From Vanrija pseudolonga (Eukaryota; Basidiomycota; Tremellomycetes; Trichosporonales; Trichosporonaceae), in contig NC_085850.1 in assembly GCF_020906515.1 (NCBI RefSeq), positions 558,001 to 622,000 of the forward strand: a DNA stretch of 64,000 bases, given 5' to 3'. A program made the position numbers and the translations under genes. This document shows, one piece after another, positions 1 to 64,000 of the stretch; positions within the stretch are counted from its first letter, which is position 1, and each line of letters opens with the position of its first letter. The notes under the pieces were generated by a model. The model ran no database searches and was not told where the DNA came from. It was given only the letters and a program-made list of their open reading frames with translations.

Positions 1-2662
1 GCATGCCGAGGATCACCTGCTGCACCACGACACCACGACCCATTCCCCAAGTCCCCGCCCGCGCACCCGTTCATTAGGGCTAATTGGCGCATGCCGGTAC
101 CTAACGGCAGTAAATTGAGGCTACCAACCCACGAGCCACGAGCGGGCGCGCGGGGGAGCAGCGCGCTGCCCGTCCCACAGCAGCAGCAGCAGCATGTGCG
201 CGTGCGGCATGCTGTCTCACACCTTGTGCGCGGGTGAATCTGGCCATCCATCACGGGGCAAATGTCCGCCTGACGGACGGCCGCGGTGCCATGCATATCG
301 GAGGGTTGTTGCTCGCCTTGATGACCAGCACCCTCTGCACCACTCGATTCTGGGCAGGCACCGCCGTTTAGGCTTTTGGTCCCCGCGACTGTGGTGACAA
401 ACCCGTCGTGAAATGGGCCAGGCTGCTGCTGCCTCCTGCTGCTCCTCCCTCGCACACCGCGCGCCGAGGTTGGCTCGTCGCCACCTCCCCGCGGCGCACA
501 CCACGCCGCGGCGGCACGCTCCCGCTTGTTTCGGGCCCTACCTCAAGGCACCACCACCTCGTTCTTGCCCCACCACCCGCCCCGTATGCACATCACTGCC
601 GCCGGGTAATTTTACTTCTTCGCCACCGATGCACCACTGGTGGTTGGCCACGCCGGCCACCGACTAGCAACTAGCAACAGTCGCCACCACCAGTGATGGA
701 CGGCGAATAATTCTCGTCAAGCTATTGGAGCTTGGAGCTTTTTGTCCACCACACGCCCGTTGCTGCCGCCCACGCACTTGCACTCCGAGCGCGAGCGCGG
801 CGCGAGCAAGCGCCCGATGAACCCCGGCCGGCGCCAACAGCACCATCAGTGCCAATGCAGTGCCGGAGCGCTCGCATCCGAACGCGGCCGCGCTGCAGCG
901 AGCGCTGACCGCATGCTGCTGACGACTAGGCTGGCAGCTGGCAGCTACTAGCAAATCTGGCTAGCGCACGCCTGCAGCAGCAGCAGCGAGCTAGCAGGAC
1001 ACATCGCATGCGCACCACGCGTCAGTGGCTGGCTTGGTGAGCTGGGCTTGCTTGCTGCCAAACGAACAAACGAACGAGCAGGCACAAGTTTAGGTTGGCA
1101 TCAGTCTGCATCTCCCCCTTGCGCCCCTGTCGTGTCCGGGAACATTGTCCCCTGAGTATTAGTGGGTGTGGTGGTCGTTCGTTCCCTCGACGGCACCGGT
1201 TCGTGCATGCCTCGTGTTGTAGGGTGAGGCGAGAGCTTGATGCATGCCCGGCGGCGTGTATGCGCGCTCAGCGGCGGCGGTGGGACGGATGCGCGGGGCC
1301 GGCTCGTCGTTCTCTCTCGCCGCCACTCACTCACTCGCTTGCAGTTCTGCCTGTCCTCGCCTCGCTCGCGCACGCGCTCCCTGGCCGGTTCCTGACTCGT
1401 CTAGATGTGGCCAATGTGGCCCATGGCATGCCGTCGTGCCCCGCCCCGCCGCCACATTGCTCGATCCCCACTGTCGCACAATTTCTACTTGTTCAAGTAT
1501 CCTGGCGCGCCGGCGCGCCGTTCGACGCGTTTCACCGCCACGTGGTGGTGGGGCAAGCGTGCCAGCGGCGACGGCGAGGCGGGGTCGCGAGCAGCCACTT
1601 TGGGACAAGGCGAGAGCGAGAGTGCGTCAAGGGTCATCAGCCAGGTCCGTGAGTGGGTGAGTAGGTGGGTAGGTGGGTGGGTGAGCGAGTCAGCGAGTGA
1701 GGAAGCCAGTGTGACCTCCCTAATGTCTGGCACACGGACCCCTCGGTGGTGGTGGTGGTGGCGGCAGTCGACGCTGGCGGCCATGGTGCAACACGGCGGC
1801 GTCACACACCCACCACTCGGCCGTGTCTCGGCGGTAGCGATCAGCGTCACGCCGTCGCCGAGTGTCGGCGCTTAGGCTCGGCGCTGCGTCCGGCCGATAC
1901 TATGCATGCATGCATGCCGGTTTCGGCGTGGTGGTGTCGAGAGTAGATGAGAAGGAAGAAGTGTGCCGCCCCCCACTTTAGCTGTCCCAGTCAGGGAACC
2001 TCCACCTTGAGCCAGCCAGCCAGATGCACCCGCCCCTCCCATTCTCTCCCTTTGTGTGCCGCGCCGCCGCCGCCGCCGCCAGCCCTTTTGACTGCTGCTG
2101 TGACACGCGCGCACTTGCGACACCTTGCTTGTACTACGACGCACTGCCCAGCCAGCCAACACCCACACCACCTTACCTTCCCTTGTCGTCGTCTTTGCAT
2201 CTCCCCTCCCTTTGCAGCACGCCGCCAACTCGAAGTCGACTCCTTGCTATTACACTCGACACGTTCAAACTCGCAAGTTAATAGCTCTCTCATTTACATT
2301 TCTTTCTCTGGCGCGACTCTGGCTCCCCCGCCTACGCCAATTCAAGTCCCGTCTACTGGCCCGCCGACGTGTCGTTCCGTCCCACCGTCGTTGCCGTCGC
2401 CCCGCGCGCGCCGCCCCCTCCCCCCTCTGCCCCTGACTTCGCTCACTCCTCACTCGTCTCCTCCTTCCCTCGTCCTCCTTCCCTTCCTCTGCCTCGCCTT
2501 CCCCGGCACGACCACAAGTGACGACCTTGCCACCACCACAGCCATACAGACACACGACACGCTCACCACTACCACTTTGTCGTTGCTCGTCGTCGTCGTG
2601 ACCAACCCCCAACCACACCGCCGCACACTCCCCTCTCCACCCCCCACCCGTGCCCGCCCATC
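1..2662. other. Gene-poor region upstream of RAC1
   Basis: No convincing gene is visible on either strand. The open frames here are short, overlap one another in several frames and have no family signature, as expected of GC-rich noncoding DNA. The last 600 bases are rich in C and T, typical of a promoter and 5' leader. A G-rich stretch around 1649-1685 and an alternating GCATGC stretch near 1903-1918 are noted separately. Confidence 0.6.
1649..1685 (+). repeat. G-rich repeat, possible G-quadruplex
   Basis: Repeated GTGGGT/GTAGGT units give at least four GGG runs separated by short loops on the plus strand. This is a simple-sequence stretch in the upstream region of RAC1. Folding as a quadruplex is inference only. 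Confidence 0.35.
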
Positions 2663-3836
2663 ATGGCAGCGGCATCTCGCAACATTAAATGTAAGCCCCA
2701 CCGTCGTCGCGGCCCCCGTGCGCGCGCGACACCGACGATAACGCATCCGTGCTGACAACTCCTTCTTAGGCGTCGTTGTCGGAGACGGTGCAGTCGGAAA
2801 GGTGAGGACAATGGACCGACATCGCGACGACGCGTTGCCCAACAACACCCCCGAACCCCTACTAACCTCGCTAGACCTGCCTGCTCATCTCGTACACGAC
2901 CAACGCGTTCCCCGGAGAATACGTCCCAACCGTGTTCGACAACTACAGCAGCCAGGTCATTGTCGACGGCCTGACGGTTCAGCTCGGCCTCTGGGACACG
3001 GCCGGACAGGAAGACTACGAGTGCGTCGCGCGTGTGCGGGGCGGGGCGCAGCCCGTCGGTCGTCGCTCAACACTAACACGTCTCCACCAGTCGTCTGCGT
3101 CCGCTCTCATACCCTCAAACCGACGTCTTCTTGCTCTGCTTCTCCGTCGTCTCCCCAGCGTCCTTTGAGAACATCCGGACCAAGGTAGGCTACACGCGGA
3201 AGCCGCACACAACTTTTTTTATTGTCTTGTATACTAACGCGCCGCGCGCAGTGGTGGCCAGAGATTCAACATCACTGTGAGTAGTAGCGTCGAGCGGAGT
3301 CCTAGCGCCGGGCCCAGCAAACTCACCAGCACCCTTACTGACCTCCGTAGCGCCCGGAACGCCCATCATCCTCGTCGGCACCAAGCTCGACCTGCGAGAG
3401 GACCCTGCCCAGGTTGAGAGGCTGCGCGAGAGACGACAGTCACCAATCCAGTATGCGCAGGTGAGACCTTTGCGCCGCCGCTAAGCCCGAGCTAGCACCA
3501 CTAACCCTTGTCCTAGGGCGCGGCGTTGGCACAGGACATCAAGGCGTCGCGATACCTCGAGTGCTCGGCCCTCACGCAGATGGGACTCAAGACTGTCTTT
3601 GACGAGGCCATCCGGACCGTCTGTGAGTGTTGCATGTGGCGTGTGTGTGGCGTGCGCGGGAGCCTCCGGCGTGAGCTGTGGCCGCGTGTCGTACGGCGAC
3701 ATCCGTGGCCGCGAGTCGTGCCGCCGCCGCGCCGCCGTTACACCGAGTTGCAAGATCAGTGCTGACCGACGCTCTAGTCAACCCCAACCGTCGTAATAAC
3801 AAGCCGAGGAAATCGGGCCCCTGTGTCGTCATGTGA
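2663..3836 (+). CDS. RAC1: Rho-family small GTPase Rac1
   Basis: This is a Rac-type GTPase, a membrane-bound switch that controls actin polarity and morphogenesis. Eight exons (2663-2690, 2770-2801, 2875-3020, 3091-3184, 3252-3276, 3351-3460, 3517-3622, 3778-3836) join in frame to 199 residues. Visible motifs are the P-loop GDGAVGKT (residues 14-21), switch I around YVPTVFDNY, switch [18 protein letters not shown], the GTKLDL guanine-specificity motif and ECSAL. The C-terminus has a basic patch followed by the CaaX box CVVM, the expected prenylation site. It is Rac rather than Cdc42 because it reads LGLWDTAGQ and WWPEIQHH and has [12 protein letters not shown], where Cdc42 has FDTAGQ and CxIVGTQ. 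Start ATG 2663 gives the usual N-terminus just before the P-loop. Introns are 56-155 nt. Confidence 0.95.
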
Positions 3837-5546
3837 TACCCCTTACAAGCATATCCTCGTCCCCCCTCACTCCTACCGCCACCATCCCACCACTACGCCA
3901 CCACTACCACCACTACCATCACCACTACCTTATCCTCCCCCCCTGCGACGACGTCTTGATCTACCTAATAAGCCAGCGACGACCCCCCACCTTAGCCCGC
4001 ACGAGCGCGCCGGCCGACTACTTGCACTACCCCACTGGCTCGCCTCAGCAGCCGCCACGAAGATGCTTGATATGTTCCTCCTCGTTCTGTACCACCATGA
4101 GCCTTGCATCCGAATCGGCACCTCGCCTCTGTCCTCCCGCTTGGCCCCCTTCTGTCCATAGATTGGTGACACGCGCGCGATAGAGTCGTGCCGTTCGGCG
4201 CTGCTGTGAAGACATCAGAAATCTGCACACATGCTTGACGAGAGCCAGCCCATGGCGTCAGCCACGGACGGTGTGGCGGGGGACAAATTTGCGATTGACC
4301 ACAAGTCGAGTTAACAGCCAGGCCGGTGTCGCGCGTCGCGAGCTGCAATGACGTCGTGGATCTTGTGGATCTTGTCACGCATCGAGAGGCGTTGCGTGGC
4401 GAAGACAGACGCACGACGCACGACGCGACAAAGCAGGCGCGCGGTCACGCCGGCGCGTCGTTGCTGTCAGATACGCGCAGCGACAAGAATTGCAGCACGT
4501 GGCCATGCGGGCACATGGATACAGTTAAACGTCGTCGTAATGTTGTCGCGAGGCCGACGAACCCAAACCCTGGCGATGCCGGGAGTGGGGGAGGGGGAGG
4601 GGGTGTGGCGACCAGAACGACGAGAGACGAGGCAGGCGACCGGGGCGGGGGGCGGGGCTGCGTGCGGGGCACAGAACAGAGCATGCCAAGCAAGCAAGCG
4701 GCGCGCACGGCGAGCGCAGCACCGCGAGCTATGCTGGACGGAATGCGGGGCCGGGGCCGAGAATTCAGCAGCAGCACGAGCACGAGCACAAGGACATGAC
4801 ATGAGGTGGCGGCACACTGGTACCTGCCACTACTGCCGCCCGACCCGCCAGCGTGAGAAGGTCGGCCCACCCGCTCGCTCGCTCGGCGTCGTAACCCCCG
4901 GAACGGGTACCACGGTACCACGACCAGTGCCTGCAGATAAGGCGGCTGTCGCCATGGCGATGGCATGCATGCTTCTTTGTGTGTGTGTGTGTTGCGTGCG
5001 GGTGGGCAGCGGTGGGCAGTGACCCGGGTCTGCGCAGCAGATATTGTTGCAAGTTGATGCTGCTGCACCAGACCCGGAACTGTGCGCTACTCACTCACCC
5101 GAGTATCTAGTACCTAGTACTCACTCGTCTACGGCATGCCCTCCCCTCGCCCTTGTACCTCCATTCCATGACTACTTGCGCGCTTGCCGCATTGCGCACG
5201 CGTGTACTCACGAAACCCGCATGCCACGGACATCACATCATGTGCGAGGGATGTGCGGATGAGGTGACTGACTACCGGCAATTGTGCAGCTGTGCCGGTC
5301 AGACAGCCTGCTGCTGGTCAGTGTCAGAGACTCTCGAGCAAGAGCCAGTGTTGCTCATCCCCCCCTCCCCCCTCGCCCCCTCCCACGCTACAGAACCCAA
5401 TGCATCCCGTCTACTACGAGACGCCCGTATACCGAGCCTGGTCTATGTTTGTGGCGTGTGTGTATGTGGCAGATGTAAACTACGTGGCGAAGCTGGGTAA
5501 AATGTCAGCGCTGCACGCAAACCGCTGCGCTGGCTCGATGGCCCAC
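3837..5546. other. Intergenic region between RAC1 and the SGNH hydrolase gene
   Basis: I see no supportable gene. Open frames on both strands lack family features and look like products of high GC. The stretch contains a G-rich run at about 4578-4610, a (GT)n run at about 4979-4993 and a TGCATGC motif near 4964. It holds the 3' regions of two convergent genes. Confidence 0.55.
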
Positions 5547-7352
5547 TCACACTCCGAGGAGCTTGAACTCGGGCACCTTGGCGCCCTCCTTGCCGCCCGT
5601 GAGCATGCACTCGACAAAGTGCTTGCCCTCGGACACGCCCTCGTTGATGACGGTCAGCGTCGCCGTAGGCTCGGTCACGTCTGGCGACGAGCCGGTAAGC
5701 TTCCATGCGTTCTCGTAGTCGTCGTCGACCCAGCACTCGGCGTTGCCGGCCGTCTTGCGGTCAGGGCCCTGGAGGTAGTAGATTGCGACCTGGCCAGCGC
5801 TGATGTTGATCGGAACGCGCATCCGCGACCCCGCAATGTCAGAGTGCCAGTAGTGCACCGGGTCGGCGCCCTTCTTGGGGTGGAAGGCCTTCCAGCCCGA
5901 GCCCGAGAAGTGGTTGGGCGGCAGAGGGTTGATGAGGTCATTGGCGCTGACGCAGAACGGCTTGACCTCGCGGAAGCTCAGAATGTCACTAGGGCGGTCC
6001 GAGAGACGCGCGTGCGGCACGCGCATGGCGCGCTGCTTGGCGGCCAGTCCACCAGCCTGCTGCTCGAGGTCCTCGTCCTGGGGCAGGAGGTTGTTGCTGC
6101 TCGGCGCGCTGTCAGGCGCACCCATGTACGGGACGTCAAAGGCGTGGCCCAGCGTCGTCGCCCAGCCCGAGCAGATCTGCGTCATGAGGTACGAGACAAG
6201 CACGTCCGAGATGGCCTCGTGGCCAGTGGGGTTGGCGAGGATAGCGTCAGAGTAGAACGTGTGGCGCGTGCCAGTAGGGTTGAGCATGTAGTCGCGGTAC
6301 AGGAGGCCCTTGATGCTGGCGGGTAAGCGTCGCAAGACCTTAAACACCCACCTGAGATGCGGAACGTCGTAGAACTGCGCAACGACATCATGGAGGAGCT
6401 CGGGACCGGCATAGCCGTTCTGGCCCTGGAGCTGGGGAGCAAAGTGGCCGAGGAGGATAACAGCCGGCTGCTCCTTGCGGACGAGGATCGAGCGCACAAG
6501 AAGCTCAAAGTGCTCGATCCACTTGGCGTCGCTGGGGCGGGAGTCAGCTGTGTCATAAGAATCACGAGGCTAGCTAGCTCACTTCGGGTCAGAAGCGTCA
6601 AACTCGAGGATGACAAGGTCAGTGTCGTCTGGGAGGTGGTGGCCCGAGCAGTAGGCAAAGTACGACGAGTCGGTGCGACGAGCAGCGCCGTTGGTGAGCT
6701 CGTTGAGGGGGTGGGGGAAGACCGAGTTGAACCAGTCGAAGAAGCGCGCGGGCCAGCAGCGGGGGGCGATGGGGTCCTCGCCAGCGCCGTGGCAAGCCGA
6801 GACTGGGCGCGGGCGTCAGCCAACGGCGTCATAGGCGCACGCTGCACGCAGCAACTTACCTGAACCGCCCAGCACGCTGATCGTCACAGGGTGCCCAGCC
6901 ATCGCCTTCTGCAGCACACGCTGCACGCGTGCACCGGTACCGACATGGAGGCGCGACTTGAGGAGGGGCACCTGTCCGCGGCGCTCGGCGACCGTGTCGC
7001 CCGGCCCGAAGACGGGGCAGAAGGAGAAGGGTGGAGGGTCCGAGAGGGACGCGTTCTGGAAGTCGGCAGCCGACAGGAGGCCCGTGCGCGCCGTGTAGTG
7101 CCCGACTGGCGACTCTTCGGGGGTAGCTGCTACGTGTTAGGGTGCGCGCGTCGCGAAGGATTGAGGACACTTACAGCCCACTAGCCGCGAGAGGAGGAAG
7201 AGGCCAACGAGGCCGCCGAGGACGGTCCAGAGGCGTTTTGACAGGCCTAGGGGGGTTAGCTGCTGCCCAGTGAATAGAGACTTACCAAACGCAATCTTCT
7301 GTCCTTGGCTAGAGGAGGGCCTCGAAAGAGGCGCTTCGTTTGGCGAGCCCAT
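5547..7352 (-). CDS. Membrane-anchored SGNH/GDSL-type hydrolase
   Basis: Six exons (7352-7286, 7246-7175, 7129-6860, 6802-6583, 6531-6352, 6315-5547) join in frame to 525 residues. A short cytosolic N-terminus is followed by one hydrophobic segment at about residues 29-47 (WTVLGGLVGLFLLSRLVG), giving a type II membrane topology with a luminal or extracellular domain. The domain shows an SGNH block I, VLGGSVSACHG, with the candidate nucleophile Ser, and a late DAILANPTGHEA block that fits the Asp/His end of the SGNH triad. Such proteins typically add or remove acyl groups on polysaccharides; the substrate cannot be read from sequence. It may belong to the capsule-associated protein families of Cryptococcus relatives, but I am not sure of that. 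Start ATG 7352 is the only ATG in frame ahead of the membrane segment. Intron 6316-6351 is 36 nt and open in frame, so retention would add 12 residues. A GTGAGT overlaps the stop, so a further small 3' exon is possible. Confidence 0.8.
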
Positions 7353-7810
7353 GGCCGTGCGCGAAGGTAGGGGGTTGGGGGAAGGTGTGAGGAAGGGTGG
7401 TCGAGGCTTGACTTGGGTCAATGCGCCGAGTGGCCGCTTGATCTGGTCGTCACCTGGCTGCTGATGTCAGTGTTGTCGTTGATGCTGTCGTCGTCGTTGC
7501 TGTTGGTCGTCGTTGCGTCTGCCTTGATGGGATAGAAGGAAACTCTGCTTGAGTTGTGAGATATGCTTTGGACGTGGCGTTTGGCGTTGTGTGGTCGAAC
7601 TGACTGACTGCATTCACTCCTGCGACTTTTAGACCCTGGACAGGACACCAACCTAATGATCTAGGCGGGATGACGGGATCAAATCAAGGCACGCAGCCAG
7701 CCAGCGTAGCGGCAATGCAGCCAGCCAGGCGCGTCGAGAGCATTCAATGACCACTTTGGCAGCGCGCGACTTTGGCGCGACAACCACAACAACAACCACC
7801 ACCACCCACC
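7353..7810. promoter_or_regulatory. Divergent promoter, SGNH hydrolase gene and PSF2
   Basis: These 458 bases separate two genes read in opposite directions, so the stretch must carry both promoters. No clear TATA box was recognised. AC-rich triplet runs lie just before the PSF2 start. Confidence 0.5.
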
Positions 7811-8559
7811 ATGGCGCTCCCAAAACACCTCCAGGCAGGCCTCACGCCAGAAGAGCACACCTTTATCGCAGAGGACGAGCTGGTGGACATTGTGCCCCGC
7901 TTCAGCATGAGCCGCGTGCGCTTGCTCTCGGGCACATATGGACCGTTCACGCCGCCGTCGCGCGCGACGGTGCCGCTCTGGCTCGCGCTGAGTTTGAAGC
8001 GCAAGAGCAAGTGCCGTATCGTGCCGCCCGAGTGGCTACAGGTTGGTGAGTGGTCGCGAGCGAACGAGAGCGGGCAACGTGTGAGCTGTGTGCTTCGCCT
8101 TCTTCAGCTCCAGCCGTTGCCGTGCCGTTCAACCGCTCACACCCGCCCCAGAGAAGCTCCAGGAGCTGCTGAAGCTGGAACGATCCAAGCCAGAAGAGTT
8201 CCAGCCCCTCCCGCGCCGCTTCGTCGAGACGAGCAAGGTGCTGTTGGACGTGTGAGTGCCGCTGGTTGAACGGCAGCCTGACCCCGCAGCGCACCAGACG
8301 ACCTCACCAACCCTGCCCAGATCCGCTCCCTGCTCAAAGACGTGCGCGAAGTCCGACAGGCAAAGATCCGTATCGGTCTGCAGTCGGAAGGCGTCATGCG
8401 CGGGTCGTACCTCCAGGTATGGGCCCAAAAGGAGCAACGCTGACCACCCACCAGGTGACCAACCTCACGCCGATCGAGCTCACAGAGCTCAAGCCCTTCC
8501 TCGTCAAGGCGATGGGCATGCTCCAGGGGCTCGAGCCGAAGGAGGAGGCCGAGGTGTAG
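7811..8559 (+). CDS. PSF2: GINS complex subunit Psf2
   Basis: Psf2 is one of four GINS subunits, which with Cdc45 and Mcm2-7 form the replicative helicase in the nucleus. Four exons (7811-8045, 8152-8251, 8290-8416, 8455-8559) give 188 residues. Family hallmarks are the N-terminal [21 protein letters not shown], the [17 protein letters not shown] segment, PPEWLQVEKL, the [18 protein letters not shown] helix and the C-terminal [19 protein letters not shown]. The length is close to other Psf2 proteins. Introns 2 and 3 are only 38 nt. ATG 7811 starts the protein directly at the conserved N-terminus. Confidence 0.95.
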
Positions 8560-8684
8560 ATTGCACGGCTGCTGCCATAGACACACTGTTGTATTTGTAA
8601 CTATCACCACCACCACCACACCACCACGCCATGATAATTGGTACATGCTGCTCTACTACTGCTGTTTTCTACCGATCCCCCAGC

Positions 8685-9632
8685 CTATGCGGCGGCAGCG
8701 ACGGCGGGTGCAGGCGCGTCGGCGGCAGCCGCGGGCGCAGCGGCAGCGGCAGCAGCCTCGGCCTTGGCGGCGGCGGCGGCCTCGATCGCGGCAATGGGGT
8801 CCTCGGACGACAGGTCGAGGTTGTGGATGCCGTCCTTGTCGATCAGGATGGCGTTGAAGGAGAACTTGACGGTGAGACCTGGGGGTGTGAGTAACGATGT
8901 GGGACGAGATGGAGCGCAGCTGGGCGCCGATGGCACGCCGGTCGCTATGCCGCCGGACGCGCGCCCAGCTCGGCTCGGGCTGCAGCCCAGCCCCCGCGGG
9001 ACTCACGCTTCGCAACCTCGTCAATGCACTTCCTGACCGTGTCGACGCCGGCGCGCTTGTCGGCACCCTCAACCCAGTACTTGTCCATCGTGGAGAGGGC
9101 GACGAGCTGACCAAAGCCGTGGGCAGCGTACGGCACGGTGGCCTTGGTGCCAAGGTAGTCGATCCAGTAGAGGTGCGACGTGTCGTCAGTCGTGTCAAAG
9201 CCCGCGAGCAGCAGGTTGACAGAGTAGGGCCGCCTGGAGCGGAGCGAGTCGGCGAGCGAGCGGCGGATCCACGACGACGCAGCGGCGGGGAGGAGGGCGT
9301 GGTGGTGGCTGCGGGGGAGGGGGTTAGCTGAGAAACGAGGGACGAACAATCAGCTCTACCCACCGGATGTGATACAGGCGCACGTTGCGCTCGACGTAGT
9401 CGGCAAAGTTGTTGGTATCTCCGGGCTCGCCGCCGTAAGCCATGGCGAGGTGCGGGCCGAGCGCCTTGATCTTGTTCTCGTCCGACTTGAACTGCAGGAT
9501 CGAGCGGCCGGCGCTCATGTCTGAGGCGAGGATGACATAGTCCTTGCCTGGAGGTGGGGCGTCAGCTGTGGTTTTCTCTGGGGCGTCTAGCCGGCCAGCC
9601 CACTCACCAGTGATACCGAATGAGCACTCCAT
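8685..9632 (-). CDS. PRE1: 20S proteasome beta-4 subunit (Pre1/PSMB2 type)
   Basis: This is a non-catalytic beta subunit of the 20S core in nucleus and cytosol. Four exons (9632-9608, 9547-9364, 9308-9007, 8878-8685) give 234 residues. It begins MECSFGITGKDYVILASD, as expected for beta-4, which lacks the propeptide and N-terminal catalytic Thr of active beta subunits. Further marks are GEPGDTNNFADYVERN, the NLLLAGFD strand, YWIDYLGT and the HGFGQ and STMDKYW helices. About 40 C-terminal residues are nearly all Ala with some Pro, Glu and Lys. That extends the usual ~200-residue length and looks like a low-complexity addition. It is divergent from the ARF-GEF gene. Confidence 0.93.
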
Positions 9633-10049
9633 GGTTGCAGTAGTTGCGATGTGGTGCTGTTGATGAAGTGTGGAGTGATGTCTACTGTGCTGCTTTGAGT
9701 TGCTCCTGCTTGTCGTCGATGAGGTCAAGCGTCAGCGTTGACGGTTGCGCGTTCGGTCCTAAACGGAGGGGACGGATTAAAGCACACAAGGTTCCTGCCA
9801 CGTGTATTTGCATCCGCTACCACCCGGCCTCCATCTCCGTGGCGCGCGCGGCAGTCGCTCCTGGCTGCTGGCTGCTGGCTGCTGGCTGCTGGCTGGAATC
9901 GCGATGTGTCGAGCTGCCGACATTGGACACGACACGCCGACGACATCAACAAACACGTCGACAGCGCGACAACAACGCCGACGCCGCAAAGCCTACATTG
10001 CCAGCGGCATAACAGGCATCCCCCCTCCCCCCTCCCCCCGACGCCCACC
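9633..10049. promoter_or_regulatory. Divergent promoter, PRE1 and Sec7 ARF-GEF
   Basis: These 417 bases lie between two start codons in opposite directions. The stretch contains a five-copy 7-bp repeat (9861-9895) and a C-rich run directly before the ARF-GEF start. Confidence 0.5.
9861..9895 (+). repeat. 7-bp tandem repeat CTGGCTG x5
   Basis: Five perfect head-to-tail copies of CTGGCTG lie in the shared promoter of PRE1 and the ARF-GEF gene. A variable-number repeat or a clustered protein-binding site are both possible. Confidence 0.8.
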
Positions 10050-13000
10050 ATGACACACCTCGACCTCTCCCCCGTCACCCTGCTGCTGCAGGAGGTGCAG
10101 ACCGTCACCTCGGCCATGCGGCGCAACCAGCGGTGGGCGAGCGTCCCGGCGTCCACATACGCCGCGACGGGCCTCTCAACGTCCATGTCGCGCCGTGGGC
10201 GGCGCTCTGTCGGCCCCGAGGGGCGCGCAGCCGCGCGACGAGCAGATGACGAGGGAGACCTCATGCTCGGCTTTGTTGAGCTGCGACGCGCGCTCGCCGG
10301 CGTCCGAGGTGGGTTCGCACCTCCAGCTGTTGCTAACCCGCCAGAAGTCACAGCCCTCACCCCCCTCGCCATCGTGTCCCCCTTCATCGCGCTCATCCGC
10401 TCCCCGCTCACCTCGGGCCCAATAACCTCGCTGGCGCTGACCTCGCTCCACTCTATCAGCCTGCACATCCTGCCCCTGTACCTACCGGCGTCGCCGCCTC
10501 CGCCAATCGGCCCAGCAAGCCCGCTGCAGCTCGCGCTCGTGCACGTCACCAGCGCGCTCGCGCTGTGCCGCTTCCCGTCGTCGTCGCCGCAGCAGGACGA
10601 GCTCGTGCTCCTCCGCCTCCTGCGCGTGATTGAAGCGCTCGCCGTGCCAAACCTGCCCGACACGGACGTCGGCTCCCCCGAATCAGCTGGCCGCGTGCCC
10701 CAGTGCCTTCTGGACCACATGGGCGACGAGAGCGTGTGCGAGCTGCTCGAGGTCGGACTCGGCATGCTCGCCCGTGGACGCCTCAGCGACGGCTTGAGAT
10801 CCAGCGCTCAGCTCTGTGTCCAGGCTATTACGCGCGCAGCGTTCGTTCGCCTTCGCTCGCTGAGTGCCGAGGACGTCGAGGCTGCGCTCAACTCGCGCAA
10901 CGCCGACAAGATCAAGGAGAGCGTTACCGTTCCGGGGCACCGCGCCTCCACCGAGGCGGCAAAGAAGGAGCCGGCGCCGGAGCCCGCAGCAGAAAAGGTG
11001 GAGGAGGAGAAGGAGACTGAGGCTGCGACCGATGCCGCCGACGCGACTCCCAAGGCTGAGGCCAAGGCGCTTCCCGACGACGTCGACGCCGACCAGCCCC
11101 CACAGTTCGCGCCGTACGGCCTCCCGACCCTCCTCGAGCTGCTGCGCGTGCTCATCGCATTACTCAACCCCACGGACCAGGCGCACACCGACTCGATGCG
11201 GTTGTCGGCCCTTGCAGTGCTCAACACGGCGCTCGAGGTCGGCGGTCTGAGTATTGGCAGCTGGCCAGAACTACGCGAGGGTGTGCGTGACGAGGGAACG
11301 AGGCATCTCTTCCAGCTCACGCGGTCCGACTCGCCGGTGCTGCTCTCCCAGTCGCTGAGAACGACGTCGACGCTGTTCGCGACCCTTCTACCCCATCTCA
11401 AGCTGCAGCTTGAGCTCTTCCTCTCCTATCTTGTCGACCGTCTCACACCACCAAATCCCAGCCCTATTCCTCAGCACCTCCTCCGCTCTGAGGTGTCGCG
11501 CCCCGGCTCCCCCAGCCCGAACCGCGGCACGACGACGGCCGACGGTGGTCACGAGGATTCCGGCCGGCCCGAGACGCCGGCAGCGGTCACACCCAAGCCG
11601 TATGCTCTCCTGCCGCCCGTGTCGAGCGAGTCGAAGGAGCTCTGGCTCGAGACCCTCACCCAGATCGCCTCGCGTCCCAGCTTCATGGTCGACCTCTGGG
11701 TCAACTACGACTGCTCGACCGACAGCGAGGACCTTTTTGAGCGCCTCGTCGCATTCCTCACACGCGGAGTGTACCCCGCTGGACCCAAGCCGGACGGCTC
11801 AACCATCTTCGAGGGGCTGGAGAATGCGCAGCTGCTCTGCCTCGAGATTATCCTCTCGTACATTGACTCGATGGCGAAGCGTCTCGACGACCCCCATGAG
11901 CAGTGGCCCGAGGATGCTCTATCAATCGGCGAGCTCCTGACAGCCAAGTCTCGGAAGGCCTTGCTTATTGCCGGTGCGGCCCAGTTCAACATCAAGCCCA
12001 AGGTCGGCATTGAGGCTCTGGAGAAGAACGGTACGATCGTGCCAGATGAGGGTGAGGGAACGCCCGAGGAGAAGCGGACCCGTGGCATTGCAAAGTTCCT
12101 CCGCAACACACCACGTCTCGACAAGAAGCTGCTCGGCGAGTACATTTCGCGTCCGGACCAGCTCGATCTGCTCAAGGCATTCATCGGGCTCTTCAACTTC
12201 AAGGGCAAGACAATCGCCGATGCGCTGCGTGAGCTTCTGGAGACGTTCCGTTTGCCAGGCGAGGCTCAGCCAATTGGGCGCATCACCGAGGTCTTCTCGC
12301 AGCACCTGTTCTCGTTCCAGCCTCCTGAGATTGCTACGGAAGACGCGGCCTATGTGCTTGCCTACTCGGTCATCATGCTCAACACCGACTTGCATAACCC
12401 CCAAAACAGAAAGCGCATGACCATCGAGGACTATCGCCGCAACGTCCGTGGTGTCAATGACGGTGCCGACTTTGACCCCGACTACCTCGCTGCCATCCAC
12501 GATTCGATTCGCAAGCGCGAGATCATCCTGCCAGAGGAGCACGTCGGCCAGCCTGGATTCGACTACGCATGGAAGTCGTTGATGCAGCGTTCCCGCACCG
12601 CCGGGACGACCATCTCCGTCAACACACCGGCGTTCGACGAGCCCATGTTCAAGCTGTCGTGGCGTCCGATTGTCGGCTCGATTGCATACGCGTTCACCGT
12701 GTCGGCAACCGACGAGCATGTCATCCAGCAGGCCATCACTGGCTTCCGCCAGTGTGCTACTCTCGCTGGTCACTTTGCTCTCCCTGAGGTGTTCGACACG
12801 ATCGTGCAGTCGCTATCGCCAGCAACTGGCCTGTTGGACGACACCGAGGAGGGGTACCAGATGGGCAACTACCAGACGGTCGAGCGCGACGGTGTGTCGC
12901 TCACCATCTCACCGTTGGCTATTCGCTTTGGCCAGAGTTATCGCTCCCAGCTGGCCACTGTCGTCCTGTTCACCATTGGTAACGGCAACGCCAACACGAT

Positions 13001-14914
13001 CCGCGAGGGCTGGAACCAGATCTTTGAAATGTTCCAGACATTGTTCCTGCACATGCTCCTCCCGGCGCCCATGCTCCAGATGGAGGACTTCCTGGCTGGT
13101 ACCACGGTGATTCCGATGAGGGTTGCCGCGCAGACTGCGCCACCGGAGCGCGGATCGCAGGGCGGTGGCCTGCTGTCGACCCTGTCGTCGTACCTCCTCA
13201 GCCCGTACGGCGCAAGCAACGACGCTCTGCAAACCGAGGCCACGGAGGAGGATGTCGAGAGCGCGCTCGTGGCGGTCGACTCGCTCGCGTCGTGCAAGCT
13301 TGAAGAGCTCTACGCCGAGATCCTGCAGCTTGAGGTCGACGCGCTCATCCCCGCCCTCCGTGCTATCCGGGCCCTTGCCGAGATCCGCACGACCCACCGC
13401 CTCGAGCCGCGCGAAACCCCCGACGGACCCATGCGCTTCGAGGGCCAGCTGCCTTACGACCCAGCGTGCGTCTTCAACCTCGAGCTCCTGGTCAGCCTGG
13501 CTGCCCGCGGCAAGGAGCACATCGCGGAGACGTGGCCTATTGTGTTCGAGTACATCTCGGCCCTTCTGTCGTCGGCGCAGAGCTACAGCGTGCTGTTGAT
13601 TGAGCGCGCGGTTGTGGGCCTCCTGCGGCTGTGTCTCATCGTCTCGGAACAGCCCGAGCTCCGCGACCAGCTGTACATTGCCCTGGATGTCCTCCGCAGC
13701 CTGCCGTCGTCGGTGCTGAACGCTGTCGCAGAGCAGCTGATGGCCGGCGTTGGCAAGATTCTGGAGAAGGACGCTGGCGTGGTCAAGTCGCAGACCGAGT
13801 GGGGCCTCATTATCGCCCTGTTCCGCGCGACTGTCGCCCACCCCGAGGCGAGCAAGGTGACGCTTGCCATTGTCCAGCGCATGGCGAACGGCGGCGAGCC
13901 TGGCGTCACGACCGACAACTTTGCCGGCGTCGTCGCCCTTCTCGACGAGTTTGCCACTGCTGCGGGTGCTGCCGCCGCTGGCCGCCTGCAACCCAGCCGA
14001 CGAACTAGCGGCAACGTGGCCCCGACCCTTGGCCCCACGGTCGAGCGCGGCCTCACTGCCCTCGACTCGCTGTACGAGCTCCGCAACGCGATCCCCCAGC
14101 TCATTGCCAAGAGCGGCAAGTCGAGCAAGGAGGCGTTCAACACGTTCTGGCTGCCGCCGCTGCTTGTCATCGGCAAGCAGTGTGTCAATGGCCACCGTGA
14201 AATTAGACAGCGCGCCATCTCGTACCTGCAGCGCTTACTGCTCTCGCCGCAGCTCATGGCTGCCGACGAGTCGACTCTGCCGATCATCTTCGACCGGGTT
14301 CTGTTCCCGGTGCTCGACGAGCTCCTCAAGCCGCAGGCGTACGAGCGTGACCCTACGGGCGTCATTGAGATGCGCCTGCGCGCAGCGACGCTACTGTGCA
14401 AGGTGTTCCTGCAGTATGTTGTCGGCCTTCAGGAGATGGAGAACTCGGCGACTGTGGGACCCCAGTTTGTGCGCGTCCTGGACAAGCTGGAGCGCTTCCT
14501 CCGAGGAGATCGGGACATGCTGGTGAGTGATGGCGTGACGTCAATGTTTGTTTGTGTGGCCATGTCTGACACCCCCCACAGAACGAGGTTTCCGAATCGC
14601 TCAAGAACCTCGTCCTGGTCATGTACTCCGCCAACGTGCTCGTACCGCCTGCAATTGGCGCGACACTCGAGACGGACAAGCGGACAAAGGACCAGAGGGA
14701 TCTGTGGGAGGCTGCCGCGCCCCGCATTGAACGCATGGCTCCGGGATTCCTGGCCGATGCCCTCGCCCCGCAGCCCGAGGTGGCCCCGACGTCACCATCA
14801 GCAAAACACAAGGCACGAGCGAGTGAGGATGCCGCTGTTGCTGCGGATGGAGCCCCAGCGGCGGCGAGCGGTGACCCAAACACCACCACGAGTGCTAACG
14901 GCGGGGCAGAGTGA
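10050..14914 (+). CDS. GEA1: Sec7-domain ARF guanine-nucleotide exchange factor (Gea/GBF1 type)
   Basis: This large exchange factor activates Arf GTPases at the early Golgi for COPI coat formation. Three exons (10050-10308, 10345-14522, 14582-14914) give 1589 residues. The N-terminal DCB/HUS part includes the conserved IRSPLTSGPITSLALTSL stretch. The Sec7 domain lies at about residues 615-815 with the catalytic loop FRLPGEAQ (catalytic Glu near residue 725) and MLNTDLHNPQ (near 765). Long HDS-type helical regions follow, and a Ser/Ala/Glu-rich tail ends the protein. Size and order match Gea/GBF1 rather than the larger Sec7/BIG group. An Ala/Glu-rich insert sits at about residues 300-340. Intron 1 is 36 nt, has a GCTAAC branch site and stays open in frame, so it could be missed by gene finders. 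Start ATG 10050 follows a C-rich leader and matches the family start (MTHLDLSPVTLLLQE). Confidence 0.94.
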
Positions 14915-15737
14915 GCTTGTGGTTCGGCCCGGCATAAACGGCGCCGGTTGCGAGAGACGAAGAATGCTAGAAGATTGCGACGGGGTTATGCGTTAGCGAC
15001 GCGTCGTGCAACGTGCTTGGAGCAGCATAGCGTAGGGGGGAGGAGATATTTGAGATAGAGATGGAAGGGTATGCAGGGCACCATGGACTGTTATGGCCAA
15101 CGTCATGGCAAAAGTGGCCATAATGATTATGGCCGATAATGTGATGGCCAATCTCGGTGGGGTGGCCGAGGGCACGAGACCCGAGGCGGAGAGTCGGTGG
15201 GAGGGCGTGGCGCGTTGCAGCTGGTGGCACGTGAACAAAAACTGATTAGGAATCTGTAAAAATGTGGTCTGCGGATGTCTCCGGAGCGGCCAGAATGCGC
15301 TTGCTATGGTGAGGACCTCGCTTGGCCCACTCTGGGCAGCTGATAGAGATCAGCCCGGGAGGAACATGGGTGGGTCGGTGGGTCGGGCTGGGCGCTGCTA
15401 TCGCTCGCGTCGTCGGTGGCCAAGCTACGTGCCGGCGCGCACAATGCCCCCCCGCCCACGTACACACCGACAAGAGCCGTGCGGTGAGCAAGCAGGCAGG
15501 CAGCAGGCATTATGGCCAATTCCTGCGATGCGATGCGATCCCGCAAGCCGGTCCCATCGGTCGGTGCGTTGCGTCGCGCGTTGACACGCCACAGCCCCCA
15601 CAAAACTTGCCGCTGCACCAGCAACAACATATTTACATCAACAAGGTGTCTTGCCGTCCACTGGATCTTTCCACTGCTGGACCGAGTCATCGCCACTGCA
15701 CCACTGATAACCATCTCCCCTCGACTCGCCCGCGCCA
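14915..15737. other. Intergenic region between the ARF-GEF gene and GLY1
   Basis: No gene is supported. The first part holds a cluster of ATGGCC motifs (15090-15150), including a 19-bp palindrome. The second part is the GLY1 promoter. Confidence 0.6.
15116..15134. repeat. 19-bp palindrome
   Basis: GGCCATAATGATTATGGCC is a perfect inverted repeat with 9-bp arms and a single central base, in an AT-richer patch downstream of the ARF-GEF gene. Further TTATGGCC and TGATGGCC copies flank it. It could be a 3' hairpin or a dimeric protein site. Confidence 0.7.
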
Positions 15738-17660
15738 ATGACCCGCGTCCTCTCACCAAAGTCTATCACGGCGGCACGCACAGCCAGTGCCGCGAGCCTC
15801 CACACGTCGGCCGTCGCCCGCGCCAAATCGACCCCGCCGTCGGCGTCAGCCGCCCGCCCAGCAAAGCCGGCAGCAACCCCACTATCCTCGCTTCTCCTGC
15901 CCTCGTTTAAAGGCTCCAACTCTTCGTCGTCGTCAACATCACCCACCCGCCGCGCAGCATCACACACCGCCATGCCTACCACCACCAGCCCGTACTCTGT
16001 CCCCCGGACCAGCGCGCAGATCTCGGAGGAGGTCAGCGAGGCCGTTGCGGGCAAGGAGAACGTCCAGCGCTTGCAGCGCCTCCAGCGCGACTTTAGGAGT
16101 GAGTAGTAGTTTGTTTTGGTGATGGGCGCGATGGGGCGGCCTTTCGGCAGGCAAGGGCGGGGCGGGGCGATAGGCTGTGTGTGTGCTGGGCGTGTGGGGC
16201 CATCATACGCCCCCTCGCTCGGCTCGTATCGGCGTCGCTGTTGTTGTTGGCACTGCCGATGCCATCGGGGTGGGGCCGGTCGCTTGCCGACGCATCAGCG
16301 CGGCGACGCTGCGACACCCCGCAATACATGGCTCCACCTATGCTGCATCCAACCACGCAGGTGCTCGCCACCTGATGCACCTGCATGCCGCACCACATCA
16401 CACCACATGGGCACTGCGCTGGCGTCGTCGCCAGCCGTAGTCGCCGCCGCTGCCGCTGCCGAAGATTGCCGCCGGCATGTCGCCCCTCAACGGCCGGATC
16501 CACACACCACACGCCAAACACATGACCCACGCTAACCACCCACCGCAGGCGACACCTTCACGATGCCGACCGACGCGCAGCTGCTCGTGTCGCTGCGCGC
16601 GTCGCGCGGAGACGACGTGTACCACGAGGACCCGTCGACCGCGGCGCTCGAGGAGCGCATCGCCAAGATGACGGGCAAGGAGGCGGCGCTGTTCGGCGCG
16701 TCGGGCACCATGACCAACCAGCTCGTCATCCGCACGCACATGAAGCAGCCGCCGCACTCGGTCATCACGGACCACCGCGCCCACGTGCACATGCTCGAGG
16801 CGGGCGGCATTGCCATGTTCTCGCAGGCGACGACGCACGGCATCACGCCGGCCAACGGCATCCACCTCACCGCCGAGGACATTGAGCCCGCCCTCCAGCT
16901 CGGCACCAACATCCACATTGCGCCCACCAAGCTCGTGTGCCTCGAGAACACGCTCTCGGGCATCATCTTCCCCCAGGAGGAGGTCGTGCGCATCGGCGAG
17001 CTCGTGCACAAGAACGACATCCAGCTGCACCTCGACGGCGCGCGCATGTGGAACGTTGCCGCGGCCGAGATTGAGCGCCGCGGCCTCAACCCCGGCGACG
17101 AGGGCGTGCGCACCGCGGTCCTCACCGAGCTGCTGGCGCCGTTCGACTCGGCGTCGCTGTGTCTCTCCAAGGGCATTGGCGCGCCGATCGGCTCGGCGAT
17201 CGTCGGCACAAAGGAGTTTATCGAGCGCGCGCGCTGGTTCCGCAAGATGTTTGGCGGCGGCGTCCGCCAGTCGGGCGGCGTGGCCGCCAGCGCAGACTAT
17301 GCGCTCACGCACCACTTCCCCCGGCTGGCGGGCACGCACGTGCTCGCGCGCCGTCTGGCCGCGGGGCTCGAGAGTGTCGGCTGCGGCATCGTCGCGCCGG
17401 TCGACACGAGCATGGTCTTCTTCGACCCCACGCCGCTGGGCCTGACCATCGGCGAGATCTGCGACGCGCTCGCCGCACTGCCCAACCCCATCAACCTGAA
17501 CGCCAACCGCGTCGTCCTGCACCACCAGACGTCGCCCGAGGCCGTCGACGACTTCATCGCCGAGGTCGAGCGCCTCGCGGCGCTTGTGCCGGCTGAGAAG
17601 CGCGCCGCGGGGGCTGCGGCCGGCGTAGGGGCTTCGGCGACCGTCAAGCTCGGCTACTAG
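15738..17660 (+). CDS. GLY1: Low-specificity L-threonine aldolase
   Basis: This PLP enzyme cleaves L-threonine or allo-threonine to glycine and acetaldehyde. Two exons (15738-16098 and 16549-17660) join as DFRSDTFTMPT, the classic aldolase N-terminal motif, and give 490 residues from ATG 15738. The fold-type I features include HLDGARMWN (cofactor-binding Asp) and SLCLSKGIGAPIGS with the Schiff-base Lys. A second in-frame ATG at 15972 would give 412 residues, the usual cytosolic length. The 78 extra residues (MTRVLSPKSITAARTASAAS...) are rich in Arg, Ser, Thr and Ala and lack acidic residues at the start, as in a mitochondrial presequence. ATG 15738 has C at -3 and ATG 15972 has G at -3. The single intron is 450 nt, far longer than most in this window. 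Confidence 0.93.
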
Positions 17661-18208
17661 GCGAAGAGAGACGCGGGCGGAGTGAAGAGCAGCAGGCAGA
17701 CAACTAATTGGGTACAGCACCGTAGTGTAATTGGCGATCGTATAGACCACAAGAACAGTGCGCACAATGTTTGAATGTACAGTATTGCATAGGCGTAAAG
17801 TGAGCGAGCGGAGCGAGCGAACGAGCGAGTGTGGTGGGGGGAGAGGTGGCAGGTGTGGCACTGGCAGGGTGACGAGGTGGCATCCGTGGCGCGAACCAGT
17901 CCTGACACTGATACCGACGATGACCACTCTGGGTCAATCGTGATGCCTCGCGACGAGGTTGACCAGGCATCGAGATGCATCAAGCCCAATCAAGACAAGT
18001 ACTTGGATCGGTCCATCGACCGAAGGCTGGCGGTGTCGCCAATGTCGTCATGACGACCGACCGACCCCCTGTGCCTGTTTCTTGCTTGAGAGGCGAACGA
18101 TCCCTCATCACTCAGCCAACATACATCGCCTCTCACCACTCTTCATTCACTCTCCACTCACTTACTCGCTCACCTCTCTCTCTCTCCGTCCAGACTCGCT
18201 CGTACACT
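17661..18208. other. Intergenic region downstream of GLY1
   Basis: No gene is seen. It carries a short GAGCGAGC/GAACGAGC simple repeat at about 17798-17830 and a CT-rich leader (18140-18195) before the next gene. Confidence 0.6.
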
Positions 18209-19211
18209 ATGATGCTGATGGGTCCACTGGCCCTCGTTCTGGCCCTCGCGCGCGCCACCGCCGCTGGCACCACCGCCGCTGGCGGCGCTGCCTTGACCCC
18301 GCACGCCGGTGGCCTCGCTGCCTTGACCCCGCCGCACGACGGCGAGCCCGAGGGCATGACGCGGGGCATCGGCGACTCGACACGCCGTAACTGGACCGAC
18401 GCGGCCGGCAAGACATGGCAAGTCGTCGACCCTAACCCGTCGCGGCTGCCCCTTTCGCCCTGGGGCTTGTGGTTCATGAATATCGAGGACGAGGAATATG
18501 GCTTTCGCTGTGCGTGTGTGTGTGCGTGCGGCGCGGCGCGGTGCTATCGATCGCTGCTTACTGCTGACACCACACCCGCACACAGAGGAGCCGGGCCAGG
18601 TCACGCGCGTGGTGTACATGGGCAGGGGGCCCCGGTGGCCCATCAACATCGAGCCGTGGCCGGCCTTCGACGCCGCGCTGCTGCTGTCCCATCGCTACCG
18701 TAGCGTGTTGTCCGAGGACCTCAACGTGCTCTCATGGGCGGTGGACGGGATCAATAACTCTGCGTTCAGTAGGCCCTTGCTAGGACCATGTAGCTGACAC
18801 CCAGTCCGGTTCGGACGCCACAAAGGCAGGTTGTTCACCATCCACGTGCCGTGAGTCCCCACGAACCCCTCGCGCTCATCCCCAGCAAACACCTCAACCA
18901 GACGGAGAGCGGCTACTTCTTCCGCCTCGCAACGTCTCGGACTGGTCGCGTGGGTGTGGTGTCTGCTCTACTTTGCTTTGTTTGTGGGAGCCTAACCCGC
19001 CGCCGCAGGTACATACCACTACAGCGCAGAGTTTGGGATCAAGACGTACCCGCCCGCCCCGCCGCCCCCGACTGGGCCCCGCCCCGACCTTGTCATCGCG
19101 GTCGGCACGCTGCTCGTCGTGGTGCTTGTTGCCGGCGTGTGGGGGTACAAGGCTTACCGCCGTCGTCGGGAGGCCGCGGGCGCGATCCAGCTGCCGGAGT
19201 CGGAGGGGTGA
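18209..19211 (+). CDS. Predicted secreted/type I single-pass membrane protein, unknown function
   Basis: I do not recognise the family. The first exon starts at ATG 18209 with a hydrophobic signal-like segment (MMLMGPLALVLALARATAAG), then a Thr/Gly-rich stretch and NWTDAAGKTWQVVDPNPSRLP. Later exons read EEPGQVTRVVYMGRG, WPINIEPWPAFD, RFGRHKGRLFTIHVP and NQTESGYFFRLATSRT, with NWT and NQT as candidate N-glycosylation sites. The last exon (from about 19010) has a Pro-rich stem, one hydrophobic helix (DLVIAVGTLLVVVLVAGVW) and a short basic tail, YKAYRRRREAAG. The overall layout is signal, ectodomain, membrane helix, short cytosolic tail. Introns near 18779-18803, 18851-18885 and 18945-19009 are clear in outline. 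The junction after 18510 could not be resolved, because the obvious GT donors give a stop with the best acceptor. Confidence 0.65.
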
Positions 19212-21080
19212 TGTCCGTTGCGGGGGCAGCTTGCGTGGCCTCGAGTATGATATGTACTGTGTTCGCTCTCAATGCCACCCATGCCTCCAGAATTGATGGC
19301 CTGTACGTCCGCCTGCCTCCTCGGCCACGATCGCACGCGCGCCACGCCAACACGCCCGTCGCGTGGCTCTCCCCCACCCAGACTACCGCGGCACCGAGCA
19401 ATCTTTGTGGCAATCAGCGAGATTAAGATTTGTATTTCGGAGGTGGGCAGGTGGTGGGCACTGCGCGGTGGGCTATCAAATGTTACGCTGGCCGCGATGA
19501 CACCGATCCACTCGGCGCGCAGCGGTCGACAATGTCCAGATCTTATTCACGGTCATGCAGGCCGTGGGTGCATGCATCGTTTGACAGACCCGGGGCCCGA
19601 CGACTCGAGGAGCACGCTGCAGCTGCACCCAAGTAACTGGCGCAGAGCAGCAACAGCATGCCGCGCTACGTCATACTCGTCGCTGCTCATTCCTGTCCGG
19701 TTGGTTGCGCTGGGCCCAACCAACCAACTAGCACCGCGCCGCACGCATCTCCGCATGTCCGAGACTACTGATCCTCGCGCTGCTGCTCCATTGCGAGGCT
19801 GCCGAGAACCGAGCGCAGCGCCACGCCACGCGCGCGCAGCTGCAATTCGTCATGGACACCTGCCTAGCCTTGGTGTTGTTCAGAGAACCGGGGGGGATTA
19901 CGACAAGCGCTCGCTCGCCCAAGCCACGCAACGCATCTTGGCAGACCCCGGACGATCTGCAGCGAGGCGAAGCCCTGGACAGGCTGCCCTGCTGCCCCTG
20001 CGGTGGTTAGACTGTGTCCTGCGCTGCGCTGCCTGCTTGCCTGCCTGCTTGCGTCAGGGCCCAACCCAAACCAAGGAATGGATTGCCTCGGTCGCTGCAT
20101 CGTCGTGCGTGCCAAGGTAATTTGTATTTTGGCTGCTCGGTATTTGTAGGATTATCAGTGACAAAGTGACAAAGGGTGCGCCACGGCGGCGTCGTCGTTG
20201 CGGCGCGGCGGAAGATCGCCTTGGAACGCAAGCTGCGGCAGACAGGTACTGCTGCATGCAGGTCGTCGGAAGCCGGCCTTTGCGTCGTCGTAGTGCCTGC
20301 TGCTCATGTACTGAACAAGTACCTGGCGGCGGTCAGGTCAGGTCAGGCAGGACAGGACAGTCTCAAGGCCAAGGCGGCATTGATCCCACCCCACTTCCAA
20401 GAAGGCACCCCACCCGGCATCGCACACCTGACTCGCCTACCCAACCAGCATCATCATCGCTACCGAGTCCCCCGCGGACTCACTCACTCCTCGTCCCCCA
20501 ATTCACTCACTCATCGCACTCTTGTACTGCACGACCCCCCCCCCCCCCCCCCCCCTCGACATCCTCGCATCTACTACTGGTGCTGCTACTGCTGTGAGCA
20601 TCCCCCCCTTGCACCTCCCCCCAACGCCCCCTCCGGTGGGAATCCGCCATCGACGGCTATTCCCGGTAAAGGCACTGGCCGCTTCTCCGTCGTCGCTTGC
20701 CCCCCCATCGACCCGACCGACCGACCGCCCGACATCTCCATCACATCACACTCATCGGCTGCTCGACTCCCCCCCTTGCCCCCTCCCTCTTTCCTACATC
20801 AACCAGCCCAGCAGCAAACACACACTCTCTTATCACCACACCCTCGGTACCGTTGCTTGGCAGCAGACGAACACCGCCCTCAACCCGCGGTACACGCGCC
20901 GCGCCTGTCTCATCCGCCCGGTCCTCGTTTGCCCACTCATCTGTAAGTGCCGTAACACACTCGGCTCAAGTGTTCCACTACTGCTGAAATGTTTGGCTGA
21001 CGTTGTGCGTGCTTCTCGTGCACTGGTCGTCTAACTGCAGCAGCATCCGCTCAAGACCGCCCTTCTTCCGCATCGCAGTC
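19212..21080. other. Long intergenic region before the phosphodiesterase gene
   Basis: Nothing here looks like a conserved gene. A plus-strand open frame (19272-20120) is long but has the composition and Arg/Pro/Ala bias of noncoding GC-rich DNA. A run of about 21 C lies at 20535-20555. The rest is C/T-rich and probably a long promoter or leader. Confidence 0.5.
20535..20555 (+). repeat. Poly-C tract
   Basis: An uninterrupted run of about 21 cytosines. Such runs are prone to length change in replication and in sequencing, so the exact count may be an assembly artefact. Confidence 0.8.
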
Positions 21081-24000
21081 ATGGCCCCCATCGTCACCTC
21101 CTCCCCACTCGCCGTGGTGGTCCTGCTGCCCGAGGCGCTCCCATCAGCTCTGCCGCCCCAGGGTTCCCCGTCGTCCCCTCCTCAGCTCACATCACGCCGA
21201 TCTGCCCATGGCATTTCGCCGGGCGGCATCAGCCCACTGCTCTCGGCCACGGTCGACAGTGAACATGCCGCCGGCAGTCGACGGCTCAGTCTCGCACCGG
21301 GCCTCGGCGCTGGCATCAAGATGTCAAGCTCGCGGCCGCCGGGGGGAAGCCCATCGCCAGTGCGGAACAGCCCCTCCGCAGCCCGCAGCCCGTCGTCTCT
21401 GTCGCCTCTGACAAAACCCTCGGCCGACGACTCGGGAGACTTTGCAAGCTCCCTGGGTCGCACGGGCTCTGGATCGCGCACAAACCGTCGCTCGTCAAAC
21501 CCTCACGCTGTTCCCGCTGGTGTCTCGGCCGCTCTCAAGCAGCCAAGAGGCAGCGTGGCTGCCCCCAGTGGCATGGGCCTCACGGCTGTACTCGCTTCTG
21601 GACGCCGCCCGGGCGCCGAGGGCGACGAGCTGGTCAACGTTCTCCGCAATGGTGGTCTCGAAGGTGAGTGGATTGACAGGGCTTACTCGCTCCTCCCGGT
21701 GTGATTCGTGCTCCTTCCTCGTCTCTCTGAAAATAAATTGGACGTCGTCGGCATCGGGGCGGTGCCGGCTGTAGCTCTCTGAGGGCAGCTGCGACGCCGC
21801 GCCTTGGCGCATTGTGATGGCGGCGCGCGCACGCTCAACAACGAGCTGCAGGGCCAGGAACAGTGTGCTAGCACGTCGACACTGAGACCGTCGGCGTCGC
21901 TCGTCTCGCCCCCCGCGTCGCCCTTGCTGTTGGCGCCTGCGCCTCGTTCTGACGATCTCTCCCCTTTGTGCACCCATACGTCGATCCGTGCGCGCGCGCG
22001 CGCTAGGACACTTTGTCGTTCCTGTCGCTCGCTAGAGATCGTCGAGAAGCACACCACCACCCATTAGCCGCGGCCCGACCGCGGCAGCGTCATGGCCACC
22101 CCGATTCCTGATCATAATCTTTGATCGCGTGGAAGCACTCTGTCTGTGTTGATTACCCATCTAACCGACGACGATCCTCTCTGTCTTGTCTCTAGTGCTT
22201 CATTGAGAACCAGGTCATTGCAATGAGCACGTTCCTACACCAGGCCAAGGAACCTGCAGCGCATCATCCACACTAGCCCGCCCCCCTCGCCCCAGAGCGC
22301 GACATGACCCACCCCCAGCCCCCGTCACACCCACTGACACTTCAACCCCGCAGTGACGTCCATCAGACAAGTGTCTCATCTCCCTTCAATCCTCAACGCT
22401 ACCGCTGCAGGTGGCAGTTCTCCCAACCTGTCCACTCCTCGTCCAAGCAGCACTTCTGCCCCGGCCCAGCAGGTCGTCCTCGTACCCTTGGGCTCGACTC
22501 CATCACTACCCTCACTGTCCCTTCTCTTGGCACAGGGCACGACCCCAACTGCCGTCGTCTTCCAGCAAGACCTCCTGGACCGTGCGAGGAAGATGGAGGA
22601 AGAGTGGTTGTCCACAGCACTCCAAGGCATCCACAAAGTGTCCGACTTGGTTGAGCAATCTCGGAGCCAGCAGCCTCAAGACTCGTCAACGCCGCCAGTC
22701 ATTATTGCTTACGTCGCCGACGGTGCACTCTCGCCATCAGCACTGTCAGCGATCGTGGCAGCTGGTGCTGCCGGTGTCCTGCGCCCCCCACCATTCGACC
22801 GCGACAGCGTCAATCTCCTCATTCAGTTGGTCAAGGCGGCCAACGACGGAACATCGCCTGATAACCTTGTCGGCTTGTCGGTCTCGCCAGCAGGAAGCAA
22901 CGCCATCTCACCGACACTGTCGGCGACCTATGAGGACGAGACCAAGGTCGTCCTTACGCCAACTGCACTCGCCATGGGAGCCGAGCATGAGGGCGAAAAG
23001 TTCCTTGCCGCTAAGCTTGCCACTAGGAGCGGCAAGCTTGGACGTGTCGTTTCCAACGAGTCTGCCGATCTCGGCGAGGGCCAGGCCCCTGTGCCTGTCC
23101 TCTCCGATCTTCCTAGCGCAAAGGAGCGCATCCTTGACTCGCTGACCGTCAACAACGACGCGGCGCGGCGACGCAGTGTTGATACCGGCCGCATCGCCCT
23201 TGCCTTTAACCGGCAGGCCGCGCGCGCCGTCCACTTTGAGTCTGCCGAGAGCCCATTGGCGCGCCGTGGTAGCTTCAATGTCGTTGCCGGTGACAAGGAA
23301 CAGGAGGCGGCAGGTGGAAACACTGCCCAGTTCGCAGAGGTCCTCAGTGAGCTGTACCAGCAAACCATGAACTCGATCGACATCCACATGGCCGAGTATG
23401 ATGAGTGAGTAGCGCGTTGTGGTTTCGTTTCAACTCTGACACTCTGCAGACTGGCGGCCCCCCTGTCCAGAGACGAGCGTGTCAGACTCGTTAACGCCAT
23501 CTCATCCTGGGAGTTTCTGCCCCACAAGCTCTCGCAAGCGGACCTGTATAGAGTCGCATGCTTGATCTTCGAGGCCATCCTGAGCATAGACGGCTTGGCG
23601 GAGCTGAACGTGGACAAGGATCAAGTCGACCGCCTGTTGTTTGCGATTCGCGCGATCTACCATGAGCCGAACCCGTACCACAACTATGTCCACGCCATTG
23701 ACGTCCTTCAAGCATCATACTCGTTCCTCGTGTCGATCGGCGTTGCACCGCCAGCCGAGTTCCTCATTGACCTCAAGCCAGGTACCGTCTGGCACCGGTC
23801 TACCGAGCCAGCCTCCGGTTCCTCTGCACGGGCCCGCGAGATCCTCCGTCCTCAGGATGTACTAGCCGTCGCTCTTGCTGCCATTGGCCACGACGTCGGA
23901 CACCCGGGCTTGAGTAACGCTTTCATGGTGCGTGCGCAACACCGGGGTATTGCTGACACCGGCAGAAAAACGCGAAGGTGCCACTCTCTGTCGTGTACGA

Positions 24001-25047
24001 CGACAAGTCGGTGCTCGAGAACATGCACTGCATGCTGCTGGTCCACCTGCTCCGCAAGCATGGCTTCAGCTTCCTCCTCGGCCCCGTACGCTCGGAGGAG
24101 GCCATGTCCCACCCAGAACGTGCCGCGATCGATTACCGCAGCTTCCGCCGCGTGCTGTACAGTGCCATCTTGGCAACCGACATGAGTCTCCACTTTGCCT
24201 GGATCCAGAGACTCAAAGAGTTTGCCGATTCGTCGCCAGAGACAGAAACCAAAGTCGAGCGTGCATCGCACATTGAGGAGGATCGCGTCATGCTCTGCCA
24301 GGCGCTCATCAAATGTGCCGACATAAGCAATCCTGTGAGTAGTGTCAATGGGGGACGCCGTGTTCCAACCGCTGACTTTGCCAGGCCCGACCCATCGACA
24401 TCTCGGAGCACTGGTCCACCGTCCTTTTGGACGAGTGGTGCAAGCAGGCGTCGCTTGAGGAGGAGCTCTCACTCCCCGTGTCAGTCGTTGCCGGCGTCGA
24501 CGCAAGGCTGCAGGCCAAGGGTCAGGTCGGCTTCATCGACCTGTTCACCAAGCCGCTCTTCGTGACCACGGCCGAGGCGCTGCCCGAGATGCAGCCGTTC
24601 GCCGACTCGTGTATCAAGAACCGCGGGATCTGGCAGGAGCGATTCGAGCGGCTCGAATCCGAGCCCGAGCTCAACGACGCCAAGTCTGCCGTGCTCGCGG
24701 CAAAGGTGCAGCCCCCGACCCCATCGTCCCAGGACTCGCGCTATCGCCAGCTCTTCCCCCTCATCCTGCCTGCCTCGCTCGTCGCATCAGCAATCAGCAA
24801 CAACGACGACGCCTCATCGACCTCGTCATCTCAGCCCCTGACACCAACAGGCGACCCCCGCACCACCACATCCCCGGCAGCGCGCGCCGTGCGTGTCGTG
24901 TACCAGCACGAAGTGGCAGATCGCCAGCGGTCAGCCCTCGCGCGCCACGTCCTTGCCCTCACCACGACGGCCGGGCTCAATAGCCCACCGCTCAACCCTC
25001 GCCGAATGTCCACGCCCGAGGCCCTTCTCGTCAAGGGCAGGACTTGA
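21081..25047 (+). CDS. PDE2: Class I 3',5'-cyclic nucleotide phosphodiesterase with receiver-like domain
   Basis: The C-terminal half is a class I (HD-type) phosphodiesterase that hydrolyses cAMP. It has YHNYVHAIDV (first metal His), the signature HDVGHPGLSNAFM, the helix SVLENMHCMLLVHLL and a late CADISNP metal-Asp motif. Clear exons are 22354-23404, 23450-23927, 23966-24334 and 24385-25047. Ahead of it, at about 22450-22850, lies a segment with a receiver-like pattern: VVLVPLG, then PVIIAYVADGALSPSALSAI, then AGAAGVLRPP. It has no obvious phospho-acceptor Asp pair, so I call it a pseudoreceiver. The 5' part is a Ser/Pro-rich exon from ATG 21081 to about 21664. A further coding-like patch (CFIENQVIAMSTFLHQAKEP, about 22195-22255) suggests another exon, but I could not join these in frame. 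The true start therefore remains open. Confidence 0.82.
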
Positions 25048-25201
25048 TCACCTGTCATGCTCCATCCAACCTCACTGTCATTCTCTCCTTTTGTCTATTT
25101 GCTTGCTTGTCGTATCGTAGAATCAGCGCCTACTGCGGCAATGTACCACCTTGTCAATGATCGTGTTCATGAAGGGAATCGTTATGAGGGGTATAGAGTA
25201 G

Positions 25202-28200
25202 TTATGAGAGGTATACCGGGATTCCGTAGACGACGGGAGCCGCGCCGGTGAGATATTGGAGCTTGGGCGTCGCGCGCGCTGCGCTCACAGCCTGGACGAC
25301 CGACACGCGCTGTTCGCCCTGCTGCCCGATCGCATCGGCAGCGAGGCCCAGGCCGTCCATGACGTGCTCGGTGATTCTGTCAATGTCCTTGTCTGTCACG
25401 TCCCAGAGGTTGGCGACGAGGCAAGGGCTGCCGGCGAGGACATAGTCCCATGGCGTGCCGGTGCAGTCAAAGTCGCCGTGTTCGCGCAACAGCCCAGACG
25501 AGCAGCCCCAGAGCATGGTCACGGCGCAGCGACGCAGAGCCCGTACCTTGTGTCCGCGGATGTACTCCTCGCCGCCGCCATGGCCAAAGTACATGACTAG
25601 GTCGGACTCCCCGAGAGCGGAGATCATCTCGCCCTCGGTCGGCACGCGAGCCGTCACGCCCGACCAGCCCTTTGCCTCGAGCGCGGTGAGGCGTGCCTCG
25701 AACCGCCCCTGCGTGGCCGTCAGGTCGCCGCTCGGGTTGAGGAAGTAGCGCGTCTTGGTCGGGTTGTAGGTGCGACGCGAGGCCGCGCCACCCAGGTGCC
25801 GGCCCAGCGCGACCTGGTCGAAGAGGAAGGGTAGAGAGGGAATACGGCTGACGGCACGTCCGCGGAGAATCGGGATCGACTCCCACGGGATGCCCTGCAC
25901 ATTCTTGTCCAGCGCGAGCAGGAGGTGCTCGCTGCTCGAGGCGTCGTCGCTCGGCCCCCCAATTGCCGTCTCCAAGTCGGCGAGCGCACCCTTGACGTCG
26001 ACGCCGATCTGGTCAAAGTCGAGCTCGGCGAGCGCGACGGCGATCCCGTGGAACTGGTACAGGTCGAGCACGAAGTAGACAAGATCTTCAATCTCCTCGT
26101 CCTTGCACTTGGAGGAGAGCGTAGCAAAGCACGACAGCAGGGTATCGTTCAGTCGGATGCTGGCGCCGCGTCGTGTGTCTGAGCCGGCAGACGAGAGCGC
26201 GGTCTGGAAGATGTGATCGAGGCGATTGCGGAAGGCAGCTGATGCCTCGGGGTTGATGTTGCGCCTGGGGTTGAGTACAGTCTTGAAGGCGCCAAGCCAA
26301 CAGAACTCGATGCTCGCAAGGAGCTGGCCTAGTCGCTCGTCGAGCTCTAAGCGATTCTTCCACCACACCTTGCGGTCGTCCATCGTCTTGCAGTCCTTGA
26401 TCGACTTGATGGACTCAATGTTGCCGTCCATGATCGTCTTGAGCTCGGCGATGCCCGCGTCGAAGGTGAACAGCTCGGTCTCATCCTCGCCCTCACGGCG
26501 GCCCTGGCGGTCTAGCGGGATGCAGAAGACAATGGGCTCGGTGCCACGCTGGTGACGCGAGACAAGCATGGTGTTGCGGTCGTTCGTCACCGTGATGCTC
26601 ACGACAGCCCAGTCAGCCGGCAAGAGGTTCAGATCAAACGTCGTCGTTAGCACGTCGCTTGTCGCGTGCTTGGAGCGAATGTTGTTCCAGTAGGCGCGGA
26701 GGGAGGCTGTCGCCTCGTCGGTAGCACTCGTAACAGGATCCGCTGCAAGGTGCGGCCAGTCCATATCGTCCGCCTCGGGGTTGACAAACTTGCTGTCGAT
26801 GGCAGGGATGAGCTCGCGTTGAAGGGTAATGGTTGAGATGGAGGCCAGGAGATCGGCAGCAGATGATGTCGTGGTTGGCGAGCCATGACCCACAGAGGTC
26901 TGGAACGCGCCGAGCAAGGCGAGTGAGACGCAGGCCTGGCGGACGTCCTCAACGCGACCAGTGTGCCCCGTGACGGTCACGGCCTGGCGGAAGGCATGGG
27001 CAGCACGCTCGAGTAACACCTGTGCGCTGTGGCGGGTCGACTGACGCTCCTTTGCCCTCTTGTCCGGCGAGCCCATCGTCATTGCGATGGTGGACTCCGT
27101 GAGCGAGCTCATAAAGAGATCCGTCTTGAAGTGGCTGAATGCCTCGTGCATCGCAATGCGAGCTTCAAGGGTGAGCTGCTCGGGCTGCTTCTGTCAGTTG
27201 ACGCCCACGACGGCAAAACTGACCTTCGACCCCGGTCCCTTGGGAACGAGATCAAGCTGCTGTAACACGACCTCGTATTCCTCGATGCAGCCAGCTTCAC
27301 GCAAGAGCCACGCTCGCTGACGGAGGACGTGACCCAGCGCCACAGGGAAGAGGGGCTCCTTGAAGGCCGAGATACTGCCACGTCGAGACGACGGCATGCG
27401 TGCCTCGGACGCTCCAAACTCGTTGTCCAGCCCAGTGAGGCTGTCGACCGCCGCCATGAACATCTCGTCCGCTTCGCCAGGCTCCTGTTGCTTGGACAGC
27501 AGCTCGCCCTTGACGCGCATGAGGTTGACCGCGTCGACACCATCCTCGATTGCGAGCGCGTCGATCGCCTGCTGGAGGTGTTCGGCCGAGTGCTCGAAAC
27601 GTAACTTTCTCGACTCCACCTCGGCAGTGTGCGATTCAACGCGTGACGTGTAGATTGACGAACGGACAGTCGGGGCCATGCTCCGCGCCTGCTGGAGGTA
27701 GTACTCGCATTCCTTGACTGAGCCACGGCGAGCCAACGTGACGGCGAGTTCAAAGGTTGTGTCGAATAGTGCCTGATGTTAGCTGACACAACCAGAAAAC
27801 GCGGCTCACCTCTGCATAGTGCCACTGCAATCCTCCCAAGTGCTTGTTGGTGAACGCAAACGGTTGCTTCGATTTGGACTGAGGCTTCTCGGCAGGGCTG
27901 GCCGAGGCTGATGCTTCCTGTGTTGGGCTGGATGGCGCGCTCTGCTCGCTCTGCTCCTGCTCCTGCTCTGGAGCAGCCGATGCCAGATGAGCGATACCGT
28001 GAGCAGCGCGGCACCACTGGCGGTAGGCAATTGTGAGGCTAGCGATGGCGTTCGTGACGTTCTCCTCAGCCATCTTGATGGCAGCCACAGCGGCGTGGGC
28101 AAGCGCCACACGCTCCGACACCGCGCAAAGCTGGATCCAACGCGCAGCATATGTGCCATTGGCGGTGGGCGGAGGGATGTCCTGGTACGTGCCTTCGGCC

Positions 28201-31200
28201 TGGATATACTCGTCGCGTCTGACATCAGCGATGCTCTCAGGTCGGGCTACTCACGCATGCTTGACATGGCCAGACAGGGCAAGGAAACGACTGTGGCGGA
28301 GGTGCAGCTCCGTCTGTGTGGCGGCGGAGACCCGAGACTCGGACTCCGATACAAACTTGAGCGCGTGGTTGAAGACGTGGGTCGCGCGCGACGTCTTGCC
28401 AAGGCGACCGTACTCTGTGGCGAGCTGTGCGCTCGTTTGAATGTAGGCTGGGAAGTTAGTATTGGTGCTCCAAGCTGTCGACCCACCGTCAGCAGCACCA
28501 TCAGCGGGACGAAGAAGCGCGTGGAGGACCTTGAGGGTCTCGAGTTTGAGCAAAGGCTGCCCGAGAATGCCACACAGAGACGAGAGAGTGTCTACAGTTG
28601 TCAGCGACGGCCGCCACACCCCCACGAGACATACCCAGTAACTGCGCAAGGCGGTCCATGCTATCGAGAGTGGCAGCTGCGGGTGGAGCCTCGTCTTCAT
28701 CGTCAGCACAAGAATCATTGAGGCCACTTACTCTTCGTCTCGGGCGGGGCGGTTTTGCCACGGCTGACAGCTCTTGATGGGGCTTTGGCAGCGGCGGTCT
28801 TGCCCGTCCCGGCGGACGCCGACCGTGTGGTCCTCGCCGCAGGCGCTGCCACGGGCCGCTTGCCAAGGGCAGCGGGGTACTTGCTCTCCTTGATGGGTGC
28901 AATAGCAAGCGCACGGACGGCGGTGAGCGCCGAGCCAGAGAGCTCGACGACAGACTCCGTAGGCGCTTCGAGCATGTGGTACGCATTGATGGCACGGAGG
29001 AGAAGGGCGGAAACACGGTACTCCTCGCGGTAAGGCGCCAGGGCTGCGTCCTTACCGAGTGCCTTTTGCGCCGCGAGCGAGTCGACCTCGTCTGCGAGAG
29101 CGTTGAATTGATCGGCCGCGACGCCGGTCGACGTGATCACGCTCATGAAGCGGGAGCCAACGCGCATACGGCGAACAGGGTACGCAGTGCCGTCGTACAG
29201 GTCGAAGAGCGAGGTATTGAGGGCAAGCAGGGCATCCTGGACATGTGTTCGGAAGTCGGCGTGCTCGATGCCCTCAGCAACTGCCTCGATGATTGCACCG
29301 TGTACGCTTGCTGGAACGCCGCGCGCGGTCATGGCATCGGAGAGGAAGCCAGCTGCCTTGCTCGCGTCGAACTCGTTGCCGCCCGTCATGAACGACGTGC
29401 ACCGCTTCAGCGTCGCACTGACGTCGGGAAGGTTGGCGAAGACGGCGGTGATAGGCTTGGATGCGGCTGCAGTCCCGATGGCTTTGATGGTGGCAGGGTC
29501 GATGCTCGCCAAGCTCTGGCACAAGGCCTTGAGCGACGCCTCGCGGTCGCTCTCCTGGAGACAGAATGCGAGCAGCTCGTATCGCTTTGGCAAGGCAGTC
29601 TCGACGGCGCGTAGGGTCGGGTCGCGGTCCGCCGAGCCTTCGGATGGGTCGAGAGCCAGTAGTGCGATAGACCACGCGCATGTCCGCTCGGCGAGGGGGT
29701 GCGCTGCCGCCTTGTTGACACGTGCAGCGGTGACGGCCGAGCTGTGGGCAGTGCCAGCCAGACATGAGCCGAGCTGCAGGCGTGTAGCCGGGGCGAGATG
29801 AGCACCACGCTCCGCAAAGACATTGTTCGCGCGGTCAAGGAGTCGGAGGATGAAATTGGCATCTGAGGATGCCAGGCGAACGAGGTTAAGGGTCGAGTCG
29901 ACGGCCCCGGGCATGCAGTCGCGCGTCAGAGTAGCGTTGTCGACAGTAAGGAGCAAGCGCTCGATGACCCCAAAGAGCGCGAGAAGCCACTGCTTGGAGG
30001 CAATCGCGAACGTTGGCGTGTCGAGCAGCTTGATCACGACGCGGCGAAGACGCTCGAGGGCACGGGTGACAGCGCTCGAGGCGCCGACTGACGCGTCTGA
30101 CGAGTCAAGGCTGCATGTCGCGGCGAGAACCTTGTCAAGGTCTACTCGGCCGAGGAGACGACCAAGAGCCTCGTCGGTGCCGTCGTCGGCCTTGGCGAAT
30201 GCTTCAACGTCCACGAGTACCTTGGAGAGCTGGGCGGTGAGCCGCTTGAGCTCGGCTCCAGGGTTAGCAATCTTTGGGATAGGTGACTGTGATGGGGTGG
30301 GCGGGGTACTGGTCGGAGGTGTTGAGGAGCCGCTGCTCGAGCTGCTTCCCGACGAGCCCTCGAGGGTTGCGGACCCAGCGAGCGCCGCAAGCGCGCTATC
30401 GATGATGCTAGAGTCGCCGAGCTGAGTAGGTTAGCGTGCCATCGGGCACAAGAAACCCACCTTACGGCCGATCCCAACCCAGGCATCAGCGACCAGCGAC
30501 CAGCTGCCTGCGAACCACGCAACGCGGTCCTCTGATCTCGCCTCGCAGATCCGCTCCACGACACCGACAATAGTGGAAATGACACCAGCTGCCTGGCGCA
30601 TGCGAGCAGGCTCCTTCTTGTCGAGATGCCGCTGGACGGTGCGGCTGACAGACTGCCACACATTCTCGGGCGGATTCTTGCGCGACTCGTCCGCCGCGGT
30701 GGCCGCCACGGCCGTCGTGAATGCCGATAGCGTGCGCACATGGAGCCATGCCTCGGAGGATGGGGGCGGTGTGAGGGCCGCGAGACGTCGGTACAGAAGC
30801 ACAGCGAGCGGTCCAACAGCAGCGACGGGCAGTGATGGTGCAAGGAGGAACGGGCTGAGGGTGTCGTTCTCCCGGGGCAGCGGCAGGAGCGTGGTGATTG
30901 TCTGCGGTTAGCTGAGTCTCAATCATTCACCCACCTCAACGTTAAACGCCTTGACCGACACGAAGCAGTTCCACGCCGCGAACGCGAACGAACAGAGGAG
31001 CGTCCGAACTGCCTCGTCGAGGGTTGACCCAGCCGACGGAGGCGGGAAGTACGCCAGCCCCGCCCAGCCTTCTCCAAACTTTGCTGGGCGGGCCCAGTCG
31101 TCCGCATCGTGCTCATACAGTCGCAGAACAAACGGCCGTGCGTCGGCAAGCATCAAAAGCGCGGCATCGTACTGTCATCAGTCAGCGTTGCCCACAACTC

Positions 31201-31892
31201 GCACCCACCATCTCCATCGACAAGCACTTGACGACGAGCGCCATGGCGCCGCGCTCAACCGCGACCCGCTGCGCGCCAGCAAGGCCAGCATACAGCTCGC
31301 GCAGCACCGCGACGCCCTTCTTCCCGCTCCCCAGCGCGGAGGTGACACGCGCAGACGGGCCAGCGGACGACGCCTTGTACCCCTCTGCTGCGGCGGCCGA
31401 GAGCTCGCGCAGCGCCGAGTTGCTCGCGGCCTGGGCGGCCTGCGCGCGCTCGCGCGACGACAGCCCGCCGGCCACTTCCCACGGCAGTGGTTCTGGCTCC
31501 GGTTCTTTCGCTGGCTCTTTGGCCTTGGCCGAGGGCGCTGTCGAGGGGGTGCGTGATGTCGTGGTCGTGCGTGATGTCGCACGCTTAGCGTCAGGGGCGG
31601 GGTTGGCCGGCGCTGGGGCAGGAGCCGGCCTCGCTGTCGTCGTTGTCGCCGCCGCCGCTGTTGGGCGCTTCGCCACCGCAACCTTGGGCTTCTCGGCCTT
31701 CTCCTTCTCGGGCTTGGGAGCCGCCTTCGGCGCGCGCCGCACAGGCGCCTTGGGCTGCGAGACCTTGAGCACGCGGTCAAGGTCGGCGGCGAGCGCGTCG
31801 ACGGGCGCAGCGGTCGCTGCTGGCGCTACGCGGCGTGTTCGTGTTGTCCGTGGCGCCGATGTCGGCGCCGATACTGCAGCCTTTGGGGGCAT
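25202..31892 (-). CDS. ESP1: Separase (C50 cysteine protease)
   Basis: Separase cleaves the cohesin kleisin at anaphase onset. Ten exons (31892-31209, 31171-30935, 30901-30461, 30421-28732, 28694-28635, 28591-28487, 28447-28255, 28218-27810, 27772-27224, 27190-25202) sum to 2118 residues without a frame break. The protease domain is at the C-terminus. The catalytic His is in FGHGGGEEYI (codon 25580-25582) and the catalytic Cys in MLWGCSSG (codon 25502-25504). They are followed by AGSPCLVANLWDVTDKDIDR. The N-terminal 150 residues are Ala/Lys/Pro/Thr-rich and basic, and the middle is a long helical-repeat region. Its introns are 33-43 nt, and two are exactly 33 nt, at 30902-30934 and 27191-27223. 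The second uses a GTCAGT donor. It is divergent from RPB10, with 231 bp between starts, and convergent with the phosphodiesterase gene. Confidence 0.95.
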
Positions 31893-34053
<2,161 letters not shown>

Positions 34054-35767
34054 GTCTGGTCTATTATTGTGTTGTTAGGATGTGCCAAACCGCAAAGTCG
34101 AGCACAAAGTAGTCCACCAAACTGACGAAACGCATCCATCATCGTCATGGAACCTCGAGAGTGGAGGTGAACGAACAGTGAGTGGCAGTATATGGAGGGG
34201 TTGAATAAGTCACTTTGGAGTCACGTGATTCATCCGTGGGTGGGAAGGTGGAGGAGAGAGGCCAGAGCTCACAGAGGCTGGGTGTGGCGAGGCACCCGCC
34301 GAGGCGAGGCAGTAGCCATGGCCTCCGAGGCGGCCGCAGACGACAACATGACACAAGACGACCGCGCCGGCGCGCCGCTCGAAACCCGAGACACACGCCA
34401 TGACACAATCGGCCTGACGCGGTGCCACGCCCCGCCTAGGTTGTAGCAAGCAAGCGCCGGCCGGAGAAACCCAGCCAAGTCCGCGAGATCGGCAGTCGGT
34501 ATCCAGTTTATGGCCGAGATTGCGTGCGCCTGGGGCAGGGGTGAGTGGGTCCGGTATGATCCGGGTAGTATGGGCCGGGTACTGCGTGGCGGGTCTTTGG
34601 CGTAGGCGGGGTCTGCTCCGGGCCGCCTGACGCTGCCTTTGGCGAGGTGCTCGCTTCCTCCGGCGCGCCGTTGACCGCCGACTGACTACGGGCCGGACTG
34701 GAGAATACAACGACGAGCACGCACTCTATCGGGCGTGTGCACTAGGCACGGATCGATGGGATCGACATGATGGTTGCTCCAGCCCTCGTCACTGGCTCAG
34801 GCCGTAGAGCAGAGCCACATTCACCTGGGTGAGCTAGCTGGCAGCAGTGTACAGCCTGCAAATGGTGTCGTGTGGGAGTGCTCTGACAGCGAGGAGACTG
34901 GCGACACGGCAGGTCACAGCCGGCGAGTCCAGGCCCAGATCATCGGACATGCAACGGCCCGCCAGCCACCACAGCAGTGCCCAGCCCGTCGTGTTCCGAG
35001 GGGCGCGCGGCGGCCAGGCCAGCCAGCAAGCGACACACCCGCCCCGTGGCAATCCTCGGGGTCCCGCTTGCAAACATTGTCAGCCACGACGCGCCGGACG
35101 CCCGTGGACGCGTCGGGTCGGATGTGGTGATGCTTTGCATTGTCCTGACGACCCCGCAAAGCGACATACAGCAGAATGATGGGCCGTGGATGGAATGCGG
35201 GGCGGGCCGCTCGGACCGTGCCACTAACCCGATGCCATGTCGGTGGTATTCGGTAATACAGCTTGCAGCCACTCAACCCCGCAATTTCTCGGGCTATCAT
35301 GCAAAGTAGTGCAGGAGTTTGCTGGCGCCATGAGCCAAGCAAAGCTCTCTCTGCGTGAATGCAGGGCCGACCAGGGCCTTTGGTGCTTGTCAGTGTGTGT
35401 CTGCTTTACCGGCGGGACCACGGACGCGACGTGAGCAGCTGGGGCAGGAGACGACAGACAGACTCAGGGTCGCAGACCTACTTGCTCCCGGCTGGCTGGA
35501 CAGCTCTCTGCCTGCTTACTGGCCGAGGGGGCATTGGCCGTCATGCCCCCCCCAATCCCATTGTCGCCCCCCATCGCCCAGCGCCCAGCGTGTCCCTGGC
35601 AGGAGCAGGTGCGGCAGTGGTCACTTCCAACGCATCCTACTGGTACCCACCCACCCTCACCCCACCGCACCACCTACCCACCTCATCTACCCTCTTCCTT
35701 CATCTTTTAACTCTTCCTCTTTCTCTCATCTTCCAAAAAAACCATATCCAAAGTAAATCTAGTAACA
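34054..35767. other. Intergenic region upstream of FBA1
   Basis: This 1.7-kb stretch separates divergent PAAF1 and FBA1 starts. No gene is supported; open frames lack any family signal. The FBA1-proximal end carries the pyrimidine-rich promoter tract listed separately. Confidence 0.6.
35682..35738 (+). promoter_or_regulatory. Pyrimidine-rich core promoter tract of FBA1
   Basis: An almost pure C/T stretch ends about 30 bases before the FBA1 start and is followed by an A-rich leader. Such CT blocks are typical of strongly expressed glycolytic genes in fungi. Position and composition are seen; function is inferred. Confidence 0.55.
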
Positions 35768-36795
35768 ATGTCTGGTCTCGCTCAGATCGTCCCCGTAAGT
35801 AGTACACTGCCAGCTCCAAGCCAGCCCTAGCACGTTGGCTACTGCGCACACCCACGCTGCCCACCACGACGTCATTCGTCGCTGGTGGGCCATAGCTGTG
35901 GGCGAGGGCTGGAGTTGGAGCAACCTAGACACACCCGCTGACAGCCCCAGGCTGGTGTCATCACCGGCGACAACGTCCGCAAGCTCTTCGAGCACGCCAA
36001 GGAGAACAAGGTGAGTTGGAGGCTTCTGGGTGCGGGGTGTATCCGGCAGAGTGTGCTCCGAGCCGCCCTCGGATACCCTCCGAGAGTGCTCCGCTGGGGC
36101 CAGCGAATGTCGTGGAAGCGGCCGCTGCGCCCAGGAGGCAGTCGGGGCAAGAGATGACGCCTTTGACACTGCTCCTGAGGGCGAGCGAGATGGGAAACAC
36201 ACACCCAATCTTTGCCAGCTGGGACGGAGCTCCGGATACACCAGCACCGCACCCGGCTAAGACAGAAAACACGTTGACTGACAACGCACAGTACGCCATC
36301 CCTGTATGTGCCATGGACCACCACTACCTGCATCAACGGTACTGACTGAGATTTCTTTGCCGGTTGTGATTTGTGACTTGACCTTGAACGTGTAGGCCAT
36401 TGTGAGTGACTGTGCGAAACGGCCGGATGGCTCGGCTATCGTGACGCGATACGACCCGACGCGGCTCGGAAACGTTTCACCCATGTTACGTGGTCGCTAA
36501 CACTCCACTCCAGAACGTCACGTCGTCGTCGACCGTCAACGCCGTCCTCGAGGCCGCTCGCGACATCAAGTCGCCCATCATCCTCCAGGTCTCGCAGGGT
36601 GGTGCCCACTTCTTCGGCGGCAAGGGCCTCGCCAACACCAAGGACCAGGAGGGCTCGATTGCCGGCTCGATCGCCGCCGCTCACTTCATCCGTGCCATCG
36701 CCCCCGCCTACGGCGTCCCGGTCGTCCTCCACACCGACCACTGCGCCAAGAAGCTCCTCCCTTGGTTCGACGGCATGCTCGAGGCCGACGAGGCT

Positions 36796-36829
<34 letters not shown>

Positions 36830-37080
36830 CGCACATGCTCGACCTCTCGGAGGAGTCCAAGGAGGAGAACATTGCCACCTGCGTCAAGTACTTCACCCGC
36901 ATGGCCAAGATCGGCCAGTGGCTCGAGATGGAGATTGGCATCACCGGTGGTGAGGAGGACGGTGTCGACAACACTGGCGTCGACAACTCGGCCCTCTACA
37001 CCCAGCCCGAGGACGTTTACGACGTCTACAAGGCCCTCAACCCCATCTCGCCCAACTTCTCCATCGCCGCTGCCTTCGGC

Positions 37081-37119
<39 letters not shown>

Positions 37120-37617
37120 TCGCCCGAGCTCCTCGAGAAGCACCAGGCCTTCGCTGCCCAGGAGCTCAAGACCGGTGCCGGCTCCAAGCCCATGTACGTA
37201 TTGACGTGTATCCCCCCACCCCCACCCCCCACCGCTTCCCAAATAGACAGTGCCGTCGTCTCTCTCAATGAGGCTGCTGCGGCGATCCGGAACGCGAATA
37301 GAAACGTCCTTTCACCACATTTAGAGCCTGCTTGCCCTTCCCTTCAATGCCGCCAGCGCTGCTGGTGGGCGTCACTACTCCTTGCTAGCTCCTTCGAGTA
37401 GCAAACGAGTGCCGGCGTGGGTCGTGGGCGAGGAGGTGTCATATTGGTGCAACATTACTCCATCTCCGCATAGTGTTTGATTACACTGCTGACACTATCT
37501 AGCTTCCTTGTCTTCCACGGTGGCTCGGGCTCGACCAAGGAGGAGATCAAGACTGCCGTCGACAACGGTGTCGTCAAGATGAACGTCGACACCGACACCC
37601 AGTTCGCCTACCTCTCG

Positions 37618-37656
<39 letters not shown>

Positions 37657-37671
37657 CTCACCCAGGTCGGC

Positions 37672-37704
<33 letters not shown>

Positions 37705-37803
37705 TACTACGACCCCCGTGTCTGGGTCCGTGAGGGCGAGAAGACCCTTGTTGAGCGTGTCAAGGAGGCCAACGCCGACCTCCAGAACGTCAACCGTCTG
37801 TAA
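35768..37803 (+). CDS. FBA1: Fructose-bisphosphate aldolase, class II
   Basis: This zinc aldolase splits fructose-1,6-bisphosphate in glycolysis and works in reverse in gluconeogenesis, in the cytosol. Six exons (35768-35794, 35951-36010, 36292-36303, 36396-36401, 36514-37193, 37503-37803) give 361 residues. The exon 36396-36401 is only GCCATT. It is required to complete YAIPAINVTSSST, and its neighbour is 12 nt. Zinc and active-site motifs are VVLHTDHCAKK, the EMEIGITGGEEDGVD loop, GNVHGVY and FLVFHGGSGST. The codons are strongly biased to GTC, CTC, AAG and GGC, as in a highly expressed gene. Introns are 92-309 nt, long for this window. The last one (37194-37502) interrupts KPIFLVFHGG. Confidence 0.96.
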
Positions 37804-38078
37804 ATGGGCCATTGTCAAGCTGTTGGGGATGACAACCCCACAGTGCCCGTGTAGTTAAGTCGTAGGAAGTGCAGTAATGCGATAGGTTAGAGAGACTGAG
37901 TGAGGGTAGAGGAGAGCGAGGCAGAATGAGCGTAATCTTTGACGGCCCGAGCACCGGTCCATTCGCCGAACATGCGGCGAGGCAGCCGCACTGCTCGCAC
38001 TGAGGCATTTATTCATTCACGATTAATTCTAAAGCTGGACTTTCCGTTACGCGGCGCGCGCCGGCCCCAAACACCTCG

Positions 38079-39867
38079 CTACGACGAGTAGCACGCGGCG
38101 ACCAAGTCGGCGGGGATGCTCGCTTGGAGGTACGCGACAAACTTGTCGTACGGGACCATGTCGAGCGTGCCGAGCGGGGTGGAGGTGACGAGCGGCTTGC
38201 CCGACCAGAGCACGCGCACGGCATGCGCCTTGGTCTTCGCGTTCTCCCAGAGCTCGAAGACGACCTCGGAGCCCATGCCCGGCCAGACGGGGTGCGCGAT
38301 CTGGAGCAGGCCGAGCACGGGGGAGACTGAGCCGTCGTGCGCGAAGCTGCTGTCAGTGCCTCTTCACCCCGACAGGACCCACTTGTGCAGATACTTGATC
38401 TTGTTGGACCCGCTGATCGCGCCGTCCATGTGCCCGACCAGCTCGTTGAACCACGCGCCCATCTTGAGCGCGCTATACAGCGTGCTGTTGGCCGCCCCGC
38501 GCCAGCGGTACGCGTACTCGTAGTTGCCGAGACGGTAGATCGAGTCCGCGTCCGCCTGGGACACGCACAGGGCCGTGTTGTTCAGCGAGCAGGGGAGCGG
38601 CTTGCCGTGGCACTGCTTGGCCGAGAGGTTGTCGTAAGGGCTGGGGTGTGAGCTTGTGCTAAGAACCGGAAGAGGGGCAGCTCACTGGTCCCACGATGAC
38701 TGCCAGCCCGCGCTGTCGTCGGCCGCGATGCCCGACACGGCGTTGAAACGCGCGCGCAGGGCCGCGCTGGCGGTGAGGTGTGCCGTCCAGTCGGGGTTGG
38801 AGCCCTCGTACGCGCCGTTCACGGTGCCTTGGAGCGGGCAGGCTGGGGCCAGGTCAGCACCGTCGTCAGAGCAGGAGGTACGCACAGAAAGCCGGCTCGA
38901 GCGAGTCGAACGCGCTGCGCTGGATCCACGCGGCGTACGCTGGCGCCTGCGGGAACAGGCCCTTGACGAATCCACTGAGCGTCTGCGACGTGATCACATT
39001 GTTCGTCACGCGGAAGGCGTACGCAGCCGTGTCGGACGGGTCGGGGAGGAAGCCGAGGAGCGTGTGGTACACGCCGTACAGGTCCGAGCCGTGTGTGCGG
39101 GCATCGTCGAGACCTTGGCTGGGGTTGGGGGTCAGCGAGGCTCGGGGCTTGGGGAAACGGCCGCCCACCTAGTAATGGCCGGGAACTGGCACGTCGAGTT
39201 GACGAACCCCGGCCCGACGGCCTTCTCGAACGGGTTGAGCGTGCCCGTCTGCGCCTGCCACGACACGGGGGTCGTGTCAAAGTCGTCGGCGCGCGCGTAC
39301 GCGTACGGCCCTTCGCGGGTACAGTCCCACTGCGGGGTCAGTCGCCGACGCGTTTCGCCGCCGCGCTCACCTGCACGTCCTCCTTGAAGAACGTGTTGGA
39401 CGCGTACGGCGTCCGCTTGTGGTGCCGCTGGATGACCTCGACATACTTGAGCGAGTACTCGCACGCGGGGGGCTTGTACTCTGTCTTGCGCACGTGTGGC
39501 ATCTGTGAGGAGTCGGAGTCAGCGTTCGGCCGTCATATCAGGATATCGGGATCCGATCGAGCGGGCAGCAGACTCACGTTGCACCCTGCAGCGTCAGCGC
39601 AAACGCCGGGCCAGTCCCGAAACAACACTCACAGTTGTACACGCCGTACTCTGCGTCCGGGGTCGCGCTGCTTGAGAAGATGCCCGGAGCGCCGGTGCCG
39701 TTCAGCGCCCATGTGAGGTTGTACCACGAGTCGGCGGCTGGTAGTGTCAGCGAGATAAGAACACGGCGCGTACCAGGCGGGTAGTGCGTGATGTTGAAGG
39801 CTGAGGCCGAGGCCACGAGCGACATGCCGAGCGTGGCCGCGAGCGCGGAGCGCAGAGACGCCATCAT
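38079..39867 (-). CDS. Secreted histidine acid phosphatase
   Basis: This clade-2 histidine phosphatase hydrolyses phosphomonoesters outside the cell or in the secretory pathway. Nine exons (39867-39774, 39737-39633, 39585-39578, 39502-39371, 39329-39169, 39118-38886, 38842-38686, 38640-38383, 38346-38079) give 471 residues. A signal peptide opens the protein (MMASLRSALAATLGMSLVAS). The phosphohistidine motif reads QRHHKRTP in place of the common RHGxRxP, and the proton donor is in FAHDGS. Several N-x-S/T sites are present. The third exon is 8 nt and completes YNWCNMPHVR. Whether it acts on phytate or other substrates cannot be told. A TATA-like TATAAG lies 77 bases upstream. Confidence 0.88.
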
Positions 39868-41212
39868 GTCCGGAAGCTGCTGGAGGGGGAGCTGGAGGGC
39901 CGAGGTCGCTGTGCTGCTCGATGCCAGCGCCAGCACGGCGAGACTTATATGCCCCGCCTGACTGCCCCTCCGACGCCGTGGGTGATTATTTAGAGCGCGC
40001 ACGTTGCTTGTTTGTGGGGAATGAGGAGGTCGCGACGACGCGTCGAGATGGAACACGGCGACTACGCGATGTGGTTAGGGGGGACCGGGTTGGGTGAGGT
40101 TGGCGGTCGCCGCCATGACGTCACGGGTAGACTCGGGGTGTGGGTGGCGAACGTTGTTGCCTCGGCGTCTGCGGGCAGGTCGCGGGCAGGACGCGGGCAA
40201 TGCATGCCGAACGCGCCGAACACGAAGCCGACACGACGAGGAGGGGAACAACAACAACAACAGCCTTGAGAACCGTGTCACTGCGCAGCTCGAGCTCACT
40301 CTTGGCTCTAATGTCACGAGGCCTGACTACTACACCCGCCACACTCCGGTGATAGGGCGCCAACACCCACTCCACTCTCCGGTCGGGCTATTCGCGTCCT
40401 TTGTTGCGCTATATCTCGAAGCGAGCGACGCGGGGGGTACTGTGCGTCGCGGCGGTATGCGCCGCCGCGCGTGATTTTCAGCAGCCTGTCTTATCCATCG
40501 TCGTGGCCGAGTGGGTTGGAGTCGGCCGGCTCGACATGACCCACTCGCTGGGACGAACGCCACGGCCCACGGGCTCCGATTCCGAATTCCTGGCTGCTTG
40601 TCGGCGCATGGTGGGCTCTACTCTGCTCTGCACATGCTGTCGGACTAGCCCCCGCTGTGTTTGTTGACATAGCCGCTATTCCACGTACTGTAAGCAAGCA
40701 CCTCGCGTAGAACGACGAGCCGATACCGAGGCAGAGAAACTAGTAAAGTGGCATTCCTCGGTTGCCTAAGTAGTGGTCGGCTCGGAGCCTCCCCGCTCGC
40801 TGCTCCACCCACTTGCCTAACCACAATGCTGTGGACTATCTCCGCCGCCGTCCTAGTCGCCCTTTGTCCTCGGCGCCTCGGCGCCACCTACGCCATGCAT
40901 GCATGCCCCCTTTTACGTGCCGAAAGACTTGTTCGGCTGCGGCGTAATGTGACGGCTGTTTGCGCGAAGTGAATTTTGCCTCCGTCGGGTTGCCGTTGAT
41001 TCATGCCTCCGCTCGCTGCTACTCATGACGTTCGTTCGACTCGGTGGGCATCACGCAGCAAGAAACATCTTCATCGACAACGACGCTGACGTCGTCTGGG
41101 ACACATAAGCGACGGCGATAGCAAGATAGATATACAGCGGCGAGAAGACCGATCAACGCACGCCCAACTCGATCTCCGCAACACCCTACTCCACCCTCCC
41201 CCCGTCCGCACC
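39868..41212. other. Divergent intergenic region, acid phosphatase and Zn2Cys6 gene
   Basis: This 1.3-kb stretch between two divergent starts has no supportable gene. It contains a TGCATGCATGC motif near 40896-40906 and a CAACAACAA run near 40250-40262. Shared control of the phosphatase and the adjacent regulator is possible but not shown. Confidence 0.55.
39944..39949 (-). promoter_or_regulatory. TATA-like element of acid phosphatase gene
   Basis: TATAAG on the minus strand lies 77 bases before the acid phosphatase start, a plausible distance for a core promoter in this genome. Confidence 0.4.
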
Positions 41213-43834
41213 ATGGACTCGGATGCCCCCTCGTCCACCGGCTCCCAGGGCCCGTCCAAACCCAAGGTCAATTGGAAGAACGGCCCACCAAGCTGCAAGG
41301 AGTGTGTGCGACTCAAGCTCAAGGTAGGTGGTGGTGTGACGTCGCGCCCCGCTGACCCCAGTGTTCGCGCTCATGGCCGTGCACCAGCTGTGTGCGCCGA
41401 GGATGTGAGAAGATCTGCCCCCTGGGCACGCTTCCTGGGCGGTGAGTGTCTCCGTCGTGCCGAGCAACGTCTGACGCCCTAGCCAACCAAAGGCACAGGC
41501 GACGATCCTCCAGCTGCAGAAGGAAAACCGCGAGCTCAAGGCCCGCGTCGCGCGACTCGAGGGCAAACCCCTCAGCGCTATCGAGATGAGCGAGCAGACG
41601 AGCCCCTCATCGGATCGGCTTGACTCGGAAGCCGGCCCATCGCGCGCTAGCCTCGTACGTCGCCGTCGATCTCTTTGACACAAACAATCTCGGCCCGGTT
41701 CTATCTGCATATCTGACACTTGCAGCAATCCGGCGGTATCGGAGAGTACACTCCATTTTCGGCAGTCTCCCCAGAGCCCGATCACGCTCCGCCCAACCTC
41801 GATGCCCGCGACGACACCATGCTCGATACTACCGCCGTCCCAACGGCGGGCATCATGGAGTCGGGCAGGGACGGCACAAAGTACCTCGGCCGTGGCGCTG
41901 GCACCCTGTTTGTCATTGAGGACGATGAGGTGGGTGGTGTGCGGGTGTGCTTGCGGCAGTCGGCCGCGGCAAACTTTCCGCTGATCGGAATGTCTTCTAA
42001 CCGCCAATCCCAGCCAACACCATCTTCGCTCGTGTTCCCGTTCATGTCATCTGACCGCGCGGCGCTGGCCAATGTGCATGAGCTGTTTCCTACGGTCGAT
42101 GAAGCGTACAGGTTACTCGATGTTTATGGTACGTGGGGTCGCGAGAGAGTGGCACTGACAATCCAGAACGCGAGGTCGAGTGGATGTACCGGCCACTGGA
42201 CCGCCTCGCTGTGCGCGAAGCGCTCCAGTCAATCTACAGCGGCGGATCGATCAGCGAGCGTATCCACCATGTCCCACCACACCGCCTGGCGACCGTCTTG
42301 ATGGTGTTCGCCCTGGCGATCACCTTCACAAACGGGCCAATGTCCCAGTCAATGCCGTTCTTCAACGCCGCTTCGGCGCTGCTCTGCGTGCCCGAACGTC
42401 ATTTCATGGTACGCCATACCCTCTCCTCGGTCGAGACGCTTCACATGATGGTCTCGTACCTCTTGACACTCGGCAACGCACTCTCGGCGAAGGCCGCGTG
42501 GCCGCTCATCGGCCTGTGCGTGCGCATCGCCTGTGCCATCGGCCTGCATCGCGACCCGTCGTCGTGGGGCCTGTCGCCCAAGCAGGAGGAGGATCGCGCA
42601 CGTCTGTGGTGGGAGTGCGTCACGTACGACATGTTCCTCGGCCTCAACTATGGCCGCCCGTACGCCACCCCCGCTCAGCTCATCAACGTGTCTCCGCCTC
42701 CGTATCCCGCCGATGGCGGAGTCACACCATCAGACTCGGTTTTCCACGCCTTCAAGTACAGACTCGCCCAGTCGTTCTTCCGCATCGCCGACTACCTCGG
42801 CAGCCCAGAATTGCCCGACTACTCGGTGGTGGTGACGCTCGACTCTGAGCTCCGTCGAGTGGAGGCACAGGCACCAAACTGGCTCAAGTGGTCTGACTTT
42901 TACGACCCGGCAACGATGAAGTTGTCACCGACGTATATCACGCAGCAGCACTCGGCCACCATGTTTTATCACAAGGGCCTGCTCGTGCTCCACCGCCCAT
43001 GGTTCTTCAAGGCTGTCCAGAGCGGGTCCGAGCCACTGCTGGGCTCGTACGCGGCGTCGTTCACCACGTGTGTAACATCAGCTCGCAAGCACACTCGCCT
43101 AATGGCCTCGCTGCTTCGCTGCTGCCCACAGGCAGCGTACGGCTGGTGGTACTTTATCTGTAAGCAGGGTGTGATGGAACAATAGACACACGCGTCGCTA
43201 ACCACCGCCAGTCCACGCCTTCACGGCCGCCATCATCCAGTACACTGTCCTCCGCCGCGTGCCGCAAAGCATGATGGCCGACGAAGTGCGCGCCGACTTT
43301 GACGCGTCGTTTGACATCATCAAGCAAATGTCAGAGCACTCTGGCACGGCTCGGCGAGCGCTCCCCGTGCTCGCTCGCCTCCACGACAGGCTTAAGGACT
43401 CGTCGAATCCCACTCCCACGTCGACGTCTGGGGGCGACATTGGGGACCGTGCGCTGTATGAGATGTTCTTGGGCTCAGCGTGAGTTGTGGCGCGTCTATA
43501 AATGGTACATTCCCCACTGACACCCGACAGGGCCCCCAACCCCGCCCCGGACATGAGCCAGGAGCTCTCGTGGGGCCAGCAGATGGACCCGAATGGCGTT
43601 TCCATGTACAACCCACCCGCCCCGGGCTACGACACTACGAGCATGATGCTTGGGTTTGAACAGCCAGCAATCCAGCCTACCAACCAGGACCAGATGTCTA
43701 TTACAGACCCACTGATTCAGACTTTGTGAGTGGGCTGCTGCGCCTACGTGGGCCGTGCTGACATGTACAGGCTGTACTGGAACGCCATTGCGAACCCAGA
43801 GGCTCCGCAGGGTATCCCTGTGCCCCAGGTGTAA
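41213..43834 (+). CDS. Zn2Cys6 fungal-type transcription factor
   Basis: Nine exons (41213-41323, 41362-41441, 41483-41654, 41726-41929, 42014-42128, 42167-43159, 43212-43479, 43531-43725, 43771-43834) give 733 residues. The N-terminal zinc cluster reads SCKECVRLKLKCSRSWPCTSCVRRGCEKICP, split across the first intron, with six ligand cysteines in the expected order. A coiled-coil-like linker (ILQLQKENRELKARVARLE) follows and suggests dimer formation. The middle (about residues 230-560) is a fungal-specific regulatory domain with SKQEEDRARLWWECVTYDMFLGLNYGRP-type sequence. The C-terminus is Pro/Gln/Asn-rich. Target genes cannot be read from sequence. The nearest divergent gene is the acid phosphatase. 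Confidence 0.9.
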
Positions 43835-45285
43835 GGCGCATGAGCTCGGCGTGAGCTCGGTGGCGAGTTCGGTGGCTCGGGCGACAGGGTCCGAGTGGTG
43901 AGGAACGGTGACGGCCTGGTGAGGCACTTCCGGCACGGGTCGGCACGCGCGGATGGCATCACCAAATGACTCAGTGACAGCCGCACATGGAGAAGTGGAA
44001 AACTCGAATGCGAGACTCGTGGCGTGATTCGTCAAGACGTCCGACTAGACTACCTTGTACTGTCCGAGAGATGTTGTACTGCCCGGTGCCTGCAGCAGCT
44101 GAGTAACTCTTGTGTTCCTTGTAAGGGCATGGAAGGTCGACTTTGATGAGGGTACGAGGGCCGGTGTGGACCAGGATGTCGTCGAATTGGTGGTGGCTGC
44201 CCCACTGATCAGGAGATAGTGGGTGGGTCTGTGCCCGCGGCGTGCGTAGTTACGTTGGGTGGGGAGACGCAGGCTGAGCCCGCGCGACCATAGCGTGATA
44301 GCCGGGTGCGATTATCACTCGAAAGGGGGAGGGACAGAGGCACGCGTCGGCGAGTACGTATCGGAACTGCGGTTTGGATTGTTGGATTTTCGAGGGCAGG
44401 CTTGCGAGCTGAGCAGAGAGGTCAAGGGCGACTCATGGCAGCTGGACCCAGGTGAGAGCGCAAAGGCCGCGCCTGGAGCTATTCGCAGCCGCGCGCCCAA
44501 GCCAAACAGACCGCTCCCCGCGCGCGCACCACCCACAAACAACCAACCAACCCTCGCCCCGTCGTCTCGCACCCCGTTTCCCCCTTCGTTCTTTCAAACG
44601 CACAACGGGCCGTCGCCGCCAAGAAGCAAAGCAGGCATCAGCGTAGCCCGCGACACCTTCCACAAGCGGCAGCCAGTGTCGATGGGATAGCCTAAACAGT
44701 GCGGGCGGTCGGGTGCGGCCGGGGGCGATCGCGATATCTGACTTGGCTTGGCGGCGCTTACCCTGGGACGAGTTGCGGCTCTGGCCCCGGGGCCCACGCT
44801 TCCCCGCCCCGTATCGACGCCTCGTTTGTGGCGTCACGTCACTCGCTCTGCGTTCCGACACCCGAGTCACACCACCCGAGTGAGCGGTGAGCGACGAGCG
44901 ACTCGAGCAGGATGTGGCCGTGGCCGTCGTGCAGTGCTTGGTTCCCTGCAGGACGCGCCAGCCGGGTCGTCGAGCGCTCAGCCCAGCTCGCTCGTTCGGG
45001 TGGGGGCAGCCCAAGGGACCAAAAAGTTCGAAATTATCGCCCTCTTGCCGCAGGAAACACTGCGGCAATGGTATCTGCCGGGTGGAGGGATGATTTACAA
45101 AGATTTACATGCGGCCGGCCAGGGAGGGTGGGTGAGCTCGGGTTGCCGCCGTGGGGTAGTAGGTGGGGAGGTGTGGGTCATCGGGTGCGAGTATAAAGGC
45201 GGGCGTGGGGGATAAACACGTCGTTGTCGCCTCCACACCTGATTGTCTACCTACGCACCGAGCACACGAGCCCAGCCAAGTCACC
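43835..45285. other. Intergenic region before the first Ato-type transporter
   Basis: A 1.45-kb stretch with no supportable gene. Open frames on both strands between 44.3 and 45.2 kb have high Arg/Pro/Ala content and no motif. The 3' end is a promoter with a TATA box at 45192-45197. Confidence 0.55.
45192..45197 (+). promoter_or_regulatory. TATA box of the first Ato-type gene
   Basis: TATAAA lies 94 bases upstream of the start codon in a GC-rich background, a good candidate for a regulated, inducible core promoter. Confidence 0.6.
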
Positions 45286-46156
45286 ATGTCCCCGAACCAG
45301 AGCGAGTCCGAGTCCTCGGCGCCAGTCTACCTCGGCGCCGGCAACGCCGAGAAGGGCGCCGCGGGCCACATCGAGCGGCACATCACCCCCGGCGGCCACC
45401 CCGTCGACTACTCGCAGCCCGGTATCCCCGTCGAGCACAGGAAGTACGGCAACCCCATCCCGCTCGGTCTGATCACGTTTGCCGTCGACTTCTTCCTCGT
45501 CGGGTTGTATGTGCTCGGTGGTGAGTCGCGCGTGCTCTTACTTCCGGCGGGCAATGCTAACTCGCCCGCCCAGCCCGCGACGTCCAGTCCACCGCCATCG
45601 TCATCCCCGTGCTCATGCTGCTCGGAGGCATCTCGCAGACGTTTGTCGGCTGGTTTGAGATGTTCATCGGCAACACGTACTCTGCGACCATCTTCGGCAC
45701 GTTTGGCGGCTTCAACATGTGCTACGCGGCCATCTACATCCCGTCGTTTGGCGTGCTCGACGCGTTCAAGGACGCCAACGGCAAGCTCGGCGACTCGTTC
45801 AACCAGGCCATGGGCATCTTCTTTGTCGTCTGGTCGATGTAAGTGCACCACGCCCGTGCTTGTCTGTGCTCGTGCTCGTGCTCACTCCCGCCCACAGCGT
45901 CGGCTTCTTCTTCGTCCTCGCGTCGTTCCGCTCGTCGGTCGCCATCCTCTCCACCCTCACCTTCACGACCCTCACGTTCGTCTGCCTCGCCATCTTCAAC
46001 ATGACTGGCACCAAGGGCTCGCAGTACGCTTCCGGCGCCATGGCGTGCATTGCTGCGTGGTGCGGCTTCTGGGCCGCGCTCGCAGGCTACTGGTCCCCCG
46101 ACACGACGTACGACTTTATCCGCCTCCCGCCCATCTCGCTCGCCAAGGAGGACTAA
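45286..46156 (+). CDS. GPR1/FUN34/YaaH (Ato) family acetate transporter-type protein
   Basis: Members are small six-helix plasma-membrane proteins linked to acetate, succinate or ammonium export and uptake. Three exons (45286-45520, 45574-45838, 45898-46156) give 252 residues. The signature GNPIPLGLITFA opens helix 1. Conserved later parts are LMLLGGISQTFVGWFEMFIGNTYSATIFGTFGGF and the last helices ending AALAGYW. The soluble N-terminus carries the usual ITPGGHPVDYSQPGIP segment. It is followed by a second, more diverged copy 2.2 kb downstream on the same strand. Confidence 0.92.
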
Positions 46157-48342
46157 GCGGCGAGCAGGGGATGAGCAAGGCCCGCGCGAGAGGGGCAGTC
46201 AGTTACAGTCAGAAGTTCGTCGTTGGGCGCATAGGTTATCGATTAATATGCATGGGTGCCTGCGTGTGGGGTCGTGTTGGCAGGTCAATGCGCAATCAGA
46301 AACACCCCCCCCCCCCCCCAAGGTCAAGAACTTGGCCTTTGTGATCTCCAACACGGCCTTGAGCGTCAGCCAGCATCGAAGCACGTTCACAGCGAACGTG
46401 TTTGCCATCCTGCCACCTGTTGTGTCCCTCCTCCTTGTTTCGTCGTGTTTACTCACACCTCCTTGTTTCGTCGTGTTTACTCACACCTCCTTGTTTCGTC
46501 GTGTTTACTCACACCTCCTTGTTTACTTTTTCTCGCTTCGAAAGTAGACCCCGCACCGCCACTTGCACTTCCGCGTTTCGTTTCGTTTTGATTCACCGTC
46601 CAAGAATCACGCCATGGCGTGGCAGGGCGGCAGTGATCGAGCCAAGAGCCCTGCTGACGGACATGCACGCCGCTGGGTCGAACGGACAAACACGTCGTAG
46701 GCTTGGATGCGGACGTGGCGCGCGTCACGCTCAACGGCCTCGACGCGACATTGACGCGTTTGGCCACGCGTGGCGACGTCGGCGACGCGTCTGCCGGTGG
46801 TGTCGACGGGGTGGCTGGCGGGCGGGCACGCAATTAGTGGTCGCTCCACCGCGGGAGCGGGTCTCTTGCCAGTTGGTTATAACTCGGTGTCGAGGACTGT
46901 TGACACTTCCTCCGGGTGACGTGAGTGAGTATTAGACGAGTAACTGTCCTGGTGGTGCACGGGGTTACGTGGCAGCTGGGTGAGTCTCCTCGGGGAGCCA
47001 AACCGTCGTGTGCTGCATACAAGCATGCCAACTTGTACCCCTGACGCCAGCGCCCAACACCCCCACTCTCGCGTTGTTGACAGTGGCATCGGCCGCAGTC
47101 AAGGCACAATCTCCGCCGACGCGGCCGAGCCAGCACCCACTCGCCCGCCCGGCTGCCACAGGTCAGACCCAGCGGAATACGGAATGCACATCCCAGTCTG
47201 TGTTTGCCTCCGCACGTACTTGCACACTGCACACACCGAGTGACGACCGACAGTGTGACGTCGTGGCGATCATCACCTGACTGTGTGCCTCGTCTCGAGA
47301 CAGCGTCACCGGCCGGTCGGTGACTAAGTAGTCGGCCGTATGCCTGGCCAGCCAGTGTTTCTCGGTGGCGCTTGGCGTACGTGCATGCTGACATGCTGAC
47401 CAAAGTTGACCTCGAGTGGCGAGCTGTCTGTCGGCGACCCACCGTCGTGTGTCAGCGCTGACCGAGTACTGGATCGCACTCACGACGCTCCGCTTGGTTG
47501 CGAGCAATCTCGATGCGGAGTTGCTCCACATTCCCACTGGCGACGCGCGCTTGTCCGCCACCATGACTAACCCGCCTGGCGGTGCGTGCCAGCCAGCGCA
47601 GATTAGTCCCCCCACTTTATGATAACCCAGCCGCTGGTGTCGACGTCTGGGCTTTGACTGCGCATGTAGCAGCAGCACGATGCATGCATGTCGGCGGGTG
47701 GGGCCACCCGACTAACACCCCCCACCCCCACTCCCCCGCCACCCACCCCGCGCGCCCGATCAGCACGGAGCGTGCGGAGTGGTGTGGCGGGCAAGAGACG
47801 CGACACTCCGCCAGACGGACTAGTTCCGCGTCGGAGAGTCATATTTGTGCGGCAAGTGGGCCAGTGTGTGCGGGTGTGCGCGTGTACATGCAGTCATGCG
47901 CGAGGTGTCGACATGTACATTTGAGAGCTGCGGCAAGCATTTGAGAGATGTACACGACATCTGGTATTGAGTAGTCCCGAAGAGACGAGCCGAGGCGGCG
48001 AGGCGACGCGAGGCACAACAACCGAGCTAGTAGGGGCTCTATTTCCATTTGCTGACAATGATCGCAATCCAGTGACGGTGCTCGTCCGCCGCGCACGCAG
48101 CCCCGGCCGGCCGGCCCTTGCTGCAAGCAGCATGCAGCATGCAACACCGTGCACCCATGCACGTATATCTACCTCGGCTGCGACTGCATTCCGCGAGCTC
48201 TCCCACTTGCACACTAACTAGCATTGCTTGGCACGACTTTGCAGGTTCACCATTGCGTTGAACCAGCACCACCACCACCACCACCACCCGCCAAACCTCC
48301 ACTGCCGCCCGCCGCCACCACCAACACCACCACACCACCGCC
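46157..48342. other. Intergenic region between the two Ato-type genes
   Basis: No gene is supported in 2.2 kb. It contains a run of about 16 C (46304-46319), a 28-bp tandem repeat (46430-46524) and a TGCATGC motif near 47682. A minus-strand open frame at 46834-47442 has no recognisable features. The end is rich in CCACCA triplets before the second transporter start. Confidence 0.55.
46430..46524 (+). repeat. 28-bp tandem repeat, about 3.4 copies
   Basis: Three nearly perfect 28-bp units beginning CCTCCTTGTTTCG and ending TACTCACA follow head to tail, plus a partial fourth. The run lies about 275 bases after the first Ato-type gene's stop. Confidence 0.85.
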
Positions 48343-49631
48343 ATGTCCTCACCGTCATCCAGCTGCGAGGACATCCTCGCGCCCGTCCCGCGCCCATTCC
48401 ACATCTACTACGACGACGACATCGAGAAGGGCTTACCCCCCTTCGAGCCCCGCATCGAGCGCATCCTCACCCCACTGGGCCACCCCGCAGACTTTTCCCA
48501 GCCCGGCGTCCCGCGCCAGCATGTACGTGCACGCCGCCCGCCCATGGGCCACCACTCACCCCCTCGCAGCGGGTATACGGCAATCCCACACCGCTCGGAC
48601 TATTGTCGTTCGGATACGGCTTTTTCCTCCTCTCAGCGTTCACGTTGCGAGGTACGTCCGAGTGCCACTCGGCTCTAGCATCCATCCATCCAGCTGACCC
48701 AAATAGCCCAAGGGGTGCACTCTGTAAATGTGGCAGTTCCGTGAGTACCCACGGCCGTAAAACCCCACCCGCCTCCACAATCCGCAACTATGCCGCCTCC
48801 ACCCAAACTCTATCAATGCATCCCCGCTGAAACACCCCGCTGACCATGACGCAGTGCACTTGGTACGTCCTCCCATCGGGTGCTACGACGCGCCACGACG
48901 CTAGCATGCATGTGCTGACCAGAATAGTCCTCTTTGGCGGCATTTCACAGACGTGAGTGGAGGCCCCGTGGTCGCTGCCGCGTTGCCGCGTGGAGCTCCG
49001 CGCAGCCGCCGAGCTAGCACACGCGCGAACAACAACTAAACTAACTTTCACAGCTTGTGCGGCTGGTGGGAGATGTCCCTCGGTAACACGTACATGTGAG
49101 TAGTGTGGAGGTGTGGAGGTGTGGAGTGGGGGGAGGATCCGAGCCGTGTTGTGGTCGCCGGGCTACCTCTCGGCCGGGAGGGGCCGTCTCGCAACTTAAC
49201 CAACAACAACTGACGCGCGGAGGGCGACCATCTTCGGCTCGCATGGCGCTTTTAGCCTGTCCTACGGGGCGATGTACCTCCCAGCGTTTGGTGTCGTGTC
49301 CGCGTACACGCTCCCCGACGGCACCCTCGGCTCCGAGTTCAGCGAGGCCCTCGGGCTCTACTTTGTCGGCTGGGCGATGGTGTCGGTCCTCTTCGTCATG
49401 GGCAGCCTGCGCTCGTCGGTCGCGATGATGGCCGTGCTCACTGCGACTGCGCTGTCGTTCCTCACCCTGGCGGTGTACCACCTCACCGAATCCAACGGCG
49501 CGCGGATAGCCGGTGGCGTGTTCAGCGCGCTCACGACGGCTGCCGCGTGGTGGACCGCCATGGCGGGATACTGGCACGAGGACAACACTAGCCCGTGGGT
49601 GCGCGTCAGCGCAGGCGACATGTGGCGATAG
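48343..49631 (+). CDS. Second, diverged GPR1/FUN34/YaaH (Ato) family protein
   Basis: Seven exons (48343-48522, 48570-48651, 48707-48740, 48855-48862, 48928-48952, 49054-49095, 49223-49631) join in frame to 259 residues. The product reads GNPTPLGLLSFG for the family signature, VAVPALVLFGGISQT for helix 2 and LGNTYMATIFGSHGAFSLSYGAMYLPAFG for helix 3. The fourth exon is only 8 nt. The intron after helix 1 falls at the same place and phase as intron 1 of the upstream copy, which shows common origin. The N-terminal segment (TPLGHPADFSQPGVP) also matches. Extra introns have accumulated in the 5' half only. Expression is uncertain, but no frame break exists. Confidence 0.82.
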
Positions 49632-49908
49632 CGACCTGCATACGGCGCTAGAGAACCAAGAGAAGCAGCAACACAACAATGTCTCAACGATGTACACTAC
49701 TGTATGAACTCTCGCATGGAATGGAACACGGGTTGGGGTTGCGGGGCGAAGGGCCAAAGACTGACCTCACTGACAATGCATGAGGAGGAGATCAGCCAAC
49801 CTCTGGGAAGGTCACACCCTCCTACAACGCTCGCACGGTGCGAATAGCAACGGTGGCACTAACGTGCTCTTGTGAGGCCAATAAAGTCACGAACATGCGC
49901 TCGTCTCC
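49632..49908. other. Short spacer before the tandem family
   Basis: No gene is seen. It is the 3' region of the second Ato-type gene and the promoter of the first tandem-family member. Confidence 0.5.
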
Positions 49909-50665
49909 ATGGGGAGCTACCACCTCACCATGTCCCCGCGCATCACCCACCTGTACCAAGCCACCATGGCATACAAGGAGGCTCTCAACCGGCAAGCACA
50001 CCCCCACTCGCGCGAGCTTCCAGCCTTCAACGACGCCGTGAGTCCCTCCGCTGGCCGACACTCACCCCGGGGCCAGGGCATGCTCATGACGCGGTATCAC
50101 AGCGAGACCATTGAGGCGTGGTACTGGATCTACGTGAACAAGTAGGCCGTCCCACGCACTTATGTAGCTGACGTCTGGCCGGCCACAGCGCCGCTGGGGA
50201 CGTGGAAGCCGGACACGGCGTACACGGTGTTCAAGGACCGGAGTGATGAGATGAGTGATCGTGAGTGTCTCGACCTGGCAGCGGCTGAGACCAGTCTCCC
50301 CCGGGGGCCGGGTGAGCGTGCACACTCCGTACAGCAGCCGCGGCCTCCTTCGCCTCGCAGGTGCCCGCCCGCCCGAACCCCCGGTCTACGTGCTCTTCCT
50401 GTTCGCGTGGAACGAGCACCGGTGCGTACAGCACAACGAGCAAGTCACCACCGAGTGGCTCACCAGCCCCGTGCCTACCATCGGGCGGTGGCGCACCGTC
50501 CCGTTCGCCGGGTGGCCGCAGCTCCTCATGCTCGCGCATGCGTGGCACTCGTGCGCTGACAAGGCCGCGTTCTGGAAGAAATACATCATCACGGATGGCG
50601 CGTTCTCCATCTGGATGCGTGAGGAGGACGTTTTGGTGCTTGTGCGGGAGTTTGGGCGGCCTTGA
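49909..50665 (+). CDS. Tandem unknown family, member A (possible pseudogene)
   Basis: First of six diverged copies of a family I do not recognise. Exon 1 (from ATG 49909, or ATG 49930 in the same frame) ends LPAFNDA. A 39-nt intron follows, then GQGMLMTRYHSETIEAWYWIYVN, an intron, then APLGTWKPDTAYTVFKDRSDE, an intron, then PPEPPVYVLFLFAWNEHRC and LLMLAHAWHSCADKAAFWKKY. These match the four family blocks. Intron positions match members B, C, D and F. At the second intron (donor about 50143, acceptor about 50188) the phase-2 donor does not restore the frame of the next block; there is one surplus base. Either the copy is frameshifted, splicing is non-canonical, or there is a sequence error. 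Confidence 0.55.
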
Positions 50666-50931
50666 GTGACGACGAGGGGAGGAAGAGGGAGGGGGGAGTA
50701 CTCGAAGAGTGTGGGCCTAGAAAACTATGCATGCACAAGTCACACCCGCCTGCTCGCACTCTGCACCTTATCGTTTACCCCCAAGGTAGGCTTGTCTGAC
50801 TCCAGCCCGGTTGGCTTGTTTGAAAACACCCCGGTAGGATTGTGTGGCACTACCCGGAATCCCTCTCCTCCTCTCTTCATAACTCCCCTCCGTGCGGAGC
50901 ATCCAACACATCGTTCAAGAAGCGGTTTTCC
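50666..50931. other. Spacer with 24-bp imperfect repeat
   Basis: Three imperfect copies with a 24-base period, each starting near GGTAGGCTTG or GGTTGGCTTG, lie at about 50783-50856. No gene is seen. Confidence 0.5.
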
Positions 50932-51002
50932 ACACTGTTGGTGAAACGGTATCATGCGTCGTTGCCATCGACGCGGCAGGGGTTCGACTCCCTTACAGTG
51001 TA
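50932..51002 (+). tRNA. tRNA-Gly (anticodon GCC)
   Basis: A full intronless cloverleaf can be drawn. The acceptor stem ACACTGT pairs with ACAGTGT (7 of 7), with discriminator A. The D arm has GTGA/TCAT. The anticodon stem CGTCG/CGACG is perfect, with loop TTGCCAT giving anticodon GCC. The T arm has loop TTCGACT closed by AGGGG/CCCTT with one G-T pair. Length is 71 nt, normal for fungal tRNA-Gly, and the anticodon arm resembles that of yeast tRNA-Gly(GCC). It sits between members A and B of the tandem family. Confidence 0.88.
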
Positions 51003-51277
51003 TAGAACTTGAGAAGACCGAGAGGTTCAGGTGTCTTTTGCCACTTGGTTTGCTCGCACCGCGGCTCGCACCAGGGTTGTGTGGCGCCACTTTCGCCACG
51101 CACCATTCTGAAACCTTTATCAGACACATCTCAAACGCACCCCCTGTCTGTGCTCAAGATTATCTGTTGTCCTGGAGCACTGATCTCATCCTTCTCGATG
51201 GCCAAAGCTGCCTCGTGGACGACTTAAAAGGAGGCCTCCCAGTCCAGTGGCAGGCCCCCCTCAAAGACTCTGACGTC

Positions 51278-52714
51278 ATGGCACCCCCACCCCCAGCCCG
51301 CTCCTTTGCGGAGGAGGAGGCCCTCAAGCGCAGACCTATCGACAAGAAGGAGGAGGCCAAGCTATCGGACCTCGAGCTGGAGGAGCGGAAGCCCCGGCCA
51401 TACAAACTCAGCGACGTGCTTCCCGCCTTCGACCGCCAGGTGAGTCGGTACATTTTCAGCGGCGCCACCGTGCCTGACATCCGATGCAGGGCAACCTCTC
51501 AACTCTTGACAAGTGGGACAAGGTCCAAGCGCGCATCTGGTGGTACGTGTTTCATTGCTTGTAGCACCTGATAACCCCCCTTAGGTACCCTGGACCATTG
51601 GGGAACTGGGAGCCCCACACCTGGGTCACGATTTACACCGACTCGAGCGAAGAGTACTGTCTCTGTGAGTAGACTCCTGCAGCATGGCTTATTCACCTCA
51701 GCACGCGATAATGTACATGAAGATCGCCGAGTATACGTTCATCATCGAGTGGGACACAATATGAAGTACGAGAATATCAAGAAGGCCAATCCCCCGCCGT
51801 GCGACGTATCTGTCAAGTTTCTGTTCGACTGGAATAAACACCGACACCGAGCCCTGCACACAAAAGAGAACGAGTGGAAGGTGAACCCAGCTCCAACCAC
51901 AAAGCGCTACTATTCCACAGTGCAGAACCTTTCGAAGGAGCTTCGAGACGCCAACAACAACCACAACGACCCGCCAGACGTTCACCAAGGGACGCATCTA
52001 TACGGGAATGGGTTCCAATACCAACCTATCGATTCCGACGAAGAGAAGGCGGCCAAAGACAAGGCGGCCAAAGACAAGGCGGCCAAAGACAAGGTGGCCA
52101 AAGACAAGAAGGCCAAAGAAAAGAAGGCCAAAGACAAGAAGTCCAAAGACACGAAGGCCAAAGACAAGAAGGACGACGACAAGAAGGACGACGACACGAA
52201 GAACAAACCCGCCGAGCCGCCAGGACCGCGATACTCTACGCGGACCAACAATGAGGCCGACTACGTCCAGCCAAAGATGGAAGATGGCTTCGTGCAGGTC
52301 CCGTTTGAGAGCTGATCACAGATCCACAGTCTCGCCGAGGTCTGGCACGCCTCCCCCGACAAGGACAATTTCTGGAGGGAGTACTCCGCCCTCCCTGGAG
52401 CCTTCAGTAGCCGCCTTCACAAGCGCCTGGTACTCGTAAATGAGTTTGTCAAGAAGCGCAAGCGGACCATAGCAGCGGCAGCTGCAGCGGCACCGGTGGC
52501 TCCACAGGCTCCGGTAGTGCCAGGGCCAGAGGTGGAGCCAGCGCCAGACCCAAAGCAAGAGCCAAAGCAAGAGCCAAAGCAAGAGCCAAAGCAAGAGCCA
52601 AAGCAAGAGCCAAAGCAAGAGCCAAAGCAAGAGCCAAAGCAAGAGCCAAAGCCAGAGCCAGAGGTAGCCGCAGAGCCAGAGCCAGAGGAGGCAGACGCAG
52701 AGGCGGCTACTTGA
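51278..52714 (+). CDS. Tandem unknown family, member B, with low-complexity insertion and in-frame TGA
   Basis: Exons 51278-51439, 51490-51542, 51585-51664 and 51702 onward show all family blocks: LPAFDRQ|GNLSTLDKWDKVQARIWWYPGPLGNWEPHTWVTIYTDSSEEYC, then PPPCDVSVKFLFDWNKHRHR. After that comes an insertion with eight 15-bp repeats coding AAKDK-type pentads (52049-52168) and an acidic stretch. A TGA at 52313-52315 then interrupts the frame. Downstream, in the same frame, is the missing last block, IHSLAEVWHASPDKDNFWREY, then KKRKR and eight PKQE repeats (52550-52645), ending at 52714. The insertion may be an unrecognised intron (a good acceptor, CTGATCACAG, ends at 52327, but no strong donor was found), or the gene may be split. 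ATG 51278 opens a charged N-terminus; the frame is open further upstream but would run into the tRNA gene. Confidence 0.6.
52049..52168 (+). repeat. 15-bp coding repeat x8 (AAKDK pentads)
   Basis: Eight units of the GCGGCCAAAGACAAG type lie head to tail, with variants in later copies. They encode a Lys/Ala/Asp-rich segment inside member B. Confidence 0.9.
52550..52645 (+). repeat. 12-bp coding repeat x8 (PKQE)
   Basis: Eight near-identical copies of CCAAAGCAAGAG encode (PKQE)8 in the C-terminal tail of member B. The uniformity of copies points to recent slippage or unequal exchange. Confidence 0.92.
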
Positions 52715-53435
52715 GTCCGATTAGAAATGTTGCAGTCCACCCCGCTGGATCGGGGTGCTATCGTATGTGTTATGAATCGTTGTTGAACTCCGCTGTCCCG
52801 GCGGCGGTGATCGGAGATATTCCCCCAGACCAAAAACCAATAACCCTCACCTCGCCTCACCTCGCCTCGCCTCGCCCTGTTTCACGACGGAGGCTCAGAT
52901 TCCAGGCAAGACAGCAAGACATATTACAATGCAACGAATCACATACAGTGGCGATCACTGATCGCGGCGGCTCGCCCCGAAGTGTACCCCTAGACGTCAC
53001 TTCGCACCGTCGAGGCCGAGGCCAAATCTTCCTTCTGCAGCCTCGTTTCGTGACACTCTGCAATGGGACAATGGGCCGTCCAGTCCTTTCGTTACTCGCA
53101 CCGGCCGTAGTGAAACCACGCACCCCTCTGCTCTCAGCCGTCACGAGCTGCGGCGCTTCGGCCACGCACCTCCTTTGATCGCCACACTCCTCGTGCCAGT
53201 GCGAGCTGTGTCCCTCGCCCCGCGGACAATACACAACGAGGGACACACGGTTCATCCCCTTGGGACACATATTTCCTTCTCATTCACACGGGCGAGAGAA
53301 TGTTTTTTGTCTGTTTGTGCGTGCCCAGGACGTGGATACAGTGTCGACAAGGATAAAAGGCCCGTCCCACAGCGCTCAACTCTCGTCAGCCCACTCTCTC
53401 CTTCCTCAACCCTAGCTAAACACCAAATCACCATC
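52715..53435. other. Spacer between members B and C
   Basis: No gene is supported. A run of CCTCACCTCG/CCTCGCCTCG simple repeats lies at about 52845-52880. The end carries an ATAAAAG element near 53353, about 80 bases before member C, which may be its TATA box. Confidence 0.5.
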
Positions 53436-54995
53436 ATGTCTAGGCTGCGCTCCTCGAACCCTTGTGTTCGCAGTCAGCAGTACCCTCCCACAATGAGCGA
53501 CGCCGATAAGGCTACCATTCGCCGTGCGCACTTCGACCTCGAGCAAGTTCCCGGCTTTAACAGGCATGTGAGTTGCACTCTTTTCCCCCACACGCCCCTC
53601 CAACTGACCACCAGGGCAACCTCTACATCAAGTATCGAAGCTTCAACACCCGGGAATACCGGTACTACAAGTACGAGCTTCCCCCCACAGTCATCACTCA
53701 CACAACCGCAGCTGGGACCGTAGAAACCGCAGTGAAATCTGGGAGCCTGGAACGGTGTGGACCCACTACCGCGACGGGAGCGATGAGCATTATGAATGTC
53801 AGTCCAACTCTGGCTCCTAACAAGCTGTGTGTGTGCAGTTCCTGATCCGACAGTTCATTTCACCGGCGCGTGTACTCTATCTAAGACAAGGGACACCCCG
53901 TACTCGCCGTTCCTTTCTCACGACCCTCGTCGAGTTCGCCCCATCGCAGTCCCGACCTACGTCAAGTTCCTCTTCAACTGGAATCAGAAGCACCATGCTT
54001 CCCTAGGAACTCTTCCACTGCCGCTCTCTTCACCCCAACGCCACACTCCCTCTCGGTTCGACCCGGTGGAGACGCCCGATATCGACACAGTTGGCGAGCT
54101 TCTTGCCCTGGCGGATGAGTGGGCCGAGAACCCGGCGAGGTTCTGGGTGCAGCACAGGTGGAACCGCTTCCGCTCTCCTGCCCAGGCCAGGCCCCAGACT
54201 CCATACCGCTCCAGGATCACTTTTGAGCCGGCTACTCCCGAGGACGAGGACGAGGAGGAGTCCGGTGTGGACGAGCTAGTCGACGAAATGAGCCACCTCG
54301 TGGTCGGCACCGGCGAGCAGCAGGCCGAGGTGAACGCCTTCACGGCCGAAGTGGAGGCCACGTTTCCTCCCCCGGGCCAGCCCAACGCTCTGACCGAAGA
54401 GTCTTTTGTTTTTGTCCCTGTTCCCGGCAGTGAGGCGGGAGGAACCCAAGGTGGCGACGGCAGCCCAGCCGTGGTTGACACGGCCAACGCAGACCCCTAC
54501 GTCGTTGTAGCGGCCACCGACGGAGAGGCGGAGGGTTCGAGTGGCGGCGATGTGGCCGGAGGTGCCACTGATCCTGGTTCAGGTGCCACGCAGACCACCG
54601 AGGAGGAGGAGGAAGCCGTTCTGGTGGAGACGGAGGAGGAGGGCGGGGTCGGCGAGCCTGGCGCCGTGGAGGAGGAGGCCGCCCCAGTGATCGTGGAGGC
54701 GGAGGACGCGGTGCCAGAGGCCGGGGAGGCTGAGAACGCGGGACAGGTCTACCAGATTCCTTCTCACGGAGTCAGCTCCGTCTCGGGGCGTCTCCTCAAC
54801 GCCATGCGCGTCGCCACCCCAGCCCTGCAGGCTATGTCGAATTGGGTAAGGAGCAGCTCGGCTCCTAGCCGTCCGATCATTGATGAAGCACGCACTGCTC
54901 TTCGCGAGCTCTCTGAGGTTCTCAACACCCTTAAAGAGCTGCTGCATGACCCCGCGACGGGGTACCCCTACCCCACGACTCCCCGCCGCCGGTAG
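53436..54995 (+). CDS. Tandem unknown family, member C, with long acidic tail
   Basis: Four exons (53436-53567, 53615-53670, 53733-53797, 53839-54995) give 469 residues with introns in phases 0, 2 and 1. The family blocks read VPGFNRH|GNLYIKYRSFNTREYRYY, EIWEPGTVWTHYRDGSDEHYE, VPTYVKFLFNWNQKHH, and TVGELLALADEWAENPARFWVQHRW. After about residue 210 comes an acidic, Glu/Val/Gly/Thr-rich tail of about 200 residues that includes EEEEEAVLVETEEEGG. The protein ends with a helical segment (SVSGRLLNAMRVATPAL and ARTALRELSEVLNTLKELL). No signal peptide or membrane helix is seen, so a cytosolic or nuclear location is inferred. Function is unknown. Confidence 0.8.
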
Positions 54996-55537
54996 ACAAC
55001 GACGACGCCGAACCTCCACCTCCCCTCCGTTCCGCTTCAGCACCGCCCTTTGACTGTCCACTGTGCATAGAGTTGATAGATTCCGCTCGAGCAGGTCCTC
55101 TGAGCCAAATGCATATATTTATGAACATTTCAGCGTTCTGGGGTGTATGTTAGACGCTGACAGCGGGAGACTGGACTGAGGACGGAGAACGTCGATTAAA
55201 TCCGAAAAAAAAGTTCATTTTCCGTTGACAGTCTGAGGCCTCACTTGTGTCTCTCCTTTGACGGGATTCGGGATGACTACCGACTGGCTTCGTTCGATTG
55301 TAGCATGAGCGGTTGACTATGCCTTTGACAGAGGGAGCCCGTGGCACAGCGGCCTTCATCGCCGGCAGTGTGGCACAAGACATTCAGTCAATGCGCTCGA
55401 CGACTTTCGAAACGCTCCTCCTGCATTGACTCCTTCCCCTGTCATCCTCCTGACCTGCCCTCCTACCTATGCGATGCACACCAGCTCTCATTGTACTTCT
55501 AAGTGACTTTAAACCTGCTCCTTAGTCGCTGCGATAT
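54996..55537. other. Spacer between members C and D
   Basis: No gene is seen. It is somewhat lower in GC than the flanks and holds an AT-rich patch near 55110-55135. Confidence 0.5.
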
Positions 55538-56575
55538 ATGCCTCAAGCTCACAGCTTCGCCCACCCTCCTCATCAACCTCACTACAACCAACGCCCCCAC
55601 TTCCCCTCACCAATGGTCTACCCAGGCTACTCATCTCCCATCGCGGAGGAGTATGAACGCCACATCGCCCACGGAGAAGCTCTGGGTCCCCGCTCTCCCG
55701 AGGGGACGCTTGCCTCCGTCCCCGTGTTCTGTGCCGAGGTGGGCAAGGGTACCCGTGTGCCGTGCTCACCAACCCAGGGCCATCTTCACTGCAGCTATGT
55801 CAGCGGACGTATTCGGTCCCGCCGCTGGGTGTGAGTGGCCTCCATGACACCGCTGACCCCAGGTGGGGTATTCCAAACGAGGACACGGTGATCGTCCTGC
55901 GCGCCGTGATCACCCAGTACGAGGACGACAGCATCGAGATCTATAAGCGTGCGTGGTGGCGTCTCAACTAAGGCTGACGGCTCAGATTCACCCCTTAGCT
56001 ACTACGAGGAGCCACTCGCGCGCCAGAGCCTCATCGCCTACGGCCCAAACCACAAGAGGAGAACTGTGGACGCCTTTCCTGTCGAAATCGAGGTGCCCGC
56101 CTACGTGGGCTTCCTGAAGGACTGGAACGACGAGCGCTGTCTGAGGAGTGATCTCCCACTCCAGTATGAGGTGTTCGGCGATGACGACTCGTACGACAAG
56201 TTCAACGATGATCCGGCCGCAGGGCTGTCTTCGAAGGAGCCCCACCAGGTCCCCGACATCTCAAGCGTCGACAGTCTCCTTCGCCTTACTGAAGAGTGGT
56301 TGCCGAACCAGGATGCTTTCTGGAGGACACACTCCTGGGACCAGCTCGACACTGCCTCGCTCGGATATGAGGTCCCACTCGTTTCAAGTGACACCGCCAC
56401 TGACACTGAAGACAACGAGTTGATTCCGTCGACCCCGACGGCTAAGAGCATGAACAACGAAGAAGCTCCCAAGACACCGGAGCCGCGACGTAGGAAGCTC
56501 CGCATTCGGACTTGGACGCCACGGTCGCGGCGTGGTGGGCAGGCCGCTCACCCGACGAACTGTGCGGGTCAGTGA
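55538..56575 (+). CDS. Tandem unknown family, member D
   Basis: Four exons (55538-55738, 55778-55830, 55863-55948, 55986-56575) give 309 residues with the family's phase 0, 2, 1 introns. The first intron is 39 nt and open in frame. The N-terminus is rich in His, Pro and Tyr. The blocks are diverged but ordered: VPVFCAE|GHLHCSYVSGRIRSRRW, VIVLRAVITQYEDDSIEIYK, VPAYVGFLKDWNDERC and SVDSLLRLTEEWLPNQDAFWRTHSW. The tail is acidic and then basic (RRRKLRIRTWTPRSRRGGQ). The first block has lost the usual Asn in favour of Cys. Function is unknown. Confidence 0.78.
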
Positions 56576-56856
56576 GATGGGCCTACGAAGTCTTGGTATA
56601 GGATCTCAAAGGTCGCTTTCAAAGGCTCAGGCAGTTATTATCATCGTTACATTCTCGTAGATGTGCATGCAGGAGTTGGTGGAGAAGGTGGTGTGCCGGT
56701 CGCATTGCTCCGATGAAAAGCGCCACACACTCGCTGGTCTCATCACTTTGACCCTCCCTGCCTGCCTATTTTAAGTGCCCCACAGGGAAATGGTCCCATC
56801 GAATCTTGCTCAACCACCCACAATCGACAACTGACAACATCCAACAGCTAGCAACC
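56576..56856. other. Spacer between members D and E
   Basis: No gene is seen. A TATTTTAAG element near 56767, about 90 bases before the member E start, may serve as its core promoter. Confidence 0.45.
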
Positions 56857-57396
56857 ATGATCAATGTCCATCCCAGTGAAGACGTCATGGCCAACGACCT
56901 CCGCATCCTCACGACGGCACCGCAGAATATGAAACTTCCCGGAGTGAACAAGTACGGTAGCTGGCGCTCTGTGTACTCAGGCGACAAGATCAAATACCGC
57001 TACTGGAACCCGGAAAGGAACCGTCCTTGGGTGCTTCGCTCCGTAGCGACAGTCTACACGGACAACAGCATGAACGTGCACTTCGTTGCATCCCGCACGA
57101 GGTACGTCTTCCAGCAGGTTGGGGACCCCTCCCCGATCCTCAAAGAAACTGGACGACAGCACGGTGTGCCGGACTGCATTCGCTTCCTTCTCATGTGGAA
57201 CTCTTTGCGCTGCGTGTCCCGCGGGATCCAGATCCAGGATCGAGGCGATCGCCACGTCCATGACTTCCATGGGGAGCCTCTGGCCCGACCCACGTTCAGC
57301 GTGGACGAACTTTACTCGATGACCAACAAGTGGTCCTCGAACCCCAACGATTTCTGGGACGACTACCCTGACAAGTGGTTCGCTGTGAGGGCTTAG
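56857..57396 (+). CDS. Tandem unknown family, member E (intronless)
   Basis: A single exon of 179 residues carries every family block in one open frame: LPGVNKYGSWRSVYSGDKIKYRYWN, VLRSVATVYTDNSMNV, VPDCIRFLLMWNSLRC, and FSVDELYSMTNKWSSNPNDFWDDY. At each of the three sites where members A, B, C, D and F have introns, member E reads straight through. It has no low-complexity tail, so it probably shows the minimal domain. Loss of all introns suggests an origin by reverse-transcribed mRNA or gene conversion with cDNA. Function is unknown. Confidence 0.82.
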   Translation: MINVHPSEDVMANDLRILTTAPQNMKLPGVNKYGSWRSVYSGDKIKYRYWNPERNRPWVLRSVATVYTDNSMNVHFVASRTRYVFQQVGDPSPILKETGRQHGVPDCIRFLLMWNSLRCVSRGIQIQDRGDRHVHDFHGEPLARPTFSVDELYSMTNKWSSNPNDFWDDYPDKWFAVRA

Positions 57397-58362
57397 CCTG
57401 TCTCGCCGAAGCGCGCGACCGGGACTCCTGAGGGGAGCAGGGGCTGGGGAGGTGGAAGGAGGGACAATGGACGGAGAGACGAGTCCCCCAGGAGACGGAG
57501 GGGGGAGCGCTTTTGGAGCGTAAGGACGAATGTGGAACCGACGAAGACGATCGAGGAAGGTGCGTTACCTTCACTGCAGCCCATGAGACCGCTGACGCCT
57601 ACAGACGACAATCGAAGACGAACATTTGCCGAGTTTCGACCGGCAGGGCTGAAGTAGCCCCATGCTGCAGCTGGAGGGCGAGGGGCGGCCCGTGTGCCGG
57701 ACCCTTCAGCTGAGCCCGAACCCACTTCCAGTCTCGACAGAACAGACACTGCGAGTGGCTTCGAAGATCGCCGCAGCGAGCGGGCGATAGGAGAAGGAGT
57801 GCGACGGTCGCCTCCCCTCGCGCAATGGAGCGCGAGGCATCAATTAGCTCTTACGACCGGCATGGGCCGAGTCAAGGACATGGGCATTGGGCCGCGTCAT
57901 ATAGACCGGCATGCCCGCACTACCCGGCACCTCAACACCGACAGTTGAGGCTGGCCCGGTGTGCATTTTACCGCCAGCAAGGTGCTAGCGGCGTGGAGTG
58001 CCGAGTGGCCTCCCCTCACTCAGCGGAGTGCGGGTACATCATACTAGGAGTGCCGAGTGGCCTCCCCTCGTGGCTTTTGCACGAGGCAGCAAAGACAGAG
58101 AGCTTGCAGTGCGCGTCCCCCCGCGACTGCGTCCACGCCCGCGAGGCCGTGGACCCCTGTGCATATGATGGACCAGACGTACTCTGGGCATGGTGTGCAC
58201 AGGGAGCCACGGCGCGAGCGTGAGGTCAGCGCCGTCGTAGCCGCCGCACTGACCTTGTTCCAAGCGAACACGCGCGAACAATGGGCACTGACCACGCCGC
58301 AGAGCACGCAACAACACAACAACTCGCCAGTATCCACCCGTCCGTATACCAGACTATGCACC
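57397..58362. other. Spacer between members E and F with direct repeats
   Basis: No gene is supported over 966 bases. Two perfect 23-bp direct repeats (57994-58016 and 58047-58069) and a further GCCTCCCCTC copy at about 57811 are present. I looked for a decayed family copy and found none of the blocks. Confidence 0.5.
57994..58069 (+). repeat. Pair of 23-bp direct repeats
   Basis: Identical 23-bp copies starting GGAGTGCCGAG and ending CCTCCCCTC lie at 57994-58016 and 58047-58069, with a 53-base offset, upstream of member F. They may be promoter elements or a duplication scar. Confidence 0.85.
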
Positions 58363-59099
58363 ATGATTGAACTCGAGCCGCCCGAGTGCGCCCCCGCACC
58401 CGCAGAGAACTACCCCGCCGTTCCCGACTGCTTCGCGGCGCAGCAGGCGCGCCAGCGCGCCATCTTCCGCCCGGCCGAGCTGCCCGGCGTGAACCGGTAC
58501 GTGAGTGCCGAGTCCTTACTCCACTGACGGAAGGGCAACTGGCGCACGATGTACGAGGGCAACGTGATATGGTACCGGTACTGGAAGTGAGCCATGAGCT
58601 AGCTAGTCGCGGGCTGACTTCAGTGTCGACGAGGACGACATGGGCCTCGTGGGGGCGATTATCACCGTGTACCGCGACGGCAGCATGGAGGGTGGGTTTG
58701 GGTTGGTTGGGGAGTGAGAGGGCTGACCCCGCGCAAGTCGACGAGGACGGCCACGGCGCAGGCTGGATCTACCCCGACTATCTTGACAAGAACGTCCGCT
58801 ACCTCGTGCCCATTGCGCCGCACACTATCCCGCCGACAATCCACTTCCTGCTCTCGTGGAACTTGCGCCGCTGTGCCGATGTCGGCGGCCCACTGGTTGG
58901 CGCAGAGGCGACCAAGGCCCGCAACCTCGGCGACCCGCCACCGCTCGTGCGGCCAGACTACATCACAAACTGGCACCAGCTCACGCGCCTCACCCGCGTC
59001 TGGCTCGAGGACGAGGCGGGCTTCTGGGACAAGTACCGGTGGTACTACCTCCGTCACGCACTCTCCGACACTCTCCCAAGACCAAACGTAGGGCGATAA
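58363..59099 (+). CDS. Tandem unknown family, member F
   Basis: Four exons (58363-58500, 58534-58586, 58624-58691, 58738-59099) give 206 residues with introns in phases 0, 2 and 1. The first intron is only 33 nt and contains a stop, so it must be removed. Blocks read LPGVNRY|GNWRTMYEGNVIWYRYW, VGAIITVYRDGSMEVDEDG, IPPTIHFLLSWNLRRC and HQLTRLTRVWLEDEAGFWDKYRWYYL. With member E this is the best copy for defining the domain. The stop lies 29 bases from the stop of convergent CTR9. Function is unknown; no signal peptide or membrane helix is visible. Confidence 0.82.
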
Positions 59100-59128
59100 C
59101 GCCGTGCTCTTCATAGATGCTATACTGT

Positions 59129-62100
59129 CTACTCATCGTCGTCGTCCTCGCTCTGCACCCCCGCGGGGGTGTTGTCCTCTGCGCCGCTAACATCGCCCGT
59201 ACCGTTACCGGCTGCCGCCTCGCCAGCGTCCTCGCCGGCATCCTCGTCCAGGTCGTCGTCCGAGTCCTCGATGATAGCCTTGGACTTGCTGAAGGGTGTC
59301 AGTGCTGTTGACCTTCGGCATCGGTAGCACTCACAACTGCTTGCCGCCACGCCCCCGGCCGCCAGTGTCGTCGTCATCCGGGTCCTCACGTCGCCGTGAC
59401 GACTGCTTCTTCTTCTGCCAGAGTCCGCTAACTTCCTCTCCTCCCACAGCACCCACCTTCGACTTCAACAGCGCCAGCGTCCTACGGCGGGCTGTGCCCT
59501 CATCCTCCTCGTCGCCCTCGCCCTCGCCGTCACCACCAGTCGGCGCCGCGTCGTCCGAGTCGACCTCCATATCGTCGTCATCGTCGCTGTCCTTCCTCTG
59601 CTTCTTCTTCTTGCTGCTGCGCTTCTTCTTGCGTGGCCGCTCGGCATCCTCCCCGTCGACGTCGTCATCGTCGACGATACCCGCGTCCTTGCGCTTCTTG
59701 CGCTGCTCGGCACGCTTCTCCTTGCGCGATTCCTCCTCGACCCGTCGTGCCTCAATCTCCTCCTGCCACTGGCGGGCCTCGTCACGTGCAGCCTTGCGCT
59801 GCTCGGCAAGCTCGGCAGCTTTGGCCTGGATCTCGGCTTGACGCTTGGCCGCGGCCTCGTTGATGCGCTCCTGCTCCGCAGCACGGACACGGCGTGCTTC
59901 CTCAACACGTGCAGCTGTCTCGCCCTCGAACGCCTCCTGTTTGGCGACCTGTTCTGGTGCCTTGCGGAGAAGACCTTCACCGTAGCGAGCACGCTGGTCG
60001 GCCATGTCGGCGTCGTAGGGTAAGGGACCGCTCTTGTCATCGGCCAGAGAGCGGAAGATGCCAACGGCGTCCTGGGCGTTCTTGAGTGCGAGCTGCAGCT
60101 CGCTCAGCGTCCTCTTCGACGGGTCGAGCGAGAGCATGATCTCAGCAGCTTTCTGCTGGATCATGGCAATGTTGTAGAGGATCGCACGGTCGCTAGGAAG
60201 GACATGCAGTGCCTGGTGGGTTAGTCACTCCGACCACGGATCCTACCCACCTTCGTCGCGTAGAACAGCGCCTGGCTCATGGCCGAGAAGTTTGACTCCT
60301 TGTTTGCGTACGCGTACCAGGCACGGCAGAGGTAGAGTAGCAGAGTAGACTTGCGTCCACCACCGGCAGAGTTAAGAGCCGCACCGTACTGTCTCGTCAG
60401 CTCTGCATCAAACCTGCGCTCAACTCACAGCCTCGATCGCGCGCTCCTCCTCGCCCCTGAGGAAGTAGCAGTGACCAATGTTCACGTTGACAGCTCCCTC
60501 GGGAAGAGAGTCCTTGATGCGGCCAAACACTGTCAAGGCCTGGCCTGCAAGCCGTGCGCGGAGCTTCGCCTCCTCCGCACTCCCCTGAGGCGGCTGAAGT
60601 GCCTTGGGAGTGAGTGTGTCCTCTGCCAGAGCGATAGCCAGGCCCTGGGCGGCGACCGCATTGGTGGGGTCGATGTTGAGTGCACGCTCGTATGCCTCAG
60701 CACTGCGGAGGAACTGCTTTGGCCTGTCGGCCAGCTCGGCAGACGATTTAGCTTCGCGACCAAGCGTAAAGTGAAGCCAGCCAAGAGCAGTGAACGTGTA
60801 CACATCGTGGCCGAACTTGAGCGTTTGAGTCGCGAAATGGTGAGCCTCTCTGTACGAGCCGATGGAGATCAAGAACTTTGTGTACACGGAGCGAACTGCG
60901 ACGTTGCCCTCGTCGGAATGCAAGCACTCCTTGAGCAGGTTGTTGGCCTCGGCATTGCGACCAGCGCTGGCGGCAAGGGCAGCGAGGCGAACCTTGGCTA
61001 CGAGGGATTAGCTGGGAACGACGCACGCACATAGCCTACTCACACTCAACGTGCTCGGGATGCTGATGCAGCACATCACGGAACCACTTTGACGCCTTGA
61101 CCACATCGCCAGCCTGCTCATGGGTACGGCCCAGGTCGTACGCCAGCACCGTCTTGAGCTGGTCCGCCTCCTTGGTGGTGGCGTCCTTGAGCTGGTGCAA
61201 GGCCTCCTGGTACCGCTCCTCGGCGACCTCAGTCGCTCCTTGTGACGAGAAGAGTGAAGCAAGGTTGGCCGACAGGCGCACAGCAGGGTAGTCGACAGGC
61301 TTGTCCTGAGACTGGCCCTGCGACTCGTCCACCTCCTCCGCGTCGGCCTTGATCGAAATGGCGCTCTGGTAGGCAGTGATTGCCTTCTCCACGCTCTCAT
61401 CCTGCCAGAGCTTGGCCAGCTCCACAAAGGTGTCGGCGTCGCTGGCGATACCGCGCAGCTTGGCCCAGTCCTCCTCGGTCGTGGCAGCAGTGAAGACGTT
61501 CTGGATTTCGGAGAGGATGTTGCGAGCCGTGAGCTTGTTGCGGGCCTGCTCGTCGGCAGGCATACCGAGATGTGGGTAGGCGAGCAGCGACGCGTGCAGG
61601 ACAGAAAACTCGAAGGGGCCCTTGCCACCCAGACGCTTGGCGGTCTGCTCCACAAAGTTGAGGGCCTCACGCAGGTTGCCAGTCTTGATAGCAATCTGGG
61701 CGAGGGTCAACTCGGCGATGATGTTGACGTCTTGTGGGTTCTCGGCCTTGGCAGCAGCGATAAACTTTCCGGCGTCGGCGACATCCCCGGCGATGAATCC
61801 CAGGCGACCACGCTCCGCATTGGAAAGAACAGTACTCCTCTTGTTGTCCGAGTACTGGATCGCACGCTCCGCCAGCTTGGAAGCAACCTCCACCTTGCCA
61901 GCCTGGCCGGTGATCGTGGCGAGAGCGAGGGCAGCGGCAGTGTTCTTGTTGTTAATCTTGAACGCCGCCTGTACATTGGCCACGCCCTCCGTCTCGTACG
62001 CCAACCGGTCAGCCATCGAGAATGACGGTTCGCGGGCAGAGTTCAATGACGACAAGCCAAGGAGAAGACGAGGTGCGTAAGCTCCGGGATCCTGTCACCA

Positions 62101-63057
62101 TTAGCACCCAACTACACAGATCTACGCACCCTCTGAAGTGCACGGGTCCATGCTGCACGTGCACGCTCCTTGTCGCCAAGGACGTATGCGCAGAGGCCGA
62201 GACCGATACGCGGATCAGGGCTCATGTCCGGGTTGAGCTGCAGCATCTTCTGATATGTCACCAAAGCTGCGTCGTGTTGCCTCCTGGAGAATTGCAGGCG
62301 GGCCTAAATAGTCAGCGATGGACAGTTGCTTCCAACTCACATGAGCCGTAAGTCCAGCCAGGTTGTTTGGCTGTCTCTGCAACAATCTGTCGACGAAAGG
62401 AGCGGCGACAGCAGGCTGTCCACGGGCAAGGTAGAGAATAACTGAGGTGTGAGCGAAGTCTCTAGGGACGCCACCTACTCTTGGCCATGGTCACGCTGAT
62501 GGGTTCGTCTTCGGGGCCAGCTCCGCCTGAGCGAAGCGCGTCCTCGGCACGCTCCAGCTGCTGTGTCGCCGCGATATAGTGATCGTCTTTTGTTCTCGTG
62601 CCCTGCGGGATTACATCGTACTCTGGTCCAGTCAGTCCATTGCCCCGAAAGCGAGGCCTCATCATCCTACGCACTGGCAAATGGAGAGATGGTCTTCGGT
62701 GCCGTCCGCGCAAGCGCGAGATGCAGGTGCGCGAACATGGCGTAGAGGTTGACGAGCGCGAAGTGGTCGACTGGCCTGGCCTGGGCGAAGACTGGACGCC
62801 GTCAGTATCAGCATTTCGTACCAGAACTACTCACATTCAATACCCTCGACGAGCAGCTCCTCGGTCTTGTTGAGCCGTCCGGCGCGCCAGTGCTCGCGAG
62901 CAATCTTTGTCCATGTCGGGCACTCCGCATTGAAACCCTTGAGCGCCTGGGCAATGTCCTCGTACTCGGGGTCGCCGAGCAGGTCGAGTGGAACGTCGAG
63001 CTGCTCGCCGTCGTGCACGAGCGTAATGACGCGGTCTGCTGCGTCGATGTCGGCCAT
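59129..63057 (-). CDS. CTR9: Paf1 complex TPR subunit Ctr9
   Basis: Ctr9 is the scaffold of the Paf1 complex, which travels with RNA polymerase II and promotes histone modification during elongation. The start at 63057 reads MADIDAADRVITLVHDGEQLDVPLDLL. The early exons (63057-62835, 62791-62675, 62622-62479) continue into a long series of tetratricopeptide repeats. These include ARIGLGLC-type helices and NVNIGHCYFLRGEEERAIEAV. A charged C-terminus follows, with an ARVEEARRVRAAEQERINEAAAKRQ coiled coil and Lys/Asp/Glu blocks, and the last exon ends SEDDDDE. About ten exons give roughly 1,180 residues by estimate, the normal size for Ctr9. It is convergent with tandem member F and divergent from the threonyl-tRNA synthetase gene. 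Confidence 0.92.
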
Positions 63058-63548
63058 GGTGATTCGAGGCGCTGTTTTTTGAGTCGGGGAGAGCAGATGG
63101 AGGAAGGTGCCTCGGCAGCAGCTCCTGAGCAGTAGCGGTATCGGTGTGTTTGACCTGGTTGCTACGTGCCGAGTTGCGCCTGCGAGAGGGGGGAGGAGGG
63201 AGGAGTTGGAGGTCGCGATACAAGATGGATGTAGAGTAAAGAGGCAGGTCGAGGTCGACACGAACAAGCTCGAGCGAGGCAGCGAGCATCACCAACATTC
63301 AAGATTGGTGGAGGGGTGTATAAAAAGGCGCGTGTGGCGTGTGGCATGCCTACATACACCGAGTCGGGCAAGCCCCTGACTCGAATTTCCAGCAATAGAG
63401 GCATCACACCCACTCACCCAGCCACCACATCCTCCTCGTGCGGGCAGGCAGCGGCGCGACGACTGGTGATCAAGCTCATGCACACTACATCTTGTCAGTC
63501 GACTCGAACGAAACCTTGCCACCTTGCACGTACACTGCTGGCGCGTAT
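63058..63548. promoter_or_regulatory. Divergent promoter, CTR9 and THS1
   Basis: These 491 bases hold both promoters. A TATAAAAA element at 63319-63326 on the plus strand lies 230 bases before the first THS1 start codon. Confidence 0.5.
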
Positions 63549-64000
63549 ATGAGCACTAGCCGTTGGACACGAACAGCGCTCAACCTCCCCTCTCTTCCTG
63601 TTGCGACTACACGCCACACCCGACTACTCGCCCCGCCTCTAGCCCGGACCATTCACCAACGCTCGTTCCCCGCAGCGACCTCGAACGCACTGAGCAACAA
63701 GCCTATCCCTGCTTTACGCTCTATCCACACCACCACAATCAACAAAATGGCCGCCCCCGCCGCTGCCGCTACCCCCGCCCCCGCTGCCGCCGAGGCAAAG
63801 CCTGCCGCGCCTGCTCCTGCAGCTGGCGCCGGCGCCGGCAAGGACAAGAAGGAGAAGAAGGAGAAGAAGAAGGGCCCTCCTCCCTCTGGCGAGCTCAGCC
63901 CCCCGCCCGAGTTCTTCGAGGAGCGTATCAAGATCTTTGACGAGCACATGGCAAAGTACAAGGCCTTTGTCGCCGAGCAGCCCCGCGTCCCCATCACCGT
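63549..64000 (+). CDS. THS1: Threonyl-tRNA synthetase, N-terminal part (runs off window)
   Basis: The partial product reads from ATG 63549 and is cut by the window end. Residues 1-66 ([20 protein letters not shown]...) are rich in Arg, Ser, Thr and Ala with almost no acidic residues, as in a mitochondrial presequence. A second in-frame ATG at 63747 starts an Ala/Pro-rich stretch. Next come a Lys-rich [12 protein letters not shown] segment and [33 protein letters not shown], which matches the start of eukaryotic threonyl-tRNA synthetases before the TGS domain. ATG 63549 has T at -3. ATG 63747 has A at -3 and G at +4. Leaky scanning could give mitochondrial and cytosolic enzymes. Confidence 0.82.

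Follow-up and report, generated by a model that had tools for sequence, protein, structure and literature searches.

What family of proteins is encoded between positions 49909 and 59099 of the 64,000-nucleotide stretch of DNA analysed here (the window), and is it a young and rapidly changing set of genes or an old one? The source is Vanrija pseudolonga, a basidiomycete yeast of a genus placed in the Trichosporonales, Tremellomycetes. Six homologues, members A-F, lie in succession in this interval, all on the plus strand. On balance, their sequences point to an old tandem array of lineage-restricted, small, non-secreted proteins, which we infer to be, most likely, a family of intracellular binding modules.

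The array and its common core

Member A (49909..50668) consists of four exon-like pieces at 49909-50037, 50077-50141, 50189-50260, and 50361-50668, of which pieces 2 and 3 are not in frame with each other; its exon 4 aligns with the family. Member B (51278..52714) was modelled with exons at 51278-51439, 51490-51542, 51585-51664, 51702-52291, and 52322-52714. It carries Lys-rich and PKQE repeats and a proposed 30-nt intron 4 with an in-frame TGA. Member C (53436..54995; exons 53436-53567, 53615-53670, 53712-53797, and 53839-54995) encodes 476 aa with a long acidic tail, and member D (55538..56575; exons 55538-55738, 55778-55830, 55863-55948, and 55986-56575) encodes 309 aa with an Arg-rich tail. 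Member E (56857..57396) is a single exon of 179 aa that lacks all three family introns, and member F (58363..59099; exons 58363-58500, 58534-58586, 58624-58691, and 58738-59099) encodes 206 aa. The differing ends described in the first-pass annotation were all seen, E and F being the minimal forms.

A core of approximately 170 residues is common to A-F, with an identity to F of 21-33%. The core comprises four blocks in a fixed order, LPGxNRxGN, YRYWN...TVYxDxSxE, PxYVxFLxxWNxxRC, and LxxLTxxWxxNxxxFWxxY, and the earlier description of six consecutive plus-strand genes sharing four ordered blocks is confirmed. In the family alignments, FLxxWN does not vary at F, L, W, or N, and seven alignment rows show no variation at the W, FW, and W further on. 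The cores were submitted to a shuffle test by local alignment (500 shuffles per pair, with exon 4 only for A). As a result, 12 of the 15 pairs were reached by no shuffle, D-A was reached by one of 500, E-A by two, and D-B by 20. The proteins thus align better than shuffled sequences in 14 of 15 core pairs, each of which outscored no fewer than 498 of its 500 shuffles, D-B being the only pair to fall short. The pieces of the members have a coding-like GC3 of 0.68-0.87. In the tree, A and B were grouped at 92/95, and they share a longer form of block 4, WHxxxDK; only one of the five inner branches is starred, and the tree is poorly resolved.

Hydropathy was used to look for signs of secretion or membrane insertion. 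Members B-F have no hydrophobic N-terminus of the kind expected for a secreted effector (maximum 10-residue hydropathy within the first ~40 residues, at most 0.78), and no membrane span was found by hydropathy in B-F or in exon 4 of A (maximum 19-residue mean, 1.21). The tails of B contain 15-nt and 12-nt tandem repeats, which suggests that they grew by repeat slippage; the other tails would be charged, probably disordered sequence. The KKRKR cluster of B and the RRRK and RSRR clusters of D are basic and may resemble nuclear signals. More tentatively, the core may act as a small binding module inside the cell, and the variable, interchangeable charged tails may set its partners or its location.

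Domain searches and relatives

None of the five full proteins matched Pfam at the cut-off. The family alignment (A5) has 13 rows, 12 of them long enough to be searched against NCBIfam, Pfam, and PHROGs with curated cut-offs (an E-value for PHROGs); no row gave a match at the cut-off in any of the three. Below the cut-off, the core matched SH3_15 (E 0.14, 12.9 bits against 24) and, in one row each, DUF2290 (E 0.087), zf_Tbcl_2 (E 0.28), and phrog_23910 (E 0.064). Outside the core, residues 197-356 of B, which include the K-rich repeats, matched Vfa1 with an E-value of 0.00013 (22.8 bits against a cut-off of 27.3), and the PKQE repeats of B matched Trypan_PARP with an E-value of 0.0026 (18.2 bits against a cut-off of 100). 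Among PDB sequences, the family profile met a single one, with an E-value of 0.96, and none passed the cut-off.

The structure model of E has a mean pLDDT of 55.6, with strands at 35-76 and helices at 106-121 and 149-177. The model of F exon 4 has a mean pLDDT of 62.8, with helices at 32-47, 78-98, and 104-111 in blocks of mean pLDDT of ~69-88. These models hint at a core that begins with strands and turns helical in its second half, which bears the FLxxWN and WxxNxxxFW motifs. The fold search with the two low-confidence models gave no match above background, the best Foldseek E-values against the PDB being 1.4 and 6.7; a uracil-DNA glycosylase inhibitor-like fold is at most a tentative candidate for the N-terminal half. 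That the core belongs to a known domain and has diverged too far in sequence to be recognised is the foremost alternative to a lineage-restricted family, and we regard it as possible but clearly less probable, since neither the profile matches nor the fold matches rose above their thresholds. The initial statement that no known domain is recognisable thus held in Pfam, NCBIfam, PHROGs, and PDB sequences, and the profile and structure searches did not place the core in any known common domain. Among the papers listed by the literature search, none was recognisably about the family, which has no name to search by. The array brings a hitherto undescribed family of proteins, for which gene models are proposed here.

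Relatives were sought in the V. pseudolonga genome as DNA (24.87 Mb, nine contigs) and in a protein database, with limited sensitivity. The genome was searched with E, the C core, F, the D record, A exon 4, and the B core, and no convincing copy outside the array and no near-identical recent duplicate was found. Weak matches outside the array on contigs C7, C1, C4, and C6 (E 0.062, 0.15, 0.017, and 0.013, respectively) were rejected. The motif scan with FLxxWNxxR, a pattern that misses C, gave 10 places, five of them in the array, and the control also gave 10. With WxxNxxxFW, which misses A and B, 26 places were found, four of them in the array; the 22 outside places exceed the 10 given by the control in all, and this excess is unexplained. 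The first family profile, in which the B row was badly cut, found no outside motif locus at an E-value of 5 or less, and a better profile run on 33 outside loci reached at best 5.5 bits (E 2.1). A proteobacterial locus with 31% identity to E residues 6-76 was also rejected. It holds a stop, has an open frame of 56 codons, lacks the family blocks, and scored -1.1 bits with the profile; none of 1000 shuffles reached its local score with E, as expected because the place had been chosen by a shared eight-residue word.

In the protein database, the alignment query gave three matches among 1337 candidates, C gave one among 345, and F none among 169. Apart from the V. pseudolonga records of members C and D themselves, the only relatives returned were two proteins from metagenomes, the F-like P0002 and the D-like P0003. 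Each of these two lies on a 30,697-base contig, probably the same one, and the organism that bears them is probably related to V. pseudolonga. P0002 and F are identical at 91 of 104 positions (87.5%). P0003 and D are identical at 100 of 121 positions in the exon-4 core (83%) and at 44 of 74 in the tail (59%). Both metagenome proteins are partial and cover the exon-4 half of the core, not exons 1-3. The copies thus lie at one locus and the relatives are confined to close kin, within the sensitivity of the searches, and the family is apparently restricted to the genus Vanrija as far as the databases show. In its single locus, and in that the searches brought up no relative beyond the genus, the array resembles taxonomically restricted (orphan) tandem gene families in general.

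Gene models and introns

The gene models were spliced by hand on GT-AG sites from the sequence alone, and the positional match of introns was judged by eye. Members B, C, D, and F each carry three introns of 32-50 nt in phases 0, 2, and 1, and these interrupt the alignment at matching positions. The conserved intron phases attributed to the whole array were therefore recovered in four of six members; they failed in E, which is intronless at all three sites, and in A due to the frame break.

Member E is read in a single open frame of 179 codons and lacks the three introns carried by B, C, D, and F. Its stop-free stretch extends over 214 codons, a length equalled in three of 2000 base shuffles, and no poly-A tract is apparent by eye in the 3' flank after 57396. 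We propose that all three introns were lost from E in a single event via a spliced-mRNA (cDNA) intermediate; the direction of the change rests on parsimony, because the tree is poorly resolved. A comparable case is described in part of PMC2395259, where five Cryptococcus genes lost several adjacent introns and the losses were read as mRNA-mediated. E is alike in lacking each of the introns common to B, C, D, and F, but its loss would have occurred between paralogues, not orthologues. Cryptococcus, a member of the same class as Vanrija, is reported in a passage of PMC5851062 to lose introns rarely, and the same source, as far as that passage goes, counts only 35 intronless expressed genes in C. 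neoformans var. grubii.

In member A, codon bias is strong (GC3 of the pieces, 0.83-0.87), and pieces 1-2 and pieces 3-4 read in different frames. Among the GT-AG pairs tried at the junction of exons 2 and 3, none preserves both frames. Five GC-AG pairs do so; two of them retain a stop, and with the other three the conserved end of block 2 is lost. At least 12 stop-free GT-AG models exist for A, and those listed read exon 3 outside the family frame. From these junction data, A would have decayed since the duplication, be spliced unusually, or carry an assembly error.

Member B has an in-frame TGA at 52313-52315, ahead of block 4. The segment 52292-52321 is a 30-nt candidate intron in phase 0 with GT-AG ends and CTGAT near its end, and its removal clears the TGA in frame; the shortest intron for comparison is one of 32 nt in D. 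Exon 4 of A matches B 52295-52450, through the TGA into block 4, with 44% identity over 54 residues (E 2.6e-6). Since block 4 of B is still recognisable past the stop, an intron is favoured over a truncating stop, and the TGA probably sits inside a fourth intron.

The defects of A and B, together with the intronless state of E, so seldom recorded in C. neoformans var. grubii (PMC5851062, in the passage cited above), would also suit an array in which most copies are decaying remnants of a single ancestral gene and only one or two members still function. We consider this unlikely, as the frames of C, D, E, and F are fully open with coding-like GC3, and sequence conservation between organisms is seen for the exon-4 parts of D and F. 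Both A and B may nevertheless be non-functional, which would leave four members in the old array that we favour.

Two V. pseudolonga records annotated as uncharacterized proteins correspond to members of the array. LOC62_02G001999 is member D, and unlike the hand-spliced model, the record treats intron 1 as coding. LOC62_02G001998 is member C; here the record treats intron 2 as coding and reads exon 3 in another frame, again unlike our model. No annotated protein corresponding to E or F came up in the protein-database searches. In the public annotation, two of the six members thus appear to have faulty models. The array, in which versions of one gene with three introns, probably four introns, no introns, and a broken frame lie side by side, offers a compact site for studying intron loss or gain and the persistence of orphan families.

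Age of the array and its surroundings

The paralogues are 21-33% identical to F, whereas the two metagenome counterparts are 83-87.5% identical to D and F in the exon-4 part of the core, which indicates that the copies separated long before the two organisms did. The counterpart identities also indicate conservation of the exon-4 half of the core alongside drift in the D tail. A three-intron ancestor would thus have been duplicated in tandem into the array before the split from the organism of the D and F counterparts. The array looks old and retained rather than fast-changing. The shared intron sites and conserved counterparts likewise suggest an old duplication, unlike that of recently born orphan families.

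The proteins had been called a fast-diverging family, a description not borne out by the exon-4 cores of the two partial counterparts. The companion idea of a conserved core with free tails is upheld for D. It had further been proposed that the array is under diversifying pressure, as for host-microbe effectors. Such a rapidly evolving array, with an effector, self-recognition, or anti-parasite role, would be in keeping with the low identity among paralogues, the variable tails, the lower conservation of the D tail than of its exon-4 core between organisms, and the frame-broken A. It is nevertheless improbable, somewhat more so than the relic reading, given the well-conserved exon-4 cores, the N-termini of B-F without hydrophobic character, and own-genome searches without near-identical recent duplicates; the effector role is left unsupported. 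Least probable is a new domain that arose within the Trichosporonales, in which a half rich in strands precedes a helical FLxxWN/WxxNxxxFW module and whose bearers would act inside the cell as guards or regulators, made diverse by their tails.

Upstream of the array lie a fungal transcription factor domain (42103-43182) and GPR1/FUN34/YaaH-like pieces found as profile matches at 45163-45700, 48528-48770 (just below the cut-off), and 49200-49628, which are probably two tandem genes. The interval between A and B contains a tRNA-Gly(GCC), and a TPR protein, presumably CTR9, is encoded on the minus strand downstream of the array.

Gene models of members B, C and D

The public protein records of two array members were compared with the models made here, which were built by hand on GT-AG splicing. 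For member C (LOC62_02G001998; 53436-54995), the public model appears to be wrong, as intron 2 was taken as coding and exon 3 was placed in another frame. Similarly, the public model of member D (LOC62_02G001999; 55538-56575) appears to be wrong, with intron 1 taken as coding. Member B possibly harbors an additional 30-nt intron at 52292-52321, which contains an in-frame TGA, and no equivalent intron was seen in members C-F.

Upstream hexamers and core motif

TATA-like hexamers were located upstream of B, C, and D, at -54, -83, and -30 relative to the ATG, respectively. Three of the six array members carry such a hexamer, against 1.3% of random 150-bp stretches, a comparison in which the pattern was picked only after the sequence had been viewed and the control was not matched for GC, the upstream stretches of the members being lower in GC. 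In a pattern scan of the Vanrija pseudolonga genome, WxxNxxxFW, part of the block 4 motif of the family core, occurred at 22 sites beyond the array and at 10 in the reversed control; none of these 22 sites obtained a convincing score with the family profile.

Other elements within and beside the array

The A-B interval of the array contains a tRNA-Gly(GCC) gene at 50932-51002. An exact 23-nt direct repeat, with starts 52 nt apart, lies in the E-F spacer (57995-58069), and a genome search with this spacer returned no match elsewhere. The region 45163-49628 probably holds a tandem pair of GPR1/FUN34/YaaH-type genes. Close to the GPR1/FUN34-like pieces, a tandem repeat at 46430-46524 comprises 3.4 copies of a 28-nt unit with 100% matches.
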